The position numbers and the translations under genes were made by a program. From Pseudomonadota bacterium (GTDB lineage: Bacteria > Desulfobacterota > Desulfovibrionia > Desulfovibrionales > Desulfovibrionaceae): DNA of 64,000 bases. The stretch is from positions 1-64,000 of the forward strand of contig JAHIUW010000007.1 of NCBI GenBank assembly GCA_018816865.1, in the 5' to 3' direction. Of the stretch, positions 1-64,000 are shown piece by piece (the stretch's first letter is position 1; every line of letters starts with the position of its first letter). The notes under the pieces were generated by a model. It made no database searches. It was not told the DNA's origin and saw nothing but the letters and a program-made list of their open reading frames with translations.

Positions 1-20
1 CCTTCTTCCTCGTGGTCATG
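1..20 (-). CDS. Left-edge partial gene (first codons only)
   Basis: On the minus strand an ATG at 18-20 is preceded by an AGGAG ribosome site about six bases upstream, and the frame then reads M-T-T-R-K-K off the edge of the window. It lies about 130 bases downstream of glpX in the same direction, so it could be the next gene of that operon. Too little is visible to name a product. Confidence 0.45.
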
Positions 21-147
21 ACGTTCTCCTGTGTTGAGGTTCCGGTGAAGTTTTGCAACTCCAACCGTACCCCAGCCAAGGACGGCATGACCACTTTCAC
101 TTTTGTGGCCAACTGTCAGGTGATAACCATCTCACTACATAAAGGAT

Positions 148-1131
148 TTAGTCGTACTTGACCGAAGAGAAGAGCATCAACTTGTCGAAGGAGTGGTGGG
201 CCTCCACGAAGCGGATGCAGCCTGTCTTGCCGCGCATCACCAGGGAATGGGTGACGGCGCCGTTGCCAGTGTAGCGCACGCCGTTCAGGAACGTGCCGCC
301 TGAGATGCCGGTGGCCGCGAAGTAGACGTCGTCGGTCTTGACCAGAGTCTTCACGGTCAGGATGTCGCGGATGTCCATACCGGCATCCATGAGCGCCCCT
401 TCTTCGGCCTTGGAGCGCGGGTCCAGACGGGCCAGCATCTCGCCGCCCATGGCGCGGATGGCGCAGGCCGAGAGCACGCCCTCGGGGGTGCCGCCGGTGC
501 CCATCATCACGTCCACGTTGGAGCGCGGGTCAATGGCCATCAGCGAACCGGCAACATCGCCGTCGGTGTGCAGCTCGATGCGGGCTCCGGCTCTGCGGAT
601 CTCCTCGATCAGTTTCTTGTGCCGTGGCTTGTCCAGCACGAAGACCACCAGATCGTCCACATCCTTGTCCAGGGCCTTGGCGATGCGCATCAGGTTTTCC
701 TTGACCGGGGCATCGAGATGCACGACGTCCTTGGCCGCGGCAGGCACGACCAGCTTCTGCATGTAGAAGCTCGGGCCGGGATCGTACATCATCCCCGCTG
801 GGGCCACGCCGATCACCGAAATGGCGTTGGGTCGGCCGAAGGCCAAGAGGTTGGTGCCTTCCACGGGGTCCACGGCCACGTCCACCTTGGGGCCGCGGCC
901 GGTCCCCAACTCTTCTCCGTTGAAGAGCATGGGGGCCTGATCCTTTTCGCCTTCGCCGATGATGACCTTGCCCTGGATGTCCAAGGCGTTGAAGGACAGG
1001 CGCATGGCGTCGACAGCGGCGCGGTCGCCTTCTTCCTTGTTGCCCTTGCCAAGCCAGCGTGCGGAGTTCAAAGCCGCCGCTTCGGTAACGCGGACCAAGT
1101 CCAAAGCCAGATTTCTTTCCGGTGCTTCCAC
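148..1131 (-). CDS. glpX: Class II fructose-1,6-bisphosphatase GlpX
   Basis: Hydrolyses fructose-1,6-bisphosphate to fructose-6-phosphate in the cytoplasm, the committed phosphatase step of gluconeogenesis. The 327-residue length matches the GlpX family. Visible landmarks are the metal-site stretches IGEGEKDQAP (58-67) and DPVEGTNL (88-95) and the glycine-rich MMGTGGTPEG segment, all typical of class II rather than class I enzymes. Translation probably starts at GTG (1131), which has AGGAG six bases upstream. It follows tkt by 32 bases, and tkt follows rpiB. These three sugar-phosphate genes therefore look co-transcribed, coupling gluconeogenesis to the non-oxidative pentose-phosphate branch. 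The assignment is secure from motifs and length. Confidence 0.95.
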   Translation of the reverse strand: MEAPERNLALDLVRVTEAAALNSARWLGKGNKEEGDRAAVDAMRLSFNALDIQGKVIIGEGEKDQAPMLFNGEELGTGRGPKVDVAVDPVEGTNLLAFGRPNAISVIGVAPAGMMYDPGPSFYMQKLVVPAAAKDVVHLDAPVKENLMRIAKALDKDVDDLVVFVLDKPRHKKLIEEIRRAGARIELHTDGDVAGSLMAIDPRSNVDVMMGTGGTPEGVLSACAIRAMGGEMLARLDPRSKAEEGALMDAGMDIRDILTVKTLVKTDDVYFAATGISGGTFLNGVRYTGNGAVTHSLVMRGKTGCIRFVEAHHSFDKLMLFSSVKYD

Positions 1132-1163
1132 AGGAATCTCCTAGGGTCTGCCGAGTGCGGCTG

Positions 1164-3143
1164 TTAAGCGAGCTGTTCGTTGATCAGCGCGGCCAGCTTC
1201 TCGGGGGTGAATCCATATTGTTCTTCGAGCACCTTGCCGGGCGCGGATGCGCCGAAATGGGTCAGACCATGGATCAGACCGTCGGTGCCGGTGTACTTGT
1301 ACCACAGATCAGGGCGTCCCGCTTCCACAGCGACCTTGAAGGCCTTGGCCGGGATGACGGAGGCGCGATATTCCTTGGACTGTTCGTCGAACAGTTCCAT
1401 GGAGGGAATGCTTACCACGCGGACCCGCTTATGCTCAAGCAGCTTGGCCGTCTTCAGGGACAGGGAGACCTCGGAGCCGGAGGCCATGATCACGATTTCG
1501 GGCACGCCCTCGCAGTCTGCCAGCACGTAGCCGCCCTTTTGGGGGCCGTCGCCAACCAGGGCGGGATCCAGCACGGGCAAACCCTGGCGGGTCAGCATCA
1601 GGCAGGTGGGCCGCTCGGGCTGGGTCAGCGCGATTTGCAGGCAGGCGGTGGTCTCGTAGGCGTCGGCCGGGCGCATCACCAGCATCTCCGGGATGAGTCG
1701 CAAGGAACTGACGTGTTCGATGGGCTGGTGGGTGGGGCCGTCCTCGCCCACGTAGAAGGAGTCATGGGTGAAGACGTGCAGCACGGGCAGCTTCTGCAAC
1801 GCACTCATGCGCAGGGCGTTGCGTTCGTAGTCCGAGAAGACCAGGAACGTTGCGCCGAAGGGAATGACGCCGCCGTGCAGGGCCATGCCGTTCAGGATGG
1901 CGCCCATGGGGAACTCGCGCACGCCGAAGGACAGATTGCGGCCCAGGGGGTTGTCCGAGCCGAAAATGCCCACGGTTTCGCGGAATTTGACGGTTTGGTT
2001 GGACGGGTCGAGGTCCGCGGAGCCGCCGACCAACAGCGGCAGTTGGTGCATGAGTTCGTTCAGGGCAGAGCCCCAGGCCTTGCGGGTGGCCACCATTTCG
2101 CCGGGTGTGAACTCGGGCATTTTCAGGACGAGGTCTTTGCGTTCCTGGGTCACGGTGCGCCACAGGGCTTCGAAGTCGCCACCCTCATCCAGCTTGGTGA
2201 CCAGGTTGCGCCGCCACTTGCCGCATTCGGCATTCAGATGCCCGAAGCGGGAGCGGAAATGGGTCAACACGTCTTCGGGAACGTCGAAGAATTTCTCGGG
2301 GTCCAGGCCCATCTTCAGTTTGGAGGCGGCGATTTCCTCGGGCGACAGGGGCGCTCCATGGGTGTTGTAGTCGCCTTCCAAATTGGCGGTACCCTTGGCC
2401 ATGATGGTCTTGCCGATGATCAGGGTCGGGCGTCCGGTCTCCAGCTGGGCGCTGATGACGGCTTTGCGAATCTGCTCGTGGTCGTGTCCATCGATGGTGA
2501 TGACCTGCCAGCACATGGCCTCAAAGGCCTTGGCGTAGTCCATGCAATCGCAGCGGGACACGGGGCCGGCCAGCTGGATGTCGTTGGAGTCGTAAAACAC
2601 GATGAGCTTGCCCAGGCCCCACAGGCCTGCCAGGGCGGCGGAACCGAGGGTGATGGGCTCCTGGATGTCGCCGTCCGAGGCCAGTGCGTAGGTGTAGTGG
2701 CTGCAAATCTCATCGCCCAGGCGGGCGCGCAGCACCGTCTCGGCCACAGCCATGCCCACGGACATGGCGAAGCCCTGGCCCAGGGGGCCGGTGGTTGCTT
2801 CCACGCCGGGGGCCATGTCGCATTCGGGATGACCGGGGGTGCGGCTGCCCCACTGGCGGAAGGCCTTGAGGTCGTCGATGTCCAGGAATCCGCTCAGATG
2901 CAACAGGGAATAGAGCAGGGAGGACTCGTGCCCTGCGGAGAGAACGAACCGGTCGCGGTTGAACCAGCTGGCGTTGTCAGGGTCAAAGTTCAGAAAGTCC
3001 TTGTACAGGATGTAGGCCATGTCCGCGGAAGACATGGGGCCGCCCGGATGCCCGGAATTGGCTTTGCGGACGGAGTCCATGACAAGGCCCTTAATGGTAT
3101 TGACTGCCTTGGTGTCCATTTCAGGCTTGACCGCAGTTTGCAT
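1164..3143 (-). CDS. tkt: Transketolase
   Basis: Thiamine-diphosphate enzyme that moves two-carbon units between sugar phosphates in the non-oxidative pentose-phosphate pathway. At 659 residues it is full length, with the pyrophosphate-binding domain first (SGHPGGPMSSADMAY near residue 30; SDGDIQEP to FYDSNDIQL for the ThDP/metal signature), then the pyrimidine domain (EDGPTHQPIEH) and the C-terminal domain. The usual GDG of the ThDP motif reads SDG here, but the metal-binding Asp, Glu and Asn positions are kept, so activity is expected. The start ATG has a GAGGAA site upstream. It lies between rpiB and glpX on the same strand. Confidence 0.95.
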   Translation of the reverse strand: MQTAVKPEMDTKAVNTIKGLVMDSVRKANSGHPGGPMSSADMAYILYKDFLNFDPDNASWFNRDRFVLSAGHESSLLYSLLHLSGFLDIDDLKAFRQWGSRTPGHPECDMAPGVEATTGPLGQGFAMSVGMAVAETVLRARLGDEICSHYTYALASDGDIQEPITLGSAALAGLWGLGKLIVFYDSNDIQLAGPVSRCDCMDYAKAFEAMCWQVITIDGHDHEQIRKAVISAQLETGRPTLIIGKTIMAKGTANLEGDYNTHGAPLSPEEIAASKLKMGLDPEKFFDVPEDVLTHFRSRFGHLNAECGKWRRNLVTKLDEGGDFEALWRTVTQERKDLVLKMPEFTPGEMVATRKAWGSALNELMHQLPLLVGGSADLDPSNQTVKFRETVGIFGSDNPLGRNLSFGVREFPMGAILNGMALHGGVIPFGATFLVFSDYERNALRMSALQKLPVLHVFTHDSFYVGEDGPTHQPIEHVSSLRLIPEMLVMRPADAYETTACLQIALTQPERPTCLMLTRQGLPVLDPALVGDGPQKGGYVLADCEGVPEIVIMASGSEVSLSLKTAKLLEHKRVRVVSIPSMELFDEQSKEYRASVIPAKAFKVAVEAGRPDLWYKYTGTDGLIHGLTHFGASAPGKVLEEQYGFTPEKLAALINEQLA

Positions 3144-3201
3144 GGTGTCGTTCCTCGAAGTCTTTGAGATTGGTATGCGGAAGGGACGGTTGCGTCCGTA
3201 T

Positions 3202-3639
3202 CTAGTCCAGCTCGATCAGGTCCACACGACGTTGATGGCGTCCGCCTTCGAACTCCGTATCCAGAAAAATGTCAAGGATGGAAAGCGCCGCTCCCACGCC
3301 GGTGACGCGTTCGCCGAGACAGAGAACGTTGCAATCGTTGTGTTTGCGGGTCATCTCGCATTGAAAGGCATTGGCGCAGACCGCGGCGCGGATGCCCCGC
3401 ACGCGGTTGGCGGCCATGGACATGCCGACTCCTGTGCCGCAGACCAGCACACCCAGGATTTTTTCGTCCAGGACGGTCTTGCACAGTCGCTTGGCGATGG
3501 CCGGATAGTCGCAGCTGTCAGTGTTCATGGTGCCCACATCCACGGGTTCGAAGCCGCGCAGCGTCAGATGCTGCTTGAGGGTCTCTTTGAGGGCGTACCC
3601 CGCATGGTCGGAGCCGAGGGCAACCTTGATCTTGGACAT
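3202..3639 (-). CDS. rpiB: Ribose-5-phosphate isomerase B
   Basis: Interconverts ribose-5-phosphate and ribulose-5-phosphate. The 145-residue length and the motifs GSDHAGYALK (N terminus), NTDSCDYP and VCGTGVGMSMAANR (the catalytic-Cys region of RpiB/LacAB enzymes) support the call. The start ATG carries an AGAGGA site seven bases upstream. The gap to tkt is 58 bases and the previous minus-strand gene ends 28 bases upstream, so it belongs to the same transcription unit. The product supplies tkt with a substrate. The related allose-6-phosphate isomerase cannot be excluded by motif alone, but the neighbours favour RpiB. Confidence 0.93.
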   Translation of the reverse strand: MSKIKVALGSDHAGYALKETLKQHLTLRGFEPVDVGTMNTDSCDYPAIAKRLCKTVLDEKILGVLVCGTGVGMSMAANRVRGIRAAVCANAFQCEMTRKHNDCNVLCLGERVTGVGAALSILDIFLDTEFEGGRHQRRVDLIELD

Positions 3640-3667
3640 GCTTGAATCCTCTCGTGGTCGTGGACCG

Positions 3668-4042
3668 TTAGTCTTCGTCGTTCAGGCCGAGTTCGCTCTT
3701 GCGGCGCTGTAGGGTTTCTTCGCGGGAGGTATCGATCTCCCGGTGCAGAAACTTGATCTCCTGTTCCAGAAATTCGATCTGGGACAGGATGATTCCGGCC
3801 TCGCCGTCCCTGGGCATGGCGGCCTGCTTGTTTCCCGAATCCATGCGCTGCCTGGCGAGCTTGCCAAGCAGTGCGTATTCCTCTTCCAGGCGACGGTCCA
3901 TCTGCTTGATTTCATAGCCGCGCACCATCTTGCTCACGGTCCATTTGAGTTCGGTGAACAGGACCTTCAGGCCGACCTTGAGGTTGCCCAGGACTCCGCC
4001 ACTGGAGGCGGGGGTGGATTTGGCGTCTGTGTTGTCGGACAT
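3668..4042 (-). CDS. Small helical protein of unknown function
   Basis: Encodes 124 residues if it starts at the ATG at 4042, which has an excellent GAGGA site five bases upstream. A longer frame from 4090 would overlap the preceding gene and lacks a ribosome site. I recognise no family. The N terminus is Ser/Thr-rich and flexible, the middle holds a short basic, weakly amphipathic segment (VGLKVLFTELKWTVSKMVRGYEI is too polar for a membrane span). The C-terminal half is charged and heptad-like, predicting a coiled coil. It lies between a lipoprotein gene and rpiB in the same operon. Confidence 0.75.
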   Translation of the reverse strand: MSDNTDAKSTPASSGGVLGNLKVGLKVLFTELKWTVSKMVRGYEIKQMDRRLEEEYALLGKLARQRMDSGNKQAAMPRDGEAGIILSQIEFLEQEIKFLHREIDTSREETLQRRKSELGLNDED

Positions 4043-4079
4043 GTTTTCCTCGCTTGGCCCAAACAGGCTGCTCAATTGA

Positions 4080-4895
4080 TCAGAGATCAAGAATGGAGAC
4101 CACGGTTCCCGGCGGCAGCTTCAGCGCAAGCGACTCGTCGGGCCAGGGCGTGGACATCCGCTCCAGGCGTTTGATCCGCAGGACTGCGGAGATTACCTTG
4201 CCCAGGCGGATAGTGATGGTTTCCGGTGCACTTGCTGCGTCCTGCCCATGTTGCGACAGGGTCATGGTCCAGTCCCTGCCCTTCAGACGACCAGCGAATA
4301 CCACCGGCTTGCCCTCTCCGTCCAGTGTCAAGCTTGTCACGGGCGAACCGGATTTGAACGTGTAGCTCCAGCCCCCGTTCGGTGCGGGTCGTGCCTTGAT
4401 GAATTCGACGGGAGCCAGGCCCGTATAGGTCCCTGCCGCCACCCCGGCAAGTTCCCTGAGCGTGAACGGCAGCTCAATGCCCAAGACGTTTTGCCCGAGT
4501 TGGGCGTCCCGGCTCTGATAGACAATGTTCTTTTCCGGGAGGTAGCCGGACCAGCCGGTCTCGGTTTCGCTGACCATGGCGAAGGTGGTGCCGAATCCCG
4601 CCGAAAGGTCGAGGCGCAGGGGCAGGGTCGGGCTTCCCCACAGCAGGAGCATGATCCGGTTCTGTTTCTGTTTATCTTCATAGTGCAGACTGGCCGAGGC
4701 CTTGAGCCCCATCAGGGCTTGGCCAGCCGCGTCGCGCCGAAGTTCGAAGGACTGCCAGAGGCTGCTTGCGGGCAGCGGGGGCGGGGCGAGCCCTCTGGTG
4801 GCGCAACCCGGCGTCAGGGACAGCAGAAGCAGCACCAGCAGGCAGGGCGCCAAGGTCTGCGGCGCCGCGGTCATGCGTGACGGAAATGAACTCAT
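4080..4895 (-). CDS. Outer-membrane lipoprotein, LolB-like
   Basis: A 271-residue lipoprotein. A long hydrophobic signal runs into the lipobox LTPGC, with lipidated Cys at residue 31 (or 24 if the internal Met8 is used). The mature part is beta-rich with repeated short strands and a hydrophobic LLWGSPTLPLRLDL region, resembling the LolB / outer-membrane lipoprotein-receptor fold that carries lipoproteins to the outer membrane. No single motif proves this. Its start overlaps the stop of the TPR lipoprotein gene by four bases (ATGA), so the two are translationally coupled. A paired TPR lipoprotein and LolB-like lipoprotein is sensible for an envelope-assembly pair. The lipoprotein call is firm; the LolB role is inferred. 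Confidence 0.8.
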   Translation of the reverse strand: MSSFPSRMTAAPQTLAPCLLVLLLLSLTPGCATRGLAPPPLPASSLWQSFELRRDAAGQALMGLKASASLHYEDKQKQNRIMLLLWGSPTLPLRLDLSAGFGTTFAMVSETETGWSGYLPEKNIVYQSRDAQLGQNVLGIELPFTLRELAGVAAGTYTGLAPVEFIKARPAPNGGWSYTFKSGSPVTSLTLDGEGKPVVFAGRLKGRDWTMTLSQHGQDAASAPETITIRLGKVISAVLRIKRLERMSTPWPDESLALKLPPGTVVSILDL

Positions 4896-6571
4896 AGTGT
4901 TTCCAGCTTGGTCCGGACGGACTCGTTGTCCGGATTCAATTCAAGGCTGTTGCGGTAGCCTTCCTTGGCCTTGGCCGTCTTGCCCAGCGCGGTGGCGATA
5001 TCTCCGTAATGCTCCCAGACGATGGGGTCGTCGGGCACATGTTCCACAGCCCGTCTGATCTCTTCCCAGGCGCGGTCGATTTCGCCCCGGCGGAAATAGA
5101 GCCAGGCCAGGGAGTCGATGATGTAGCCGCTGTCCGGTTCTAGTTCCAGGGCGCGGGAGATGAGCACCATGGCCCGATCAAGGTCCTTGCCGTCGTCGGC
5201 CAGGACATAGCCCACGAAGTTGAGGGCGTCGGCGTGCTCCGGGTTCAGGGTGATGATGCGCTCCATGGTTTCCAGAGCTTCGGCGCGCAGGTCCATTTTG
5301 TCCAGAACGATGCCCAGGGAATAAAGCAGGCCCGTTTCCTTGGGCCAGCGGGCAAGGGCCCGTTCCAGCACTGCACGGGCTCCGGGGAGGTCATTCTGGC
5401 GCTGGGCCAGGGATGATTCCAATAGCCAGTATTCGCTCAGGTCTGGATGGGCCTTCTGCTGATGCAGGATGAGTTCGCCGGCTTCGGCGTAGCGCTCGTT
5501 GTCCATGAGCAGGTGGATGCGGAACCGCATGGCCTGGCGGTAGTGCTGATCGTTGGCCGGTATCTTGGAGAGGTATTCCAGGGCCTTTTCCGAGTCATGG
5601 TCGCCTTCGTAAGCCAGGAGCGCCAGATAGAACCAGATCTTGGGTGGAACGTCCCCATCGGTGGGCAGCGGGGCCAGGATGATCCGCGCCTGATCGTAGA
5701 AATTCTCATCCAGGAACAGGGTGGCCGCTTCCAGAGCGAATTCGATGTCCTGGGGGCCCTGGCGGTACAAGGACAAAGCCTTGTCGGGGTTGTTCAGCTT
5801 GATGCTCAGGTTGACCAGCCGCAGCCAGATTTCGCTGGCGTTTTCGCCCATCTCGACCAGGCGGGTATAAATGCCCTCGGCCGCCAGATAGTCTTTGTCC
5901 ACCTCGTAGAGGTAGGCCAGCTCGGCCCAGGCCTCGATGAACTCCGGGTCCATTTCCACGGCCTGCTTGAGCTTGGCGATGGCCTGTCGGTTCAGCCCCA
6001 GGCCGGAACTGGCCTTGGCCCAGTAATAGAGCACCGCTGAATCGCGCTTGGCCTCGGGGATCTGCTCCAGGGCATCCAGGGCCTCGGCGTGTTGCTTGTT
6101 ATCCAGGAAGATCAGTGCCAGATCGATAAAGGCGGTGGTGTCTTCGGGTACACGTTGCAGGTAGGCCCTGATGGTGGTCACGGCGTCGCTGTGGCGTTTC
6201 TCGGCATAGTAGGTGTTGGCCAGGGTCACGGCCATGTCCCGGGATTCGGGGTACAATTCCTCGCCGCGTTTCAAGGTCGCGCGGGCCTTGTCCATGTGAC
6301 CCAGACGCCAGTAGTTGTTGGCCGTCTCCAGATAAATGAGCGGCGAGGGGGCCAGTTCCAGAAGCTCTTCCAGGGCTTTTAAGGCCTCTTCATCCCGTCC
6401 GGCACGCCGGGCGTCCTCATAGGCAAGGTAGTAGTAGCTTGACGCGGCGCTGGGCGCCATCTGCCAGACGGTGTCTTCAACACTTGGTGCCGGAGCGGAT
6501 TGTGCCGCACAACCGGCCATGAAGGCGGCTAGGGCGAGTGCGCCGAGTGCGGCGAAGAGCGGTCTGAGCAT
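4892..6571 (-). CDS. TPR-repeat lipoprotein
   Basis: A 559-residue protein with a signal peptide ending in the lipobox MAGC (lipidated Cys21), followed almost entirely by tetratricopeptide repeats. The repeated pattern of Trp/Leu-Gly-Tyr-Ala positions about every 34 residues covers roughly residues 45-555, for example WAELAYLYEVDKDY and LYSLGIVLDKMDLRAEAL. TPR superhelices are scaffolds for protein complexes, here probably facing the periplasm from a membrane anchor. It lies downstream of the HD-domain gene and is coupled to the LolB-like lipoprotein gene by a four-base overlap. The partner is unknown. The high repeat count and lipid anchor resemble outer-membrane assembly or polysaccharide-export accessory proteins. 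Confidence 0.88.
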   Translation of the reverse strand: MLRPLFAALGALALAAFMAGCAAQSAPAPSVEDTVWQMAPSAASSYYYLAYEDARRAGRDEEALKALEELLELAPSPLIYLETANNYWRLGHMDKARATLKRGEELYPESRDMAVTLANTYYAEKRHSDAVTTIRAYLQRVPEDTTAFIDLALIFLDNKQHAEALDALEQIPEAKRDSAVLYYWAKASSGLGLNRQAIAKLKQAVEMDPEFIEAWAELAYLYEVDKDYLAAEGIYTRLVEMGENASEIWLRLVNLSIKLNNPDKALSLYRQGPQDIEFALEAATLFLDENFYDQARIILAPLPTDGDVPPKIWFYLALLAYEGDHDSEKALEYLSKIPANDQHYRQAMRFRIHLLMDNERYAEAGELILHQQKAHPDLSEYWLLESSLAQRQNDLPGARAVLERALARWPKETGLLYSLGIVLDKMDLRAEALETMERIITLNPEHADALNFVGYVLADDGKDLDRAMVLISRALELEPDSGYIIDSLAWLYFRRGEIDRAWEEIRRAVEHVPDDPIVWEHYGDIATALGKTAKAKEGYRNSLELNPDNESVRTKLETL

Positions 6572-6646
6572 CTTGATCCTCGGCTTGTATGCTGCGCTCC
6601 GATGCTGATCGGGGCGGTTTGGGCGTTTGGGCAGCGAACTGCGGCG

Positions 6647-7402
6647 TTAACCCTGATCCTCTGCGGTGACCTGGACGAGACGTTTAAAGATGTCCTGGCC
6701 GAGGGACAGCCCCAGTTCGATGAACTGTGGGCCGAAGGTCTGGCCCACGGATGTTCGGAACGTGGTTGCGATTTTCTTGATCATTTCCAGCCCGTCCGGG
6801 AAGCGGACCAGGAGCTCGCGTACTGAAATATCATTGTAGTCGCACATTTCCCAGAGTGTAGTGGAAAAGTTGTCCGGACCCCAGCGGAACTTATCCGCAT
6901 CGTAGAGTGCCTTGGAGAGCAGGGCGGCCTCGGGGTCGTCGGTCTGCTTGCGGTCGATGAAGGCCTCGTGGTCGGCGACAGCGAAGGCGATGCGTTGCTT
7001 GTCTTTCTCGTCCAGAGGATAGTCCAGCAGGATGGACTCGCACAGCTCGGCCCCTTTGGCTGCATGGTCTTCCTCCAGGCGGCAGATGTCATGCAGCAGG
7101 CCCGCCATTTGCGACAGCAGAACCAGGTGGCGGGCCCGGGTCAGATCATTGCCCCGCATCTCCACCAGGACGATGGCTCCACCCTCGATGGCCACTTTCT
7201 TGGAGTGGTCAATGCCGTGCCCGTAATCGTCATACAAAAAAGGGATGACATCCTCGCGCAGCCGATGGATCAGCGGATGGTCGAAGAACAGGGTCCGGGA
7301 AAAGCTCAGTTCTGGGGCGCAGGCCAGATAGAAACCGGGCAGATCCTGCCCGGCAACCAGCTTCTTGGCTTCCTGTTTCATGCGCAGCAAGGTCTTATTC
7401 AT
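6647..7402 (-). CDS. HD-domain phosphohydrolase-like protein
   Basis: A 251-residue protein from the ATG at 7402. A longer upstream frame would lie inside rpoH and is unlikely. The HD metal-site residues are visible as HGIDHSKKV (near residue 63), LLHDICRLEEDHA (near 105) and VADHEAFID, then a downstream Asp in LYDADKFRWG. This is the arrangement of HD-superfamily phosphohydrolases. The substrate is not evident; nucleotide or phosphate-ester hydrolysis is the general expectation. The start codon lies inside the last codons of rpoH (8-base overlap), so translation is coupled to the sigma factor. That coupling suggests a stress or housekeeping role under the same control. Confidence 0.82.
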   Translation of the reverse strand: MNKTLLRMKQEAKKLVAGQDLPGFYLACAPELSFSRTLFFDHPLIHRLREDVIPFLYDDYGHGIDHSKKVAIEGGAIVLVEMRGNDLTRARHLVLLSQMAGLLHDICRLEEDHAAKGAELCESILLDYPLDEKDKQRIAFAVADHEAFIDRKQTDDPEAALLSKALYDADKFRWGPDNFSTTLWEMCDYNDISVRELLVRFPDGLEMIKKIATTFRTSVGQTFGPQFIELGLSLGQDIFKRLVQVTAEDQG

Positions 7403-8483
7403 CGGGATTGATCCAGTCCTGTGAAAAGTCTTCGATTTGATCCGACAGGTGTTTTTTAAGCTTCTGCAACAGCCGGGCCTCGATCTGGCGAACCCGCTCA
7501 CGGGTCACGCCATATTTTTCGCCGATTTCGCGCAGGGTTACGGGAGAATCGGACAGCAGCCGCAGTTCCAGGATGTCTCGTTCCTTGTCGTTGAGCGTGG
7601 AGGCGATGGACTTCAGATGCCCATGCAGGGTCTCGACGATCTCGTTCTGGGCCAGGGTATCCTCTATCCCGGGTTGCAGGGCGGGCAGGAAATCCATGCG
7701 CGTCGCGCCGCCTTCCTCGCCCAGCGGCAGATTCAGGGACATGTCCTGGCGCGAGAGCCGCTGGTCCATCTCAATGACCACATCTTCGGAGACACCGAGG
7801 TTCTGGGCCAGAGTGGCGCTGTTGGGGTCGAATCCCAGGTTTTGCAGGCGCTGGCGTTCCTTGTTCAGGTTGTAGAACAACTTTCGCTGGGCCTGGGTGG
7901 TCCCGATCTTGACCAGCCGCCAGTTGTCCATGATGAACTTCAGGATGTAGGCCTTGATCCAGAACGCGGCGTAATAGGAAAATTTGATGCCCTTGTCCGG
8001 GTCGAATTTCTGTACGGCACGCATCAGCCCCACGTTGCCTTCCTGGATCAGGTCCAGCACGTTTTGCATCCAGCGGCGCTGGAAATCCATGGCGATCTTG
8101 ACCACAAGGCGCAGATGAGAGGATACGAGATGGAAGGCCGCATCCGAGTCGCCCTCGTCGCGTACGCGACGGGCCAGTTCGAATTCCTCCTCGGGTTTCA
8201 ACATGCTGAACTTGCCGATCTCGCGCAGGTACATATGCAGCGGGTCCTTGGGGACCACATCCGAACCTGTGCGCGGTGCAAGGACAAACAATTCGTCGGG
8301 CTCGGGCAGGTCGTCGAAGTCTTCTTCGTCCAAGCTCTCAAGCAACAGATCGTCCTCGGGTGGGAGGACTTCCGGGTTGTCGTGATTGTCCTGCGACGGC
8401 TGGTCAGGCTCTGTATTTGTTGATGATTGTGTATTCATAAAAGAGTCGGGTGTCTGTTTGGACGCGGTTGGATTAGGATGCAC
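7395..8483 (-). CDS. rpoH: RpoH-type (sigma-32) RNA polymerase sigma factor
   Basis: Sigma-70-family factor of 362 residues (346 if the ATG at 8435 is used rather than the GTG at 8483; neither has a strong ribosome site). An acidic N-terminal tail precedes region 1.2 (DPLHMYLREIGKF, 80-92), region 2 with the core- and -10-binding helices (143-190), and region 4.2 helix-turn-helix GVTRERVRQIEARLL (about 325-340). The QRKLFYNLNK segment (199-208) matches the RpoH box that separates heat-shock sigma factors from RpoD. It heads an operon running through an HD protein, two lipoproteins and sugar-phosphate enzymes. The acidic tail of about 80 residues is longer than in E. coli RpoH. Confidence 0.88.
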   Translation of the reverse strand: MHPNPTASKQTPDSFMNTQSSTNTEPDQPSQDNHDNPEVLPPEDDLLLESLDEEDFDDLPEPDELFVLAPRTGSDVVPKDPLHMYLREIGKFSMLKPEEEFELARRVRDEGDSDAAFHLVSSHLRLVVKIAMDFQRRWMQNVLDLIQEGNVGLMRAVQKFDPDKGIKFSYYAAFWIKAYILKFIMDNWRLVKIGTTQAQRKLFYNLNKERQRLQNLGFDPNSATLAQNLGVSEDVVIEMDQRLSRQDMSLNLPLGEEGGATRMDFLPALQPGIEDTLAQNEIVETLHGHLKSIASTLNDKERDILELRLLSDSPVTLREIGEKYGVTRERVRQIEARLLQKLKKHLSDQIEDFSQDWINPDE

Positions 8484-8530
8484 CGCGGGCGGATTCTGAA
8501 GGGAACGTTTTCGTTCAGGCCGTGTATGAG

Positions 8531-8545
8531 TAAGCTTTGAGCTTA
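8531..8545. promoter_or_regulatory. Inverted repeat between divergent rpoH and metH
   Basis: TAAGCT-TTG-AGCTTA is a perfect 6+6 palindrome in the AT-rich centre of the divergent intergenic region. On the minus strand TATAAG (8542-8547) and TTGAAA (8563-8568) are spaced only 15 bases, so a weak rpoH promoter may overlap the palindrome. Function as an operator is inference. Confidence 0.3.
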
Positions 8546-8599
8546 TAGTTTTTGTTTGTCCTTTTCAATGTTTTTAAGTAATGAACACGGTCCCGGGTA

Positions 8600-8645
8600 C
8601 AGGGGGAAAGCCTAAGCAGGGCAAGGCTCTGCAGCGTTCCCCCTG
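8600..8645 (+). promoter_or_regulatory. Structured leader upstream of metH
   Basis: CAGGGGGAA (8600-8608) pairs perfectly with TTCCCCCTG (8637-8645). Inside it AGCCT (8609-8613) pairs with AGGCT (8624-8628). The structure ends about 20 bases before the metH ribosome site. It does not match the SAH, cobalamin or SAM riboswitch signatures I know, so its role as a metH regulator is inferred from position only. Confidence 0.4.
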
Positions 8646-8677
8646 ATGGAAAGACAATCAAGAATGGAGTGCATAGC

Positions 8678-11089
8678 GTGCCGGATTTCCTGCGAATGCT
8701 GCGAGATGGTCAAGTCAGGCTCTTTGATGGCGGCATGGGGACCATGCTCCAGGCCAGGGGGCTTCGCTCCGGCCAATCCCCCGAGGAGTTCGGCCTGGCC
8801 AATGCGGACGTGGTGGAGGACATCCATCGCGAATATCTCCAGGCCGGGTCCAGCGTGGTGACCACCAATACCTTTGGAGGCACGGGCCTCAAGCTGTGGG
8901 CCGGTGTCGATGTCTCGGGGGTGAACCGCGAGCTGGCAGCCGCTGCGCGCCGCGCGGCCGGCGATACGGCCTTTGTGGCCGGTAGTGTGGGGCCCACCGG
9001 GCATTTCATTCAGCCCATGGGCAAGATGTCTTTCCGCGAGCTGGTGGACTTTTTCAAGGCCCAGATCAAGGGCCTGGCCGCAGGCGGGGCTGACCTGATT
9101 TTCGTGGAGACCCAGTTCGACCTAGCCGAGGCCAGGGCCGCCGTCATCGCCGCGCGGGAGGTCTGCGACCTGCCCGTTGGCGTGTCCATGACGTTTGAAC
9201 AGGGCTCCTGTCTGACGGGCACGGGACCGCTGACCTTCATCGACACCATGCAGAACCTTGGGGTGGATCTGCTGGGCACCAACTGCGGGGCGGGCCCGGA
9301 GCAGATGTTGGAGACGGTCAGGGCCATGCTGCCCCGACTGTCAACGCCGCTGGTGGTGCAGCCCAATGCGGGGTTGCCCGAGCTGGATGGCGACGGCAAT
9401 ACGGTCTTTCGTCTTGATCCTGAGAATTTTGCCACGCAGATCCTGCCGCTGGTCGAGCTGGGCGTGAAGTTCATCGGCGGTTGCTGCGGCACCACGCCGG
9501 AACATATCCGCCAGGCCAAAGCGGCCATCGGTCAGCGGTCCTGGAGCCAGCCGACTTCGCCCGAGGCCCCCTGCCTGGTGGTGACCTCACGCTCGATGTC
9601 CGTGCCCGTGTCCCCCTTCAGGCGCAGCAAGATCATCGGCGAGCGCATCAACCCCACCGGCAAGAAGCTGCTGACCGAGGAGCTCCAGGCCGGGCAGTTC
9701 GGCGAGGCCATCCGTCTGGCCCAGGAACAGGAGTCTCTGGGGGCGCATATCCTGGACGTCAACGTGGGTGCGCCCATGGTGGAGGAGCAGGTGCTCCTGC
9801 CGGAGCTGACCAGACAGCTGATTTCCAGGATCAAGGTCCCGCTGTGCCTGGATTCCACCAATCCGGAGGCCATCCGCGCGGCTCTGGATGCTTATCCGGG
9901 TTCGGCCCTGGTGAATTCCATCAGCGGCGAACCCGGGCGCATGCAGTCCCTGGGGCCGCTGTGCAGGCATTACGGCGCACCGTTCATCCTGCTGCCCCTG
10001 GAGGGACGCAAGCTGCCCGTGACCGCTGCCGAACGCCTCGCGGTCATCGAGGGCATGCTGCGCCAGGCCGATGACCTGGGCATTCCCAGGCGGCTGATCC
10101 TGGTGGACGCCTTGGTGCTGACCGTCTCCTCCAAACCCGAGGCGGCCAAGGCCTGCCTGGAGGTGATTCGCCATTGCCGCGATGAATGGGGCTTGGCCAC
10201 CACCTGCGGCCTGTCCAACATCTCTTTCGGCCTGCCCGCGCGTGAGTTGCTCAACAGCTCCTTTTTGGTGATGGGCATGGCCTCGGGGCTGTCCTCGTTC
10301 ATCGCCAACCCCGGTTCGGGGCGGTTGATGGAATCGTTGGCCTCGTCCGAGGTGCTCCTGAACCGCGACCCGCAGGCCGAGAGCTTTGTGGCGGGGTATG
10401 CCGGCTGGAAGCCGGGCGAAGGTGGCTCGGCAGTCGGCGGTTCCGGTGGTTCGGGCGGCAAAAAGCCGGTGACTGACCTGGGCGAGGCCGTGATCAAGGG
10501 CGCCAAGGACTCCATCGTGGCCATGCTCGACGCGGAGTTGGACAAGGGAGCCGATCCCTTTGTCCTGGTCAACGACAAGCTCATTCCTGCCATCACCGAG
10601 GTGGGCGAAAAATACGAGCGCAAGGAATACTTCCTACCGCAGCTTCTGCTGTCCGCCGAGACCATGCAGGTGGCCTTCGAGCGTCTGCAACCATTGCTGG
10701 AGGCCGCCGACGGCGCCAAGGTGCGCACCAGGATCGTCATGGCCACTGTGGAGGGCGACATCCACGATATCGGCAAGAACATCGTGATTCTGATGCTGCG
10801 CAACAACGGCTTTGAGGTCATCGACCTGGGCAAGGACGTGTCCGCCGACGTGATCGTGGAGACCGCCGAGCGCGAAGGCGCCTCCATCATCGGTCTGTCC
10901 GCCCTGATGACCACCACCATGATCCACATGGCGGACACCGTGAAGCTCGTGCGCGAAAAAGGCCTGGATGTGAAGGTCATGATCGGCGGGGCGGTGGTGT
11001 CCGAGGCCTATGCCGAGTCCATTGGCGCGGATGGCTATTCCGAGGATGCCGTGAGCTGTGTCAAGCTGGCCAAGAGCCTGCTGCAATGA
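8678..11089 (+). CDS. metH: Cobalamin-dependent methionine synthase, short form
   Basis: Transfers a methyl group from methyltetrahydrofolate via cobalamin to homocysteine. I favour the GTG at 8678, which has GGAG eight bases upstream, over the GTG at 8669; this gives 803 residues. Modules in order are: homocysteine-binding barrel with the zinc Cys pair (GGCCGTTPEH, near 265-275), pterin-binding barrel (GERINPTGKK), cobalamin cap, and B12 domain with the cobalt-ligand motif DIHDIGKNI (near 695). The protein stops after the B12 domain, so the AdoMet-binding reactivation domain of the E. coli 1227-residue enzyme is missing. A separate reactivation protein is expected elsewhere. A Gly/Ser-rich linker joins the pterin and cobalamin parts. 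Confidence 0.94.
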   Translation: MPDFLRMLRDGQVRLFDGGMGTMLQARGLRSGQSPEEFGLANADVVEDIHREYLQAGSSVVTTNTFGGTGLKLWAGVDVSGVNRELAAAARRAAGDTAFVAGSVGPTGHFIQPMGKMSFRELVDFFKAQIKGLAAGGADLIFVETQFDLAEARAAVIAAREVCDLPVGVSMTFEQGSCLTGTGPLTFIDTMQNLGVDLLGTNCGAGPEQMLETVRAMLPRLSTPLVVQPNAGLPELDGDGNTVFRLDPENFATQILPLVELGVKFIGGCCGTTPEHIRQAKAAIGQRSWSQPTSPEAPCLVVTSRSMSVPVSPFRRSKIIGERINPTGKKLLTEELQAGQFGEAIRLAQEQESLGAHILDVNVGAPMVEEQVLLPELTRQLISRIKVPLCLDSTNPEAIRAALDAYPGSALVNSISGEPGRMQSLGPLCRHYGAPFILLPLEGRKLPVTAAERLAVIEGMLRQADDLGIPRRLILVDALVLTVSSKPEAAKACLEVIRHCRDEWGLATTCGLSNISFGLPARELLNSSFLVMGMASGLSSFIANPGSGRLMESLASSEVLLNRDPQAESFVAGYAGWKPGEGGSAVGGSGGSGGKKPVTDLGEAVIKGAKDSIVAMLDAELDKGADPFVLVNDKLIPAITEVGEKYERKEYFLPQLLLSAETMQVAFERLQPLLEAADGAKVRTRIVMATVEGDIHDIGKNIVILMLRNNGFEVIDLGKDVSADVIVETAEREGASIIGLSALMTTTMIHMADTVKLVREKGLDVKVMIGGAVVSEAYAESIGADGYSEDAVSCVKLAKSLLQ

Positions 11090-11124
11090 TTTCCATCCCG
11101 GGAGGGACGACCTCCAGTGTGCTT

Positions 11125-11613
11125 ATGAAAAAACTGATCCTGACCCTGACCGTGCTGCTTGTTTTGGGAACGGGCGCGTTTGCGGCATCTCCCGACCCCT
11201 TGGAATCCATCGGCACCATGGGCAGCCTGCGGACCATTGACGTGATGCGTGTCATGAAGCAGGGCCAGGGCAAGGTCGTCATCCTGAATTTCTGGGCCTC
11301 CTGGTGCGCGCCGTGCCGGGCCGAGGTGCCGGAGCTCAAAGCCCTGCGCAAGGCCTTTGGCGAAGAGGAACTGTTCATTCTGGGTCTGAATGTGGACGAT
11401 GATCCGGGCGCGTACGCCAAGTTCGTGACCAAGACGGGGTTCACCTATCCGGTACGCAGGGTCGACGACGGCGTGCTGCGGTTGTTCAAGGTGGGCTCGA
11501 TCCCCCGACTGCTTATCTACAATACCAGGGGCGAACTGGTGGTGGACCATGAGGGCGCGGCCCCCGCGGCCGAACTGGCAGGTCTGATCCGTTCGCTGCT
11601 GGCGGAGAAATAG
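11125..11613 (+). CDS. TlpA/ResA-like thiol-disulfide oxidoreductase, exported
   Basis: Thioredoxin-fold protein with a signal peptide (basic MKKL, hydrophobic core, AFA cleavage site before ASPDP). This favours the ATG at 11125 (162 residues) over an ATG at 11086 that overlaps the metH stop as ATGA. The active site is WASWCAPCRAEVPEL, typical of TlpA/ResA proteins that keep periplasmic cysteines reduced, for example in cytochrome c maturation. The cis-proline loop is in GSIPRLLIYN. It lies between metH and an acetyltransferase with no gaps, so it is probably co-transcribed. The substrate cannot be told from sequence. Confidence 0.9.
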   Translation: MKKLILTLTVLLVLGTGAFAASPDPLESIGTMGSLRTIDVMRVMKQGQGKVVILNFWASWCAPCRAEVPELKALRKAFGEEELFILGLNVDDDPGAYAKFVTKTGFTYPVRRVDDGVLRLFKVGSIPRLLIYNTRGELVVDHEGAAPAAELAGLIRSLLAEK

Positions 11614-12078
11614 ATGGAATTGTATATCCGCAAGCCCAGGATGCAGGACGTCCGGGCCATCCACGCCTTGCTTATGGAGAGCGCCAACAAGCAGGAACTC
11701 CTGCCGCGGTCATTGCACGACCTGTATGGCAAGCTGCGCGATTTCGTGGTCCTGGTCTCGCGCGAGGAAGAGCGGGTCTTGGGCTGTTGCGCCTTCGCCA
11801 TCTGCTGGGAGGACATCGCCGAGATCCGTTCCCTGGCCGTGACGGCGGAGCTGAAGGGCCAGGGCTGGGGACGGCGGCTGGTGGAGACCTGTCTGTCCGA
11901 GGCGGTGATGTTCGGGGTCTATCGGGTCTTCACACTGACCTATGTCCCCGGGTTTTTCGCCAAGCTCGGCTTCAATGAAGTGGCCAAGGAAGTGCTGCCC
12001 CAGAAGGTCTGGGCAGACTGCCTGAACTGCCCGAAATTCCCCGAGTGCGACGAAGTTTCGATGATGCTGGAACTGTAA
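11614..12078 (+). CDS. GNAT acetyltransferase, ArgA-like short form
   Basis: A 154-residue single-domain GNAT protein starting directly after the stop of the TlpA gene, with GGAGA just upstream. The acetyl-CoA loop is visible as GQGWGRRLVE after the strand IRSLAVTAEL. The C-terminal part, with YVPGFFAKLGF and the Cys-rich WADCLNCPKFPECDE, matches the acetyltransferase half of N-acetylglutamate synthase and its stand-alone versions. The first step of arginine synthesis is therefore a reasonable function. No amino-acid-kinase domain is present. It could also be a general N-acetyltransferase. Confidence 0.82.
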   Translation: MELYIRKPRMQDVRAIHALLMESANKQELLPRSLHDLYGKLRDFVVLVSREEERVLGCCAFAICWEDIAEIRSLAVTAELKGQGWGRRLVETCLSEAVMFGVYRVFTLTYVPGFFAKLGFNEVAKEVLPQKVWADCLNCPKFPECDEVSMMLEL

Positions 12079-12093
12079 GCTTATCCATCGGCC

Positions 12094-12121
12094 TTGATGT
12101 CGGCAGGATATCCTGTAATAA
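12094..12121 (+). promoter_or_regulatory. Possible promoter of hpt
   Basis: TTGATG (12094-12099) and TAATAA (12116-12121) are 16 bases apart in an AT-rich gap, about 28 bases before the hpt start. It is a moderate sigma-70 match only. Confidence 0.35.
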
Positions 12122-12148
12122 TTACAAAAGATAAAGGGTTGTCAGTTC

Positions 12149-12667
12149 ATGTCCGATACGATGGTGGAAGTCATTTCGGCCGAGGAAATCCAGAGGCGTG
12201 TGCAGCAGCTCGGCAAGGACATTACCGAACTGTATCAGGGCGAGCCCCTGACCGTAGTCTGTGTGCTCAAGGGTGCATTCCTGTTTTTCGCCGATCTGGT
12301 GCGCAGCATTGATCTGCCTCTGGAGCTGGAGTTTGTCCGCCTGGCAAGCTACGGAAACGGAACGGATAGCGGACAGCTGGTTTTTTCCAAGGATCTGGAG
12401 ACTTCCATCCAAGGCAAGAACGTGCTGATCGTCGAGGATATTGTGGACAGCGGCAGATCCATGGATTTCCTGATCCGCACCTTTGCCGAGCGCAGGCCCA
12501 AGAGTCTGCGCCTGGTGGCCCTGGTGGACAAATCCGAGCGTCGGGAAGTTGAACTGACGGTTGACTTTCCTGGGTTTCCGCTCAAGAAAGGGTTCATTGT
12601 CGGATATGGCATGGACTACGCGGAACGCTACCGCGAGTTGAGCGGTATTTTTGAAATCGTCGATTAA
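12149..12667 (+). CDS. hpt: Hypoxanthine phosphoribosyltransferase
   Basis: Salvages hypoxanthine (and often guanine) to its nucleotide using PRPP. The 172-residue length fits the family. The PRPP-binding motif VLIVEDIVDSGRSMD (near residues 92-106) with its two acidic residues is clear. Other landmarks are the early VCVLKGAFLFFADL strand-helix and the C-terminal FIVGYGMDYAERYR, which contacts the base. It has its own short upstream gap with a possible promoter and is followed after 51 bases by the zinc-ribbon membrane protein. Assignment is secure; preference between hypoxanthine and guanine is not visible. Confidence 0.94.
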   Translation: MSDTMVEVISAEEIQRRVQQLGKDITELYQGEPLTVVCVLKGAFLFFADLVRSIDLPLELEFVRLASYGNGTDSGQLVFSKDLETSIQGKNVLIVEDIVDSGRSMDFLIRTFAERRPKSLRLVALVDKSERREVELTVDFPGFPLKKGFIVGYGMDYAERYRELSGIFEIVD

Positions 12668-12718
12668 ATCCGGCGCATGACCGGCCCCTCCGGGCCGGGA
12701 AGACAACGCGAGACGTCT

Positions 12719-13591
12719 ATGATCGTCGAATGTTCCAATTGCCACAGTACGTTCAAGCTGGCTGATGATCTGGTTCCCCCCGAGGGGCGCAAGGTCAAGT
12801 GCTCGGTCTGCGACAATGTCTTCAGCGTACGCCCCGAAGGCGATGACGAGCCGGAGGAGGCCTTTGCGGCCGCTTCCGGTGATGCCAAGGGGGATCTGTC
12901 GGACGACGATCTGGACAGTGCCCTGGACGCCGCCTTCAGCGATGACGATGAGGACGATGCTGCCGACGACGATGGCCCCTCTCGGGGTGCTGGCGACAGA
13001 TTCGGGTTTGATCTGGACAGTATCCCCAAGAAGATGAAGATCGGAGGCAAGGGCAAGAAGATCGGCATCATCGTCGCCGTTGTGCTGCTGGTGTTCGCGC
13101 TGGCTGGCTTGGGGCTGTATTTCCTGGCACCCGGTCTGATCGGCATGGCCCCCGAAGAGCAGCAGGTCCAGGGCGAGGACCCCCTGGCCATGGCCGAGCA
13201 GGTCAAGAACATCTATCTCGATGGCATCCGCCAGTACTACGTGGACAACGACAAGACGGGCCGCATCTTCGTGGTCGAGGGCAAGGCCGTCAATCAGTTC
13301 GACAAGGCCAAGGAACTCATCGAGGTTGAGGCCAATCTCTATGATACCGCGAATACGGTGCTGGACACCGTGCGCCTGAAGTGCGGCAACACCCTGTCTC
13401 TGTTCCAGCTGCAGGTCTTGTCCCGCGAGGAGATCGAGGCCGCCCTGGCCGACGAGGCGGGGATTGGCGCCAACAATGTGAACCTCGCGACCGGGCAGCA
13501 GGTGCCGTTCATGATTGTCTTCTTCGATCCGGCGGACACGGTGGCGGAGTTCAACGTCAGCGTGGTGACCGCCCAGGACGTGAATCTCTAG
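12719..13591 (+). CDS. MJ0042-type zinc-ribbon single-pass membrane protein
   Basis: A 290-residue protein from the ATG at 12719. The N-terminal zinc ribbon CSNCHSTF...CSVCDNVF (residues 4-33) is the MJ0042 type. A long Asp/Glu-rich low-complexity linker follows (about 40-100), then a single transmembrane helix (about 118-140). The C-terminal extracytoplasmic domain of about 145 residues resembles the DUF3426 partner domain, with beta strands such as IFVVEGKAVNQF and a final VSVVTAQDV. The function of this architecture is not established. A strong terminator follows, so the hpt unit ends here. It may be a membrane-tethered sensor or adaptor; that is inference. Confidence 0.82.
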   Translation: MIVECSNCHSTFKLADDLVPPEGRKVKCSVCDNVFSVRPEGDDEPEEAFAAASGDAKGDLSDDDLDSALDAAFSDDDEDDAADDDGPSRGAGDRFGFDLDSIPKKMKIGGKGKKIGIIVAVVLLVFALAGLGLYFLAPGLIGMAPEEQQVQGEDPLAMAEQVKNIYLDGIRQYYVDNDKTGRIFVVEGKAVNQFDKAKELIEVEANLYDTANTVLDTVRLKCGNTLSLFQLQVLSREEIEAALADEAGIGANNVNLATGQQVPFMIVFFDPADTVAEFNVSVVTAQDVNL

Positions 13592-13620
13592 TCCGTTTTG
13601 ATCTAGCCATTGATCTTTCT

Positions 13621-13655
13621 GGGGCCGCCTGAGACAATCGGGCGGTCCTTTTTTT
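13621..13655 (+). terminator. Rho-independent terminator after the zinc-ribbon membrane protein
   Basis: A GC-rich hairpin (CCGCC...GGCGG with flanking pairs) is followed by seven consecutive T. It lies 30 bases after the stop at 13591 and before radA. Confidence 0.85.
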
Positions 13656-13679
13656 GTCAGCCATCTTAAGGGAGTGTTC

Positions 13680-15020
13680 GTGAAAGCCAAGACCCTCCAT
13701 GCCTGTTCGGCCTGCGGCGGCACCACCCACCAGTGGCAGGGCCAGTGCCCGCGCTGCGGAGAATGGAACACCCTGTCGGAGCAGGCCCCAAGCCGGCTCT
13801 CCGGGATACGCAAGTCCAAACCCGGCGTACCCGCCACCGCCGCTGCCTTGAACCGTCCGGAACCCCTGCAGGACGTGACCTTCGAGGGCGGGGCGTCTTA
13901 TTCCTGCGGCCTGGGAGCCCTAGATGAGGTCCTGGGCAAGGGGCTGGTGCCTGGGGCCGTGATGCTCCTGGCGGGCGAGCCGGGCATCGGCAAGTCCACG
14001 CTGCTGTTGCAGATGGTGGGCAATCTGGCGCGCACCGGGCGCAGGGCGGTCTTCGTCTCTGCCGAGGAATCCCTGGTCCAGATCAGGGGTCGCGCCGAGC
14101 GCCTGGGGCTCTTGTCCCCGGACCTCTTGGCCATGGCCACCACCCGCGTCGAGGACGCCCTGGCAGCCCTGGAGACGGACACCCCGGACCTGATGATCGT
14201 GGACTCGGTGCAGACCATCGCCTCGGACGAGGTGGATGGCCTGCCGGGCAGCGTCTCGCAGGTGCGCGCCGTGTCCACGGCGCTGGTGGAGCTGGCCAAG
14301 CGCCGGGGCACGACCCTGGTGCTGGTGGGCCACGTCACCAAGGACGGGCAGATCGCAGGACCGAAACTGTTGGAACACATGGTGGACACGGTGTTGTCCC
14401 TGGAGGGCGACCGCAAGCATCTGTTCCGCGTGCTGCGGGTCATGAAGAACCGCTTTGGCCCGGCGCACGAGCTGCTGTTGTTCCAGATGACCGGGGATGG
14501 CATGGAGGTGGTCACGGATCCGTCCACGTTCTTTTTGGGGGATCGCAACCCGGAGCTGTCGGGCACGGCCCTGTGCATGGCAGTCTCCGGGCATCGGGCC
14601 TACGCCGTGGAGGTCCAGGCCCTGGTCAGCCAGTCCGTGCTGGCCATCCCGCGGCGCACAGCCCTGGGCTATGACTCCAACCGTCTGCATCTGCTGTTGG
14701 CCGTGGTGGAGAAGAAGCTGCGCCTCAACCTCTCGGCCGTGGACATCTATACCAAGATCGGTGGTGGCATGAAGCTGGGCGATCCCGGGCTGGACGCGGG
14801 CATCATCGCCGCGGTGCTGTCGTCGTTCTATGACCGGCCGCTGCCGGAGAAGGCTGTTGTCTGGGGCGAGGTGGATCTGAATGGTCAGATACGCCCCGTG
14901 ACCAGCCATGAGGTCAGGCTCAAGCAGGCCAAGCAACTGGGCTACAAACCCATTCTGCATCCGGGCGATGTGAAGACCATTACCGACCTTCAGTCCAGGC
15001 TGTTCGGCTCCAAAAAGTGA
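13680..15020 (+). CDS. radA: DNA repair protein RadA
   Basis: RecA-like branch-migration ATPase acting in homologous recombination. The GTG at 13680 has AAGGGAG five bases upstream, giving 446 residues. Order of parts: four-Cys zinc finger (CSACGG...CPRCGEWN, residues 8-28), Walker A GEPGIGKST (about 99-107), Walker B LMIVDSVQT, the RadA-specific KNRFGPAHE motif (about 255), and the C-terminal Lon-protease-like domain. All are intact. It starts a new unit after a terminator, and the next gene is an unknown protein 157 bases downstream on the same strand. Confidence 0.95.
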   Translation: MKAKTLHACSACGGTTHQWQGQCPRCGEWNTLSEQAPSRLSGIRKSKPGVPATAAALNRPEPLQDVTFEGGASYSCGLGALDEVLGKGLVPGAVMLLAGEPGIGKSTLLLQMVGNLARTGRRAVFVSAEESLVQIRGRAERLGLLSPDLLAMATTRVEDALAALETDTPDLMIVDSVQTIASDEVDGLPGSVSQVRAVSTALVELAKRRGTTLVLVGHVTKDGQIAGPKLLEHMVDTVLSLEGDRKHLFRVLRVMKNRFGPAHELLLFQMTGDGMEVVTDPSTFFLGDRNPELSGTALCMAVSGHRAYAVEVQALVSQSVLAIPRRTALGYDSNRLHLLLAVVEKKLRLNLSAVDIYTKIGGGMKLGDPGLDAGIIAAVLSSFYDRPLPEKAVVWGEVDLNGQIRPVTSHEVRLKQAKQLGYKPILHPGDVKTITDLQSRLFGSKK

Positions 15021-15177
15021 GCTCACTTGTCCCCGGGCTGTGCAGCTGAGACCAAAGGGGGTCGGCCCGGTGCCTTTGTGCTGCGAAGTGGAGCACTCGT
15101 CGGGAAAGCTGGGCGCTGGGTACCTGGTTGGGAGCCGGGTGCCGGGGCAGGACGGGCACAACGTCGTGGAGGACTCC

Positions 15178-15555
15178 ATGCTGCGAGGCAAGGGCCGTTA
15201 TCTGGGCACGGAGATGGACGGCAAATGGTACAGACGTTACCGCGCCGAGGGTTTTTTTGTGCGCGGGTCCGGGGAGTGGTGGCTTACCCCAGGATCATTC
15301 TGCTTCAAGCGCAGGCTCCTGACCACGCCCATGGAGATCCCCTTTGAGGCCCTTCTGGCAGTTCGCACGGGGGCCTGGCATGCGGGCCAGTGGGTGATCC
15401 GTCCGCTGGTGGTCAAGCTGGACTGGGAGCTGGACGGCCGCTGCCTGAGTTCCGGGTACGTGTTCTCGAAAACCCACGAAGGCACTCGTCAGATGGCGGC
15501 GCATCTGGATTCGTTGGCGAGCCGAGCCCGTCAAGGGTCATTGGAGACTCTTTAG
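15178..15555 (+). CDS. Protein of unknown function (125 aa)
   Basis: The ATG at 15178 has a textbook GGAGGA site four bases upstream, so I use it rather than an upstream in-frame ATG at 15040. The protein is rich in Trp, Arg and Gly, with beta-strand-like alternation (GEWWLTPGSFCFKRR, VRTGAWHAGQWVIRP, VKLDWELDGRCLSSGYVF) and no signal peptide or membrane span. The pattern is reminiscent of a PH-like or GRAM-like beta barrel, but I do not recognise the family. Its stop lies 10 bases from the convergent stop of the TerC-type gene. Confidence 0.7.
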   Translation: MLRGKGRYLGTEMDGKWYRRYRAEGFFVRGSGEWWLTPGSFCFKRRLLTTPMEIPFEALLAVRTGAWHAGQWVIRPLVVKLDWELDGRCLSSGYVFSKTHEGTRQMAAHLDSLASRARQGSLETL

Positions 15556-15565
15556 CCAGCCCCGG

Positions 15566-16291
15566 TCAGGCTCCTCCCTTGGCCATCCGCATTTTCCTGA
15601 TTCGCAGGTTCAGCGCCTCCACGAACAGCGAGAAGCCCATGGCGAAGTAGATGTAGCCCCGGTCGATGTGCTTGCCCAGGCCCTCGGCCACCAGGAAGAC
15701 ACCCACCAGCAGCAGGAACGAGAAGGCCAGCATCTGGATGGTGGGGTGCTCCGAGACGAAGCGGCCTACCGGCTTGGCAAACAACAGCATCACACCCACC
15801 GCCGTCACGATGGCCGCCACCATGACCTCGATATTCTGGGCCATGCCCACTGCGGTGATCACCGAATCGATGGAAAAAACCGTGTCCAGAATCAGGATCT
15901 GGACCAGGGCCGAGCCCAGGCCCTTGACGATCTTGCCCTCGGCTGCGAGATGGCCTTCGCCTTCCAGTTTGTCATGAATCTCGCTCGTTGCCTTGCCCAG
16001 CAGGAACAGCCCACCCACCAACAGCACCAGATCGCGGCCCGAGAACGCATGGTCCATGATGGCGAACAGCGGGGCCGAGAGGCGCATGATCCAGCTGATG
16101 GCGAACAGCAGGACGATGCGGCTGACCATGGCCACGCCGAGACCCAGGTTGCGGGCCTTGGCGCGCACGGCCTCGGGCAGTTTGTTGGTGATGACCACGA
16201 TGAACACGATATTGTCGATGCCCAAGACGATCTCCAGGGCGGAGAGGGTCAGAAAGGCGATCAGGTTCTCAATGCTGAACAGGGCGTCCAT
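15566..16291 (-). CDS. TerC-family integral membrane protein
   Basis: Encodes 241 residues from the ATG at 16291, which has GGAGAG six bases upstream; an upstream in-frame start at 16345 would run back into the terminator region. The sequence has about seven hydrophobic spans and the TerC acidic motifs: SALEIVLGIDNIVFIV in the first helix pair and LILDTVFSIDSVITAVGMA later. These intramembrane Asp/Glu residues are thought to bind metal ions, and TerC relatives act in Mn2+ export or membrane-protein metalation. It is a lone gene, convergent with the upstream unknown protein. The tellurite link of the family name should not be taken as function. Confidence 0.9.
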   Translation of the reverse strand: MDALFSIENLIAFLTLSALEIVLGIDNIVFIVVITNKLPEAVRAKARNLGLGVAMVSRIVLLFAISWIMRLSAPLFAIMDHAFSGRDLVLLVGGLFLLGKATSEIHDKLEGEGHLAAEGKIVKGLGSALVQILILDTVFSIDSVITAVGMAQNIEVMVAAIVTAVGVMLLFAKPVGRFVSEHPTIQMLAFSFLLLVGVFLVAEGLGKHIDRGYIYFAMGFSLFVEALNLRIRKMRMAKGGA

Positions 16292-16328
16292 AGGCTCTCC
16301 GCGATACGTGGGCAGTGGAGGTGGCAGT

Positions 16329-16356
16329 AAAAAGGCCGGACCCAACGGGTCCAGCC
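16329..16356 (-). terminator. Terminator of the paaK-ACT unit
   Basis: On the minus strand GGCTGGACCC-GTT-GGGTCCGGCC is followed by TTTTTA, 31 bases after the ACT-protein stop. It separates that unit from the TerC-type gene. Confidence 0.8.
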
Positions 16357-16386
16357 TTGGATGCTACAATGTCTCGGCTGGAGGCG

Positions 16387-16818
16387 CTACATCTTGTAGA
16401 GTTCGTCGCCGGGGACGATCTTGAAGTTCGCCTCGGTCAAGAGCTTGATGGCCTGGTCGGTGCGGTCGAAACGGAAGATCATGATGGCGTTCTTGCCGCT
16501 TTGCTGCACGAAGGCGTACATGTACTCCACGTTTACGCTGTTGCCCGAGAGCATGCCCAGGATGGAGTGCAGCCCGCCCGGCTTGTCCGGGACTTCCACG
16601 GCCACGACGGTGGTCCGGCCCACGGTGAAGCCGTTTTCCTTGAGCACGGTCTTGGCCTGGTCGAAGTCGGATACGATGAGCCGCAGGATGCCGAAATCCG
16701 AGGTGTCGGCCAGGGACAGGGCACGAATATTCACGCCGGATTCGGCCAGCACGCGGGTGACCTCGGCCAGGCGTCCGGCGCGGTTCTCCAGAAAGATGGA
16801 AATTTGATCGACCTTCAT
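16387..16818 (-). CDS. Tandem ACT-domain protein
   Basis: A 143-residue protein made of two ACT domains (about 1-70 and 72-143). The start at 16818 has an AGGAG site eight bases upstream. The first domain opens with VDQISIFLENRAGRLAEVT, including the ligand-loop Gly; the second has VEVPDKPGGLHSILGMLS. ACT pairs bind amino acids and act as regulatory subunits. It lies 99 bases downstream of phenylacetate-CoA ligase on the same strand, an association common in anaerobes that handle aryl acids from aromatic amino acids. It may sense such an amino acid, but no enzyme domain is present to say which process it controls. Confidence 0.88.
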   Translation of the reverse strand: MKVDQISIFLENRAGRLAEVTRVLAESGVNIRALSLADTSDFGILRLIVSDFDQAKTVLKENGFTVGRTTVVAVEVPDKPGGLHSILGMLSGNSVNVEYMYAFVQQSGKNAIMIFRFDRTDQAIKLLTEANFKIVPGDELYKM

Positions 16819-16917
16819 TTTGTTGATCTCCTCTCTGTATGTAAACTTTGGCTGCGGATGTACGTATCTATTTGATACCTGAGTCACGCCCGTGGTGCAA
16901 CCCTTCGGGATAACCGA

Positions 16918-18222
16918 TTATTTGATGTTGCGATTGTCGATGATCCGCTGGGCCTTGCCCACGCTGCGCTCGATGCTCATGGGTTCCACCAGGGTGACCT
17001 TGGTGGTCACGCCCAGGAATTCCTTGATGTTCTGCTGAATCTTCTTTTCCATGGCCTGCATGGCCTTGATCTCGTCGGAGAAGAAGCGTTCGCTCACTTC
17101 CACGCGGACTTCCATGGTGTCCATGTTCCCATGACGCTCGATGATCAACTGGTAGTGCGGGGCGGTCCCTTCGGTCTCCAGCAGGATGGACTCGATCTGC
17201 GAGGGGAAGACGTTCACGCCGCGGATGATGAGCATGTCGTCGCTGCGACCGGTAACGCGCTCCATGCGCACATGGGTGCGTCCGCACTTGCAGGGCACGT
17301 AGTTCAGGCGCGTGATGTCGCGGGTCCGGTAGCGGAGCAGGGGCTGGGCCTCTTTGGTCAGGGTGGTGATGACCAGCTCGCCCTTTTCACCCATGGGCAG
17401 CACCTCGCCGCTGACAGGATCGATGATCTCGGGCAGGAAATGGTCCTCGAACAGGTGCAGGCCGTCCTGGGCCTCGTGGCAGCCGATGGCCACCCCCGGC
17501 CCCATGATCTCGGACAGGCCGTAGATGTCGATGGCGGTGATGCCGGCGCGTTTTTCGATGTCGCGCTTCATCTCTTCGGTCCAGGGCTCGGCCCCGAAGA
17601 TGCCGATGCGCAGGGGCAGGGACTTGAATTCAATGCCCGCGGCTTCGGCGGCCTCGATGAGCACCAGCATGTACGACGGGGTGCAGCAGATGACCGTGGG
17701 GGCAAAGTCGCGCAGCAGCACCACCTGGCGGCGCGTGCCGCCGCCGGAGATGGGCACGATGGTGGCGCCCAGTTCCTCGGCGCCATAGTGGGCGCCCAGG
17801 CCGCCCGTGAACAGGCCGTAACCGTAGGCGTTGTGCACGGTGTCCAGGCTGGAGGCCCCGGCGGACGTGAACGAGCGGGCCATGAGTCCGGCCCAGTTCT
17901 TGATGTCGCGCTTGGTGTAGCCCACCACGGTGGATTTGCCGGTGGTGCCGGATGAGGCGTGGATGCGGACCACGTTGTCCTTGGGCACGGCGAACAGGCC
18001 GAAGGGATAATTATCGCGCAGGTCCTGTTTCTCGGTAAAGGGCAGATTCTTCAGATCGTCGAGGCTCTTGATATCACTGGGGCGCATACCCACTTCGTCG
18101 AGCCTCTTCTTATAGAAGGGGACGTTGTGGTAGACCCGCTCGACAAGGGATTTCAGCCGGGTGAGCTGGAGTTTCTCAAGGTCCTCGCGGGGGAGGGTTT
18201 CGTGTTCGACGTCGTAAATCAT
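16918..18222 (-). CDS. paaK: Phenylacetate-CoA ligase
   Basis: Adenylate-forming enzyme that activates phenylacetate or a related aryl acid to its CoA thioester with ATP. The 434-residue length is typical of PaaK. Motifs: phosphate loop [16 protein letters not shown] (about 92-107), [18 protein letters not shown], the hinge region YRTRDITRL, and the C-terminal lysine segment near GKAQRI. The ATG is preceded by AGGAGAG. In anaerobes such paralogues often convert the aryl acids that indolepyruvate-type oxidoreductases release, or take part in aryl-acid assimilation. The ACT gene next door supports an amino-acid link. The exact substrate is not visible. Confidence 0.92.
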
Positions 18223-18487
18223 GCCACTCTCCTGTATTCCTTTGGGCTCGTTGATGGCGAACGGGCGGCGTCCCCTGATGAAGTCGTCGCGGCCGACTTT
18301 CGCACGGCTAGCCGGATAACTTGCACACCGTGGGCGCGTGCGTCAAGTCCGTGCCCCAGGATGACTCTTCAGTCGCCCGGAATTAGGCACAATCATTCAA
18401 CTCGGACCTTGCTTTTCGCGCTGGCGAAGGTACATTCATCAGGCGTGGACGTTGGCCGCGCATTAACAAGAAGAGGAGTCCTCCCCG

Positions 18488-19204
18488 ATGCAGATACTCG
18501 AATTCGACGACATGGAAACCTTGAGCGCCCATGCGGCCAACATGGCCCGGGAGATCACCCAGGCCGCAGTGGCCGAACGCGGCGTGTTTACCCTGGCCCT
18601 GGCCGGGGGCGAGACCCCCCGACGGACTTATGAGTTGCTGGCCGAAGCCGTGGGCTTTCCCTGGGAGAATGGGCATATCTTCTTCACCGACGAGCGTTGC
18701 GTGAAACCCGAGCACGAGCAGAGCAACTTTCGCATGGCCCATGAGGCGCTGCTCTCCAAGATCGACATCCCCGCTGCGCGCGTGCATCGCATCAAGGCCG
18801 CCGGGTTCACCCCCGGGTTGGACGCGGGGGGCTATGAATTCGAGGTGGTCAACACCTTCAAGTACAACAAGCTCAACCAGGATGGGGACTATCCCTTCGA
18901 TTTGATTTTTTTGGGCATGGGCAAGGACGGGCACACGGCCTCCCTGTTCCCGGGCGGGGATTCCATGCTCGCCAAGCGGCAGCTGATCATGGCCATCGAT
19001 CCTGAGGGTGACCCCCTGGTCGGGCGCATCACCATGACGTTGCCGTTGATCAACATGGCGCGTAATGTGGTCATCATGATTTCCGGTGCCGAGAAACGCG
19101 CCCTGCTGGCTGAGATCGAGCAGGACCTCGAAGCCGCCCAGGGTGACTATCCCGTGGCCTTGGTGGAGCCTCGCGGCACCCTGACGTGGTTGGCAGCAAA
19201 ATAG
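18488..19204 (+). CDS. pgl: 6-phosphogluconolactonase
   Basis: Hydrolyses 6-phosphoglucono-lactone in the oxidative pentose-phosphate pathway. The 238-residue length and the motifs LALAGGETPRRTYELLA (sugar-phosphate loop), HIFFTDERCV and FLGMGKDGHTASLFPG match the Pgl/glucosamine-6-P-isomerase superfamily, with the DGHTASLFPG variant typical of Pgl. The ATG follows a GAGGAG site within a small GAGGAGTCCTCC hairpin, which could mask the site. It is divergent from paaK across 265 bases in which I find no convincing promoter. The zwf and gnd partners are not in this window. Confidence 0.92.
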   Translation: MQILEFDDMETLSAHAANMAREITQAAVAERGVFTLALAGGETPRRTYELLAEAVGFPWENGHIFFTDERCVKPEHEQSNFRMAHEALLSKIDIPAARVHRIKAAGFTPGLDAGGYEFEVVNTFKYNKLNQDGDYPFDLIFLGMGKDGHTASLFPGGDSMLAKRQLIMAIDPEGDPLVGRITMTLPLINMARNVVIMISGAEKRALLAEIEQDLEAAQGDYPVALVEPRGTLTWLAAK

Positions 19205-19284
19205 GTGGCAACAGGTTCCATTGCGTGTCCAGGTAAAATACACTAAGGAAGAATGCGCCCAGCAAGGGTGGGGAGGTCAGGTCC

Positions 19285-19878
19285 ATGAATTTGACAGAAA
19301 TTGCGTTCAACAACCGCTCTTTCCGCCGATTCGACCAGTCCGTGCCTATTGGCATGAAAAACCTGGAAGAACTGCTCGAGCTGTCGCGGTACACGGCTTC
19401 GGCCATGAACAAACAACCGCTCAGGCACTTCCTGGTCGCCGATCCGGACAAGTGTGACGAGGTCTTCAAGGGTCTGGCCTGGGCCGGATACCTGAAGGAC
19501 TGGCCCGGTCCGGCACAAGGGCAGCGCCCCACAGGCTATGTGATTATCTGCCACGAGGGCGAACCCGGCCCCTGGAGCAAGGTTGATCTGGGCATCGTGG
19601 CCCAAACGATCATGCTGGGGGCCGTGGAGAAGGGCTTTGGCGGTTGCATGCTGGGCGCCCTGAAGAAAGACATTATTGGCAAGGCTCTGGATTTGCCTGA
19701 AGAATTGGAAATTATGCTGGTACTGGCCCTGGGCTTGCCTGCCGAGACCGTTGTGGTCGAGGATCTGGACCCGGGAGGCGACTTCAAGTACTGGCGCGAG
19801 GACGATGATACTCATCACGTGCCCAAGCGCACCCTAGACGAATTAATCGTCGCCAAATATCCGGCGGCGGATGAATAG
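19285..19878 (+). CDS. Nitroreductase-family flavoprotein
   Basis: A 197-residue single-domain member of the FMN-dependent nitroreductase fold. The N terminus NRSFRRFDQSVPIG has the conserved Arg-Ser-x-Arg FMN-phosphate motif; SRYTASAMNKQP and the C-terminal GGCMLGALKKD are the other typical FMN contacts. The natural substrate of such proteins is rarely known. It follows pgl by 80 bases and precedes rsfS by 12 bases, so it probably shares their transcript. Nothing unusual is visible. Confidence 0.87.
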   Translation: MNLTEIAFNNRSFRRFDQSVPIGMKNLEELLELSRYTASAMNKQPLRHFLVADPDKCDEVFKGLAWAGYLKDWPGPAQGQRPTGYVIICHEGEPGPWSKVDLGIVAQTIMLGAVEKGFGGCMLGALKKDIIGKALDLPEELEIMLVLALGLPAETVVVEDLDPGGDFKYWREDDDTHHVPKRTLDELIVAKYPAADE

Positions 19879-19890
19879 AGAGGATTCACC

Positions 19891-20304
19891 TTGGACAATA
19901 AGAATAAATTAGAAAGCATCGAGCCCGGTACCGAGGAAAAGATGCGGATCGTGGCCGGTTGGCTGCAGGAAAAGCAGGGCAAGGGCATTGTCGCCCTGAA
20001 CGTCGAGGGCATTTGCTCCATCACCGAGGGCGTGGTTCTGGCCACTTCCGGGAGTGTCCGCCACGGCCAGGCCCTGGCCGACCATGTGCTGGACATGTGC
20101 AAGCAGACCGGACTCCGTTTCAGCGGCATGGAAGGTTACAAGACCGGTTCATGGCTTCTGGTGGATCTGAACGACGTGCTGGTGCACATCTTCCAGGAAG
20201 AGTCCCGGCAGTTCTACAATCTGGAAGGGTTGTGGTCCGAGGCCCCGGAACTGGAACTGGATCTGCCCGCGGATGAGGAAGACGACAACGATTTCGGCGA
20301 GTAA
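19891..20304 (+). CDS. rsfS: Ribosomal silencing factor RsfS
   Basis: Binds ribosomal protein L14 on the large subunit and blocks subunit joining under starvation. Translation appears to begin at TTG (19891), with AGAGGA upstream. The 137-residue protein has the family features EKQGKGIVALNVEGIC near residue 28, the substrate-like strand VLATSGSVRHGQALADHV and the ending WLLVDLNDVLVHIFQEESRQ-FYNLEGLW. The acidic tail (EEDDNDFGE) is extra. It lies directly upstream of gpmI. Confidence 0.93.
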   Translation: MDNKNKLESIEPGTEEKMRIVAGWLQEKQGKGIVALNVEGICSITEGVVLATSGSVRHGQALADHVLDMCKQTGLRFSGMEGYKTGSWLLVDLNDVLVHIFQEESRQFYNLEGLWSEAPELELDLPADEEDDNDFGE

Positions 20305-20346
20305 TCGGGCCCCGGCTCATCCTCTCCTGCAATCCTGAAGGACACC

Positions 20347-21903
20347 ATGACCGCCTTGACGCCAACGCTTCTGCTGATCCTTGACGGCTGGGGAATCGCC
20401 CCCCCGTCGGAAGGAAACGCTGTGACCATGGCTCATACGCCGAACCTGGACCGCCTCAGCACCCAGTTCCCGCACACCGAGTTGCTGTGTTCGGGACGTG
20501 CCGTGGGACTGCCTGAGGGCTTCATGGGCAACTCGGAAGTGGGGCACATGAACATCGGGGCCGGGCGTGTGGTCTATCAGGACATGACGCGTATCGACCT
20601 GGCCATTGAGCAGGGCGAATTGGCCTCCAACCCCGTGCTGGCGAAGCTGATGGCTGAGGCCAAGGCCGATGGCGGGCGGCTGCACCTGCTGGGGCTCGTC
20701 TCCGACGGCGGGGTGCACAGCCACATCCTGCATCTGTTCGCCCTGCTGGAGGCCGCCAAGGCCGCCGGGATCGAGACCTTCATCCATGTCTTCCTGGACG
20801 GGCGCGACACGGCGCCGACCTCGGGGGCGGGCTATGTGCGTCAGCTCCAGGCCAAGCTGGACGAGCTTGGATTCGGGCGCATCGCAACGGTCATGGGCCG
20901 CTACTGGGCCATGGATCGCGACAAGCACTGGGAACGCAACCAGAAAGCCTACGACGCCCTGACTCTGGGGCGTGGCGTTGCTGTGGGCGACGCTTATGCG
21001 ACCCACACTGCCCAGGCAGCCGTGCAGGCCGCCTATGAGGCCGGGGAGAATGATGAGTTCGTCAAACCCCTGGTGCTGATGGACGGTGGGGCTCCCGTGG
21101 GCACCTTGCGGGACGGGGACGCTGTCTTTTTCTTCAATTTTCGGGCGGACCGGGCTCGCCAGATCGTGCGCAGCCTGTTCGATGCTGATTTTTCGGAGTT
21201 CGAGCGCAAGGCCACTCCCAGACTGCACCTGGGGACCATGACCTGCTATGAGGCCGCCTTCCCCTTGCCTGTGGCTTTTCCGCCGCAAGAGCTTACCGAG
21301 ACCCTGGGCGAGATCGTTTCCGGGCTGGGAGCCCGGCAATTGCGCATCGCTGAAACGGAAAAATACGCCCATGTGACCTATTTCATGAACTGCGGCCACG
21401 AAGAGCCCTTCGACAACGAAGAACGGGTGCTCATCCAGTCCCCGCGCGATGTGGCGACCTATGACGAAAAACCGGAAATGAGTGTTTTCGAGGTCACGCA
21501 GAAGCTGCTGGCTGCCCTGGGTTCGGGCCAGTATTCGTTCATTGCCTGCAATCTGGCCAATCTGGATATGGTGGGGCATACCGGCATCATCCCAGCGGTG
21601 CTCAAAGCGGCCCAGGCCGTGGATGCGTGCGTGGGGCAGGTGGTGGATCTGGCCCTGGCCTCGGGCTTTCGGGTGATGATCACCGCTGACCACGGCAATG
21701 CCGAACAGATGATCGATGCCAACGGTGGCCCCCAGACCGCCCACAGTACGAACAACGTCCCCTTTGTGCTGGTGGACAAGGAGCATGCGGACGTGCGCCT
21801 GCGTTCCGGTGGCATCCTTGGAGATATCGCGCCCACCGTGCTTCAGTTGTGGGGCGTGGACAAGCCCGCCGCCATGACCGGAAAAACCCTTGTGGAGGAA
21901 TGA
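20347..21903 (+). CDS. gpmI: 2,3-bisphosphoglycerate-independent phosphoglycerate mutase
   Basis: Interconverts 3- and 2-phosphoglycerate using two Mn2+ ions. Full length at 518 residues. Landmarks are the metal-site start LILDGWGIAP, the phosphoserine motif GNSEVGHMNIGAGRV (Ser near 63), the insertion-domain motifs FLDGRDTAPTSG and MGRYWAMDRDKHWER, and the C-terminal metal site ITADHGNAEQM. A GAAGGA site precedes the ATG. The stop overlaps the start area of the next small gene, implying translational coupling. It works in glycolysis and gluconeogenesis with glpX and ppsA of this window. Confidence 0.96.
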   Translation: MTALTPTLLLILDGWGIAPPSEGNAVTMAHTPNLDRLSTQFPHTELLCSGRAVGLPEGFMGNSEVGHMNIGAGRVVYQDMTRIDLAIEQGELASNPVLAKLMAEAKADGGRLHLLGLVSDGGVHSHILHLFALLEAAKAAGIETFIHVFLDGRDTAPTSGAGYVRQLQAKLDELGFGRIATVMGRYWAMDRDKHWERNQKAYDALTLGRGVAVGDAYATHTAQAAVQAAYEAGENDEFVKPLVLMDGGAPVGTLRDGDAVFFFNFRADRARQIVRSLFDADFSEFERKATPRLHLGTMTCYEAAFPLPVAFPPQELTETLGEIVSGLGARQLRIAETEKYAHVTYFMNCGHEEPFDNEERVLIQSPRDVATYDEKPEMSVFEVTQKLLAALGSGQYSFIACNLANLDMVGHTGIIPAVLKAAQAVDACVGQVVDLALASGFRVMITADHGNAEQMIDANGGPQTAHSTNNVPFVLVDKEHADVRLRSGGILGDIAPTVLQLWGVDKPAAMTGKTLVEE

Positions 21904-22145
21904 TGGCCGACCATAAAAAACCGATCACCCCGGTCAAACCCTCGGGCATGGAGATCATCTGTTTCTATACCTGTCCGCACTGCGAGCGTGATGTGCCGAT
22001 GATGGCGCCCACCCAGCCCGCCATGGCCCGCTGCGATTCCTGCAACCAGAATTTCCCCGTGGTGCCCGTGGATGAGCGGGGACTCCGGTTCTTCAAGATG
22101 ATGACCGCCAACGGCCGCGCGGCGGTTGACTCCGACTTCCTCTAG
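21903..22145 (+). CDS. Small zinc-ribbon protein
   Basis: An 80-residue protein coupled to gpmI. GGAGG at 21894-21898 sits four bases before the second of two adjacent ATGs (21903), so that start is preferred. Two CxxC pairs (CPHC near residue 26 and CDSC near 47) form a single zinc ribbon. The remainder is Pro-rich at the N terminus and polar at the C terminus. I do not recognise a family. Its place between gpmI and a glycosyltransferase does not point to a role. Confidence 0.75.
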   Translation: MADHKKPITPVKPSGMEIICFYTCPHCERDVPMMAPTQPAMARCDSCNQNFPVVPVDERGLRFFKMMTANGRAAVDSDFL

Positions 22146-22162
22146 CCGGAAAGGTCGTTCCC

Positions 22163-23161
22163 ATGCCCCGCCTGTTGTTTCTGACCCAGTCCGGCGAGAC
22201 CCTGCCCAGTGTCCGTTTCCGTGTGCTGCCCTTCGTGCGTTCGGCGCGCGAGGCGGGGTTCGCTGCGGACTGGATGCGCTATCCCAAGACAGCCTTGGCC
22301 CGTGTGGCTTTTTTCGCCAGGCTGCCGAAAACGGAGATCATCGTCCTGCAGAAAAAACTGGTCTCCAGGGCCGAGCTGGCACTGCTGCGGACCAGGGCCG
22401 GGACTCTGTTCTTTGATTTTGACGACGCCCTGTGGGCCCGCCACCCCAATCAGGGGGCGTGCGGCGGTGAACCAGACGCCAAGGAACTGGCGCGCCTGCT
22501 GCGTGTCTGCGCCGGGGTGGACGGGGTGATCGCCGGGAACTCGTTTTTGGCTTCCAAGGTGCGCGAGGCCTCGCGCCGGGTGGAACTGCTGCCCACCCCG
22601 CTGGATACACAAACCTATGTTCCCACTGTGACCAAAAAGTCCGGCCTGCCCGTGGTTGGGTGGATGGGCACGTCCTGCAATCTGTTCTTTCTCCCGGAAA
22701 TCTTCGAGGCCTTGGCCCCGTTGGGCCATAGCTGTTCCCTGTCCGTGGTCTCGGACGGGGTGTGCCCCATTCCCCAGTCCCTGAACGGGACCTGCGAGCG
22801 TTGGAGCCCCGCGGCAGAAGTCAGTCAGTTGCAGGCCATGGACATCGGCCTGATGCCCTTGACCGATGACGAATACACCCGCGGCAAATGCGGATTCAAG
22901 CTGTTGCAGTACATGGCCTGCGGGGTCGTGCCCGTGGCCTCGGATGTGGGCTTCAACCGCGAGATCGTGACCCATGGGGTGGACGGTTTTTTGGCCGCGT
23001 CACCCGCCGATTTTGCGGAATATGTAGGTCGGCTGGTGAACGACAAGGACCTGCGCCGGGACATGGCCGCCCGCGCCCGCGAAACCGTTGTCTCCAGATT
23101 CAGCCTTTCGGCCGCTGCTGAGCGTTTGTGGGTCATCCTCGGCCTGTCTTCCCCTGCCTGA
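22163..23161 (+). CDS. GT4-like glycosyltransferase
   Basis: A 332-residue GT-B protein. The C-terminal half holds the donor-sugar site KCGFKLLQYMACGVVPVAS with the following VGFNREIVTHGVDGFLA, which is the EX7E-like region of GT4 enzymes. The N-terminal half is shorter than usual but keeps SVRFRVLPFV and an FDFDDALWA acidic segment. It would add a sugar to a lipid-linked or surface glycan at the cytoplasmic membrane face. It is the last sizeable gene of the gpmI unit and faces the minus-strand glycan operon across 430 bases, so it may serve the same glycan. Confidence 0.87.
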   Translation: MPRLLFLTQSGETLPSVRFRVLPFVRSAREAGFAADWMRYPKTALARVAFFARLPKTEIIVLQKKLVSRAELALLRTRAGTLFFDFDDALWARHPNQGACGGEPDAKELARLLRVCAGVDGVIAGNSFLASKVREASRRVELLPTPLDTQTYVPTVTKKSGLPVVGWMGTSCNLFFLPEIFEALAPLGHSCSLSVVSDGVCPIPQSLNGTCERWSPAAEVSQLQAMDIGLMPLTDDEYTRGKCGFKLLQYMACGVVPVASDVGFNREIVTHGVDGFLAASPADFAEYVGRLVNDKDLRRDMAARARETVVSRFSLSAAAERLWVILGLSSPA

Positions 23162-23201
23162 TTTTTTCCGCCTCAGATCACATCGTTTCCAGGTACTCAA
23201 T

Positions 23202-23222
23202 TCAATCAAGTGTTTTGATTGA
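23202..23222. repeat. Inverted repeat in AT-rich gap
   Basis: TCAATCAA-GTGTT-TTGATTGA is a perfect 8-base inverted repeat 40 bases after the glycosyltransferase stop. No T tract follows directly, so it may be an operator or an mRNA end hairpin rather than a classical terminator. Confidence 0.4.
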
Positions 23223-23314
23223 GGATTACTGTTGATGCCTTGGGGTTCAACGATGCTTGATTTTTTTTAGATTTTTGCTAAAAGATTTATTAAGGGTCAA
23301 CTTCTTACCACGTG

Positions 23315-23352
23315 CCCGATGCGCCGCCCGCTCGCCACGGTGGCGCATCGGG
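23315..23352. repeat. Inverted repeat before the Cys-rich small gene
   Basis: CCCGATGCGCC (23315-23325) and GGCGCATCGGG (23342-23352) form a perfect 11-base stem with a 16-base loop, ending 18 bases before the small gene at 23371. A role in its expression is inferred from position. Confidence 0.5.
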
Positions 23353-23370
23353 TGCATGCCGGGAAACGCC

Positions 23371-23562
23371 ATGAACACCTGTCCGAAATGCGGTTTGAGG
23401 CACTACAGCGAAGACTGCCCCAGCAATGGGGGCGCGATTATGCAGACGGAGCTCTGTCCCTATTGCGGGGGCAAGGGCTGCGTCCATTCGCCCCTGCCCT
23501 ATGAAGACGATCCCGTCCCCTGCCAGGCCTGTGGAGGGACGGGGAAAAACAGCCTGTCTTAG
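23371..23562 (+). CDS. Small Cys-rich (DnaJ-type zinc motif) protein
   Basis: A 63-residue candidate from the ATG at 23371, with GGGAAA upstream as a weak ribosome site. Later ATG 23440 is an alternative. It has a CPKCGLRHYSEDCP knuckle, then CPYCGGKGCVH and CQACGGTGKN, the CxxCxGxG repeat form of the DnaJ zinc centre. There is no J domain, signal or membrane span. Such tiny proteins may be zinc-binding chaperone-like or nucleic-acid-binding factors, but no function can be assigned. It stands alone between two convergent glycan loci. Confidence 0.6.
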   Translation: MNTCPKCGLRHYSEDCPSNGGAIMQTELCPYCGGKGCVHSPLPYEDDPVPCQACGGTGKNSLS

Positions 23563-23591
23563 CCCCTTGGGGCATTCTCTTCTTTTGTTTG

Positions 23592-25124
23592 TTACAGCCG
23601 GGCCAGGACCTGTTCGTCCAGCACCTGCGGGAGCGGAGTGCTGCTGAACAGTTCACTCCAGTCTTTGTGAATCTCCGCCTTCTGGGGCCGTGGCAGCGAC
23701 TCCAGGTCCTCGTAGCGGACCTTCTCGGCCCAGCCGTCCTCCACCAGATCATCCAGCAGCGTGAATTCCGTGTCCAGGACCCAGGTGTGCTTGCCGTAGG
23801 GCAGCAGGTCGTAGAGCAGGGTGGTCATGCCGCCCGCCACGATGTTGATTTCGGCCATGAGTTCGTCCGTGATTTCGAGGACCTCGACCACGCGACTGCG
23901 GTAGGCCTCGGGCAATTCGTAGCAGTCCAGTTGGCGCCTGGGGCGTTCGTCGGGCTTGAACTTGAAGTACACGGTGTAGCCTAGGTCCATGAGCTTGACC
24001 ATGTACTGCCCGATGCGCCGCGTATTGCCCCAGAATTCATAGGGCACCAGGATGTTGCGGGTGTCGAAGCTGGGCGAGTCCAGCCGCTTGTAACCGTAAC
24101 TGTGCTTGTTGGCCCCGGGCAGGTAGTAGCCTGGAGGGTAGACTTGGCTCCATTTGCGGATCACTTTTTCCCAGTAGGGACCCCAGGTGATGACCTTGTC
24201 GAAACCGTCGTATTCGCCGGGGTTCCAGCCTTCGAAGGTATAGGCCGCCTGCCGGCGGGCGTACATGCTGAACTGGTAGCCGATGCTGGGTACGCCCAGG
24301 GTGCGGCAGGCATAGAGCAGTGGATAGATCTCCTGGTGGTCCTCCAGCCCGAACAGCAGCTTGGGCGGATTGGGAGCCAGGTCCTGAAGATGGCGGCGGT
24401 ACTCCCAGACGGCAAAGGACATCTGTTCTTCGGCGCGCTCAATGACCCGCGCCAGGGCGCTCTGCATCCAGGGTTCGAAGCCGGAGAGGTCGTATTCGTT
24501 GTGGAATAGCCGCTTCACAGGTCGCTTGCGGTGCAGGAAATAGCAGGGGTGGGGCTGCTTGGCCCGCTCCTTCAGCAGTCGTTGCGAGGGCGAGTATACG
24601 AAGTCGAACTCCACCCCGCGCTCTTCGAAATGGGTCAGCATCTCGCGGGTGCGGAAATCTTTGGGGCCGTAGCGATAGAAGAGCAGCTTGCCCCCCATGG
24701 TGCGGGCGATTTCCCGGTTGTGGCGACCCAGGATGTGCTCGTATTGCCAGTTGGCCCAGAGCCGCTTGAGCAGTCCTTTGGGCTCGGGATGCAGGACCTC
24801 CCAGATGCGGGCCAGGTTCAGCTTGTTGCGAAAGCGGGGACACAGGTTTTCCTGCTCGAAGCGTTGCAGCAGGGGACCGTACTGCACCAGTCTGAACAGC
24901 CAGCGCCAATAGAGGTTGCCCACCTGGGTGGACAGCCAGTTGAAGCCCTCCAGGCGGTAGTTGTCTCGCAGACGGCTGCCTTGGGCGTTCTTGACCTCGT
25001 ACAGCGCGAACAGCAGCTCCAGGGCCCGGTCCAGATCGTTGTCCGGGGCGTAGGTCTCAGACAGGCCGGAGCCCTTGAGTTCGATGATGCCGGAGGTGCC
25101 TTCGCCGGTCAGGACGCGGGGCAT
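23592..25124 (-). CDS. Unrecognised 510-residue protein, GT-B-like C terminus
   Basis: Last gene of the glycan operon, eight bases after a GT4 gene. The C-terminal part (about 340-480) has a run ending in INIVAGGMTTLLYDLLPYG and preceded by YFKFKPDERPRR. This resembles the donor-binding half of CDP-glycerol or capsule polymer transferases, where a Lys-Pro-(H/D) and a Ser/Thr-rich loop bind the nucleotide. The N-terminal 330 residues contain no family I know. They are rich in Trp, Tyr and Arg, with no signal peptide or clear membrane helix. Working call: putative surface-glycan transferase. It could also be a glycan-modifying enzyme of another fold. Confidence 0.72.
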   Translation of the reverse strand: MPRVLTGEGTSGIIELKGSGLSETYAPDNDLDRALELLFALYEVKNAQGSRLRDNYRLEGFNWLSTQVGNLYWRWLFRLVQYGPLLQRFEQENLCPRFRNKLNLARIWEVLHPEPKGLLKRLWANWQYEHILGRHNREIARTMGGKLLFYRYGPKDFRTREMLTHFEERGVEFDFVYSPSQRLLKERAKQPHPCYFLHRKRPVKRLFHNEYDLSGFEPWMQSALARVIERAEEQMSFAVWEYRRHLQDLAPNPPKLLFGLEDHQEIYPLLYACRTLGVPSIGYQFSMYARRQAAYTFEGWNPGEYDGFDKVITWGPYWEKVIRKWSQVYPPGYYLPGANKHSYGYKRLDSPSFDTRNILVPYEFWGNTRRIGQYMVKLMDLGYTVYFKFKPDERPRRQLDCYELPEAYRSRVVEVLEITDELMAEINIVAGGMTTLLYDLLPYGKHTWVLDTEFTLLDDLVEDGWAEKVRYEDLESLPRPQKAEIHKDWSELFSSTPLPQVLDEQVLARL

Positions 25125-25132
25125 GTGGACTC

Positions 25133-26215
25133 CTAGACCTCGGCGTTCAGGCCGCGGCGCTTCAGTAGCGCGTTGTAGACGTCGCTGGTGCGCTGCACCT
25201 TGGCCGCCATGGTGAATTCGACGGATTTTCCCTGGCTGACGCGGCCCCAGATCTTGCGCAGGTCCGGGTCATGGCAGACCTTGAGCATGGCTGCGGCGAT
25301 GGCGTCCGAATCCTTGGGGGGGATGAGCAGGCCGTTGTCGTGCACCAGTTCGGGCAAGCCTCCCACGTTGGAGGCCACCACGGGCAGTCCGAAGAAGAAG
25401 GCCTCCAGCACCACGTTGGGCAGGCTTTCCTTGAGGGACGGCAGGAAAAAGGCGTCCATGACCTGGAGATGGTCGGCCACGTTCTCGACCCGGCCCCGGA
25501 GCATGGTCTTGTCGGCGATGCCCAATTCCCTGACCAGCGGCCCCCAGGATTCGGGGCGTGCCCCCACGAGCACCAATTGTGCCTTCAGACCCTTCTGCAG
25601 GGCCTCGGCAAAGCCCCGCAGCAGGTACTCGACGCCCTTGACGGGTTTGTCCCCGGCCACTGTCCCCAGCACGGGGATTCCTTTTTCCAGCCCCAGTTCG
25701 GTGCGCATGGTGTGGCGGTCCTTGCCGGGGGTGATCCTTTCCACGGGGATGCCGTTGTAGATCACTTCCAGCCGCCCGGGCGCCAGCCCCGTGCGGCGCA
25801 ACACCCGGGCGCAGGCCTGGGAGTTGGCGACAAAGCAGTCGATCCCCGGAGACCAGTAAGGCAGCGGATTGGACGGGCGGTAGATGACGCCTCGGTAGCC
25901 CAGGCAGACGCAAGCGCGCCTGCGCCATGCGAGACCCCACCATGCCAGTTTCTTGTTGGCCTTGTTGTGGAAGGCGTGGACGATGCAGGGTTGGCCCTTG
26001 TCCGGCAGGGCGCGTTCGGCCTCGGCGCGCCAGGCCGATGGGTTCTCGGGCAGGCGACGCCAGTCGATGCGCTCGTCCAGACCCGTGATTTCCGCGTTGT
26101 GCGGCACCAGGAAGGTCACTTCGTGTCCGCGGTCCATCAGCCCTCTGGCCGAATACATGGCCTGGCGGGTACCGCCGGACAACGAAGACGAGGAGGTCAT
26201 GTAGATGATGCGCAT
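25133..26215 (-). CDS. GT4 glycosyltransferase
   Basis: A 360-residue GT-B enzyme. The acceptor half begins MRIIYMTSSSSLSGGTRQAM, and the donor half has GTVAGDKPVKGVEYLLRGF and the EX7E motif region SLKESLPNVVLEAFFFGLP followed by NVGGLPELVHDNGLL. It retains the anomeric configuration and acts on nucleotide-sugar donors at the cytoplasmic membrane face. Its ATG shares one base with the stop of the upstream GT9 gene (TGATG), indicating coupling. Together with the GT9 enzyme it probably builds a lipopolysaccharide core or related oligosaccharide. The specific sugar is not visible. Confidence 0.92.
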   Translation of the reverse strand: MRIIYMTSSSSLSGGTRQAMYSARGLMDRGHEVTFLVPHNAEITGLDERIDWRRLPENPSAWRAEAERALPDKGQPCIVHAFHNKANKKLAWWGLAWRRRACVCLGYRGVIYRPSNPLPYWSPGIDCFVANSQACARVLRRTGLAPGRLEVIYNGIPVERITPGKDRHTMRTELGLEKGIPVLGTVAGDKPVKGVEYLLRGFAEALQKGLKAQLVLVGARPESWGPLVRELGIADKTMLRGRVENVADHLQVMDAFFLPSLKESLPNVVLEAFFFGLPVVASNVGGLPELVHDNGLLIPPKDSDAIAAAMLKVCHDPDLRKIWGRVSQGKSVEFTMAAKVQRTSDVYNALLKRRGLNAEV

Positions 26216-27306
26216 CAGTTGCCCTCCTTGTTGCTCAGTCCGGCGCAGCGCAGCAATTCGGGCAGGACTTCAGCGGGCATCAGATCGGTCAGACAGCGCC
26301 GGCTGCCGCTGGGGCAGGAGTTCTCGTTGCAGGGTTGGCAGTCCAGACCCTTGGCCAGGGCCGCGTGCTTGCTGTTCGGGAAGGTCCAGGCGTTGCTGGT
26401 GGAGCCCAGGACCGTGAGGGTTGGCGTGCCCACGGCCACGGCCATGTGCCGGGGCGCTGAGCAGTTGCCGAAATGCAGGGTCGCGCGCTGGATGCAGGCG
26501 GCCATCTCGCGCAGGGTCAGCATGGATTTGGTGACGATGCAGGCCGGGACGCCGGCGGCGTCCTGCACTGCGCGGGCCACATATTCTTCTCCAGGGCCAT
26601 AGAACACCAGGAACTTCAGGCGTGGTTCGGCCTGCGAGGCCAGACGGATCAATTCCCCGAAATGCCCTTCGGGCCATTGGCGCGTGGCGCGGCGGTGCGA
26701 CGGGTCCACGGTGATCAGCACGTCTTCCTGTCCGATGCCGTGTTCGCTCAGAATGCCCTTGGCCCGTTCCTGCTCGGCGGCGGTCAGATACAGCCTGGGT
26801 GGCTCTTCGTTCCAGTCGATGTCCAGAGGGAGCAACACACTGGCCTTGGTCATGGCGGCGTAGCCACCCACGGGCTTGCTCCAGTGGGTGTACAGCCAGC
26901 GGTTGTACCAGGGCGGATCGTAGGTCAGACGAATCTGGCGGCCGGATTTTGGGGGAAATAGGCGCGCCAGGGCAAGCACCCAGCGGATGCGCGGCAACTG
27001 CTGGAAGTCGATCACCAGGTCATAGCGTTGGCTGGCCACCTGCCAGTAGAAGGACAGCTGGGCGGCGATGTTGCGGTGGGCCTTGCGGTCGATGGCCCAG
27101 ACCTGCGCCAGGTCGGGGTTGTTGTCCACCATGGGCAGGGCCTTCTGTTCCGTGAGCAGGTCGATGTCGGCGTCGGGAAAGCGTTTTTTGAGCAGGCGGA
27201 TGCTCGGGGTGGCGAGCAGTACGTCGCCGATCTGCCTGAGCTGGCAGACCAGGATGCGGCGGACCCTCTTGGGGTCGATGTCGATGGTCATGTGGTGGTC
27301 GGTCAT
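26215..27306 (-). CDS. GT9 (heptosyltransferase-like) glycosyltransferase
   Basis: A 363-residue member of the ADP-heptose:LPS transferase family. The N-terminal RRILVCQLRQIGDVLLATP and IDLLTEQKALPMVDNNP are typical. The C-terminal nucleotide site shows FGNCSAPRHMAVAVGTPT, then the Cys-containing SCPSGSRRCLTDLMP end, which GT9 enzymes often carry. I use the ATG at 27306, overlapping the stop of the upstream GT4 gene as ATGA; longer frames run into that gene. This is the best marker that the operon makes the inner core of lipopolysaccharide, since GT9 enzymes transfer heptose. Confidence 0.92.
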   Translation of the reverse strand: MTDHHMTIDIDPKRVRRILVCQLRQIGDVLLATPSIRLLKKRFPDADIDLLTEQKALPMVDNNPDLAQVWAIDRKAHRNIAAQLSFYWQVASQRYDLVIDFQQLPRIRWVLALARLFPPKSGRQIRLTYDPPWYNRWLYTHWSKPVGGYAAMTKASVLLPLDIDWNEEPPRLYLTAAEQERAKGILSEHGIGQEDVLITVDPSHRRATRQWPEGHFGELIRLASQAEPRLKFLVFYGPGEEYVARAVQDAAGVPACIVTKSMLTLREMAACIQRATLHFGNCSAPRHMAVAVGTPTLTVLGSTSNAWTFPNSKHAALAKGLDCQPCNENSCPSGSRRCLTDLMPAEVLPELLRCAGLSNKEGN

Positions 27307-28379
27307 CGTTGTGTCGTCAGCTCGCTCAGGTAGTTCGCAAATTGGGTGGCGCGCACGTCCAGGGAGTGGTGTTCGGAAAACCACTGCCAGACGCCCAAAC
27401 GCAGGGCCGTCAACTCTTCGTCACCCAGGGTGAGCAGTTTGTCCAGGGCCAGGGCCAGTCCCAGGATGCCGCTGTCCAGGGGCACCAGGGTCTCGCCCAG
27501 GGGGGCCAGGTCGCCGGGCCAGGCCTCGCCGATGCCGCCCACATCCCGGGCCACCGGGGCCAGGCCCCGGGCCATGGCCTCCAGCAGGGTGTTGGGCAGG
27601 CCTTCGGACAGGGACGGCAGGCAGAAAATATCGGCTTGGTCGAGGACTGCGTCCACGTTGGTCACAAATCCGTGCCAGGTAATGGCGTCGCTGAGCCCCT
27701 GTTGTTCGGCCAGTTGCTTCAGGTTGGGCTCAATGCTGCCCGTGCCCGCCACGTGCAGCCGGAAGCTGCGACCGCGACGCCTGAGTTCGGCCAAGGCCAG
27801 GATCAGGTCCGCGTGGCCCTTGTCCGGGTTCAGCTGGCTGGTTACGGCAATGGAGCGTGGTGTGCGCGCGGGCTCTGGAGGCTTGATTGTCGGGACCTTG
27901 CCCGTGGGAATCACGCGGATATCCTCGGGGGACAGGAACGAGATCTCTTCCAGCATCTCTCGCTTGATGTACTCGCAGGGCGAAAGCAGGGTGGCCCGGG
28001 TGAAGCGATGGGTGTTGCGGACCTTCAGGGTGTCGCGCATGTCGCGTGGCAGGCCCACCCGATGCACCACCGGTACGCCGGTCAGACGTGCGGCCACGCC
28101 TGCGATGCGCAGGTCCTTGCCCACGTTGGCCACCAGGGCGTCCACGGCATTGGCCTTGAAGAATTGCATGAATCGCCACACGGACAGGGGGCGGTAGTCG
28201 AACCCGAACCAACCCTCGCGGGCGTCCAGGCCCATGGCCAGGGCCTTGTTCAGGAACGGGCCGGGCCGGGCGAAGATCCAGGTCTTGTGGCCCATGGAGT
28301 CCAGGGCGCGGCACAGGTCCAGGGTCCAGGCCTTGACCCCTCCGAAGCGTTGCGTGGCGTTGACGAAAGCGATGTTCAT
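27303..28379 (-). CDS. GT4 glycosyltransferase
   Basis: A 358-residue GT-B enzyme. The N terminus NATQRFGGVKAWTLDLCRAL is the glycine-rich acceptor loop of GT4 proteins. The donor half carries PSLSEGLPNTLLEAMARGL with its Glu pair, then DVGGIGEAWPGDL. It starts 11 bases after the HAD gene and overlaps the GT9 gene by four bases. It would add one sugar to the same core oligosaccharide as its neighbours. Confidence 0.92.
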   Translation of the reverse strand: MNIAFVNATQRFGGVKAWTLDLCRALDSMGHKTWIFARPGPFLNKALAMGLDAREGWFGFDYRPLSVWRFMQFFKANAVDALVANVGKDLRIAGVAARLTGVPVVHRVGLPRDMRDTLKVRNTHRFTRATLLSPCEYIKREMLEEISFLSPEDIRVIPTGKVPTIKPPEPARTPRSIAVTSQLNPDKGHADLILALAELRRRGRSFRLHVAGTGSIEPNLKQLAEQQGLSDAITWHGFVTNVDAVLDQADIFCLPSLSEGLPNTLLEAMARGLAPVARDVGGIGEAWPGDLAPLGETLVPLDSGILGLALALDKLLTLGDEELTALRLGVWQWFSEHHSLDVRATQFANYLSELTTQR

Positions 28380-28390
28380 GCGGCGCTTGC

Positions 28391-29020
28391 CTACAGGCTT
28401 TGGACGTGCTCGTAAAGGCCTGTCAGGTCCGGCATCCAGGCGATGGGTGCCGGGAATTCGCCCACGCCCAGAAAGCGGGTGCCCACGGCCCGGGCCGCTT
28501 CGAGGTCCGTGCCCGAGTCGCCGATCATCAGCACCCGCCGCGGGTCGGCCTGTTCCGCGGCCACGATGGCAGCCAGCAGCTGCGTCTTGGGGGTGGGAGA
28601 GCCGAAGACGCCCTTGAAATACTTGTCCAGGCCCATCTTGTTCAGGATGACCTTCAACTCGTAGTCGGGCGCACCCGAGGCCACGTACAGCGGCCAGGTG
28701 TCTTTGTGTGCGGTCAGAAACTCCCGCACACCGGGCAGCATCGGGGTGACGAGCAACTGCTCCAGGGCCAGCCGGTTGAATTCCCGATCCAGGGCGCGGG
28801 ATTCATCATCGCTGATGGCCCGACCGTGGAATTTCTCGAAATAATGCTCGAACTTGGCGTAGCGGCTCACGCCGCCGTGCTTCAAGTGGTAGCTCTTGAC
28901 GTAGTCAACGGCTTCGGACCCAAGGTCCTTAAAGAGCCTGCCGAAGGTCTCGGTCTTGATGGCGACCGAATCCAGCAGCACTCCGTCGCAGTCGAATACG
29001 ATGATCTCGATGGCGGACAT
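28391..29020 (-). CDS. HAD-superfamily phosphatase
   Basis: A 209-residue HAD hydrolase with motif I VFDCDGVLLDS at residues 7-17, motif II LYVASGAPDYE, motif III Lys in GSPTPKTQLL and motif IV MIGDSGTDLEAA. The helical cap C1 form resembles phosphoglycolate phosphatase or beta-phosphoglucomutase. Placed between a 2-hydroxyacid dehydrogenase and a glycosyltransferase, it may dephosphorylate a sugar-phosphate intermediate of the glycan pathway, as GmhB does in heptose synthesis. That is inference; the sequence is not clearly GmhB. Confidence 0.88.
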   Translation of the reverse strand: MSAIEIIVFDCDGVLLDSVAIKTETFGRLFKDLGSEAVDYVKSYHLKHGGVSRYAKFEHYFEKFHGRAISDDESRALDREFNRLALEQLLVTPMLPGVREFLTAHKDTWPLYVASGAPDYELKVILNKMGLDKYFKGVFGSPTPKTQLLAAIVAAEQADPRRVLMIGDSGTDLEAARAVGTRFLGVGEFPAPIAWMPDLTGLYEHVQSL

Positions 29021-29029
29021 GCCTTCCCC

Positions 29030-29932
29030 CTATTTGAGCGCGTTGATCAGGTTCTGTACGGCGTCGATTTCCATCTGGATGCGGCCCTCGCGGGCGTAGG
29101 AGCCGATGTGCGGGGTCAGGATCACGTTGTTCAGCTCCTTGAGCGGTCCTGCATAGGGCTCGTCATTGAAGCAGTCCACGGCCGCCCCCGAGAGGTGGCC
29201 GGACTTGAGCGCGTCGTACAGCGCCGCCTCGTCGACCAGACCGCCGCGGCCGCAGTTCACGATCCAGGAACCAGGGCGCATGGCCTGGATCTGCTCGCGG
29301 CCCACGAGGATGCAGGCCCCGGCGGGCTTGGCGCAGTGCAGGGTCACGATGTTGGCCCAGGCCATGAGTTCATCCAGCGGCAGACACAGGGTTTCCTTGC
29401 AGGCCGGAAAGGGGTCGGCATAGGCGACTTCGCAGCCCATGGGCCGCAGGACGTCGGCCACGGCCTGGCCGATGCGCCCGAAGCCGACGATGCCTACCTT
29501 CTTGCCTCTGAGCTGCCAGCCCATGCGCTTTTTCCAGGTTCCGGCGCGCAGTTCGCGGTCCATGTGGGTCACGTTGCGCATCAGGTCCAGGATCAGGCCC
29601 AGGGTCAGCTCGGCCACGGCCAGGGTCGGCCCGAAGGGGGTGTTGAGCACGCTGATGCCGTGGGCCTCGCAGTAGGCGCCGTCCACGCTGTCCATGCCCA
29701 CGCCGCAGCGCGACAGAACCTTCAGCTCCGGAAGTTGCGACAGCACGGCGGCGGACAGCTCTTCGGTGCCTGCCACCACGCCCACGCAACCCTGGAGCAA
29801 CTCCACGGTCTCCTTGGGGGCGAGTTTTCGGCCATGTGGGTTCATGAGGTATTCAATGCCCGCCCTGTTGAGCAGTTCCAAAGGCTCGTCGCTGTAGGTG
29901 GCGAACGACGAGGTCGTGAGGGCTATTTTCAT
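29030..29932 (-). CDS. D-isomer 2-hydroxyacid dehydrogenase (SerA-like)
   Basis: A 300-residue NAD-dependent dehydrogenase of the D-3-phosphoglycerate dehydrogenase type, without the ACT tail of SerA. I use the ATG at 29932; frames reaching to 30133 are upstream noise. It has the NAD-binding IVGFGRIGQAVADVL with Asp ending the next strand, catalytic Arg in NCGRGGLVDEAALYDAL, Glu in DCFNDEPY and His in LTPHIGSYAREG. In the glycan operon it may oxidise or reduce a C3-C4 acid precursor rather than feed serine synthesis, because genes for that pathway are absent here. The substrate is unknown. Confidence 0.87.
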   Translation of the reverse strand: MKIALTTSSFATYSDEPLELLNRAGIEYLMNPHGRKLAPKETVELLQGCVGVVAGTEELSAAVLSQLPELKVLSRCGVGMDSVDGAYCEAHGISVLNTPFGPTLAVAELTLGLILDLMRNVTHMDRELRAGTWKKRMGWQLRGKKVGIVGFGRIGQAVADVLRPMGCEVAYADPFPACKETLCLPLDELMAWANIVTLHCAKPAGACILVGREQIQAMRPGSWIVNCGRGGLVDEAALYDALKSGHLSGAAVDCFNDEPYAGPLKELNNVILTPHIGSYAREGRIQMEIDAVQNLINALK

Positions 29933-30074
29933 GGGAAATCTCTTGGGTTGTCGGTTTGTTTGCAACCGGGTCTGGATACCAGAAAGCGGCAGGGGGGACA
30001 ATGCCGCGCTCAAGGGTGCAAAGACATCCCGGGCCGTTGCCCATGGGCCATGCTCTTCAGGAAATCCGGGCCTG

Positions 30075-30956
30075 TCAGGCCTTGCCCTTGATCTGTTGCA
30101 GGGCGATGCCCGCGATGATGAACACCAGACCATAGATCGTGGAGGGCAGGATTTGTTCGCCCACCAGAAAGTGGATCAGCACGAGCGAGACAAAGGGCGA
30201 GATGAAGATCAGGTTGCCCACCTTGGCCGTGGTCTCGGAAAGTTTCAGGGCCTTGAGCCAAAGCACGAAGGTCAGGCCCATCTCGAACACGCCCACGTAG
30301 GCCGCGCCCGCGAGTCCCTGCCAGTCCGCGAGCACCACGTCAGAGGCCAGGGCCGTGGCGATCAGCACGTAGACCGTGCCGCAGGCGAAGTTGGCGGTCA
30401 GCCCTGCCACCGGGTCGCGCGTGTCGCGGGTGCTGTAGATCCAGTACAAGGCCCAGATCACGGTGCTGCCCAGCGCCAGGGCCACGCCCAGAGGATTCGA
30501 GAATTTGAACCCCAGGGGGTCGCCGTGTGTGGAGATGAGCACCACGCCCGTATAGCTGATGAGCAGTGCCAGCAGATCCTTGGCGCTGAGCCTTTGGCCC
30601 AGCAGCGGGATGGACAGCAGAGCCAGGGTCACGGCCCAGGTGTAGTTCAGGGGTTGGGCCTCCTGCGCGGGCAAGAGGTCATAGGCTTTGAAGAGCACGA
30701 TGTAGTACAAAAACGGGTTTACCAGCCCGAAGGCCGCCGAGACGAGCCACTGCCTGCGGTTCATGGACAGCAGCAGCGACAGCTTGCCCTGGGCCGCCAG
30801 GATGAGCGTCAGTGTGATCAGCGAGGCCAGGGACGAATACAGCAACAGCTGCAGGTGGTCCATGTGCCTGAGCGACAGTTTGAAGGCCGAGGCCACGGTG
30901 GACCAGAGCAGGACCGTGGCCAGGCCGTAGCAATAGGCTTGAGTTTGCCGTTTCAT
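30075..30956 (-). CDS. EamA/DMT-family transporter
   Basis: A 293-residue integral membrane protein with about ten hydrophobic spans arranged as two EamA halves of five. The first half carries YGLATVLLWSTVASAFK, typical of drug/metabolite transporters. It lies within the glycan operon between the LOG-like gene and the dehydrogenase gene. DMT proteins carry small solutes such as amino acids or nucleotide sugars. No ribosome site is visible before the ATG; instead a perfect hairpin (30966-30989) sits just upstream, which may limit translation. Confidence 0.88.
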   Translation of the reverse strand: MKRQTQAYCYGLATVLLWSTVASAFKLSLRHMDHLQLLLYSSLASLITLTLILAAQGKLSLLLSMNRRQWLVSAAFGLVNPFLYYIVLFKAYDLLPAQEAQPLNYTWAVTLALLSIPLLGQRLSAKDLLALLISYTGVVLISTHGDPLGFKFSNPLGVALALGSTVIWALYWIYSTRDTRDPVAGLTANFACGTVYVLIATALASDVVLADWQGLAGAAYVGVFEMGLTFVLWLKALKLSETTAKVGNLIFISPFVSLVLIHFLVGEQILPSTIYGLVFIIAGIALQQIKGKA

Positions 30957-30965
30957 AAAGAGTGG

Positions 30966-30989
30966 ACCGGGCCGCTGGCGCGGCCCGGT
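30966..30989. repeat. Strong hairpin between LOG-like and DMT genes
   Basis: ACCGGGCCGC-TGGC-GCGGCCCGGT is a perfect 10-base stem in the 60-base gap. It lacks an adjacent T tract in either direction. It could be an attenuating hairpin for the DMT transporter or an mRNA-processing site. Confidence 0.5.
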
Positions 30990-31016
30990 GTGTTGTTGCT
31001 GAAAGGTGTCACGCAG

Positions 31017-31673
31017 TTACACGATGACATGCTTTTTGATGTATTTGACCACCTCGTCCGGGGTGTCGAGAATGGTCAGGAGCTCCAGGTCCTGCTCGCT
31101 GGCGTAGCCGTCCACGATCAGGCGGTTCTTGATCCAGTCCAGCAGACCGCCCCAGTATTCGCTGCCAAAGAGGATGATGGGAAAACGCTTGATGCGCTGG
31201 GTCTGGATGAGTACCAGGGCCTCGAACAGTTCGTCCATGGTGCCGAAGCCACCGGGCATGGCCACGTAAGCCAGGGCGTATTTCACGAACATCAGTTTGC
31301 GGACGAAGAAATAATTGAAATTGACCCGGGTCGTGAGATAGGGGTTGGAGGCCTGTTCGAAGGGCAGGTTGATATGCAGGCCGACGGATTCGCCGCCCGC
31401 TTCCTTGGCACCCTTGTTGGCGGCTTCCATCAGGCCCGGGCCCCCGCCCGAGATGACACTGTACCCAGCCTGGCTCAGTTTGGCCGCGATCTCCTCGGTC
31501 TGCTTGTAGACCGGCTGGTCGGGCGTCACGCGGGCTGAACCGAAGATGGACACTCCGCTCTTGATTTCGCTCATGGTATCGAAGCCTTCGACGATCTCGG
31601 ACATGATCTTGAAAAGGCGCCAGGATTCCCCGACAGAAAGCTCGTCGATGAGGAACTGCTTCTTGACTCCCAC
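31017..31673 (-). CDS. LOG-family (TIGR00730) protein
   Basis: A 218-residue Rossmann-fold protein of the family formerly annotated as lysine decarboxylase. The motif pair GGGPGLMEAANKGA and PGGFGTMDELFEAL is diagnostic, and both catalytic Arg and Glu regions are intact. Members characterised so far are cytokinin-type nucleoside-monophosphate phosphoribohydrolases or PPase-like nucleotide cleaving enzymes. It heads the minus-strand glycan operon, but a nucleotide housekeeping function fits better than a glycan one. The upstream gap is shared with the divergent MBL hydrolase gene. Confidence 0.9.
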   Translation of the reverse strand: MGVKKQFLIDELSVGESWRLFKIMSEIVEGFDTMSEIKSGVSIFGSARVTPDQPVYKQTEEIAAKLSQAGYSVISGGGPGLMEAANKGAKEAGGESVGLHINLPFEQASNPYLTTRVNFNYFFVRKLMFVKYALAYVAMPGGFGTMDELFEALVLIQTQRIKRFPIILFGSEYWGGLLDWIKNRLIVDGYASEQDLELLTILDTPDEVVKYIKKHVIV

Positions 31674-31826
31674 AATGTTCTCCTTGTTTGGATTGCCGGA
31701 CTGTCTTTACATTTCAGGCTCAGGTTAGGTAAGGGATGAAGTCCGTCAGGCCCTCGTATACTTTTTAATGCCGTTTTGGAACCACCACGCTCCGGTCATC
31801 CCGGGGAAAGACAAGGATCGCGCACT

Positions 31827-33434
31827 ATGAAAATCCAATTTCTTGGGGCTGCCAGGACCGTGACCGGTTCCTGCCACATGATGGAAACCGGGGGGCATCG
31901 TTTTGCCGTGGATTGCGGTATGCATCAGGGCAATACGGAGATCGAGAAGCGCAATCACGACACCTGGAAATACAAGCCTGCCGAGGTGGATTTTTTCCTG
32001 ATCACTCACGCGCACATCGACCATTCCGGCCTGTTGCCGCGCATGGTGCACGACGGGTTCAAGGGCCCGATCTACTGCACTCCGCCCACCCGGGACCTCC
32101 TGGAGATCATGTTGCGCGATAGTGCGCACATCCAGGTGATGGAAGCCGAGTGGCGCAACAAGAAGAGCCAGCGTTTCGGTAAAGAATTGACCCAGCCCCT
32201 GTACACCATGGCCGACGCCGAAAAGACCCTGTCCCTCATCGAGGCCGTGGAATACAACAAGCCCTTCAATCCGTTCCCGGAGCTTACGGTCAATTACATG
32301 GACGCCGGACACATCCTGGGCTCGGCCTTCATCGAACTCCGGGTGCAGGAAGAGGGCGGCGAGTTCAAGGCCGTATTCTCGGGTGACCTGGGCCGTCCTG
32401 ACCAGCTGATGATCAAGGACCCGAGCATCATCAAGAATGCCAACTATCTGTTCATGGAGTCCACCTACGGCGACCGTGACCACAAGAACAAGACCCATAG
32501 TCGCGAGGAACTGGCCCAGGCCATTGCCTACAGCTACGCCAAGGGCGAAAAGGTCATCATCCCGGCCTTTGCGGTGGAGCGGACCCAGGAAATCCTGTAT
32601 TCGCTGTATCTGTTGGAGAAGGAAGGCAAGTTGCCCAAGGACATGCCCGTGTACGTGGACAGCCCCATGGCCATCAGGGCCACGGAGGTCTTCCGCAAGT
32701 TCCCGAAGTATTTCGACGAAGAGACCAAGGCCATTTTGGATGCCGGTGAGGACCCGTTGGACCTCTCCAATCTGCAGTTCACCCCCACCACGGCCCAGTC
32801 CCAGGCCATCAACCTGACTGGCGGCCCGGCGGTGGTCATTTCCGCCAGCGGGATGTGCAACGCAGGGCGCATCAAGCACCATCTGCGCCACAACCTCTGG
32901 CGGCCCGGGGCCAGTGTGGTCTTTGTGGGCTACCAGGGCAAAGGCACCCCCGGCCGGCGCATCGTGGACGGGGCAGAGAAGATCCGCATCTTCGGCGAGG
33001 ACATCGCGGTCAAGGCCAAGATCTTCACCATTGGCGGGTTCTCGGCCCACGCCGGGCAATCCGAGATCATGCAGTGGCTTGAGCATTTCACCACCCCGGA
33101 GATGAAGGTCTTCCTGGTGCATGGCGAGAACAAGAAGCAGCGCACCCTGGCCAAGCTCATCGAGGACAAGTTCAAGCTCGAGGTGCATATCCCGGACTAC
33201 CTGGAAGTCTGCACCATGGTGCCCGGTCAGCCCCTGTCCACCGTGGTGGACGAGGAAGCGGCCCATCCGCACATTGATTGGGAATTCCTCCTCGGGCAGA
33301 CAGAAGCTCAGCTGCTCACCCTGCGCTCGCGCCTGGACAGATTCGAGAAGGAGCACTGGATTGAACAGACGGACCTGCGCGACAGGCTGCTTGAGATCAA
33401 CAAGGAGCTGTTGGAACTGGCCTCTGAAGTCTAG
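31827..33434 (+). CDS. MBL-fold RNA-processing hydrolase (CPSF/RMMBL type)
   Basis: A 535-residue metallo-beta-lactamase-fold protein from the ATG at 31827, eight bases after AAGGAT. The zinc site is HAHIDHSGLLPRM (near residue 57), followed by a Beta-CASP domain with FMESTYGDRDH and, near the end, the RMMBL motif GGFSAHAGQSEI and FLVHGE. These are the archaeal CPSF and bacterial YsbC/RNase J relatives, usually metal-dependent nucleases. The C terminus (about 480-535) is a helical extension. The stop codon is directly followed by the structured repeat described at 33435. Confidence 0.9.
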   Translation: MKIQFLGAARTVTGSCHMMETGGHRFAVDCGMHQGNTEIEKRNHDTWKYKPAEVDFFLITHAHIDHSGLLPRMVHDGFKGPIYCTPPTRDLLEIMLRDSAHIQVMEAEWRNKKSQRFGKELTQPLYTMADAEKTLSLIEAVEYNKPFNPFPELTVNYMDAGHILGSAFIELRVQEEGGEFKAVFSGDLGRPDQLMIKDPSIIKNANYLFMESTYGDRDHKNKTHSREELAQAIAYSYAKGEKVIIPAFAVERTQEILYSLYLLEKEGKLPKDMPVYVDSPMAIRATEVFRKFPKYFDEETKAILDAGEDPLDLSNLQFTPTTAQSQAINLTGGPAVVISASGMCNAGRIKHHLRHNLWRPGASVVFVGYQGKGTPGRRIVDGAEKIRIFGEDIAVKAKIFTIGGFSAHAGQSEIMQWLEHFTTPEMKVFLVHGENKKQRTLAKLIEDKFKLEVHIPDYLEVCTMVPGQPLSTVVDEEAAHPHIDWEFLLGQTEAQLLTLRSRLDRFEKEHWIEQTDLRDRLLEINKELLELASEV

Positions 33435-33559
33435 CCAATCGTTCAGAATTCTCGCGAGGGCTGTGTTGCTGCGGAGGATGTGGACTCTCATGTATGAGTG
33501 ATACACATTGATCCCACATCCTCCTTGCGCCTTGTCCTCACGATTTTCTGAACGATTGG
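33435..33559 (-). repeat. Structured palindromic repeat, copy A1
   Basis: Begins on the base after the MBL stop codon. Outer arms CCAATCGTTCAGAA (33435-33448) and TTCTGAACGATTGG (33546-33559) are perfect inverted repeats. The inner stem is GGAGGATGTGG (33473-33483) with CCACATCCTCC (33514-33524). On the minus strand the constant blocks read GGCGCAA, GATCAA, GAGAG and CAGCAAC, in that order. Confidence 0.85.
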
Positions 33560-33640
33560 AAAGGTCGCTGTTTTCTGAGCGATTGGAAAGATCGCTGCTT
33601 TCTGAGCGATTGGAAGGTCGCTGCTTTCTGAACGATGGGG
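33544..33640 (+). repeat. Tandem array of the repeat outer arm
   Basis: Units TTTTCTGAACGATTGG.. at 33544, 33571, 33599 and a truncated one at 33625 are 26-28 bases long and share a GGTCGCTG tail. They are copies of the outer arm of element A1 (TTCTGARCGATTGG). They join copies A1 and A2 and have no spacers of CRISPR type. Confidence 0.8.
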
Positions 33641-33650
33641 TGAGAGGGTA

Positions 33651-33764
33651 GAAATCTCGCGAGGGCGGTGTTATTGCGGAAGATGTGGACTCTCATGGAT
33701 GAGTGATACACATCGATCCCATATCCTCCTTGCGCCTTGGCCTCACGATTTTCTGAGCGATTGG
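33651..33764 (-). repeat. Structured palindromic repeat, copy A2
   Basis: A second copy about 90% like A1, with inner arms GGAAGATGTGG and CCATATCCTCC. It has the same constant blocks but lacks the left outer arm, which is replaced by the tandem units. It ends 44 bases before rsmD. With A1 it fills the 373-base gap between the MBL and rsmD genes; nothing else is visible there. Confidence 0.8.
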
Positions 33765-33807
33765 AAGGACTGAATTTGTTAGTATCATTGTCTGAACGGA
33801 ACGGTGC

Positions 33808-34377
33808 ATGAGAATCATCAGCGGTGACTTCGGGGGGCGGACCATCCGCTCCGTATCCGGCCCGGGCTATCGTCCGGCGACGGCCAAGGTGCGCGGGGCC
33901 GTCTTCTCCATGCTCGAGGCCCGAGGCCTGGACTGGCAGGGCCTGAGTGTCCTGGACCTGTTCGCGGGCAGCGGCAGCTTGGCCCTGGAGGCCCTGTCTC
34001 GGGGTGCGGCGTTCGCTGCCTTTGTGGAGCTGAACAGGAAGGCCGCGAGTTGCATCGAGGGCAATCTGAAAGATCTGGGGCTGGGCAGATCCAGGGCGCG
34101 TGTGCATCCTGTGGACCTGTTCAAGCTGTTGGCAGGCCCTGCGGACCGGGGCTACGGGCTGGTATTCATCGATCCTCCCTATGGCAAGGACTTGCTGGCT
34201 CCGGCCTTGCAACAGGCGCTCTCCGGCGGCTGGATGGCTCCCGGGGCCTTTGTGCTGGCCGAGATCGAGGCCAGGCTTGCGCTCGACCCCGAGGCCGTGC
34301 ATCCTGAATTGGAATTGGTGGCGGACCGCTCCTACGGACAAACAAGGATAGTGCTATGGAAGACAGCCTCAAAGTAA
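33808..34377 (+). CDS. rsmD: 16S rRNA (guanine-966-N2)-methyltransferase RsmD
   Basis: Methylates G966 of 16S rRNA in small-subunit assembly. The 189-residue length, AdoMet-binding VLDLFAGSGSLALEALSRGA (about 50-69) and catalytic motif FIDPPYGKD support it; the N-terminal GDFGGRTI is also typical. The stop lies inside coaD (22-base overlap), so the two are coupled. The start codon has only a weak ribosome site and lies just after the repeat region, so expression may depend on that region. Confidence 0.94.
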   Translation: MRIISGDFGGRTIRSVSGPGYRPATAKVRGAVFSMLEARGLDWQGLSVLDLFAGSGSLALEALSRGAAFAAFVELNRKAASCIEGNLKDLGLGRSRARVHPVDLFKLLAGPADRGYGLVFIDPPYGKDLLAPALQQALSGGWMAPGAFVLAEIEARLALDPEAVHPELELVADRSYGQTRIVLWKTASK

Positions 34378-34889
34378 CGGCCATTTACCCCGGGACGTTC
34401 GACCCTCTGACCAACGGTCACGTGTCCATCGTGCGCCGGGGCCTGAAGCTGTTCCACACGGTGGTGGTGGCCGTGGCCAAGGAATCCAGCAAAATCCCGT
34501 TGTTCAGCATGGAAGAGCGGGTTTCTCTGGCCCAGGAGGTCTTCAGGGACGACAAGAACGTCGTCGTGGAGGGTTTTTCCGGCCTGCTGGTGGATTATGT
34601 GAATCGTCGCGGGGCGAGTGCCATCCTGCGCGGCCTGCGCGCGGTGTCCGATTTCGAGTACGAATTCCAGATGGCGCTCATGAACCGCCGTTTAGCCCGT
34701 AACGTCCAGACCGTGTTTTTGATGACCGACTACAAGTGGATGTACATCAGCTCCTCCATCATCAAGGAGGCCGCCTGTCACGGCGGCAACATCCAGGGGC
34801 TGGTGCCCAACCTGATCGTGCCTGAGCTCTACAAGAAATGCGTGCAGCGTCAGCGTGAGCGCGACGGGAACGGCGAACCGGACGCATGA
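34356..34889 (+). CDS. coaD: Phosphopantetheine adenylyltransferase
   Basis: Joins ATP to 4'-phosphopantetheine in coenzyme A synthesis. Slightly longer than E. coli CoaD at 177 residues. Nucleotidyltransferase motif YPGTFDPLTNGHVSIV near residue 11 and the C-terminal YISSSIIKEAACHGG are clear. An AAGGATAG site overlaps the end of rsmD. Its stop overlaps the miaA start as ATGA. The rsmD-coaD pair is a common neighbour set in bacteria. Confidence 0.96.
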   Translation: MEDSLKVTAIYPGTFDPLTNGHVSIVRRGLKLFHTVVVAVAKESSKIPLFSMEERVSLAQEVFRDDKNVVVEGFSGLLVDYVNRRGASAILRGLRAVSDFEYEFQMALMNRRLARNVQTVFLMTDYKWMYISSSIIKEAACHGGNIQGLVPNLIVPELYKKCVQRQRERDGNGEPDA

Positions 34890-35800
34890 GCTATCCCCTG
34901 TTGTCCATTCCCGGGCCCACGGCCGCAGGCAAGACCGGGGCGGCCATTGCCCTGGCGTGCGAACTGGACGGTGAGGTCATCAATTTTGATTCACGCCAGG
35001 TCTACGAAGATTTTCCGATCATCACCGCCCAGCCCTCGTCCGAGGAGCGGGCCCAATGTCCGCACCGTCTCTACGGCTTCATGCAGACCCATCAGTCCCT
35101 GGGTGCTGCGGCTTACGCCGACCTGCTCTTGGAGACCATCGCCGAGGTCCGCTCCCGAGGTAAGCTGCCCATCCTGGTGGGGGGCACCGGGCTGTATCTG
35201 AAGGCCCTGCTGCAACCCCTGGCACCCATTCCGCCCATTCCCGAGGCCGTGCGCAAGAAGATCCAGGAGGCCTGCGAAAAGCTGGGGCCGGGCCGTTTGC
35301 ACAGCGATCTGGCCAAGGTGGACCCGCCCTTGGCCGAGCGCCTGCACCCCAATGACCGCCAGCGCATCATGCGCGGGTTGGAGGTCTACGAGGCCACGAA
35401 GAAGCCCTTGTCCTGTTGGCATGCCGAGACTGTGGAGACGCGCGACTTTCATGCCGTGAAACTGGGCGTGGGCCTGACCCTGGATGAGCTGACGCCTTAC
35501 CTCTACAAGCGTATTGAGGTGATGCTGGACCTGGGGGCTATGGACGAGGCCCGCGCGGCCATGGAGAAAAACAACGACCGCAACGCCCCGGGCTGGAGCG
35601 GCATCGGCTGCGCCGAGCTGTTCGCCTATCTGAAAGAGGAGATTGATCTCGCGGAGTGCAAGGCCATGTGGGGCAAGAACACTCGGGCCTATGCCAAACG
35701 CCAGTTGACCTGGTTCAATGCCGACAAGGAGATCCAGTGGTTCCGCCCTGGCGAGCATTGGAAGATGCTGGCGGCTGCGCGGGCTGCGCTTGCGGTATAG
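34886..35800 (+). CDS. miaA: tRNA dimethylallyltransferase MiaA
   Basis: Adds a dimethylallyl group to A37 of tRNAs reading UNN codons. Full length at 304 residues. P-loop IPGPTAAGKTGAAIA (7-21), INFDSRQVYEDFPI and the RQLTWFNADKEI tRNA-binding ending are visible, and the central TGLYLKALL is intact. It ends the rsmD-coaD-miaA unit and is followed by a strong terminator. Confidence 0.95.
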   Translation: MSYPLLSIPGPTAAGKTGAAIALACELDGEVINFDSRQVYEDFPIITAQPSSEERAQCPHRLYGFMQTHQSLGAAAYADLLLETIAEVRSRGKLPILVGGTGLYLKALLQPLAPIPPIPEAVRKKIQEACEKLGPGRLHSDLAKVDPPLAERLHPNDRQRIMRGLEVYEATKKPLSCWHAETVETRDFHAVKLGVGLTLDELTPYLYKRIEVMLDLGAMDEARAAMEKNNDRNAPGWSGIGCAELFAYLKEEIDLAECKAMWGKNTRAYAKRQLTWFNADKEIQWFRPGEHWKMLAAARAALAV

Positions 35801-35832
35801 TCTCAGACGGATTCCAGCGAGACGATCTCAAG

Positions 35833-35854
35833 CGGGCCTGTGGCCCGTTTTTTT
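35833..35854 (+). terminator. Terminator after miaA
   Basis: CGGGCC-TGT-GGCCCG followed by seven T, 33 bases after the miaA stop. Confidence 0.9.
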
Positions 35855-35893
35855 GTGGATCAGCTCGGTTCATCCGAGCTTGTGGGAGTGGTG

Positions 35894-36634
35894 TCAGGCC
35901 AGACAGGAACGGATCAATGCCAGCATCTCGGCCCAGGCGTCGGCATGAGTGGCCTTGCAGGGGAAGGAGCCCGAGGCCGAATTGGGTTGGGCGCTGAGGT
36001 TGGAGAAGGCATGCCCGGCGTGGGGATAGACCACGGTCTTGAAGTCCGCGCCCGCCAGGACCATCTCGCCCTCGAACTGGGCCAGATGGTCCATTGTGAC
36101 AACCTTGTCCTGGGCCCCGTGCAGGGCCAGCACCTTGGCGCGGATGTCACCAGGGTTGGCGGGGTGGGGGGTGTCCAGATAGCCGTAGAAGCTGATGGCG
36201 GCCTGGATGTTGGCCCCGCGGCGGGCCAGTTCCAGCACGGACCCGCCGCCAAAGGAAAAGCCCACGGCGAACAGCCGTGTAGGGTCCACTCTGGGCAGGG
36301 CGATCAGGGCATCAAGCCCGGCCTTGGCGCGCGAGCGCATCAGCAGGCGATCCTCGCGGAACGGGCGGGATAGGAGGGAGGCCTCGGCGCGATCCTTGGG
36401 GCGCACGTCGCGTCCGTACATGTCGTGGCACAGCACCAGGAAGTCCTCGTGGGCCAGGGCCTCGGCATGGGGCAGCAGATAGTCGCCCAGGCCCATGTAT
36501 TCGTGGATCAGCAGCACACTCGGCTTCAGTTCACCGTTTTTTTCGGTGCGTCCCTCGGAGCGGACCACCAGCCCCTCCAGTTCGACGGAGCCGTGGCGAT
36601 AGCGGTGCGGGGTGATGGTGATGTCTTGGGTCAT
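35894..36634 (-). CDS. Dienelactone-hydrolase-family alpha/beta hydrolase
   Basis: Encodes 246 residues from the ATG at 36634, which has AGAGG six bases upstream; a longer frame lacks a ribosome site and enters the terminator at 36695. The nucleophile elbow is GFSFGGGSVLEL, so Ser replaces the Cys of classical dienelactone hydrolase, with a downstream Asp and a His in YPHAGHAFSNL. It is cytoplasmic, with no signal peptide. The natural substrate is unknown. The gene stands alone, convergent with miaA. Confidence 0.9.
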   Translation of the reverse strand: MTQDITITPHRYRHGSVELEGLVVRSEGRTEKNGELKPSVLLIHEYMGLGDYLLPHAEALAHEDFLVLCHDMYGRDVRPKDRAEASLLSRPFREDRLLMRSRAKAGLDALIALPRVDPTRLFAVGFSFGGGSVLELARRGANIQAAISFYGYLDTPHPANPGDIRAKVLALHGAQDKVVTMDHLAQFEGEMVLAGADFKTVVYPHAGHAFSNLSAQPNSASGSFPCKATHADAWAEMLALIRSCLA

Positions 36635-36694
36635 GGTGGACCTCTTGTGCCTCAAGCCCGCTTCCGGTTCAAGTCTCTTCCAAGGTGGGCAACG

Positions 36695-36718
36695 AAAAAG
36701 CCGCCCAAAGGCGGCTTT
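36695..36718 (-). terminator. Terminator downstream of cysS and repeat B
   Basis: AAAGCCGCC-TTTG-GGCGGCTTT with following T on the minus strand. Transcripts from cysS would run through repeat B and stop here. The stem also works weakly in the plus direction. Confidence 0.75.
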
Positions 36719-36790
36719 GAATTTTGTCATCTGCTGAAAGCGGCTGAAGTTTTGATTGGGAGGGTGATGTCCCGATTGTTTCTACTGCCT

Positions 36791-36827
36791 GGTCTAGGGC
36801 GTTCGGGATCGTCAGATGCCAGGCGAA
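36791..36827 (+). repeat. Partial left end of repeat B
   Basis: GTCTAGGGCGTTCGGGATC and the following GATGCCAGGCG closely match the left end of repeat B (36840-36874) but stop before the inner stem. It is a truncated tandem copy about 50 bases upstream of it. Confidence 0.6.
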
Positions 36828-36838
36828 ACTCTGAATTC

Positions 36839-36968
36839 AGTCTAGGCCGTTGGGGGCGTCGGATACTAGGCGCAAGGAGCCATCACGATCGAAGTGGACT
36901 CTGCTGTCCATGAGAGTGTGATGGCTCCACAGCAACGCCGTAGACGATGTTCACGAACGGCCTAGACT
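36839..36968 (+). repeat. Structured palindromic repeat, copy B
   Basis: Outer arms AGTCTAGGCCGTT (36839-36851) and AACGGCCTAGACT (36956-36968) are perfect; the right arm covers two bases of the cysS stop codon. The inner stem is GGAGCCATCAC (36876-36886) with GTGATGGCTCC (36918-36928). Constant blocks GGCGCAA, GATCGA, GAGAG and CAGCAACG match the other copies while all stems differ in sequence. It fills most of the 332-base gap between cysS and the hydrolase gene. Confidence 0.85.
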
Positions 36969-38424
36969 AGACGACGTCCCAGACCTGGCCGGAAGGGAGG
37001 TCCTTGACCTCGACATCCATGGCCGCCAGCTGGTCGCGGATGGCGTCCGAGGCGGCGAAATCCTTCTCCTGGCGGGCGGCCAAGCGCTTGTTCAGCAGTT
37101 CCAGGACCTTGGCCTCATCCACACCCTTGCGCCGGGCCTTGATGTTGCGCAGTTCAAGCAGGAAAGGCTCGGCCTCGGCCGTCAGCACTCCCAGCACCTG
37201 TCCCCAGCGTTCCAGGTCGGCCAGGATGCGCGTCCACGCCTTTTGGGCGCCCTTGGACTTGCGCCAGGCCTTGTCCTCGGCGATGCGGCCCGCCAGACGC
37301 ACGGCCCCGAACAGGTGCCCCAGGGCGGCGGCGGAATTGACGTCGTCGGCCATGGCGTTGTCCCAGGCGGTTTCCAGCTCGTCCAGCTCGCGGGTCAGCT
37401 CCTCGGGCAGCTCGGCCCCCGACCACTTCTCCTTGTCCAGGGCTTGGATCAGGTCGCGCTTCACGGTGTAGATGCGCTTTAGGTTCTTTTCGGCCTCATC
37501 CATGTTCTCCAGAGTGAAGTCGATGGGGCTGCGGTAGTGCTTGGTCAGCAGGAAGTAGCGTAGCGTCTCGGGCAGATAGGCCTCCATGATCTCACGGATG
37601 GTCTTGAAGTTGCCGAGACTCTTGGACATCTTTTCGGAGTCCACCTGTACGAAGCCGTTGTGCACCCAGTAGTTGGCCATGGGCTTGCCCGTGGCCGCCT
37701 CGGACTGGGCGATCTCGTTCTCGTGGTGCGGAAAGATCAGGTCCTGGCCGCCGCCGTGGATGTCCAGGGGCAGCTCAAGGTGCTTGTCGCTCATGGCCGA
37801 GCATTCCAGGTGCCATCCAGGGCGTCCGGGGCCCCAGGGGCTGTCCCAGGTGGGTTCGCCGGGCTTGGCGGACTTCCACAGGGCGAAGTCCAGCGGGTCT
37901 TCCTTCTCCTCGCCGGGGGCGACCCGTGCGCCGGAGCGCATATCGTCGATGTCGCGTCCCGAGAGCTTGGCGTAGTCCTTGAACGAGCGCACGCGGAAGT
38001 ACACGTCGCCCGAGGGGGTGGCGTAGGCGTGGCCCTTGGCGATGAGGTCCTCGGTCAGGGCGAGCATCTCGGGGGTGTGTTCGGTGCACTTGGGTTCGAT
38101 GTCGGCGCGCAGGATATTCAGGCGGTCCATGTCCTCGTAGAAGGCCTGGATGAAGCGCTCGGCCAGGGCCATGGGGTCCTCGCCGTTTTCGTTGGCGCGG
38201 ACGATGATTTTGTCGTCCACGTCCGTGAAGTTGCGGGCAAAGGTCACATCGAGCCCGATATGGCGCAGGTAGCGGACCATCACGTCGAAGACCACGGCGG
38301 AACGGGCATGACCGATATGGCAGTAGTCGTAGGCCGTGATGCCGCAGACGTACATCCGGACCTTGCCTTCCTCGACGGGGATGAACTGCTCTTTCTTTCG
38401 GGTCATGGTGTTGTAGATCTGCAT
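36967..38424 (-). CDS. cysS: Cysteinyl-tRNA synthetase
   Basis: Charges tRNA-Cys. At 485 residues it is full length for the family. Class I signatures [10 protein letters not shown] (35-44) and KMSKSLGNF (near 265-273) are intact. The zinc-site Cys28 (VCGITAYD) and the later CSAMSD and [10 protein letters not shown] stretch that complete the zinc site are present. The stop abuts repeat B and the region upstream of the start contains repeat C. It is therefore flanked on both sides by members of the repeat family. Confidence 0.97.
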
Positions 38425-38540
38425 CGTCCGGTCTCCAGAATATTCAAAATTTTCAGTTTATTCAGCTTGGGTCGCAGGGGGTGGAACAGGGCTTACGCAC
38501 ACCCGTTCCATGCCGGGGGGCATCTTGCACCAAATGCTTC

Positions 38541-38556
38541 AGAGCGTCAAAGCTCT
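38541..38556. repeat. Small hairpin beside repeat C
   Basis: AGAGC-GTCAAA-GCTCT is a 5-base stem just left of repeat C, between ispDF and cysS. No T tract follows. Confidence 0.4.
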
Positions 38557-38566
38557 GGTTGTTCAG

Positions 38567-38687
38567 GCTAGTCCGGATGCAAGGCGCAAAAAGAATTCAA
38601 GATCGACGGCCTGTAGCCGAATCGGCGAGAGTTTGAATTCATTGCGGCAACGAAGCAGACGGGCCGTCATGGGCAAGAGGTGGCTAG
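38567..38687 (+). repeat. Structured palindromic repeat, copy C
   Basis: Shares GTCCGGATGCAAGGCGCAA with the left part of copy B (GTCGGATACTAGGCGCAA). Inner stem GAATTCAA (38593-38600) pairs with TTGAATTC (38633-38640); the central hairpin is CGGC-CTGTA-GCCG between GATCGA and GAGAG; the right block is GCGGCAACG. A possible outer pair CTAGTCC / GGCTAG includes the ispDF stop codon at 38684. Confidence 0.75.
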
Positions 38688-39865
38688 GCGGAGCGCGTGG
38701 CCGTGACGCAGGCCACGGCCTTGATCCCCTTTTTCTGCCCGGTGAAGCCCAGGCCCTCTTCCGTGGTCGCCTTGACGTTGACCTGGCGGTCTTCCAGTTG
38801 CAGCAGGCGAGCCACCGTGGACTTGATCTGCGCCTTGTGGGGAGCCAGCTTGGGCGTTTGGCAGATCAGCGTCAGGTCGACATGGGTGATGACCAGACCG
38901 TCCTGGTCGGCCAGGAGCAGGACCTCGTTGACCAGGATGGACGATTCGATGCCCGCATAGGCCGCGTCCGTATCTGGGAAGTGCTCGCCGATGTCACCCC
39001 GGCCAAGACAGCCCAGCAGGGCGTCGACCAGGGCGTGCAGCAGCACGTCGCCGTCGGAGTGGGCCACGATTTCGGGCCCGCCCGCGATGGGCACGCCGCC
39101 CAGGACCATGGGGTGCCCAGGGCCGTATTTATGGACATCATACCCCCAGCCTGTGACCGCAACGCTCGGGGCTTGCTTTGGGGTGAGCATCTTCAGGTCC
39201 TCCGGGGTGGTGATTTTTACATTATCTTCTTCGCCCGGGACGATGGCGACCTCGCCGCCCATGGTCTCGACCATGGAGGCGTCGTCGGTCACGGAGACGT
39301 GGCCCTCCTGGCAGAAGGCGTGGGCTGTGCGCAGGGTGGCCAAATCAAAGGCCTGCGGGGTCTGCACCGCGCACAGTTCGGCGCGAGGCAGGGTCTGCGC
39401 CACGGTCGTGCCGAGGACGCGCTTGATGGTGTCCTTGACGGGCAAGGCAGGGATGACGGCCTTGGCCCCGCCCTTCAGGGCGTCGATGAGCGCATTGCAT
39501 AACTGTGGCGAAGCGAACGGCCGGGCCGAATCGTGCACCAGGACATGATCGCAGTCGCCGGGCAACAGCGCGAGGCCGTTGAAGACCGAGTCCTGGCGGC
39601 GCGCACCACCCGCGGCGAAGCGGCAGGGCAGGTTCAGGGGCCGTCCGTCCAGCAGGTCTGCGGTTCTGGCCTTGGCCTCTTGCAATTCATCGGGCGGGAA
39701 GACGAACACCAGCCCGGAGATCCGGGCCACACGGGCCAGGGTCTGGGCTCCGTGCCAGAACAGGGGCAAGCCCTCCAGTTCCAGGAACTGCTTTTTGGTC
39801 TTCAGCCCGGCTTGTGCCAGGCGTGAGCCGCTGCCCGCGGCCAGGATGATCGCCCAACAGGTCAT
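38684..39865 (-). CDS. ispDF: Bifunctional IspD-IspF (MEP pathway)
   Basis: Fuses two isoprenoid-precursor enzymes. IspD (about 1-225) is 2-C-methylerythritol-4-phosphate cytidylyltransferase, with WAIILAAGSGSRLA and VHDSARPF. IspF (about 233-393) is the cyclodiphosphate synthase, with GYDVHKYGPG, GGVPIAGGPEIVAHSDGD and GDIGEHFPDTD, the metal His-Asp set. The IspE step between them is encoded elsewhere. Fused IspDF proteins occur in alpha and epsilon proteobacteria and some delta-lineage bacteria; here no frameshift separates the parts. Its stop lies at the border of repeat C. Confidence 0.95.
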   Translation of the reverse strand: MTCWAIILAAGSGSRLAQAGLKTKKQFLELEGLPLFWHGAQTLARVARISGLVFVFPPDELQEAKARTADLLDGRPLNLPCRFAAGGARRQDSVFNGLALLPGDCDHVLVHDSARPFASPQLCNALIDALKGGAKAVIPALPVKDTIKRVLGTTVAQTLPRAELCAVQTPQAFDLATLRTAHAFCQEGHVSVTDDASMVETMGGEVAIVPGEEDNVKITTPEDLKMLTPKQAPSVAVTGWGYDVHKYGPGHPMVLGGVPIAGGPEIVAHSDGDVLLHALVDALLGCLGRGDIGEHFPDTDAAYAGIESSILVNEVLLLADQDGLVITHVDLTLICQTPKLAPHKAQIKSTVARLLQLEDRQVNVKATTEEGLGFTGQKKGIKAVACVTATRSA

Positions 39866-39977
39866 TGCGTTGCCTTTGGATAAAACGGGTTGCTGATGGT
39901 TCTGGGAATACTCCGCAGCGGTGCGTTCCGGGGTTTTTCATCGTCTCTGCCGCTCAGGGGGGCGGCTCATAACTGAT

Positions 39978-40011
39978 CGGGCGCGCCGGGGTGATTCCCG
40001 CGGCGCGCCCG
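39978..40011 (-). terminator. Hairpin at the 3' side of RNase P RNA
   Basis: CGGGCGCGCCG..GGG-TGATT-CCC..CGGCGCGCCCG is a near-perfect long stem 11 bases beyond the mature 3' end of the RNase P RNA. No T tract follows, so it may be a processing or rho-assisted end rather than a classical terminator. Confidence 0.45.
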
Positions 40012-40021
40012 TCACTGATAC

Positions 40022-40382
40022 AAGGGAGCTGGACGATAAGCCGGGTTCTGTTCCCCGCAAGCGGGGCAGCTATCATTCCTCTAGGGCTACGGTTACCCGC
40101 AGCCTCAAGCAGCCTACCCGAAGGCCTCGGCCGGGCCAGCCTCAAGCGCCTTCCTATTTGGCCTTGCTCCGAACGGGGTTTACCTAGCTGGCTGCGTCAC
40201 CGCAACCACTGGTGGGCTCTTACCCCACCGTTTCACCCTTACCTGCAAGCAGGCGGTCTATTTTCTGTGGCACTTTTCCGAGGGTCGCCCCTCCTGGACG
40301 TTATCCAGCGTTCCGCCCTGTGGAGCCCGGACTTTCCTCCCCGACCGCAAGCGGTCGCGGCGATAGCCTATCCTGCTCCCAA
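40022..40382 (-). ncRNA. rnpB: RNase P RNA (class A)
   Basis: The catalytic RNA of RNase P, which trims tRNA 5' ends. On the minus strand the conserved GAGGAAAGTCCGGGCTCC block (40321-40340 region), the GTGAAACGGTGGGGTAAGAG block and the final ACAGAACCCGGCTTATC block occur in order. The ends pair as stem P1 (GGGAGC with GCTCCC). Length of about 360 bases is typical for class A. It follows the coiled-coil zinc-ribbon gene after about 30 bases, so it is co-transcribed or has a promoter inside that gene. The exact 5' and 3' ends are estimates from the P1 pairing. Confidence 0.96.
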
Positions 40383-40410
40383 ATCCATTTAAGCCCTGTG
40401 CGGGCGTTGT

Positions 40411-41271
40411 CTACTTGTCACCGGAATCGTCAATTGCGACATCTTCGATATCTTCAGCGGCCTCGGCCGCCTCGGCGGATTTCAGCTCGGCAGCTTCCCT
40501 GGCCTTGCCCTCGCTGGTGAAGGCTTTTTCCTCACCGCTGAAGTGTTCGCACCAGTAGCTCAGGCGCTGGCAGTTGGGGCAGCTGATGATCTGTTCGCCT
40601 TTTTGCAGATCGTTGAAGATCTGGGGCGGAATCAGGATATGGCAGCCGGAACACACGCCATCGATCACGGACACGATCACGGGATTGGAGATGCGCGCAC
40701 GGATGAACTCGTAGCGGCCAAGCACGGGCTTGGGCACAACGGAACAGGCCTTGTCGCGTTGCTTACCCAGAATGGTCAGACGCTTTTTGGCTGCGGCCGT
40801 GCGCTTCTTGATGCTCGTCTTGTATGTCTCAAGGGTCTCCTTGAGTTCCTTGGCCTGGGCTTCAACCTCGGCGCTCAGATCCTTCTGGCGCTCCAGCTCC
40901 TCGGTCAGGGCGATGCGCTCTTCTTCCCGGGTGCGGTTGAGCTTTTCCATGTTGTCCATCTCGCGCATCATGGCATGATACTCGCGAGTGTTCTCGGCCA
41001 TCATCAGCTTGCTTTTGCTCTTCTTGATCTTGGACGCATTGTCCTCGACCTCGTCGTTGAGACGCTTTTGCTGAGTCTTGAGGATATCAAGCTTGTCGGC
41101 CAGAAGCTCGAGACGGTGGTCGAAATCATCGTTCTGGCTCTCCAGATCGGCCAGTTCCTTGGGCAGGTTTTCAAGTTCCTGTTCCAGGACGATGATCTCG
41201 TCATCGACCTTTTGCAGGACCACAAGCTGCTCGATCTGTTCAAGGTACATGCTCAACGGGTTATCCTCCAT
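40411..41271 (-). CDS. Coiled-coil protein with C4 zinc ribbon (CT398 type)
   Basis: About 286 residues. The N-terminal two thirds (about 10-175) is an uninterrupted heptad-rich coiled coil. Then comes a C4 zinc ribbon CSGCHILIPP...ISCPNCQRLSYW (about 205-235), followed by an acidic Ala/Glu tail. This is the architecture of the CT398/FlxA-like family found next to Nif3 and rnpB in many bacteria. The start is uncertain: GGAGG lies 8 bases before a TTG at 41256, while the ATG at 41271 is the nearest conventional choice. Suggested roles in DNA or RNA handling are unproven. Confidence 0.85.
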   Translation of the reverse strand: MEDNPLSMYLEQIEQLVVLQKVDDEIIVLEQELENLPKELADLESQNDDFDHRLELLADKLDILKTQQKRLNDEVEDNASKIKKSKSKLMMAENTREYHAMMREMDNMEKLNRTREEERIALTEELERQKDLSAEVEAQAKELKETLETYKTSIKKRTAAAKKRLTILGKQRDKACSVVPKPVLGRYEFIRARISNPVIVSVIDGVCSGCHILIPPQIFNDLQKGEQIISCPNCQRLSYWCEHFSGEEKAFTSEGKAREAAELKSAEAAEAAEDIEDVAIDDSGDK

Positions 41272-41320
41272 GGTCTGCCCTGTCATGCGGCCCGGTGAGG
41301 GGCCGTGCGGGGCGGTTCTT

Positions 41321-42115
41321 CTAGATACGAATAGGCAGGTGGGCCTTGAAAGGCTCCCTGCCGGGTAAAAACCGTACTTTAACGCCCTCGGGGCCGAGTT
41401 TATCCGCCAAGAGGTCCGCTAACTCACTGGACATGCGGTCTTCCAGAGAGAAATGACCCACGTCCACCGTGAATTGGGGGGACTCGAGGGCCTGATGATA
41501 TTTCAGGTCGCCAGTGATGTACACGTCCGTTTCAGCGGCGTGGGCCGCATCCATCAGGGAACCGCCTGAACCGGTGCAATAGGCGACGGTGGACACGGTC
41601 GTCGGCGGTGTGCCTGAAAGGGTCCAAAAATCTCTGTTCACATGTTGGCCCAAACGCAGGGCGAAATCCTTCCAGGGCAAGGGCGCGGGCAAGCGTCCCC
41701 AAAATCCGTAACCCACTCCCGGTTCGGACGCGGTATTGGGTTCGAGCACGGTGAGCTCGCTGAGCTTCATGGCGCGGAACAACCAGCCCGCAGGACCTTC
41801 GGGGCGGACGTCCAGGCTGGTGTGCGCACTGTAGAGCCACGTGCCGGTCGCCATGATCGCCCGTGTACTGTCCAGGAAATAGCTGGGCTTGTTGAGCGGC
41901 TTGGGCTCCAAATACAACGGATGGTGGGTCACGATCATCTCCGCACCCCATTCCAGGGCCGCGACCACCTCTTCCGGCGATGGATCAATGGTCACCACAA
42001 GCCGGGTGACCTCATCCTCCAATCCGGCGATCTGAACGCCGCAGTTGTCCCACTGTGCCGCTCCGGACAAGGGCGCGATCCGTTCGATGCAGGAGATGAT
42101 TTTTGCGACGTGCAT
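41321..42115 (-). CDS. Nif3-like dinuclear metal-centre protein
   Basis: A 264-residue Nif3/YbgI-type protein that forms a toroidal hexamer with a two-metal site. Metal ligands are visible in VTHHPLYLEP (two His) and the C-terminal VGHFSLEDRMSSELADLL (His and Glu). GGAG lies five bases before the ATG. The family is linked to GTP cyclohydrolase-like folds but its reaction remains unsettled. It is the first gene of a unit with the coiled-coil zinc-ribbon protein and RNase P RNA. Confidence 0.93.
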   Translation of the reverse strand: MHVAKIISCIERIAPLSGAAQWDNCGVQIAGLEDEVTRLVVTIDPSPEEVVAALEWGAEMIVTHHPLYLEPKPLNKPSYFLDSTRAIMATGTWLYSAHTSLDVRPEGPAGWLFRAMKLSELTVLEPNTASEPGVGYGFWGRLPAPLPWKDFALRLGQHVNRDFWTLSGTPPTTVSTVAYCTGSGGSLMDAAHAAETDVYITGDLKYHQALESPQFTVDVGHFSLEDRMSSELADLLADKLGPEGVKVRFLPGREPFKAHLPIRI

Positions 42116-42125
42116 ACGATCTCCA

Positions 42126-42170
42126 AATAAAAGAAGGTGCTTCCCGGGTTTTTAGCCGGGGAAAACACCT
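42126..42170 (-). terminator. Terminator of tRNA-Met
   Basis: On the minus strand AGGTGTTTTCCCCGG-loop-CCGGGAAGCACCT is followed by TTCTTTTATTT. It lies about 75 bases after the tRNA and just before the Nif3 ribosome site, which overlaps its T tract. Confidence 0.75.
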
Positions 42171-42245
42171 GAGTCCCTAGGGGCGATCCCCAACCTGCCG
42201 GTTGCCGTGAGGCTTGGTTTCTGCTGAAAGCATTCCCAATCCTTG

Positions 42246-42321
42246 TGGTAGGCCGGGTAGGATTTGAACCTACACCAGTTCGGTTATGAGCCGAAGGCTC
42301 TGCCAATTGAGCTACCGGCCC
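42246..42321 (-). tRNA. tRNA-Met (CAT), elongator type
   Basis: Seventy-six bases on the minus strand fold as a cloverleaf: acceptor GGGCCGG with CCGGCCT (first pair G-U), D stem GCTC/GAGC, anticodon stem TTCGG/CCGAA with loop CTCATAA (anticodon CAT), T arm GTAGG-TTCAAAT-CCTAC, and encoded CCA. The G1-U72 pairing and anticodon stem argue against initiator tRNA. A tRNA-Ile2 needing lysidine is the other CAT option, but the CGGCTCATAACCG arm is closest to elongator Met. Confidence 0.94.
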
Positions 42322-42344
42322 GACCGTGGTTTGCTAAGCCGTTC

Positions 42345-42374
42345 TCCATAGCTTAAAAATACTTGTATTGTCAA
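42345..42374 (-). promoter_or_regulatory. Promoter of tRNA-Met
   Basis: A perfect -35 TTGACA (42369-42374) and -10 TATGGA (42345-42350) 18 bases apart, ending 23 bases before the tRNA 5' end. Confidence 0.75.
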
Positions 42375-42491
42375 GATTCCAGGCCCGGAGGGCGGAGGGC
42401 TCATCGCCCGTGGCCCCTCGGGTTCCGGTCCTGGTGACAACTCTAGAATGGCCTGCGCGAGCCGTGAATCTGGTATGAGGTCCCAGAAAGG

Positions 42492-43397
42492 CTAGGCCTT
42501 GTCTTTGGGGCACTTGTCCTTGACATACTTGATGGCTTGACGGGCGGCGATGGAACCTTCCCCGACGGCAACGCCGATCTGCAGGAAGCGGCCCACGCAG
42601 TCCCCTGCGGCGTAGATGCCAGGCAGGTTGGTTTCCTGCTTCTCGTTGGCCACGAGGTAGTGCCCGTTGCGCTCCAGGCCCAGGGTATAGGCGAAGTCCG
42701 TGGATCCGGCCTCGCCCAGGGCGATGAACAGGCCCTCGGTGTCGAAGGTCTCGCCGTCCTCGAACCTGACGCGATCCAGACCGTTCGCACCTTCCAGGGT
42801 TTCGATCTTCTTTTCGATGACGGGGATACCCGCCGCGTCCAGCTTGGCCCGCATCTCGTCGCCGAACTCGGGCTTTTTGCCCTGGGTGCACAGGGCGACC
42901 TTGTCGGTGTAGGAGGTCAGTTCCAGGGCCTGGTTGGCGGCGTAGACGCCTTCGCCCAGGGCCACGACCTGGCGGCCGCGGTAGAAGAACCCGTCGCAGG
43001 ACACGCAGTGGGACACGCCCTTGCCGTCGTAATCATCCTCGTTCTTGATGCCGGAGCGGGTCTTGGACACGCCGGCGGCGATGATGATGGCGCAGGCCTT
43101 GATGTGTCCGGACTCGGTCTTGACCTTGTAGGTCATGTCTTCTTCCATGTGGATGGTCAGCACCCGTTCGGTCTCGATGCGGGTCCCGAAGCGCAGGGCC
43201 TGCTTGCGCCCAGCCTCCATCAAGTCGGAGGCCTGGATGGTGTTCTCGAAGCCGAAGTAGTTGTCGATGGCGTAGTCACCGTCGATTTTCGGCTTCAGGC
43301 CGACGACCACGGTGTCGATCCCTGCGCGGGAGGCGTAGATGGCGGCGGACAGGCCCGCGGGACCTTGACCAATGATCATGAGCTGGACTTCTTGCAT
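42492..43397 (-). CDS. Thioredoxin-reductase-like flavoprotein with altered pyridine site
   Basis: A 301-residue FAD enzyme with the TrxB layout. The FAD-binding loop IGQGPAGLSAAIYASRAG lies at 9-26, the redox disulfide CVSC at 131-134 (E. coli has CATC), and the FAD site GIYAAGDCVGRF near the end. The NADPH-binding domain keeps a GxGxxA core (GEGVYAA, 148-154), but the adjacent HRRxxxR motif that grips the 2'-phosphate is replaced by CTQGKKP (170-176). It may therefore use NADH, ferredoxin or another donor. The ATG has GAGGAG six bases upstream. It lies 48 bases downstream of the queuosine transporter gene, so it may share that transcript. Confidence 0.88.
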   Translation of the reverse strand: MQEVQLMIIGQGPAGLSAAIYASRAGIDTVVVGLKPKIDGDYAIDNYFGFENTIQASDLMEAGRKQALRFGTRIETERVLTIHMEEDMTYKVKTESGHIKACAIIIAAGVSKTRSGIKNEDDYDGKGVSHCVSCDGFFYRGRQVVALGEGVYAANQALELTSYTDKVALCTQGKKPEFGDEMRAKLDAAGIPVIEKKIETLEGANGLDRVRFEDGETFDTEGLFIALGEAGSTDFAYTLGLERNGHYLVANEKQETNLPGIYAAGDCVGRFLQIGVAVGEGSIAARQAIKYVKDKCPKDKA

Positions 43398-43445
43398 CGC
43401 GTTCTCCTCGATAGGTGCTGACCGTTTGCAGTCTCTTGTGGGCCC

Positions 43446-44132
43446 TTAGACCGCTGCCCTTTCCCGGGACACCACTCGCTTGGCGAGATAGATGAACGGG
43501 GTATCCAGGGCAGCGACGATGGCCTTGAAGAGGTATGTCGTAATCAATATTTCAATAAAGACTGGTGTCTCGAACACTCCCCAGAAAGCAATAAGGCAGA
43601 AGATCACCGAGTCAAGCAATTGGCTGACCAGGGTGCTCAGGTTGTTGCGCAGCCAGAGCTTGCCCTCGCCGGTGCGTTTTTTCCAAAAATGGTAGGCCCA
43701 GACGTCGTGCATCTGGGAGATCAGATACGCCGCCAGGCTCGCCAGGGCCAGTCGCGGCAACATCCCGAAGATGGCCTCCAGATGCGGCTGGACAAAGTCG
43801 TCGGCACTGGGGGTGAACAGCAGAGCGATCTGCATGTACACCGTGGCCATGACCAGCACCGCGAACCCCAGCAGAACCCCCTTTTTCGCGGCATCCTTGC
43901 CGTAAAACTCCCCGAGCAGGTCCGTGGCCAGAAAGACGCTGGCGTAGAGCACGTTGCCCAGGGTTGTGGTCAGCCCGAACAGCTCGATGGTCTTCAGGAC
44001 TTGGATGTTGCACAGCAGCAGGTTGAAGACGATGAGCCCGTACAGGGCCGGTTTGCCAAAGAGCCGGAACAGCACCACGACCAGGGACAGGTCGAGCACA
44101 GCAAATGCAAGCCAAAGCAATTCGTTCGTCAT
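43446..44132 (-). CDS. Queuosine-precursor transporter (VUT/YhhQ family)
   Basis: A 228-residue membrane protein with about six spans; the family imports 7-deazaguanine precursors such as preQ0/preQ1. Family features include an early NLLLCNIQVLKTIELFG, TDLLGEFYGKDAAKKG and WAYHFWKKRTG with flanking charged residues, then DSVIFCLIAFWG. It has GGAG nine bases before the ATG and a structured leader. Whether queuosine synthesis genes exist in this genome cannot be seen here. Confidence 0.9.
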   Translation of the reverse strand: MTNELLWLAFAVLDLSLVVVLFRLFGKPALYGLIVFNLLLCNIQVLKTIELFGLTTTLGNVLYASVFLATDLLGEFYGKDAAKKGVLLGFAVLVMATVYMQIALLFTPSADDFVQPHLEAIFGMLPRLALASLAAYLISQMHDVWAYHFWKKRTGEGKLWLRNNLSTLVSQLLDSVIFCLIAFWGVFETPVFIEILITTYLFKAIVAALDTPFIYLAKRVVSRERAAV

Positions 44133-44157
44133 GTCGTATACTCCGGAGTTAGATTTA

Positions 44158-44177
44158 GAAGGAGGGCGGCCTCCTTC
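44158..44177 (-). promoter_or_regulatory. Hairpin in the leader of the queuosine-precursor transporter
   Basis: GAAGGAGG-CCGC-CCTCCTTC is a perfect 8-base stem 25 bases upstream of the ATG, followed by TAAATCTAACTCCGGAG that contains the ribosome site. It looks like a switchable leader but does not match the preQ1-I form I know. Confidence 0.35.
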
Positions 44178-44267
44178 CCGGCCCAGGCCGGAACCGGCTA
44201 TATTTGCCCGATATTGAGTGAGGGGTCAAGAAATCAGCAAGGGCATGGCAATCCGCCGTGTTCAATG

Positions 44268-44291
44268 AAAAAAGCCGCGCGAGCGCGGCTT
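44268..44291 (-). terminator. Terminator of the diguanylate cyclase gene
   Basis: AAGCCGCGC-TC-GCGCGGCTT followed by TTTT on the minus strand, 28 bases after the stop at 44320. Confidence 0.85.
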
Positions 44292-44319
44292 GAGTCTTTT
44301 GCGATGCAGGGCGTTGGGC

Positions 44320-45810
44320 CTAGGTTCCGGCCTGTTGCTCCTGAAGGAGAGCCGAATAGTCGTCGCAGCCGTCGGAGGTGCAGACCATGTTTCGACCCGA
44401 GGCCTTGGCCAGATACAGGGCACGGTCGGCAGCCTTGATCAGGTCCGGGTTGCGGCTGAAGCTTGTGGCCGAAAGGGAGGCCACACCGATGGAGGTGGTC
44501 ACGCTAAGGACCTTGCCGTCGTGCTTGAGATTCAGTTTCTCCACCTTGCGGCGCAGGCGCTCGGCCAGCAGCCAGGCCTGTTCCTCACCGGTATGCGGCA
44601 GGATGACGGCAAACTCCTCACCACCGTAGCGGGCGGCAAAGTCCGTGGTGCGCAGGCTTTCCATCAGCAGCGAGCCGATCTCCTTGAGCACCAGATCCCC
44701 GGCCTGGTGGCCGTGGGTATCGTTGATGTTCTTGAAATGGTCCAGATCCAGCATCATCAGCGAGATGTCCTGACCATAGCGCGTTGAACGTCGCATTTCC
44801 TCCATGAACCGGTTGTCGAAAAATTGGCGGTTGAAGATGCGGGTCAGGCCGTCATGATCTGCCTTGAGCTTGACCTCGCGGAAGAGCAGGGCGTTTTTCA
44901 GGGCCAGGCCCAGGTGGTTGACCGCCGAATGCAACACGTCACGTTGCTGTTTGGTCAGCCGGACCGGGGTCGGGGTCAGCAGGGCCAGTGTGCCGAAATC
45001 CTTGCCTCCCGCCTTGAGCGGAAGCATGATCGCACGGTCCGTGCCGGGTTCCAGGGGAGGGGCCACCTTGGCCTCGGCATCCATCAGGTAGGTCAACTGG
45101 TAGCTGTTGACCTTGATGTTCGAAAGCCGGGCGGCGTTTTCCATCAGCTTTTCGATCCATTGTTCCTGGATGTCCGCATCCTCCTGGAACGTCAGGAATA
45201 TTTCTGATTCCACAAACTCCTCATCGCTGTCCGCCCAGAAAATGCCTTGCACGGCAGAGACCGCAAAGAGCGAGCACAGGTCGCGTCTGGCCTGGGTGAG
45301 GATGGTGGCCGGATTCAGGCTTTCCGAGGCTCTGGCCATGAATTTGTTCAAGAACAGCAGGTAGTCTGTCTTGCGCGAGAGAATTTCCCGTTCCAGGGCG
45401 ATCTCGCGGGTCATGCGCACGATGTCTTCATACAGGGCATGGACTTCCCGAGCCCGGTACAGGGTTTCCTGCACCTTGCTGGCGGCAAGGGGGGTGCGCA
45501 GGATGGACAGGAATCCCAGGTCCAGCAATCGTTCGACATCCAGATCATCCCTGGCGTCGGCCAATAGCACTTTCTGCGCCGGGTCCCATTCAAGGATGGC
45601 AGACTTGAAACCATCGTCCAGGGTGACCCAGACTCGGCCCGGAATCCAGATCAGGAAAGGGGTTTCCCCTTCCATCTCGTTGTCCGTGGGCAGGGCGCTG
45701 GCGTTGAAATTGCGCACTCTGTACCCGGGAGCCGAACTCTCGATCTTCTTGCATTCGATGTCCGACAGCCCGAAGCCCCAGAACAAGGTGTTGTTGTCCG
45801 TCTTGGTCAT
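44320..45810 (-). CDS. Diguanylate cyclase (GAF-like + GGDEF)
   Basis: Makes cyclic di-GMP from two GTP. The 496 residues comprise an N-terminal segment of about 125 residues resembling a degenerate receiver domain (VLLADARDDLDVERLLDLG), a coiled-coil linker, a GAF-like sensor domain (about 165-315) and a GGDEF domain (about 325-480). The active site reads GGEEF near residue 394, and the product-inhibition site RTTD sits five residues before it, so feedback control is expected. It lacks a signal peptide or membrane span, so the sensed signal is probably cytoplasmic. It is divergent from the following glycosyltransferase cluster. Confidence 0.93.
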   Translation of the reverse strand: MTKTDNNTLFWGFGLSDIECKKIESSAPGYRVRNFNASALPTDNEMEGETPFLIWIPGRVWVTLDDGFKSAILEWDPAQKVLLADARDDLDVERLLDLGFLSILRTPLAASKVQETLYRAREVHALYEDIVRMTREIALEREILSRKTDYLLFLNKFMARASESLNPATILTQARRDLCSLFAVSAVQGIFWADSDEEFVESEIFLTFQEDADIQEQWIEKLMENAARLSNIKVNSYQLTYLMDAEAKVAPPLEPGTDRAIMLPLKAGGKDFGTLALLTPTPVRLTKQQRDVLHSAVNHLGLALKNALLFREVKLKADHDGLTRIFNRQFFDNRFMEEMRRSTRYGQDISLMMLDLDHFKNINDTHGHQAGDLVLKEIGSLLMESLRTTDFAARYGGEEFAVILPHTGEEQAWLLAERLRRKVEKLNLKHDGKVLSVTTSIGVASLSATSFSRNPDLIKAADRALYLAKASGRNMVCTSDGCDDYSALLQEQQAGT

Positions 45811-45985
45811 ATGTCTGTCCTGTTGAAGGATGATTTGCCATTTTCATAAGCAAGAACAGGGCCAAACTCTTGGTGGCTGGGCGTGGCAGGGATAAAAGCC
45901 CAAATCCCAGGCGGTTTGAGGAGATTATTAAGATTGTTCCGGGCGGCCCCAGGCGACGGAAAAATGTTAAAAGCCCGCCACCGCG

Positions 45986-46044
45986 GGTAAACTCTGCCGC
46001 TCGGTGTCGGGTTTCCGACTCCGGCCGGGGTAAACCTTCCCGTT
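45986..46044 (+). repeat. Direct repeat upstream of the second glycosyltransferase cluster
   Basis: GGTAAACTCTGCCGCT (45986-46001) and GGTAAACCTTCCCGTT (46029-46044) match at 12 of 16 positions, 43 bases apart, with a GTCGG-GTTT-CCGAC hairpin between them. They lie in the 293-base gap before the GT2 gene and may be regulator sites. Confidence 0.4.
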
Positions 46045-46058
46045 GCTTCAGCCGACAA
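46031..46058 (+). promoter_or_regulatory. Sigma-28-like promoter candidate
   Basis: TAAA (46031-46034) and GCCGACAA (46051-46058) are 16 bases apart; the flagellar sigma-28 form is TAAA-N15-GCCGATAA. It lies 45 bases before the GT2 start. One base mismatch and one extra spacer base leave it tentative. Confidence 0.3.
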
Positions 46059-46103
46059 GAGTATGAGGGTGTTCTTGAAAGTCATTCTTTGAGGAAGGGT
46101 TTG

Positions 46104-46964
46104 ATGAAGCCATTGGTCTCAATCGTTATTTCCAACTACGAATACGAACGGTTCCTGCCCGGACTGTTCAGGTCCCTGGCGTCGCAGACCCTGGGGCTGA
46201 ATCAAGTCGAGGTCATCCTCGTTGATGATGGCAGCTCGGACGGCTCTGTGGAAACGGCCCGGGAACAGGGTGTGGCCTATGGCTTTGCGCGCTTCAAGGT
46301 GCTTTCCCTCAAACACAGGGGCAAGCCTGGTCCTGTCCGCAACGCGGGTCTGTCCGTTGCCCAGGGGCGGTATCTGCTCTGTCTGGACCCTGACGACAGC
46401 ATTGAGCCGGGCTTCCTGTCGCGGACGGTGGCGGCTCTGGATAATTGCCCCGAGGCCTCCCTGGCCTACAGCGACTACCTGGAATACAGCCCCGAGGGCG
46501 ATCGTGTGGTGAGCCTTCCGGCCTTTGACGCCCACTTGTTGCGGACACAGAACACGCTGACCCTGGCGACTCTGATGCGGCGCGAGGTCTTTGAGCGCAG
46601 TCGGGGTTTTTCGGCCCAGACGGCTTACGAGGATTGGGATTTCTGGGTACAGGCGGCGAATAATGGCTTTTGGGGACTCAGGGTGCCGTTGCCACTGTTC
46701 AGATACAATCATCACGGCAGTAATTTTTCATGGAAGGCTCGTCTGGTGGATGGTCGGGCCAAGGCGCAGATCGTTCTGGACAACAAGCATTTCTTTGAGC
46801 CCGCAGTCGTTGGCTGGGCCCGTTCCCTGATCAGGGGGGAGGCCTGGGCCGTGCCCTTCAGGCGTGGTTTGATCCCGCGGCCCGCGGATGTAATGGCTCT
46901 GCGCGAGATGGCCTGCCAGGTTCTGGACAGGGCCTGCGCCCGGAGCAAGGCTGCAAATGCTTGA
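46104..46964 (+). CDS. GT2-family glycosyltransferase
   Basis: A 286-residue GT-A enzyme from the ATG at 46104, with a strong GAGGAAGGG site; longer frames start in the gap. The nucleotide site VSIVISNYEYERFLPG, DDGSSDGSVETA and the metal Asp pair LCLDPDDSIEP (near 100) are clear, and ATLMRREVFERSRGF with the downstream EDWDFWVQ supplies the catalytic Asp region. It starts the second glycan cluster and overlaps or abuts the next gene. Likely products are a surface or flagellin glycan. Confidence 0.9.
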   Translation: MKPLVSIVISNYEYERFLPGLFRSLASQTLGLNQVEVILVDDGSSDGSVETAREQGVAYGFARFKVLSLKHRGKPGPVRNAGLSVAQGRYLLCLDPDDSIEPGFLSRTVAALDNCPEASLAYSDYLEYSPEGDRVVSLPAFDAHLLRTQNTLTLATLMRREVFERSRGFSAQTAYEDWDFWVQAANNGFWGLRVPLPLFRYNHHGSNFSWKARLVDGRAKAQIVLDNKHFFEPAVVGWARSLIRGEAWAVPFRRGLIPRPADVMALREMACQVLDRACARSKAANA

Positions 46965-46996
46965 CGAACAACCGCTCTCACAGGCATTTCAACTTC

Positions 46997-48643
46997 ATGC
47001 AATCACCGAATATTTGGGGGACGCTTGATCCTTTCATCGAGGGCGGGGACGTCATGGGCCGCAATGTGGCCAACGAGGCGTTTTTGCGCGCACTGCTGCG
47101 TCGGGATCCTTTCAAGGCCTATCATTTCTTTTTAAGCACCGGCCAGCAGGTGGACCGGGTCGCCGGGCAGCTGCATCTGGAATTTCAGGATATCCAGAAC
47201 AGGGGCGGGATTTTGGTCAGGCTGCGCAACCAATTGCCTGCGGCCCTTGCCCGGGGTGGCTACCACTGCTTCCATCTCTCGGACTGCATCAACTATCCGG
47301 CCTATCTGGCGGCCCTGCGCAATAAGGTCAGCCCGGACATCTTCCCCATCACCGGGGTAACCCATTCGCTCTCCTACCAGCGTTACAGCCGGGATTTCCT
47401 GGCCCATCTCTGGCCGGGCTGCACCCCGCGCGACTGCGTGGTCGCCACCTCCGACACCGCGAAGGCGGTCGTGGGCAGGTACTTCGACCTGCTCTGCGAG
47501 AGCTACGGCGACCTGCCCCGGCCCACCGTGGCCACCATTCCCCTTGGTGTGGATACGGACCAGTACCGTCCCCCCAGTCCGGCCGAGCGCGATGCGGCGC
47601 GCGCCAAACTGCAGCTCGACCCCGGCCAGACCATGATCCTGGTCTTTGCCAGACTGTCGCACTTCTCCAAGATGGACCTGGTGCCCCTGCTGCGGGCCAT
47701 GCAGCGTCTGCCGCGCCTTGGCGTGCCGCTGGATACGGTGCGCGTGGTGCTGGCGGGTTGGATGGGCAAGGGCGACGAGACCTATGTCGAGACCATCTCC
47801 AACCTGGCGGGGAACCTTGGCCTGCCCCTGATGGTCGTCCCCAAACCCGACGACCAGACCAAGCGCGAGTTGTTTTGGGGTGCGGACGTGTTCCTGTCCC
47901 CCGTGGACAATCCCCAGGAGACCTTCGGGCTGACCGTGCTGGAGGCGGGGGCCATGGGTCTGCCCGCGGTGGTTTCGGAATACGACGGCTATCGGGATCT
48001 GGTGGTGCATGGCGAGACCGGTTACCTGATTCCCACCCTGGGACCTGAATCCACCAGGGCCATCGACATCATGGCCCCGCTGCTGTTCGACAATGAATAC
48101 CATCTGCAGGTGGCCCAGCAGACCGTGGTTGATGTGGCGGCCATGGCCCGAGCCTTGGCCGAGCTTGTTCTGGACCCGGCCCTGCGCCGCAGATTGGGGG
48201 AGGCCGGACGGCAGCGCATGCTGGAGTCCTTCAGCTGGGAGCGCGTGGTGGACCAGTATGTCGCCCTGTGGCACCGCCTGCGTTCCCAGGCCGTGGATGC
48301 CCAGGCCCTCAAGCTCATGCGTCACCCCCATTCCCTGCCCTTCAGTGAGTTGTTCGGGGGCTATGCCTCCAACCGCCTTGACGAGTTCGTGGTCCAGTGG
48401 TCGGCATCGGGCCAGGCCGTTTACCGGGGACATGATTTCGTGTCCATCTACCGGGCCATCGCGCATCGGGTGAACTTGGAGGATGTGAAGAAGGTGGCCT
48501 TCATGGCCCGCAAGCCGCTCAGTGGCCCGAAACTGGCGCTCAAGGTCATGGAGATTCTGGGGAAGTCCGAGGAGGACGCTCAGTTTCTGGTGCTCTGGTG
48601 CCTGAAAAACGATCTCCTGGAGCGGGTGGATGACGCCACCTGA
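46997..48643 (+). CDS. GT4 glycosyltransferase with a C-terminal extension
   Basis: About 548 residues. The start is uncertain: an in-frame TTG at 46961 overlaps the preceding stop, while the ATG at 46997 keeps the IWGTLDPFIEGGDVMGRNVA start seen in Desulfovibrio-type GT4 proteins. The donor half carries FWGADVFLSPVDNPQETF and LTVLEAGAMGLPAVVSEYDG. After a complete GT4 fold (about 1-430) comes a helical extension of about 115 residues, with LKVMEILGKSEEDAQFL and a helix-rich end that resembles a small winged or helical adaptor. It acts with the flanking GT2 and GT4 enzymes. Confidence 0.85.
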   Translation: MQSPNIWGTLDPFIEGGDVMGRNVANEAFLRALLRRDPFKAYHFFLSTGQQVDRVAGQLHLEFQDIQNRGGILVRLRNQLPAALARGGYHCFHLSDCINYPAYLAALRNKVSPDIFPITGVTHSLSYQRYSRDFLAHLWPGCTPRDCVVATSDTAKAVVGRYFDLLCESYGDLPRPTVATIPLGVDTDQYRPPSPAERDAARAKLQLDPGQTMILVFARLSHFSKMDLVPLLRAMQRLPRLGVPLDTVRVVLAGWMGKGDETYVETISNLAGNLGLPLMVVPKPDDQTKRELFWGADVFLSPVDNPQETFGLTVLEAGAMGLPAVVSEYDGYRDLVVHGETGYLIPTLGPESTRAIDIMAPLLFDNEYHLQVAQQTVVDVAAMARALAELVLDPALRRRLGEAGRQRMLESFSWERVVDQYVALWHRLRSQAVDAQALKLMRHPHSLPFSELFGGYASNRLDEFVVQWSASGQAVYRGHDFVSIYRAIAHRVNLEDVKKVAFMARKPLSGPKLALKVMEILGKSEEDAQFLVLWCLKNDLLERVDDAT

Positions 48644-49739
48644 AGCACCCCGAATCCTGGTCCACTCCCTGCTGCGCTGCATGGGGGGGACCTCCGCCAT
48701 TGCCCGTGCCCTGCATATCGCCATCCCCGAGACCCTCTATAGCTACGAGTGCGACGACGGCCTCTGCCAGGAGGGGGCTGAGGCCGTGCGGCCCGAAGAC
48801 CTGGGGCGCTATGCCCTGGATGCCGGCGTGGAGCTGGTGCATCTTCATGCCACCCTGGATTGGGGGGGCTGCCTGCGCGGTCTCGCGCAGGCCGGACTGC
48901 GCGTCGTGGTCACCCTGCACGACTGCCGGGCCCTGACCGGCGGATGCCCGTATCCATTACAATGCACGGCCTGGGAAGAGGGCTGTCTGTCAACCTGTCC
49001 GCGCCTGTACGAGGCCTCGGATCAGGTTGCCCAAGAGCGTCGAACCCTACTGCGGGAGTTGTCGGCGGTGCTCGTGGCACCGTCGCGCTGGATGGCGTCC
49101 ATGGCCCGTGCCGTTCTGCCGGAACTGAACGTGCACGTCATCCCCAACGGTGTGCCCTGGCCCCAGACCCTGCCTCCCCGCCAGGAACTGCGCCGAGCCG
49201 TGGGGGTGGCCCCCGGGGCGCGGATGGTGTTGTTCGTGGCCCATGGCGGGGTTGAGGCCGCATTCAAGCAGGGCAAGCATTTCCTGAAGGTCTTCGAGCA
49301 GATCAAGGCCCGTGTTCCCGAGGCCATCTGTTATGTGGTCGGCGGCAAGCGCATGGAACGCCGCGGGGACGTGGCCCTCTGGCCCTATGCCGACACCCAG
49401 ACCATGGCCCGTTTGATGCGCGCGGCGGACGTGCTGGCCTATCCGACCCTGGCGGACAATCATCCCTTGGTGGTGCTGGAGGCCATGAGCATGGCCCTGC
49501 CCGTGGTGGCTTTCGCCACGGGCGGAGTGCCCGAGCAGATCGCCGCCCCCAGTGCCGGGGTGCTGGTGCCCGCGGGCCAGTGGACGGCTCTGAGCGCGGA
49601 GATCATCCGTCTGCTGGAACATCCTGTCCAGGCCCGGCGTTTGGGCGAGTCCGCCCGCATCTGGGGCACTGACCGCTTCCGGCAGGAGCGGATGGTTGCG
49701 GATTACCAGAAGCTCTACGGTCGCCTGTGCGGGACCTGA
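48630..49739 (+). CDS. GT4 glycosyltransferase
   Basis: A 369-residue GT-B enzyme whose start lies 14 bases inside the previous gene, with GGAG seven bases upstream. It has a Cys-containing acceptor loop LHDCRALTGGCPYPLQC and a second Cys pair EGCLSTCPR, which may bind metal or form the acceptor pocket in this subgroup. The donor site is PTLADNHPLVVLEAMSMALP followed by FATGGVPEQI. The stop overlaps the convergent hydrolase gene by 25 bases. It ends the GT2-GT4-GT4 set. Confidence 0.88.
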   Translation: MTPPEAPRILVHSLLRCMGGTSAIARALHIAIPETLYSYECDDGLCQEGAEAVRPEDLGRYALDAGVELVHLHATLDWGGCLRGLAQAGLRVVVTLHDCRALTGGCPYPLQCTAWEEGCLSTCPRLYEASDQVAQERRTLLRELSAVLVAPSRWMASMARAVLPELNVHVIPNGVPWPQTLPPRQELRRAVGVAPGARMVLFVAHGGVEAAFKQGKHFLKVFEQIKARVPEAICYVVGGKRMERRGDVALWPYADTQTMARLMRAADVLAYPTLADNHPLVVLEAMSMALPVVAFATGGVPEQIAAPSAGVLVPAGQWTALSAEIIRLLEHPVQARRLGESARIWGTDRFRQERMVADYQKLYGRLCGT

Positions 49740-50617
49740 TTGCCCTTGGTTTGTGAGACTGCCTGGGCGATGAAGGAGAGGGCCGCCTTGGCCGTGGGTT
49801 GATGGTAGAGCAACCCTACGTGGCAGATCGGGGCGGTGCAGAATTCCTGCCAGCCTTCCTTGTTGATCCTCAGCCCCTCCAGGGGCATCACCATGTTATC
49901 CACCAGTGAGTAGATGGCCAGGCTTGGGACCCCCGAGGGGATGTCCGAGGCTTCGATCTCCTTGATCAGCTGCCCGCGATATTCCAGCTTGTGCGCCAGA
50001 TCGTTCATGCCGATGCTCGCCAGGGTCGTGCCCTGGTGCGGGGTGCCCAGCGTCACCACGGCCAGCACCCGTTGACGCAGCTCGGAGGTGTTCAGCAGGG
50101 TGCGCGCGGCCAGTCCCCCCAGGCTGTGGCAGACCAGCACAATCTTTTGTCCGGGCCGTTCGCGCAGGATGGCCTCGGTCTCTCGCTCCAGCTGTTTGAC
50201 GATGCCCCAGAAATCCAGCTTCCAACTATTGTAGGTGATGGCGTGCAGGTCGCTGTAACCGGCCCGGCGGAACCAGGCGGCGTAAAAAACCCAGGCCGCG
50301 GCCGTGTGGGCGTAGCCGTGTACGAACAGCACGGTCGGTTTGTCGTTGGAAGTCGATGACTGGTTGGGGGGGGCGATGTCCGACCCGAGCCAGAGGGGTT
50401 TGACCAGGAACAGGGGGTAGAGCAGGACCGCTCCGGCCTGACTGGCGAGGCTGGACAGGAAACCGGCGCCCACCCAGAGCCAGGGACGGCCATGGCTGGC
50501 CTCCCTGAGCATCTCCAGATGCGCGGTGCCCGAGGTCTGGCGCCAGAACAGCCCGTAGGTGACGACGCTCACGCTCAGGATGGCGAGGCAAAACAGGATC
50601 AGCAGGGTCATCAGCAT
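49715..50617 (-). CDS. Membrane-anchored lipase/esterase-like alpha/beta hydrolase
   Basis: A 300-residue protein. One or two N-terminal hydrophobic spans (about 3-25 and 45-70) anchor an alpha/beta hydrolase domain. The nucleophile elbow is VCHSLGGLAARTLLN, and GYAHTAAAWVFYAA and TLGTPHQGTTLASIG are typical of triacylglycerol-lipase-like proteins. The His of the triad is probably in CHVGLLYHQP. Substrate is unknown; acyl esters of envelope lipids are plausible given the position. Confidence 0.87.
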   Translation of the reverse strand: MLMTLLILFCLAILSVSVVTYGLFWRQTSGTAHLEMLREASHGRPWLWVGAGFLSSLASQAGAVLLYPLFLVKPLWLGSDIAPPNQSSTSNDKPTVLFVHGYAHTAAAWVFYAAWFRRAGYSDLHAITYNSWKLDFWGIVKQLERETEAILRERPGQKIVLVCHSLGGLAARTLLNTSELRQRVLAVVTLGTPHQGTTLASIGMNDLAHKLEYRGQLIKEIEASDIPSGVPSLAIYSLVDNMVMPLEGLRINKEGWQEFCTAPICHVGLLYHQPTAKAALSFIAQAVSQTKGNQVPHRRP

Positions 50618-50658
50618 GGTTCGCTCCCGTCCGTTTGTTTGGGCAGTGACAACGATAA

Positions 50659-50898
50659 CTATTTGGCGTGGTTTTGGAAAGTCTCAGCGATGGGCACTAG
50701 GTGCTGTTCGCATTGCTCCAGGCGGTGTTCCCAGGTGAAGTGCTGGGTGTGCTTGCAGCAATCTTGAGGGTCCAGTTGCAGGGCGATCGGCACGGCCAGA
50801 CCTTGGTCGTTGTTCAGACCGTCCTGCGCAGAGGGCCAAGAGCCCAAGGGAGTGATCTTCAGTGCCCGCGAGACGCTTCGGAGGGCTTGCAGGAAAGG
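50659..50898 (-). pseudogene. Remnant of a glycosyltransferase C terminus
   Basis: A frame open for about 79 codons without a plausible start ends at TAG 50659. Its last residues include DPQDCCKHTQHFTWEHRLEQ and then HLVPIAETF. The TWEHRLEQ helix and the preceding Arg-Ala-Leu run resemble the C-terminal tail of GT4 proteins, where a Phe-(S/T)-Trp-Glu helix closes the fold. The 5' end disappears in the terminator of the DHH gene. The donor half is gone, so it cannot work as an enzyme. A short unrelated gene using the TTG at 50847 (62 residues) is the alternative. Confidence 0.4.
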
Positions 50899-50931
50899 GA
50901 AAAGGCCGCTTCCCGGGTGGGAGGCGGCCTT
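50897..50931 (-). terminator. Terminator of the DHH phosphoesterase gene
   Basis: AAGGCCGC-CTCCCACCCGGGAA-GCGGCCTT followed by TTCCCTTTCC on the minus strand, 25 bases after the stop at 50956. Confidence 0.85.
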
Positions 50932-50955
50932 GATGATTCGGTCTCTGAGAGGCGA

Positions 50956-51873
50956 TCAGCCGTCGGCGTTGATCTGGGCGAGGATTTCCTTGAGAGCGGG
51001 TTCGGCGCGTTCGTTCTCGACCTGGCAGGTGCCAACGGCCTCGTGGCCGCCGCCGCCGTATTTGAGCATCAGCTTGCCCACATCGGTCTTGGAACTGCGG
51101 TTGATGATGCTCTTGCCCACGGTGTAAACGGTATTCTGCTTGTTCAGGCCCCAGAGGATGTGCACGGAGACGGCGGCTTCCGGGTACAGGGCGTAGATCA
51201 TGAAGCGGTTGCCGGCGTAGATGGTCTCCTGGTTGCGCAGGTCGATGATCACGACATTGCCCTGGACCGTGGAATTCTCCTTGAGCATGGCGGAGAACAG
51301 TTCCTGTTGTTCAAGATAGCGGTCGATGCGCTCCTTGACGTCGGGCAGTTCGAGGATCTTCTCCACGGGCATGGCACGGCAGTATTCAATGAGGTCTTCC
51401 ATGAGGCGGTAGTTGGAGATGCGGTAGTCGCGGAAACGACCCAGGCCGGTGCGTGGGTCCATGATGTAGCCCAACAGAATCCAGCCGTAGGGCTTGAGGA
51501 TCTCTTCCTGGGTCAGCTGGGCGCTGTCGACCTTGTCCACGGCCTCCATCATCTCGTCAAAGTCCTTGGGGAACTTGTCGTGACCGCCGTAGTACTCCCA
51601 GATTACGCGCGCAGCGCTGGGGGAATGCTTGTAGGAACCCTTGAATTCGAAGTCGGAACCCAGGCGGGCGGCTTCGGACGCATGGTGGTCGAACCACATT
51701 CCGCAACCTTTGACGTAAGGCACGTTGGCCAGGATGTCGTTCTCCGTGACCTCAATGGTGCCGTCCTGCAAATCCTTGGGATGGGCGAATTTCCATTCGT
51801 CTATCAGCCCAAGCTCATTGAGCAGAACGGCGCAAATCAGGCCGTCAAAATCCGATCTGGTAAGCAACCTCAT
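50956..51873 (-). CDS. DHH-family phosphoesterase
   Basis: A 305-residue DHH-superfamily hydrolase. Metal-binding SDFDGLICAVLL (7-18), GMWFDHHASEAARLG (with the DHH triplet) and the second-domain KYGGGGHEAVGTCQV, matching the GGGHxxAxG nucleotide loop, are intact. Relatives cleave short RNAs or cyclic dinucleotides (NrnA, GdpP-type) or polyphosphate. Which one applies is not clear from motifs. A very strong promoter (51946-51975) and a GGAGG site upstream suggest substantial expression, with a leader of about 65 bases. Confidence 0.9.
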   Translation of the reverse strand: MRLLTRSDFDGLICAVLLNELGLIDEWKFAHPKDLQDGTIEVTENDILANVPYVKGCGMWFDHHASEAARLGSDFEFKGSYKHSPSAARVIWEYYGGHDKFPKDFDEMMEAVDKVDSAQLTQEEILKPYGWILLGYIMDPRTGLGRFRDYRISNYRLMEDLIEYCRAMPVEKILELPDVKERIDRYLEQQELFSAMLKENSTVQGNVVIIDLRNQETIYAGNRFMIYALYPEAAVSVHILWGLNKQNTVYTVGKSIINRSSKTDVGKLMLKYGGGGHEAVGTCQVENERAEPALKEILAQINADG

Positions 51874-51945
51874 GAGATACCTCCTTCAAGCAGAGACCAT
51901 GCGGACGGAGACCGACCGCTTGTACGTTTGTTGTTATTCGTAGAC

Positions 51946-51975
51946 CATATAGCCATAACGTAAAAATTCTGTCAA
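51946..51975 (-). promoter_or_regulatory. Strong promoter of the DHH phosphoesterase gene
   Basis: TTGACA (51970-51975) and TATATG (51946-51951) are 18 bases apart on the minus strand in an AT-rich spacer, giving a transcript start about 65 bases before the ATG. Confidence 0.75.
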
Positions 51976-52039
51976 AGATTTTGCGACGCAAGGTGTGAAA
52001 GAGCCGTGTACTCCAGCACGTCGGAAAGGTCGATGAACC

Positions 52040-52855
52040 ATGCGGGTACCCATGCAATACGCCATTTATTTGGGGATTATTCTGGCCTGTATCGCGGGCT
52101 GGGTCTGGCTGTTCCAGGAGCGGATGGTTTATTTTCCGTCCAGGGAACTGGCGCTTGGTCCTGGGGACGTTGGGTTGCGCCATGACGATCTGTTCCTGGA
52201 CACTCCTGACGGATGCAGGTTGCACGGTTGGTATCTTCCCGCCAGTGAAGCCCGGGGGACGGTCCTGTTTTGCCACGGCAACGCGGGAAACATCTCCCAT
52301 CGCCTGGAGACGCTGACCCTGCTGCACGGGCTGGGGTTCAACGTCCTGATCTTTGATTATCGGGGCTATGGCCGTTCCACGGGCAGCCCCTCGGAGCAGG
52401 GCAGCTATGCGGACGTGCTGGCGGCCTGGACGCACCTGCTCAGCGAGCGGGGCGAATCGCCCTCGCGCATCGTGCTCATGGGGCGCTCTCTTGGCGCAGG
52501 GGTGGCCGTATGGCTGGCCCGGCGGGTCAACCCCGCCGCTCTGGTCATCGAGTCGGGATTCACCTCGGTCCCTGATCTGGGCAAACGCATCTACCCCTTC
52601 CTGCCCCGGTTCCTGGCGCGGCTTCGCTATGACTCCCTGTCGTGCATGGCGGAACTGTCCTGCCCGGTGCTGGTGGCGCACAGTCCGGACGACGAGATCG
52701 TCCCTTATGACATGGGGCTCATCCTGTTCGGCGCAGCGCGTGAGCCGAAACGCTTCCTGATGATGCGCGGGGATCATAACGATGGGTTCATGGCCACGGG
52801 CACTGCGTACGTCAAAGGTCTGGACTCGTTTCTGCGGGATGAGGCGGGGCTTTAA
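52040..52855 (+). CDS. Alpha/beta hydrolase, N-terminally membrane-anchored
   Basis: A 271-residue S33-type hydrolase. The single N-terminal span (about 6-24) is followed by an ABHD13-like fold with LDTPDGCRLHGWYLPA, FCHGNAGNISHRL, nucleophile elbow LMGRSLGAGVAVWLA, Asp in AHSPDDEIVPY and His in RGDHNDGF. Anchored homologues (YfhR-like) are found in bacteria, and their substrates are unknown. Its stop shares the bases TTAA with the convergent CCA-type gene. Confidence 0.9.
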   Translation: MRVPMQYAIYLGIILACIAGWVWLFQERMVYFPSRELALGPGDVGLRHDDLFLDTPDGCRLHGWYLPASEARGTVLFCHGNAGNISHRLETLTLLHGLGFNVLIFDYRGYGRSTGSPSEQGSYADVLAAWTHLLSERGESPSRIVLMGRSLGAGVAVWLARRVNPAALVIESGFTSVPDLGKRIYPFLPRFLARLRYDSLSCMAELSCPVLVAHSPDDEIVPYDMGLILFGAAREPKRFLMMRGDHNDGFMATGTAYVKGLDSFLRDEAGL

Positions 52856-54054
52856 TCCTTCTCCACCAGGGTCAGGGCCTGACAGCGCAGTTCCCTGAGT
52901 CTCTCTCCTGATTCCTGTCCCCTGTTTTGCCACTCCGGGGGCAGATGCACCTCCAGCATGACCGCGAGGTCGCGCTGGACCTGCTGACTGAAATCATCTC
53001 CCGTATCCGCCCGGACCAGTCTGAACAGTTCGTTGGTCAGGCGTTGGGCATGCAGGGTGGTCAGCAGATCGACCCGTGTGCCAGGGCGCAGTTCCAGATA
53101 ATGCGCGGCGGTCGTGTGCCAGCGGGCAGCTAACTCTCCGGCGCGGATGAAGCGGACCGGCAGGGCCAGGCGCTCGCCCAGGCGTCGGGCCAGTGGTGCG
53201 CCCAGGCAGTCGTGCCCGTGATGGCTGGGATGCTGCTCGGGCGGGGTCGCCCCTTTGCCCAGATCGTGGGTCAGGGCCATCCAGCAGCACAGCTCGTCTG
53301 GGGCCAGTTGGTCCATCAGTTGGGCCGTGTGTTCCAGTACCGACTCACCTTCAGCATGATGCGGCTGTGGCCCGGCAGGGATCGTAGCCGTCCCGTCGAG
53401 TTCGGCGAACCAGGGGGCCAGGGTGTCGGTCTGGGCCAGCAGGCGCAGGAAGTGTCCCGGCTTGGGGGCACCCAGGACTTTGCGCAATTCAGCTCCCACA
53501 CGCTCCGGGGACAGGCTTGCGGTCAGACCTTGGGAGACAACCGCGCCCATGGCCCGTTTCAGATCATCGTGGACCGTGAAGTCGGGAAACTGTGCACAAA
53601 ACCGTGCGGCGCGGAAGACGCGCAACGGGTCCTCGGCAAGGGATGTCGCACCAACGGGACGCAGGATGCGTCCCCGCAGGTCGTCCATGGAGCGGGGGGT
53701 GCCCACGGCCAGGTCCCAGGCCTCTGCCCTGGAGGGCAGGGCAGGGTGGTTGGGCAGGGGCAGGGCCAGGGCGTTGATGGTCAGATCCCTGGATTGCAGG
53801 TCGGCGGCCAGGTCGTTCAGCAGGTCCTTGTCCCCGAAGGCGCAACAGCAGCTTGGGCAGGTCCCGACCCTTGGAAAGGCGTATTCGTCGCCGTCCACCA
53901 GATACACTGGGAAGGCCTTGCCTACCTGCTGGGCTGTGGGAAACCGCTCCAGGAACTGCCCGGGAGTGGCCCCGAGCACCAGATAGTCGAAGTCCTGGGC
54001 GTCGCGGCCCAGAAGGATGTCGCGGACTGCGCCGCCAACCAGACAGATGAGCAT
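52852..54054 (-). CDS. tRNA nucleotidyltransferase / poly(A) polymerase family protein
   Basis: Class II nucleotidyltransferase of 400 residues from the ATG at 54054, with AGGG upstream; longer frames would run through the divergent birA region. The N-terminal head domain has LVGGAVRDILLGRD and the catalytic Asp pair DFDYLVLG. A Cys-containing insertion (TCPSCCCAF) follows, then LTINALALP, and the neck RGRILRPVG and LRVFRAARF. An HD-type domain in the C-terminal half (LTHDLGKGATPP) matches bacterial CCA-adding enzymes with phosphohydrolase activity. Whether it adds CCA or A tails cannot be decided; the HD domain favours CCA repair. Confidence 0.9.
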   Translation of the reverse strand: MLICLVGGAVRDILLGRDAQDFDYLVLGATPGQFLERFPTAQQVGKAFPVYLVDGDEYAFPRVGTCPSCCCAFGDKDLLNDLAADLQSRDLTINALALPLPNHPALPSRAEAWDLAVGTPRSMDDLRGRILRPVGATSLAEDPLRVFRAARFCAQFPDFTVHDDLKRAMGAVVSQGLTASLSPERVGAELRKVLGAPKPGHFLRLLAQTDTLAPWFAELDGTATIPAGPQPHHAEGESVLEHTAQLMDQLAPDELCCWMALTHDLGKGATPPEQHPSHHGHDCLGAPLARRLGERLALPVRFIRAGELAARWHTTAAHYLELRPGTRVDLLTTLHAQRLTNELFRLVRADTGDDFSQQVQRDLAVMLEVHLPPEWQNRGQESGERLRELRCQALTLVEKD

Positions 54055-54132
54055 GATAGTCCCTATCAGATTCCCCCGGCTGCCGCCAACCTGAGATTGA
54101 CCCCCGCGCCCGGCGATGCGTACAGTCCCGTC

Positions 54133-55026
54133 ATGCAAAACATGGATGGCTTGATGCTTTGGAGTTCCGGCCGCGAGGGTCTGGCCGACCCCCTGACCGT
54201 GGGTGAACTTTCGTCCGTACATCCGGTCTGGGCGCAGTTGGCCGACGGGTGTGCCGGCTGGGATGCGCGGGGCGATTTTTTGGCCTGCAGCGCAGGCGTC
54301 GAGCTTCCCGCCCCGGTCTGCGTCTGCGGTATGTGCGATTCCAGCCTGGATGTGGCCTGGGAGTTCATCAGGCAGGGGCTGTTGCCCGAGTGGGGGGCGG
54401 TGCTTGCCGTCTCGCAGCGCTCGGGCCGGGGGCAATTGCGGCGCGAATGGATTTCACCGCCCGGTAACCTCTACGCCGCCTGGCATTGGCCTGAACAGCC
54501 TCCTGACTTTGCCCCCCTTGTTTCGCTGGTTGCCGGGGCCGTGGTGGCCGAGACACTCACTGTCCTGGGCCTGGATGTGCAGATCAAGTGGCCCAATGAC
54601 CTGCTCCTGAAAGATGGCAGGAAAGTGGGAGGAATCCTTGTGGAAGAGCGCTTTGGAAAAACCCTTGTCGGGGTTGGGTTGAATCTGTTTTCAGCCCCGC
54701 AGGACAAGGATATCCGCGAGCTGTGGAGTCCGAAGGCCGGGTCTATGTCTCCGGTTGGTGACAAAATAAATGTCATTTCGCTGTGGTCCGGGCTTGTGAA
54801 TTGCGCCCGCTATTGCTATGAAGCCTTTGCTTCCGGAGTGAATCCCCGTCAATACCTTGATGAGCTGGAGCCTCGCATCGCCTGGCTCGGACGCAATGTC
54901 CGAGTGTGGAGTTCCGGCGGAGAGTACCTTGCTGTCCCTGTTGGGCTTGCCGCTGACGGCGGGCTTGTTCTGCGTCGCGGCAGCGATACTCACATTTTGT
55001 ATTCCGGCAGCATCGCTCTTGAATGA
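54133..55026 (+). CDS. birA: Biotin--protein ligase BirA, catalytic form
   Basis: Attaches biotin to carrier lysines, most likely that of the adjacent pyruvate carboxylase. I use the ATG at 54133 (297 residues); the frame remains open far upstream, antisense to the CCA-type gene, which is not coding. The catalytic SQRSGRGQLRREWISPPGN (near 95-113) and KWPNDLLLKDGRKVGGIL motifs are intact, and the C-terminal SH3-like domain is present. There is no N-terminal helix-turn-helix, so unlike E. coli BirA it cannot repress biotin genes. The first 80 residues are of unclear fold. Confidence 0.9.
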   Translation: MQNMDGLMLWSSGREGLADPLTVGELSSVHPVWAQLADGCAGWDARGDFLACSAGVELPAPVCVCGMCDSSLDVAWEFIRQGLLPEWGAVLAVSQRSGRGQLRREWISPPGNLYAAWHWPEQPPDFAPLVSLVAGAVVAETLTVLGLDVQIKWPNDLLLKDGRKVGGILVEERFGKTLVGVGLNLFSAPQDKDIRELWSPKAGSMSPVGDKINVISLWSGLVNCARYCYEAFASGVNPRQYLDELEPRIAWLGRNVRVWSSGGEYLAVPVGLAADGGLVLRRGSDTHILYSGSIALE

Positions 55027-55027
55027 T

Positions 55028-55047
55028 CCCCGTCATGCGTGACGGGG
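55028..55047. repeat. Hairpin between birA and pyc
   Basis: CCCCGTCA-TGCG-TGACGGGG is a perfect 8-base stem directly after the birA stop. It lacks a T tract, so it probably tunes read-through or mRNA stability rather than ending transcription. Confidence 0.5.
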
Positions 55048-55093
55048 AGATCCGCGGAGGCCGGGTCATCCTACGCTAATGAGGAGAAAGGTC

Positions 55094-58000
55094 TTGTCCC
55101 AGAATACGATTCGCCCAAAGTCCTTCAAGGATGTTCTCGCCTATATCAAAGGCAAAAAAGTACTGGTCGCCAACCGGGGTATTCCCGCTCGCCGCATCGC
55201 GCGCACAATCCGCGAGATGTCCGGTGCCATTCCGATCATGACCGCCACCGACGTCGACAAGACGTCCCCGGCGACCACCGGCGTTCAGGAACTGATGCTG
55301 TTGGGTGAAAACCCGCGCGCCTATCTGGATATCGACCGCATCATCCGCAAGGCCAAGGCCCGTGGCATCGTGGCCATCCATCCCGGTTGGGGCTTCTCGG
55401 CGGAGGACGATTCCTTCCCTGAAAAGTGCCGCAACGCGGGGATCGAATTTCTCGGGCCCGAGGCTGGCCCGATGCGTATCCTGGGCAACAAGGTCGAGGT
55501 GCGTCACCTGGCCAAGAAGCTTGGCGTCCCGGTGGTTCCCGGTTCCGAAGGGGCCGTGAGCATCCCTGAGGCCCGCCTCATTGCCGAGGAGATCGGCTAT
55601 CCCGTGATGCTCAAGGCTGAGGGCGGCGGCGGTGGCCGCGGCATCTATGAGGTCTTCAAGCCCGAGCAGCTGGAGGATGCCTTCTCCAAGGCTTCGGCCA
55701 TGGCCCAGGCCTCCTTCGGCAACCCGCGGCTCTACGTGGAGCGGCTGCTGCGCAGCGTGCGCCACATCGAAATCCAGGTCATTGCCGACAAGTTCGGCAA
55801 CGCCTTCGCCTTTGACGAGCGCGATTGCACCGTCCAGCGCAACCACCAGAAACTGGTGGAGATCACACCTTCGCCCTGGCCGGGCATGACCGTGAAACTA
55901 CGCGAACAGCTGAAAGAGTATGCCATCCAGTTGGTGAACGCAGTCGGCTATTATTCCCTGGCCACGGTGGAGTTTCTGGTGGAGTCCGACGGCACTCCCT
56001 ATCTGATCGAGGTCAATACCCGTCTGCAGGTGGAACACGGCATCACCGAGATCCGCTATGGTGTGGACCTGGTTGAAGAGCAGATTTCCGTGGCCTTTGG
56101 AGCCAAGCTGCGTTTCAACAAACGCGACACCCGGCCCCAGAACCACGCCATCCAGGTGCGCATCAACTGCGAGGACCCGCAGAAGAACTTCGAGCCCAAC
56201 AACGGGCGCATCACGCGCTACGTTTCCCCTGGTGGCCCTGGCATCCGTCTGGATTCCTGCGTCACCGCGGGCTATGAATTCCCCTCGCAATACGATTCCG
56301 CCGCCGCCTTGCTGGTGGCCTACGGGCGCAGCTGGCGCAAGGCCTTGCGGGTCCTGGAGCGCGCTCTGAGGGAATACCATGTGGGCGGGGTCAAGACCAC
56401 GATCCCCTTCCATCGCCAGATCGTGCGGCATCCCAGTTTCCGTGAGGGTGATTTCGACACCAATTTTGTGGCCAGCCATCCGGAGCTGATGATCTACGTC
56501 GACGAGGATCCCGAGGCCCATCGCCTGTCCCGGCTCATCGCCGACATTTCGGCCAAGGGCTACAACGAATATGTTGCGCTGGACGAATACCGCGGTCGCC
56601 AGGACAAGCGCGTGGGTGCCTTCGAGCCCGTGCTGCCGCGCATCTACCCCAACGCCTACACCTATCCGTATCCCCGCTATGACCGTCAGGCCACGCTGGA
56701 GTACATTCGCGACTCCGACCATGTCCATTTCATGGACACCACGACCCGCGACATTACGCAGTCCAACAGCGGCAACCGTTTTCGCTGGGCCGAGGACAAG
56801 CTTATTGCCCAGTATCTGGACAATTGCGGGTTCTTCTCCTTGGAGAACGGCGGCGGGGCGCATTTCCATGTGGCCATGCTGGCCAACATGACCTACCCGT
56901 TCACCGAGGCCGCCCTGTGGAACGAGTTTGCGCCCAAGACCTTGAAGCAGATCCTGATCAGGTCCACCAACGTGCTGGGCTACAAGCCCCAGCCCAAGAA
57001 CCTGATGCAGAAGACCGGCGAGATGATCAATGAACACTACGATGTCATCCGCTGCTTCGATTTCCTGAACCATATCGAGAACATGCGTCCCTTCGCAGAA
57101 GTGGCTTTGAATTCCACGCGCAATATCTTCGAACCTGCCATTTCCATGTCCTGGGCGCAGGGCTTCACGGTTCAGCACTACCTTGGAGTGACCGAGGAAA
57201 TCCTGAAGCTGGTGCGCGATGTGGCCGGTGTCAGCACTGCCAAGGCCCAGAAAATGATCATCCTGGGCCTGAAGGACATGGCCGGGGTTTGCCCGCCGCA
57301 TTTCATCCGCGAGCTGGTTTCCGCCCTGCGCAAGAAGTACCCCGAGCTGGTGTTGCATTATCACCGCCACTACACCGATGGCCTGTTCGTGCCCGCCTGC
57401 GGCGAAGCCGCCAAGGCCGGGGCGCATATCGTGGACACCGCCATTGGCGCCAGCGTGCGCTGGTACGGCCAGGGCGAGGTGCTTTCCACGGCCGCCTACA
57501 TTGAGCAGGAGATGGGTCTCAAGACCAATCTGAACAAGGAAATGATTCGCACCTGCAACTTCGTCCTGAAGCAGGTCATGCCCTACTATGATCGCTACAC
57601 GGCCCCGTATTTCCAGGGCATCGACTACGATGTCGTGGAACACGGCATGCCCGGCGGAGCGACGTCCTCTTCCCAGGAAGGGGCCATGAAGCAAGGCCAT
57701 ATCCAGATCTTGCCGTACATGCTGAAATTCCTGGCCGGGACCCGCAAGGTCGTGCGCTATCACGATGTGACCCCGGGCTCGCAGATTACCTGGAATACCG
57801 CCTTCCTGGCCGTGACCGGCGCCCACAAGCGCGGCGGCGAGCGGGCGGTGGTGGATCTGCTGGAGGTGCTGGACTACGTGGTCAAGACCCCGGAAAGTGA
57901 TTTGTCCGAGAACATGAAGCGGTCGCGGCTGGACATTTACCGGGATGCCAACGATGCCTTCCGCAAGTTGCTGCTCGGCGAATTCGGCCGGTTGCCCTTG

Positions 58001-58795
58001 GGCTTTCCCAATGACTGGGTCTACGAGAGCGCCTTTGGTTCCGAGTACAAGAAGGCCATTGCCAAGCGGACCAGCGCGTCTCCCTTGGAATCCCTGGTGG
58101 ACACCGACATGGCCGCGGAACGCGCCGCCCTGGTTGCACATTTGAAGCGTGAGCCTTCGGAAGAAGAGTTCGTGATGTATCTGAACCACCCGGGCGATGC
58201 CTTGAAGACCGTGAACTTCGTGCAGCAGTTCGGCGATCCGAACAACGTGCCCCTGGACGTCTGGTTCGAGGGGCTGGAGCCGGGCCGCGAGCTGATGTTC
58301 CTGGACAGCCGCCGCAAGCCGCATTCCATGAACATCCTGCATATCTCCGATCCGGATGAGGCGGGCATGAGCATTATCCGCTACGTGCTGGATTCCGAGA
58401 TTCTGACCTGCCAGATCAAGGTCTCCGATGCGCTGGCAGGGGTTGTTTCCTCGGTGGAACTGGCCGATGCTTCCAACAAGTACCATGTGGGGGCGCCCTC
58501 CAACGGCGACCTGTGGATCATGTACGTGGAACTTGGTGACGTCGTGAAGGCCGGTGAGGAACTGTTCAACATTTCCATCATGAAGCAGGAAAAGGCCGTG
58601 CTGGCTCCTGCGGACGGCATCGTCACGCGGATCTTGAAATCCGCCAACTTCAAGGATGACAAGAAGATGGTCCCGGTGCTGAATGGCGAGCTGTTGGTGG
58701 AGCTTGGGCCCGTGCCCCACAAGTGTCCCACATGCAAGCTGCATATCACTGATACCAAACACGCCTTCTGTCCGGGTTGTGGTCAGAAGCTATAG
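55094..58795 (+). CDS. pyc: Pyruvate carboxylase, with C-terminal zinc ribbon
   Basis: Carboxylates pyruvate to oxaloacetate using ATP and biotin. I prefer the TTG at 55094, because GAGGAGAAAGG sits just before it; the ATG at 55079 lies within that ribosome site. The 1233 residues comprise biotin carboxylase (1-470, ATP-grasp EGGGGGRGIYEVF), carboxyltransferase (about 540-1000, metal HRHYTDG at 757-763 and carbamylated-Lys motif KDMAG at 727), and the biotin carrier with Lys 1164 in SIMKQEKAV. The carrier motif reads IMKQ instead of AMKM. After it comes an unusual zinc ribbon CPTC...CPGCG (about 1211-1231). Confidence 0.95.
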   Translation: MSQNTIRPKSFKDVLAYIKGKKVLVANRGIPARRIARTIREMSGAIPIMTATDVDKTSPATTGVQELMLLGENPRAYLDIDRIIRKAKARGIVAIHPGWGFSAEDDSFPEKCRNAGIEFLGPEAGPMRILGNKVEVRHLAKKLGVPVVPGSEGAVSIPEARLIAEEIGYPVMLKAEGGGGGRGIYEVFKPEQLEDAFSKASAMAQASFGNPRLYVERLLRSVRHIEIQVIADKFGNAFAFDERDCTVQRNHQKLVEITPSPWPGMTVKLREQLKEYAIQLVNAVGYYSLATVEFLVESDGTPYLIEVNTRLQVEHGITEIRYGVDLVEEQISVAFGAKLRFNKRDTRPQNHAIQVRINCEDPQKNFEPNNGRITRYVSPGGPGIRLDSCVTAGYEFPSQYDSAAALLVAYGRSWRKALRVLERALREYHVGGVKTTIPFHRQIVRHPSFREGDFDTNFVASHPELMIYVDEDPEAHRLSRLIADISAKGYNEYVALDEYRGRQDKRVGAFEPVLPRIYPNAYTYPYPRYDRQATLEYIRDSDHVHFMDTTTRDITQSNSGNRFRWAEDKLIAQYLDNCGFFSLENGGGAHFHVAMLANMTYPFTEAALWNEFAPKTLKQILIRSTNVLGYKPQPKNLMQKTGEMINEHYDVIRCFDFLNHIENMRPFAEVALNSTRNIFEPAISMSWAQGFTVQHYLGVTEEILKLVRDVAGVSTAKAQKMIILGLKDMAGVCPPHFIRELVSALRKKYPELVLHYHRHYTDGLFVPACGEAAKAGAHIVDTAIGASVRWYGQGEVLSTAAYIEQEMGLKTNLNKEMIRTCNFVLKQVMPYYDRYTAPYFQGIDYDVVEHGMPGGATSSSQEGAMKQGHIQILPYMLKFLAGTRKVVRYHDVTPGSQITWNTAFLAVTGAHKRGGERAVVDLLEVLDYVVKTPESDLSENMKRSRLDIYRDANDAFRKLLLGEFGRLPLGFPNDWVYESAFGSEYKKAIAKRTSASPLESLVDTDMAAERAALVAHLKREPSEEEFVMYLNHPGDALKTVNFVQQFGDPNNVPLDVWFEGLEPGRELMFLDSRRKPHSMNILHISDPDEAGMSIIRYVLDSEILTCQIKVSDALAGVVSSVELADASNKYHVGAPSNGDLWIMYVELGDVVKAGEELFNISIMKQEKAVLAPADGIVTRILKSANFKDDKKMVPVLNGELLVELGPVPHKCPTCKLHITDTKHAFCPGCGQKL

Positions 58796-58800
58796 AATCG

Positions 58801-58832
58801 AACCGCTGCCGCACCCGCGGCAGCGGTTTTTC
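58801..58832 (+). terminator. Terminator after pyc
   Basis: AACCGCTGCCGC-ACCC-GCGGCAGCGGTT followed by TTTC, five bases after the pyc stop. ppsA thus needs its own promoter, although none is convincing in the 157-base gap. Confidence 0.9.
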
Positions 58833-58989
58833 ATATGGGTGGAATGTCCGCCCTTGACGAGATACTGCGCGCCTCTTCGTGCGGTAGACCGAAAAGCATG
58901 TTAGAATCGCTTGTATCTTGCCGGATGACGAGGCCCCCTGGGTGATTTCGGCAGACAGCACACTTTGTCCCTCCAAGGAGGAGTCCACG

Positions 58990-61900
58990 ATGGCCAAAGC
59001 CAAAAGTGCCATGACCGAGAAGAAACCCGCAGCCAAGGCGAAAACCGCGACCAAGACCGAGCTGACCAAGCAGGTCGTCCTCAACGGCGCCGACATCGTC
59101 GCTATCGGCGAGGAGTCGGAAATTCTGGTGGGCGGCAAGAACTACAACACGGCCATCATCAATCAGGTCGGGGGAATCCGGACGCCTCAGTTCCGGGCGA
59201 TCTCGTCCATTGCCTTCCATAAGCTCCTAGATGAAACAAAGGTCAACGCCGCGCTGATCCGCTCCACCGTCGATGCCGAATACAGTCGCATTGACTGGAC
59301 CGATGAGGACGTCAACAAGGATACTGAATTTCTTCAGAAATTCGTAAAGGGCATCGCCAAGAAGGCCCGCGAGACCAAGGTGGACGGAACCCTGGTCAGG
59401 TTGCGGACCTTCATCAACAACGTGGTTGAAGGCTTTGCCACCAGCCCCGAGGGCATCGACCAGCTACGCAAGCGTTCCGTGCTGGTGCAGTCGGCCATCC
59501 TCTCCGTGCAGTTGCCCGAAGTGGTCGACGCCGAGGTGCGTCGCGGCTATCTGGACATCTGCAAGGAGGCGGGGCTGGAAGACGTGCCCGTGGCCGTTCG
59601 CTCCTCCGCTGCGGGCGAGGACAGCCGCAAGAAGGCCTTTGCCGGGCTGCAGGACACTTATCTGAACATCGTGGGCGAGAACATGTGCGTCGAGGCCTAC
59701 CATTGGGACTGCGCCTCCGCCTACAACCTGCGCTCCATGACGTATCGCCGCGAGGCTATCCTGGATGCCATCGCCGAGGCCGAGCGTACCGGCGATGACG
59801 AAATCGCCGTGACTGCCAAGCAGGAATGGGCCATCGAGAACACCTCTTTGTCCGTGTGCATCATGCGCATGATCAACCCGGTCATCTCGGGCACGGCCTT
59901 TTCTGCCGACACCGCCACCGGCTGCCGGGGCACGGACCGTAGGGAACTGGTTTCCGTGGACGCCAGCTATGGCCTGGGCGAGGCCGTGGTGGGCGGCATG
60001 GTCACTCCCGACAAGTTCTATGTCTTCCAGCGCGAGGACGGGGCCGAGGTGGTCATTCGCTTCATGGGCTTCAAGGACAAGAAAATCGTCTATCAGGCCG
60101 AGGGCGGCACCAAGCTGGTCAAGGTGGAAGATCTGGAAGCCTACCAGTGGTCCATGTCTCTGGCCCAGGCCGAGGAAGTGGCCCGTGGTGTGCGCTCCAT
60201 CTCCAAGGCCTATGACGGGATGATCATGGACACCGAGTTCTGCATCGACCAGTCCGACAGGCTGTGGTTTGTGCAAGCCCGTCCCGAGACCCGCTGGAAC
60301 GAGGAATTCGAGGATCACCCGGACACCATCTTCATGCGCCGCATGGAAGTGGACGCCGCCGCACGCGCCGCCGCCGAGGTCATCATCGAGGGCAACGGCG
60401 CCTCCCGAGGGGCTGGGCAGGGCACCGTGAAGTTCCTGCGTTCCGCCCTGGAACTCAACAAGATCAACAAGGGCGATATCCTGGCCGCCGCACGCACCGA
60501 TCCGGACATGGTCCCGGGCATGCGCATCGCCTCGGGCATCCTGGCCGATGTGGGTGGCGACACCTCCCACGCCGCCATCACGTCCCGCGAGTTGGGCATC
60601 CCGGCCATCATCGGCATCCAGCGCGCCGAGGTGCTGCGCAATCTGGATGGCCAGGAAGTGACCGTTGACGGCTCCACGGGCAAGGTCTATCGCGGCCTGC
60701 TGCCCCTGGTGGAAGTCGGCGGCGAGATCAACGTCGCCGAGTTGCCCGTGACCAAGACCAAGGTCGGCCTGATCCTGGCCGACGTGGGCCAGTCCCTGTT
60801 CCTGTCGCGCCTGCGCCAGAGCCCGGACTTCGAGGTCGGCCTGCTGCGCGCCGAATTCATGCTGGGCAACATCGCCGTGCATCCCATGGCCCTTGAGGCC
60901 TTCGACAACGGCCATCTGGAGGTCCTGGTCAATACTCAGGTCCGTGAACTCGATTCCCAGCTGACCAAGGTCCTCAAGGAACAGCTGGCCGCCGGTGTGC
61001 AGCCTCTGGACTTGAACCTGCGGGAGTATGTGGCCGTTATCACCGGCTTGGGTAAGGAGATCGAGGATCTCACCACCCGTTCCTCGGCCTCGCGCGGCAC
61101 CACCGACGAGGTCCTGGCCATCCATCGCCGTCTGCGCGAGATGGACAAGCAGCTGGACTATCATCTGGATCTGGCCACCCGCCGCCTGGACGTGCTCAAG
61201 ACCTCCGAGGACCTTGAGGCCCACGTTGCAGTGGTCATGGGTTATACCGAAATCTTTGAGACCCCTGGCAACGATCGTGCCGCCGACAAGCGCCGTCAGG
61301 AGGTGATGGACAAGGTTTCGATCCATTGTGCCAAGATCCAGGATGAGCCCATGGTGCAGGATGTGCTGGCCCGCATCAGCGCCCTGCGCGAAGAGGTGGC
61401 CTTGCAGGTCGGCCTGAAGAAGGAGATCGATGAGATCCGCACCCTGCATGAACGCATTGCGGGCATCATCCGTTCCCGTGGCTTCAGAAACGGCAAGGAG
61501 CATTACGTCCAGACCCTGGCTCAGAACCTGGCCCTGTTCGCCATGGCCTTCTATGGTCGGGACATCATCTATCGCACCACCGACTACAAATCCAACGAGT
61601 ACCGCAACCTGATGGGCGGAAGCCTGTTCGAGGCCTACGAAGACAACCCGATGATCGGCTATCGCGGCGTGTCCCGCAATCTCCATGACTGGGAGGTCGA
61701 GGCCTTCAAGATGGCGCGTGGCGTGTTCGGCGGCAAGAACCTGCAGATGATGCTGCCGTTCGTGCGCACCCTGGAGGAAGCCCGCTCCATGAAGCGCTAT
61801 CTGGAGCAGGTACACAAGTTGAAGAGCGGCGATGACGGCCTGAAGCTGATCCTGATGAGCGAGATTCCGGCCAACGCCATCCTGGCCAAACAGTTCATTC

Positions 61901-62568
61901 AGGAGTTCGACGGCTTCTCCATCGGCTCCAACGACATGACCCAGATGGTCCTGGCAACCGACCGCGACAACGCCCGTTTGCAACACATCTACGACGAAGA
62001 GGACCCGGCCGTGGTCTGGGCCATCCTGGTGACTCTGTTCACGGGCCAGAAGTACGGCAAGAAGGTTGGTTTCTGTGGCCAGGGCGTGTCCAACAGCCTG
62101 ATTTTGCGGGGGCTGGTTGCCATTGCGGGCATCACCTCCGCCTCGGTTGTGCCCGACACCTACCACCAGACCAAGCTGGATATGGCCGCCATCGAGGCCG
62201 AGGCCATTCCTTCCGACCAGCTGGGCAAATGGGTCCAGAAGCAGCATCTGAACAGACTGGTGGAGCTGCTCAAGGGCAGGAACTACGGTCACATCCTCAA
62301 AAAGTACAAGACTGCTGCCGACCTCATGGATTGGTACGAAGGCGAATTGGCCCGCTTTGCCGAGCAGCTCCGGGACAATCTGGATGCCGACAAGGAGGAG
62401 TTCTACCGCCAGGAGATGGAAGGCTTCCGCGCCTCTTTCCACAAGCCGGTGATCTATGCCAGCTGGGATTGGGAAGGCACGGTGCTGGACTCCCTGCGCC
62501 AGGCGGGTTTCGCCTCCTACGAGGAGCAGCAGAAGGCCCTGGAGACCGTGCGCAAGAAGAACCTCTAG
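58990..62568 (+). CDS. ppsA: PEP synthase (pyruvate, water dikinase), oversized form
   Basis: Makes PEP from pyruvate and ATP via a phosphohistidine. The ATG at 58990 has AAGGAGGAG upstream; the 1192 residues compare with 792 in E. coli. Parts: a Lys/Ala-rich tail (1-30); ATP-grasp domain with VAVRSSAAGEDS near 203; phosphohistidine domain with GGDTSHAAITSREL (His near 526); PEP barrel with LLRAEFMLGNI, DYKSNEYRNLMGG, IGSNDMTQMVLATDRD and catalytic Cys in GFCGQGVSN. The barrel is split by an insertion of about 180 residues (about 640-835), helical and coiled-coil-like. About 95 extra residues follow the end of the E. coli match. It works in series with pyc and gpmI in gluconeogenesis. Confidence 0.93.
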   Translation: MAKAKSAMTEKKPAAKAKTATKTELTKQVVLNGADIVAIGEESEILVGGKNYNTAIINQVGGIRTPQFRAISSIAFHKLLDETKVNAALIRSTVDAEYSRIDWTDEDVNKDTEFLQKFVKGIAKKARETKVDGTLVRLRTFINNVVEGFATSPEGIDQLRKRSVLVQSAILSVQLPEVVDAEVRRGYLDICKEAGLEDVPVAVRSSAAGEDSRKKAFAGLQDTYLNIVGENMCVEAYHWDCASAYNLRSMTYRREAILDAIAEAERTGDDEIAVTAKQEWAIENTSLSVCIMRMINPVISGTAFSADTATGCRGTDRRELVSVDASYGLGEAVVGGMVTPDKFYVFQREDGAEVVIRFMGFKDKKIVYQAEGGTKLVKVEDLEAYQWSMSLAQAEEVARGVRSISKAYDGMIMDTEFCIDQSDRLWFVQARPETRWNEEFEDHPDTIFMRRMEVDAAARAAAEVIIEGNGASRGAGQGTVKFLRSALELNKINKGDILAAARTDPDMVPGMRIASGILADVGGDTSHAAITSRELGIPAIIGIQRAEVLRNLDGQEVTVDGSTGKVYRGLLPLVEVGGEINVAELPVTKTKVGLILADVGQSLFLSRLRQSPDFEVGLLRAEFMLGNIAVHPMALEAFDNGHLEVLVNTQVRELDSQLTKVLKEQLAAGVQPLDLNLREYVAVITGLGKEIEDLTTRSSASRGTTDEVLAIHRRLREMDKQLDYHLDLATRRLDVLKTSEDLEAHVAVVMGYTEIFETPGNDRAADKRRQEVMDKVSIHCAKIQDEPMVQDVLARISALREEVALQVGLKKEIDEIRTLHERIAGIIRSRGFRNGKEHYVQTLAQNLALFAMAFYGRDIIYRTTDYKSNEYRNLMGGSLFEAYEDNPMIGYRGVSRNLHDWEVEAFKMARGVFGGKNLQMMLPFVRTLEEARSMKRYLEQVHKLKSGDDGLKLILMSEIPANAILAKQFIQEFDGFSIGSNDMTQMVLATDRDNARLQHIYDEEDPAVVWAILVTLFTGQKYGKKVGFCGQGVSNSLILRGLVAIAGITSASVVPDTYHQTKLDMAAIEAEAIPSDQLGKWVQKQHLNRLVELLKGRNYGHILKKYKTAADLMDWYEGELARFAEQLRDNLDADKEEFYRQEMEGFRASFHKPVIYASWDWEGTVLDSLRQAGFASYEEQQKALETVRKKNL

Positions 62569-62625
62569 GCATCGTACTCCACCCCTGCGCTTCGCCGCGC
62601 GGGTGTGCTGCCCAGACACAATCAT

Positions 62626-62651
62626 GCCCCCCGGCCATCCGGGGGGCTTTT
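62626..62651 (+). terminator. Terminator after ppsA
   Basis: GCCCCCCGG-CCAT-CCGGGGGGC followed by TTTT, 57 bases after the ppsA stop. Confidence 0.9.
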
Positions 62652-62690
62652 GTTGAATGAGTCTGAAAAAGGATGTACTCAGGGGCTGCT

Positions 62691-63341
62691 ATGAAAAGCT
62701 GGATCGAGAATGTACCGCTGCTGCGCCAAGGGCTGCACAAGGAACTGTTGACCAAGGTGCAGGGGCTGCGCCGCGACAGGTCCGTTCATCCGTCTGCGGG
62801 CCTGGAGTTTCGGGCGTTGGACCTGCTGCCCTTTGCGGACGTGAAGGTCGTGATCCTGGGACAGGACCCGTATCACGGTCCAGGGCAGGCGCATGGACTG
62901 GCCTTTTCCGTGCCCCAGGGAACCAAAACTCCGCCTTCCCTGAGGAATATATTCAAGGAAGTGGGGGCGTCCGTGTACGACGATGAAACCCGGACATTCC
63001 CCACGGATCTGACCCGTTGGGCCTCCCAGGGGGTGCTGCTCCTGAACACCGTACTCACGGTGGAGGAGGGCAGGGCGGGAGCCCACCGCGGGCTGGGGTG
63101 GCAGATCCTGACCGACGGCATCCTCACCGCCCTGGCCCAAGGCCGGGAGGGGCTGGTGTTTATGCTCTGGGGCAATGATGCCCGCTCCAGGTCGGCGTTG
63201 ATCGACGATCGGCGGCATCTGGTGCTGGAGGCGGCCCATCCGTCCCCCTTGTCGGCCTATCGGGGTTTTCTGGGCTGTGGGCATTTTGTGCGGGCCAACG
63301 ATTATTTGCAGGAGTTGGGTGCAGCCCCCGTGTGCTGGTGA
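62691..63341 (+). CDS. ung: Uracil-DNA glycosylase
   Basis: Removes uracil from DNA. The ATG at 62691 with AGGGG six bases upstream gives 216 residues; an ATG at 62673 is less likely. Family 1 motifs are complete: GQDPYHGPGQAHGLAFS (catalytic Asp and His), LLLNTVLTV, LWGNDARSR and HPSPLSAYRGFLGC. It lacks a signal peptide, as expected for a nuclear-acid repair enzyme of the cytoplasm. It stands alone between two terminators. Confidence 0.96.
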   Translation: MKSWIENVPLLRQGLHKELLTKVQGLRRDRSVHPSAGLEFRALDLLPFADVKVVILGQDPYHGPGQAHGLAFSVPQGTKTPPSLRNIFKEVGASVYDDETRTFPTDLTRWASQGVLLLNTVLTVEEGRAGAHRGLGWQILTDGILTALAQGREGLVFMLWGNDARSRSALIDDRRHLVLEAAHPSPLSAYRGFLGCGHFVRANDYLQELGAAPVCW

Positions 63342-63412
63342 CGGCTCATGTAGGCGAAATCGTCCTGGATGAGTCGTGGATCAAGCAGCCGGCTCGTGCC
63401 TTTGACCAACGG

Positions 63413-63452
63413 ACAAGCCCCGCTCCCGAATTGAATCGGGAGCGGGGCTTGT
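63413..63452. terminator. Bidirectional terminator between ung and the M23 gene
   Basis: A perfect 17-base stem, ACAAGCCCCGCTCCCGA (63413-63429) with its complement at 63436-63452, and a six-base loop ATTGAA. It serves two convergent genes, ending 20 bases before the M23 stop. Confidence 0.85.
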
Positions 63453-63472
63453 CTTATGAATATGGACCGGGA

Positions 63473-64000
63473 CTAGTGTCCGATGCGCCCGGAGATGTTG
63501 TTCTTGATCCAGGAAGCGTCCCACCATTCCACGGGGTTCACGGCCACGCCCGAGACATAGACGCCGAAGTGCAGGTGATCGCCTCCGGCAAGGCCCGTGT
63601 CCCCGGTGCGACCGATGATCTGGCCCCTGGTCACGCCGTCGCCGACCTCGACGTTGATCTGGGAGAGGTGGGCATAGAGGGTCATCAGGCCCAGGCCGTG
63701 GTCCAGGACCACGTTCTCGCCGTAGATGCCGTTGAACCCGGTGCGCACCACACGGCCCGCATTGGAGGCCGGAACAGGCGCGTTTTTCAGGGAGGCCAGG
63801 TCGATGCCCAGATGGGTCTGGGTGTCCACATCCCTGTTATTGTAGCGGTAGGTGCGGTTGTCGGCAAAACGGGCACGGTTGGCGGCGTTGGGCAGCCGCA
63901 GGAAATCCCCCTGCCACTGCGGCTCCGAGGCCGAGGTCTGACCCAGGGCCAGGATGTCTGCCCGGTCCCGGATGCGCATCTCGTTGTTGACCTTGAGGTA
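63473..64000 (-). CDS. M23-family peptidase (LytM/NlpD-like), partial
   Basis: The frame is open to the right edge, so the N terminus is outside the window. The visible C-terminal 175 residues hold a complete LytM metallopeptidase domain: zinc ligands in THLGIDLAS (H and D) and the HLHFGVYV His pair, plus LYAHLSQINV and GQIIGRTGDTGLAGG. All catalytic residues are present, so it may be an active murein endopeptidase and not an NlpD-type activator. Signal peptide and upstream domains cannot be seen. Confidence 0.92.
   Translation of the reverse strand, partial: YLKVNNEMRIRDRADILALGQTSASEPQWQGDFLRLPNAANRARFADNRTYRYNNRDVDTQTHLGIDLASLKNAPVPASNAGRVVRTGFNGIYGENVVLDHGLGLMTLYAHLSQINVEVGDGVTRGQIIGRTGDTGLAGGDHLHFGVYVSGVAVNPVEWWDASWIKNNISGRIGH

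Follow-up and report, generated by a model that had tools for sequence, protein, structure and literature searches.

Gene content of the locus

The window (the whole 64,000-nucleotide stretch that was analyzed) codes on its minus strand, at positions 42492-43397, for a 301-aa protein that Pfam and NCBIfam assign to the pyridine nucleotide-disulfide oxidoreductases, with TIGR01292 as the best NCBIfam match (216.8 bits; cut-off 343.45). A prior sequence-only reading of this DNA had described the disulfide motif and both FAD motifs as intact, and we locate these as CVSC at residues 131-134, GQGPAG at 10-15, and AAGDC at 263-267, respectively. The thioredoxin-contact residues of TRi (G[R/K]G ahead of the CxxC and Phe behind it) are also present, viz., G125-K126-G127 and F137/F138. 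The replacement of the HRRxxxR motif by CTQGKKP, likewise pointed out in that reading, is found exactly at residues 170-176 (T171, Q172, G173, K174). The claim that the GxGxxA loop is kept was right for G148, G150, and A153; however, the complete element reads GEGxxAxN (148-155) as against the GGGxxAxE of canonical TrxB, with E149 in its second position and N155 where a glutamate is usual.

Upstream, on the same strand and ending 48 bases before the reductase start, lies a gene for a putative vitamin uptake transporter of the Vut_1 family (43446..44132, minus strand; Pfam PF02592, 187.8 bits). Immediately downstream is a tRNA-Met (CAT; 42246..42321), followed by genes coding for a DUF34/NIF3 family protein (41321..42115; PF01784, 204 bits) and a CT398-like coiled coil protein with a C4 zinc ribbon (40411..41286; PF02591, PF24481), all three again on the minus strand. 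Further out, a single ORF at 38684-39865 combines IspD and IspF (YgbB) domains by Pfam and accordingly codes for a bifunctional enzyme. No redox gene was found beside the reductase among the window neighbors scanned by Pfam, and we know of no redox link for DUF34/NIF3. The tRNA-Met recurs downstream of the orthologous genes in 25 of the 30 loci scanned (L003-L029 and the window), which cover several families of the order, and two of the five misses are at loci ending at a contig end. Vut_1 is upstream in 4/30 loci, that of the window included; this is the only count that we use from the neighbor clustering, because its clusters mix read-through and antisense ORFs. Based on the clustering, the tRNA scan, and the Pfam matches in the window, we rejected a redox operon partner for the reductase. 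The gene is also isolated from that of thioredoxin: trxA is on this contig as well, but at a distance of about 39 kb.

Relationship to the atypical thioredoxin reductase TRi

The best solved relative of the window protein is 5NII (380 bits; next PDB match 138.7 bits), which its PDB title gives as TRi, an atypical thioredoxin reductase from Desulfovibrio vulgaris Hildenborough (henceforth DvTRi). The two are identical in 173 of 293 residues aligned end to end (59%), and a TRi profile run against the PDB chains recovers 5NII with 503 bits and the best other chain with 202 bits. An AlphaFold2 model of the window protein (mean pLDDT 79.9, pTM 0.64; weak around the CxxC, with pLDDT <50 at 131-137) likewise has 5NII as its best match in structure comparison (Z 36.0, rmsd 4.0 over 295) and at rank 1 in Foldseek. 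In a tree of 37 chosen rows, one of which (L110) is long-branched, the protein falls within a TRi clade (support 100/98) together with its congener and DvTRi, rather than inside canonical TrxB, a placement that the sequence-only reading had named as speaking against its proposal. This tree is without sequences of the ferredoxin-dependent flavin thioredoxin reductases (FFTRs), since 6GNA and 5J60/6XTF were absent from the alignments listed in the PDB searches. A topology in which TRi and the NADPH enzymes (NTR) are constrained as a single clade is rejected (p-AU 0.0016). The window protein and DvTRi are further alike in their CVSC, TQGK, and GEGxxAxN motifs, in fold, and in having no adjacent thioredoxin gene. 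TRi members are marked by TQ/NGK in place of HRRD at the 2'-phosphate site, and the 2017 study describes the TQGK motif in DvTRi itself (Valette et al., 2017; PMC5627308). Taken together, these comparisons indicate that the window protein is very probably the ortholog of DvTRi, i.e., a low-Mr flavoprotein thioredoxin reductase that, like its ortholog, would function independently of NAD(P)H. As TRi was described in 2017, the gene is a further member of a described family, within which it is otherwise ordinary.

The overall fold, the CxxC, and the FAD motifs are held in common with canonical TR1/TrxB, and the score of 216.8 bits to TIGR01292 is what could be cited for a locally altered canonical NADPH-dependent TrxB or for a decaying gene. 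That score is below the cut-off of 343, which is weak evidence by itself because relatives have several bona fide HRR enzymes that narrowly miss the cut-off as well. However, both HRRxxxR and GGGxxAxE are replaced, the protein is 92% identical to its counterpart in the congener and is conserved across the order, and the TRi clade is separate from NADPH TrxB in the tree. We hence regard the probability of this alternative as negligible, and a canonical TrxB identity is ruled out by the TIGR01292 score, the motif columns, and the tree in combination.

Conservation and phyletic spread of TRi

TRi orthologs with at least 51% identity are present in 32/59 genomes searched, including that of the window. 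Thirty of these 32 genomes, again with our own, yielded a locus, and with the addition of 5NII they form an alignment of 31 rows, in which columns 171-174 contain T in 26, Q in 27, G in 30, and K in 29 rows, while E149 and N155 are kept in 31/31. At columns 171-173, nine comparison TrxB sequences (two of them of the fusion type described below) show H, R, and R in nine of nine each. A single-protein query gave no relative among named genomes, and 62 loci were obtained by an alignment-based contig scan; after six partial or broken loci were dropped and three far relatives kept, 56 of these plus our own gave 57 rows with T in 51, Q in 41, G in 54, and K in 52 at columns 171-174. The TQGK replacement is conserved and not a product of chance or drift.

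By title, the 62 loci are mostly from Desulfovibrionales, with nine carrying a Spirochaete and one a Bacillota title (L061, L080, L088, L089, L098, L099, L101, L103, L104, and L091). These latter TRi sequences show 49-58% identity and are all marked as coming from MAGs; contamination is possible. In the tree, four Spirochaete rows form one branch with modest support (94/78) and the Bacillota row is placed among the Desulfovibrionales. In a scan of nine loci with Spirochaete or Bacillota titles, no tRNA-Met was found downstream of TRi. The range published in 2017 comprised Deltaproteobacteria and Clostridia (PMC5627308); the Spirochaete- and Bacillota-titled MAG loci would extend it, contamination being possible. 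More distant relatives, 34-41% identical to the window protein, come from two archaeal MAGs and one clostridial MAG, and group with TRi (99/94) outside the TRi clade proper.

Probable NAD(P)H independence and candidate electron donors

The biochemistry of the ortholog, as set out in the study that also solved its crystal structure, is that neither NADPH nor NADH reduces DvTRi, with up to 1 mM of either tried (the 1 mM result being given there as 'data not shown'), that benzyl viologen activity was not detected, and that the artificially reduced enzyme reduces Trx1 and forms mixed disulfides with it (PMC5627308). Since its ortholog is not reduced by NADPH, the window protein has presumably lost the use of this cofactor. 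The sequence-only reading had taken the loss of HRRxxxR to signify a non-NADPH reductase in an anaerobe, which agrees with the published results for DvTRi (PMC5627308), although the TRi family went unrecognized. Its suggestion of NADH as donor is contradicted by the same DvTRi data, on which we rejected NADH use (PMC5627308). Residual weak binding or use of NADH or NADPH in this lineage might be argued from the retained Rossmann-like loop and the one lysine (K174), but the failure of up to 1 mM of either nucleotide to reduce the ortholog (PMC5627308) and the conservation, as opposed to drift, of TQGK across the TRi rows make it very unlikely. F420, also entertained in the sequence-only reading, is argued against for DvTRi (PMC5627308). 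In our own genome the best scores to CofH (TIGR03551) are 321 and 303 bits against a cut-off of 374, so related proteins do exist there; F420 is disfavored by the published arguments together with these sub-cut-off scores, the CofH result alone not being decisive.

Valette et al. did not find the donor of DvTRi; of the candidates, they ruled out F420, doubted ferredoxin on the sequence-based argument that the TRi pocket is unlike that of the clostridial ferredoxin enzyme, and proposed flavodoxin (PMC5627308). A strong short-flavodoxin match (at least 120 bits) accompanies TRi in 11/32 genomes, which is in line with the flavodoxin proposal; however, 21/32 TRi genomes, including our own, are without one, and the TRi-lacking genomes are similar (6/27 with a match), with no association between the two (Fisher p 0.39). 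These counts are to be read with the caveat that many of 20 other genomes have weak matches in 167-241-aa frames and that divergent flavodoxins can be missed. A free flavodoxin was not found in our own genome with two flavodoxin models, one of them PF00258, the only match of either being in a 405-aa frame of the size of a flavodiiron protein (an identity assigned by size only). This pattern of co-occurrence speaks against flavodoxin as the general donor of TRi, and we consider it improbable that it reduces the enzyme here.

We counted the evidence against flavodoxin in favor of ferredoxin, and a low-potential ferredoxin is our preferred donor, which we would hold at about even chances. FFTRs are low-Mr flavin thioredoxin reductases that do not use NADPH. 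Against the model of the window protein, the ferredoxin-flavin reductases of C. acetobutylicum give rmsd values of 6.3 Å over 278 (6GNA), 6.1 over 276 (6GND), and 8.7 over 283 residues (6GNC), and the donor-bound Gloeobacter reductase 6XTF (also 5J60), whose donor we take to be ferredoxin, gives 9.0 over 289, whereas NADPH enzymes aligned at full length mostly give 14-16. The predicted domain arrangement would thus be nearer to that of the FFTRs than to that of the NADPH enzymes; yet this is a hint only, given that the Z-scores overlap (25.1-26.3 for the FFTRs, with 6GNA at 26.3, vs 24.2-26.0 for the listed NADPH enzymes) and that the model, whose one predicted domain arrangement underlies the comparison, is weak around the CxxC. 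By profile score, TRi comes out no nearer to the FFTRs than to the NADPH enzymes, the TRi profile scoring 149 bits to 6GNA, 156 to 5J60, and 133.5 to 5N0J and higher to many NADPH enzymes. The pseudo-NADPH domain aligns over 110/117 residues with Gloeobacter 5N0J, which we take to be the DTR (Gll2934), with TLGA opposite TQGK. Gloeobacter DTR is distant at full length (the 133.5 bits above) and is reported as not using NADPH in the 2017 account (PMC5627308).

Alternatively, TRi might be fed by another small redox partner, such as a different iron-sulfur carrier or a dithiol protein. The 2017 work did not arrive at a donor (PMC5627308), and the pseudo-NADPH domain is conserved in its own fashion, which suggests that it may bind a specific partner. 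However, no redox gene recurs next to TRi, where the recurrent element is the tRNA-Met (25/30), and the neighbors in the window are non-redox by Pfam, the neighbor clustering being coarse; a small CxxC protein does lie beside the L110 reductase (34% identical to the window protein), but L110 is outside the TRi clade. We accordingly give this alternative some credence but consider it somewhat unlikely, and retain low-potential ferredoxin as the preferred donor. Among the titles and abstract beginnings listed in searches of open literature, we found no later paper naming the TRi donor, which is no proof that none exists. As a separate observation, the small L110 protein (L110:2614-2856, with the motif TTPTCIWCK) is encoded directly downstream of the L110 reductase, a distant relative of TRi from a clostridial MAG, and is a possible partner of that reductase.

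trxA without an adjacent trxB in the genus

Our own genome encodes a Trx1-like protein with WCGPC. In both genomes of the genus that were examined (L116 = G000:C20 and L117 = G001:C1), trxA is followed by a bamD-like gene, with trxB missing between them; the names bamD and tsaD are given to genes at the trxA loci from their sequences. The search for trxA covered 18/35 family genomes, namely the two of the genus, 15 with a close copy (76-83% identical), and one (G024) with none. A trxB starts 11-39 bases past the trxA match in 15/15 of these other genomes with trxA, and 14 of these are complete (303-311 aa) with HRR, the one from G014 being cut by the contig end. The only TIGR01292 matches above 60 bits in each of the two genomes of the genus are TRi and one HRR TrxB. 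The genus seems to have lost the trxB beside trxA and to have retained TRi.

This HRR TrxB carries a fused glutaredoxin-like domain; the active site of the latter is T-TGA-PYC in our own genome vs T-TGT-PYC in the congener, with the TGA codon (T*PYC) at L002:2695-2697 on the minus strand (L002 = G000:C9). The genome has selB, with a score above the model cut-off. No SECIS element was recognized at the fusion locus, where Rfam gave four matches far below the gathering scores, and folding stability does not clearly set the hairpin that follows the TGA apart from shuffled sequences (z -0.70; 45/200 shuffles at least as stable); these two results count against, or fail to support, a selenocysteine reading. 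A UxxC selenocysteine form of a homolog of the AhpF N-terminal, i.e., glutaredoxin-like, domain is nevertheless a listed selenoprotein family (PMC13188914, PMC1794560). From this listing, we predict that the fusion protein is a probable selenoprotein related to that family, here in a fused form.

It could be that TRi and the selenocysteine glutaredoxin-like/TrxB fusion together carry all Trx1 reduction in the genus and that its thioredoxin pool is largely fed by ferredoxin and not by NADPH, but we consider this rather doubtful. If true, an anaerobe lineage would have handed general thiol control to an enzyme of the TRi type. The genus would not be the first such case, given that three clostridia with TRi and without TR1 are named in the 2017 report, which postulated general thiol control by TRi for them (PMC5627308).

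Proposed mechanism and role

We propose that a donor distinct from NAD(P)H would pass electrons to the FAD of a homodimeric TRi, that the reduced flavin would in turn reduce the Cys131-Cys134 disulfide, and that the resulting dithiol (by homology via Cys134) would reduce Trx1, as suggested by orthology and the conserved residues. For DvTRi, the steps from FAD to Trx1 were demonstrated with an artificial reductant in the 2017 report (PMC5627308). With ferredoxin as donor, the pathway would tie thiol repair to the oxidation of pyruvate or hydrogen. The same study reports that a tri deletion mutant of D. vulgaris is more sensitive to diamide, pointing to protection from disulfide stress by TRi, that growth without added oxidant is not significantly affected by the deletion, and that air induces DvTRi about 11-fold (PMC5627308). 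By analogy to the ortholog, the role of TRi in the window organism is probably to supply extra reducing power to Trx1 under oxidative stress. However, D. vulgaris has TR1 and TR3 besides TRi, unlike the genus of the window, which is without a trxB beside trxA and in which TRi possibly handles more of the routine reduction of Trx1. What is of interest here is the missing trxB of the genus and the question of the TRi donor: the genus offers a useful natural case in which trxA and TRi are kept while a trxB beside trxA and a free flavodoxin were not found, which narrows the donor question, and it could show the extent to which TRi supports Trx1.

A second family of HRR-less reductases

A second HRR-less reductase occurs in 8/59 genomes, all eight being among the 27 that lack TRi; the probability of this non-overlap by chance is 0.001 on the assumption of independent genomes, an assumption that does not hold here. 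Its members have the active site CVEC or CVDC (CV[ED]C) and a GPPLQMAKAVGEG-like end (L146-L153), are 53-72% identical to each other and 32-36% to the window protein, and form their own clade in the tree (100/99). One of them scores 162.4 bits to 5NII and to 2A87 alike. By eye, the neighbors of genes of this family include multiheme cytochrome-like proteins (L148, L150) and a [NiFe]-hydrogenase large subunit-like protein (L152).
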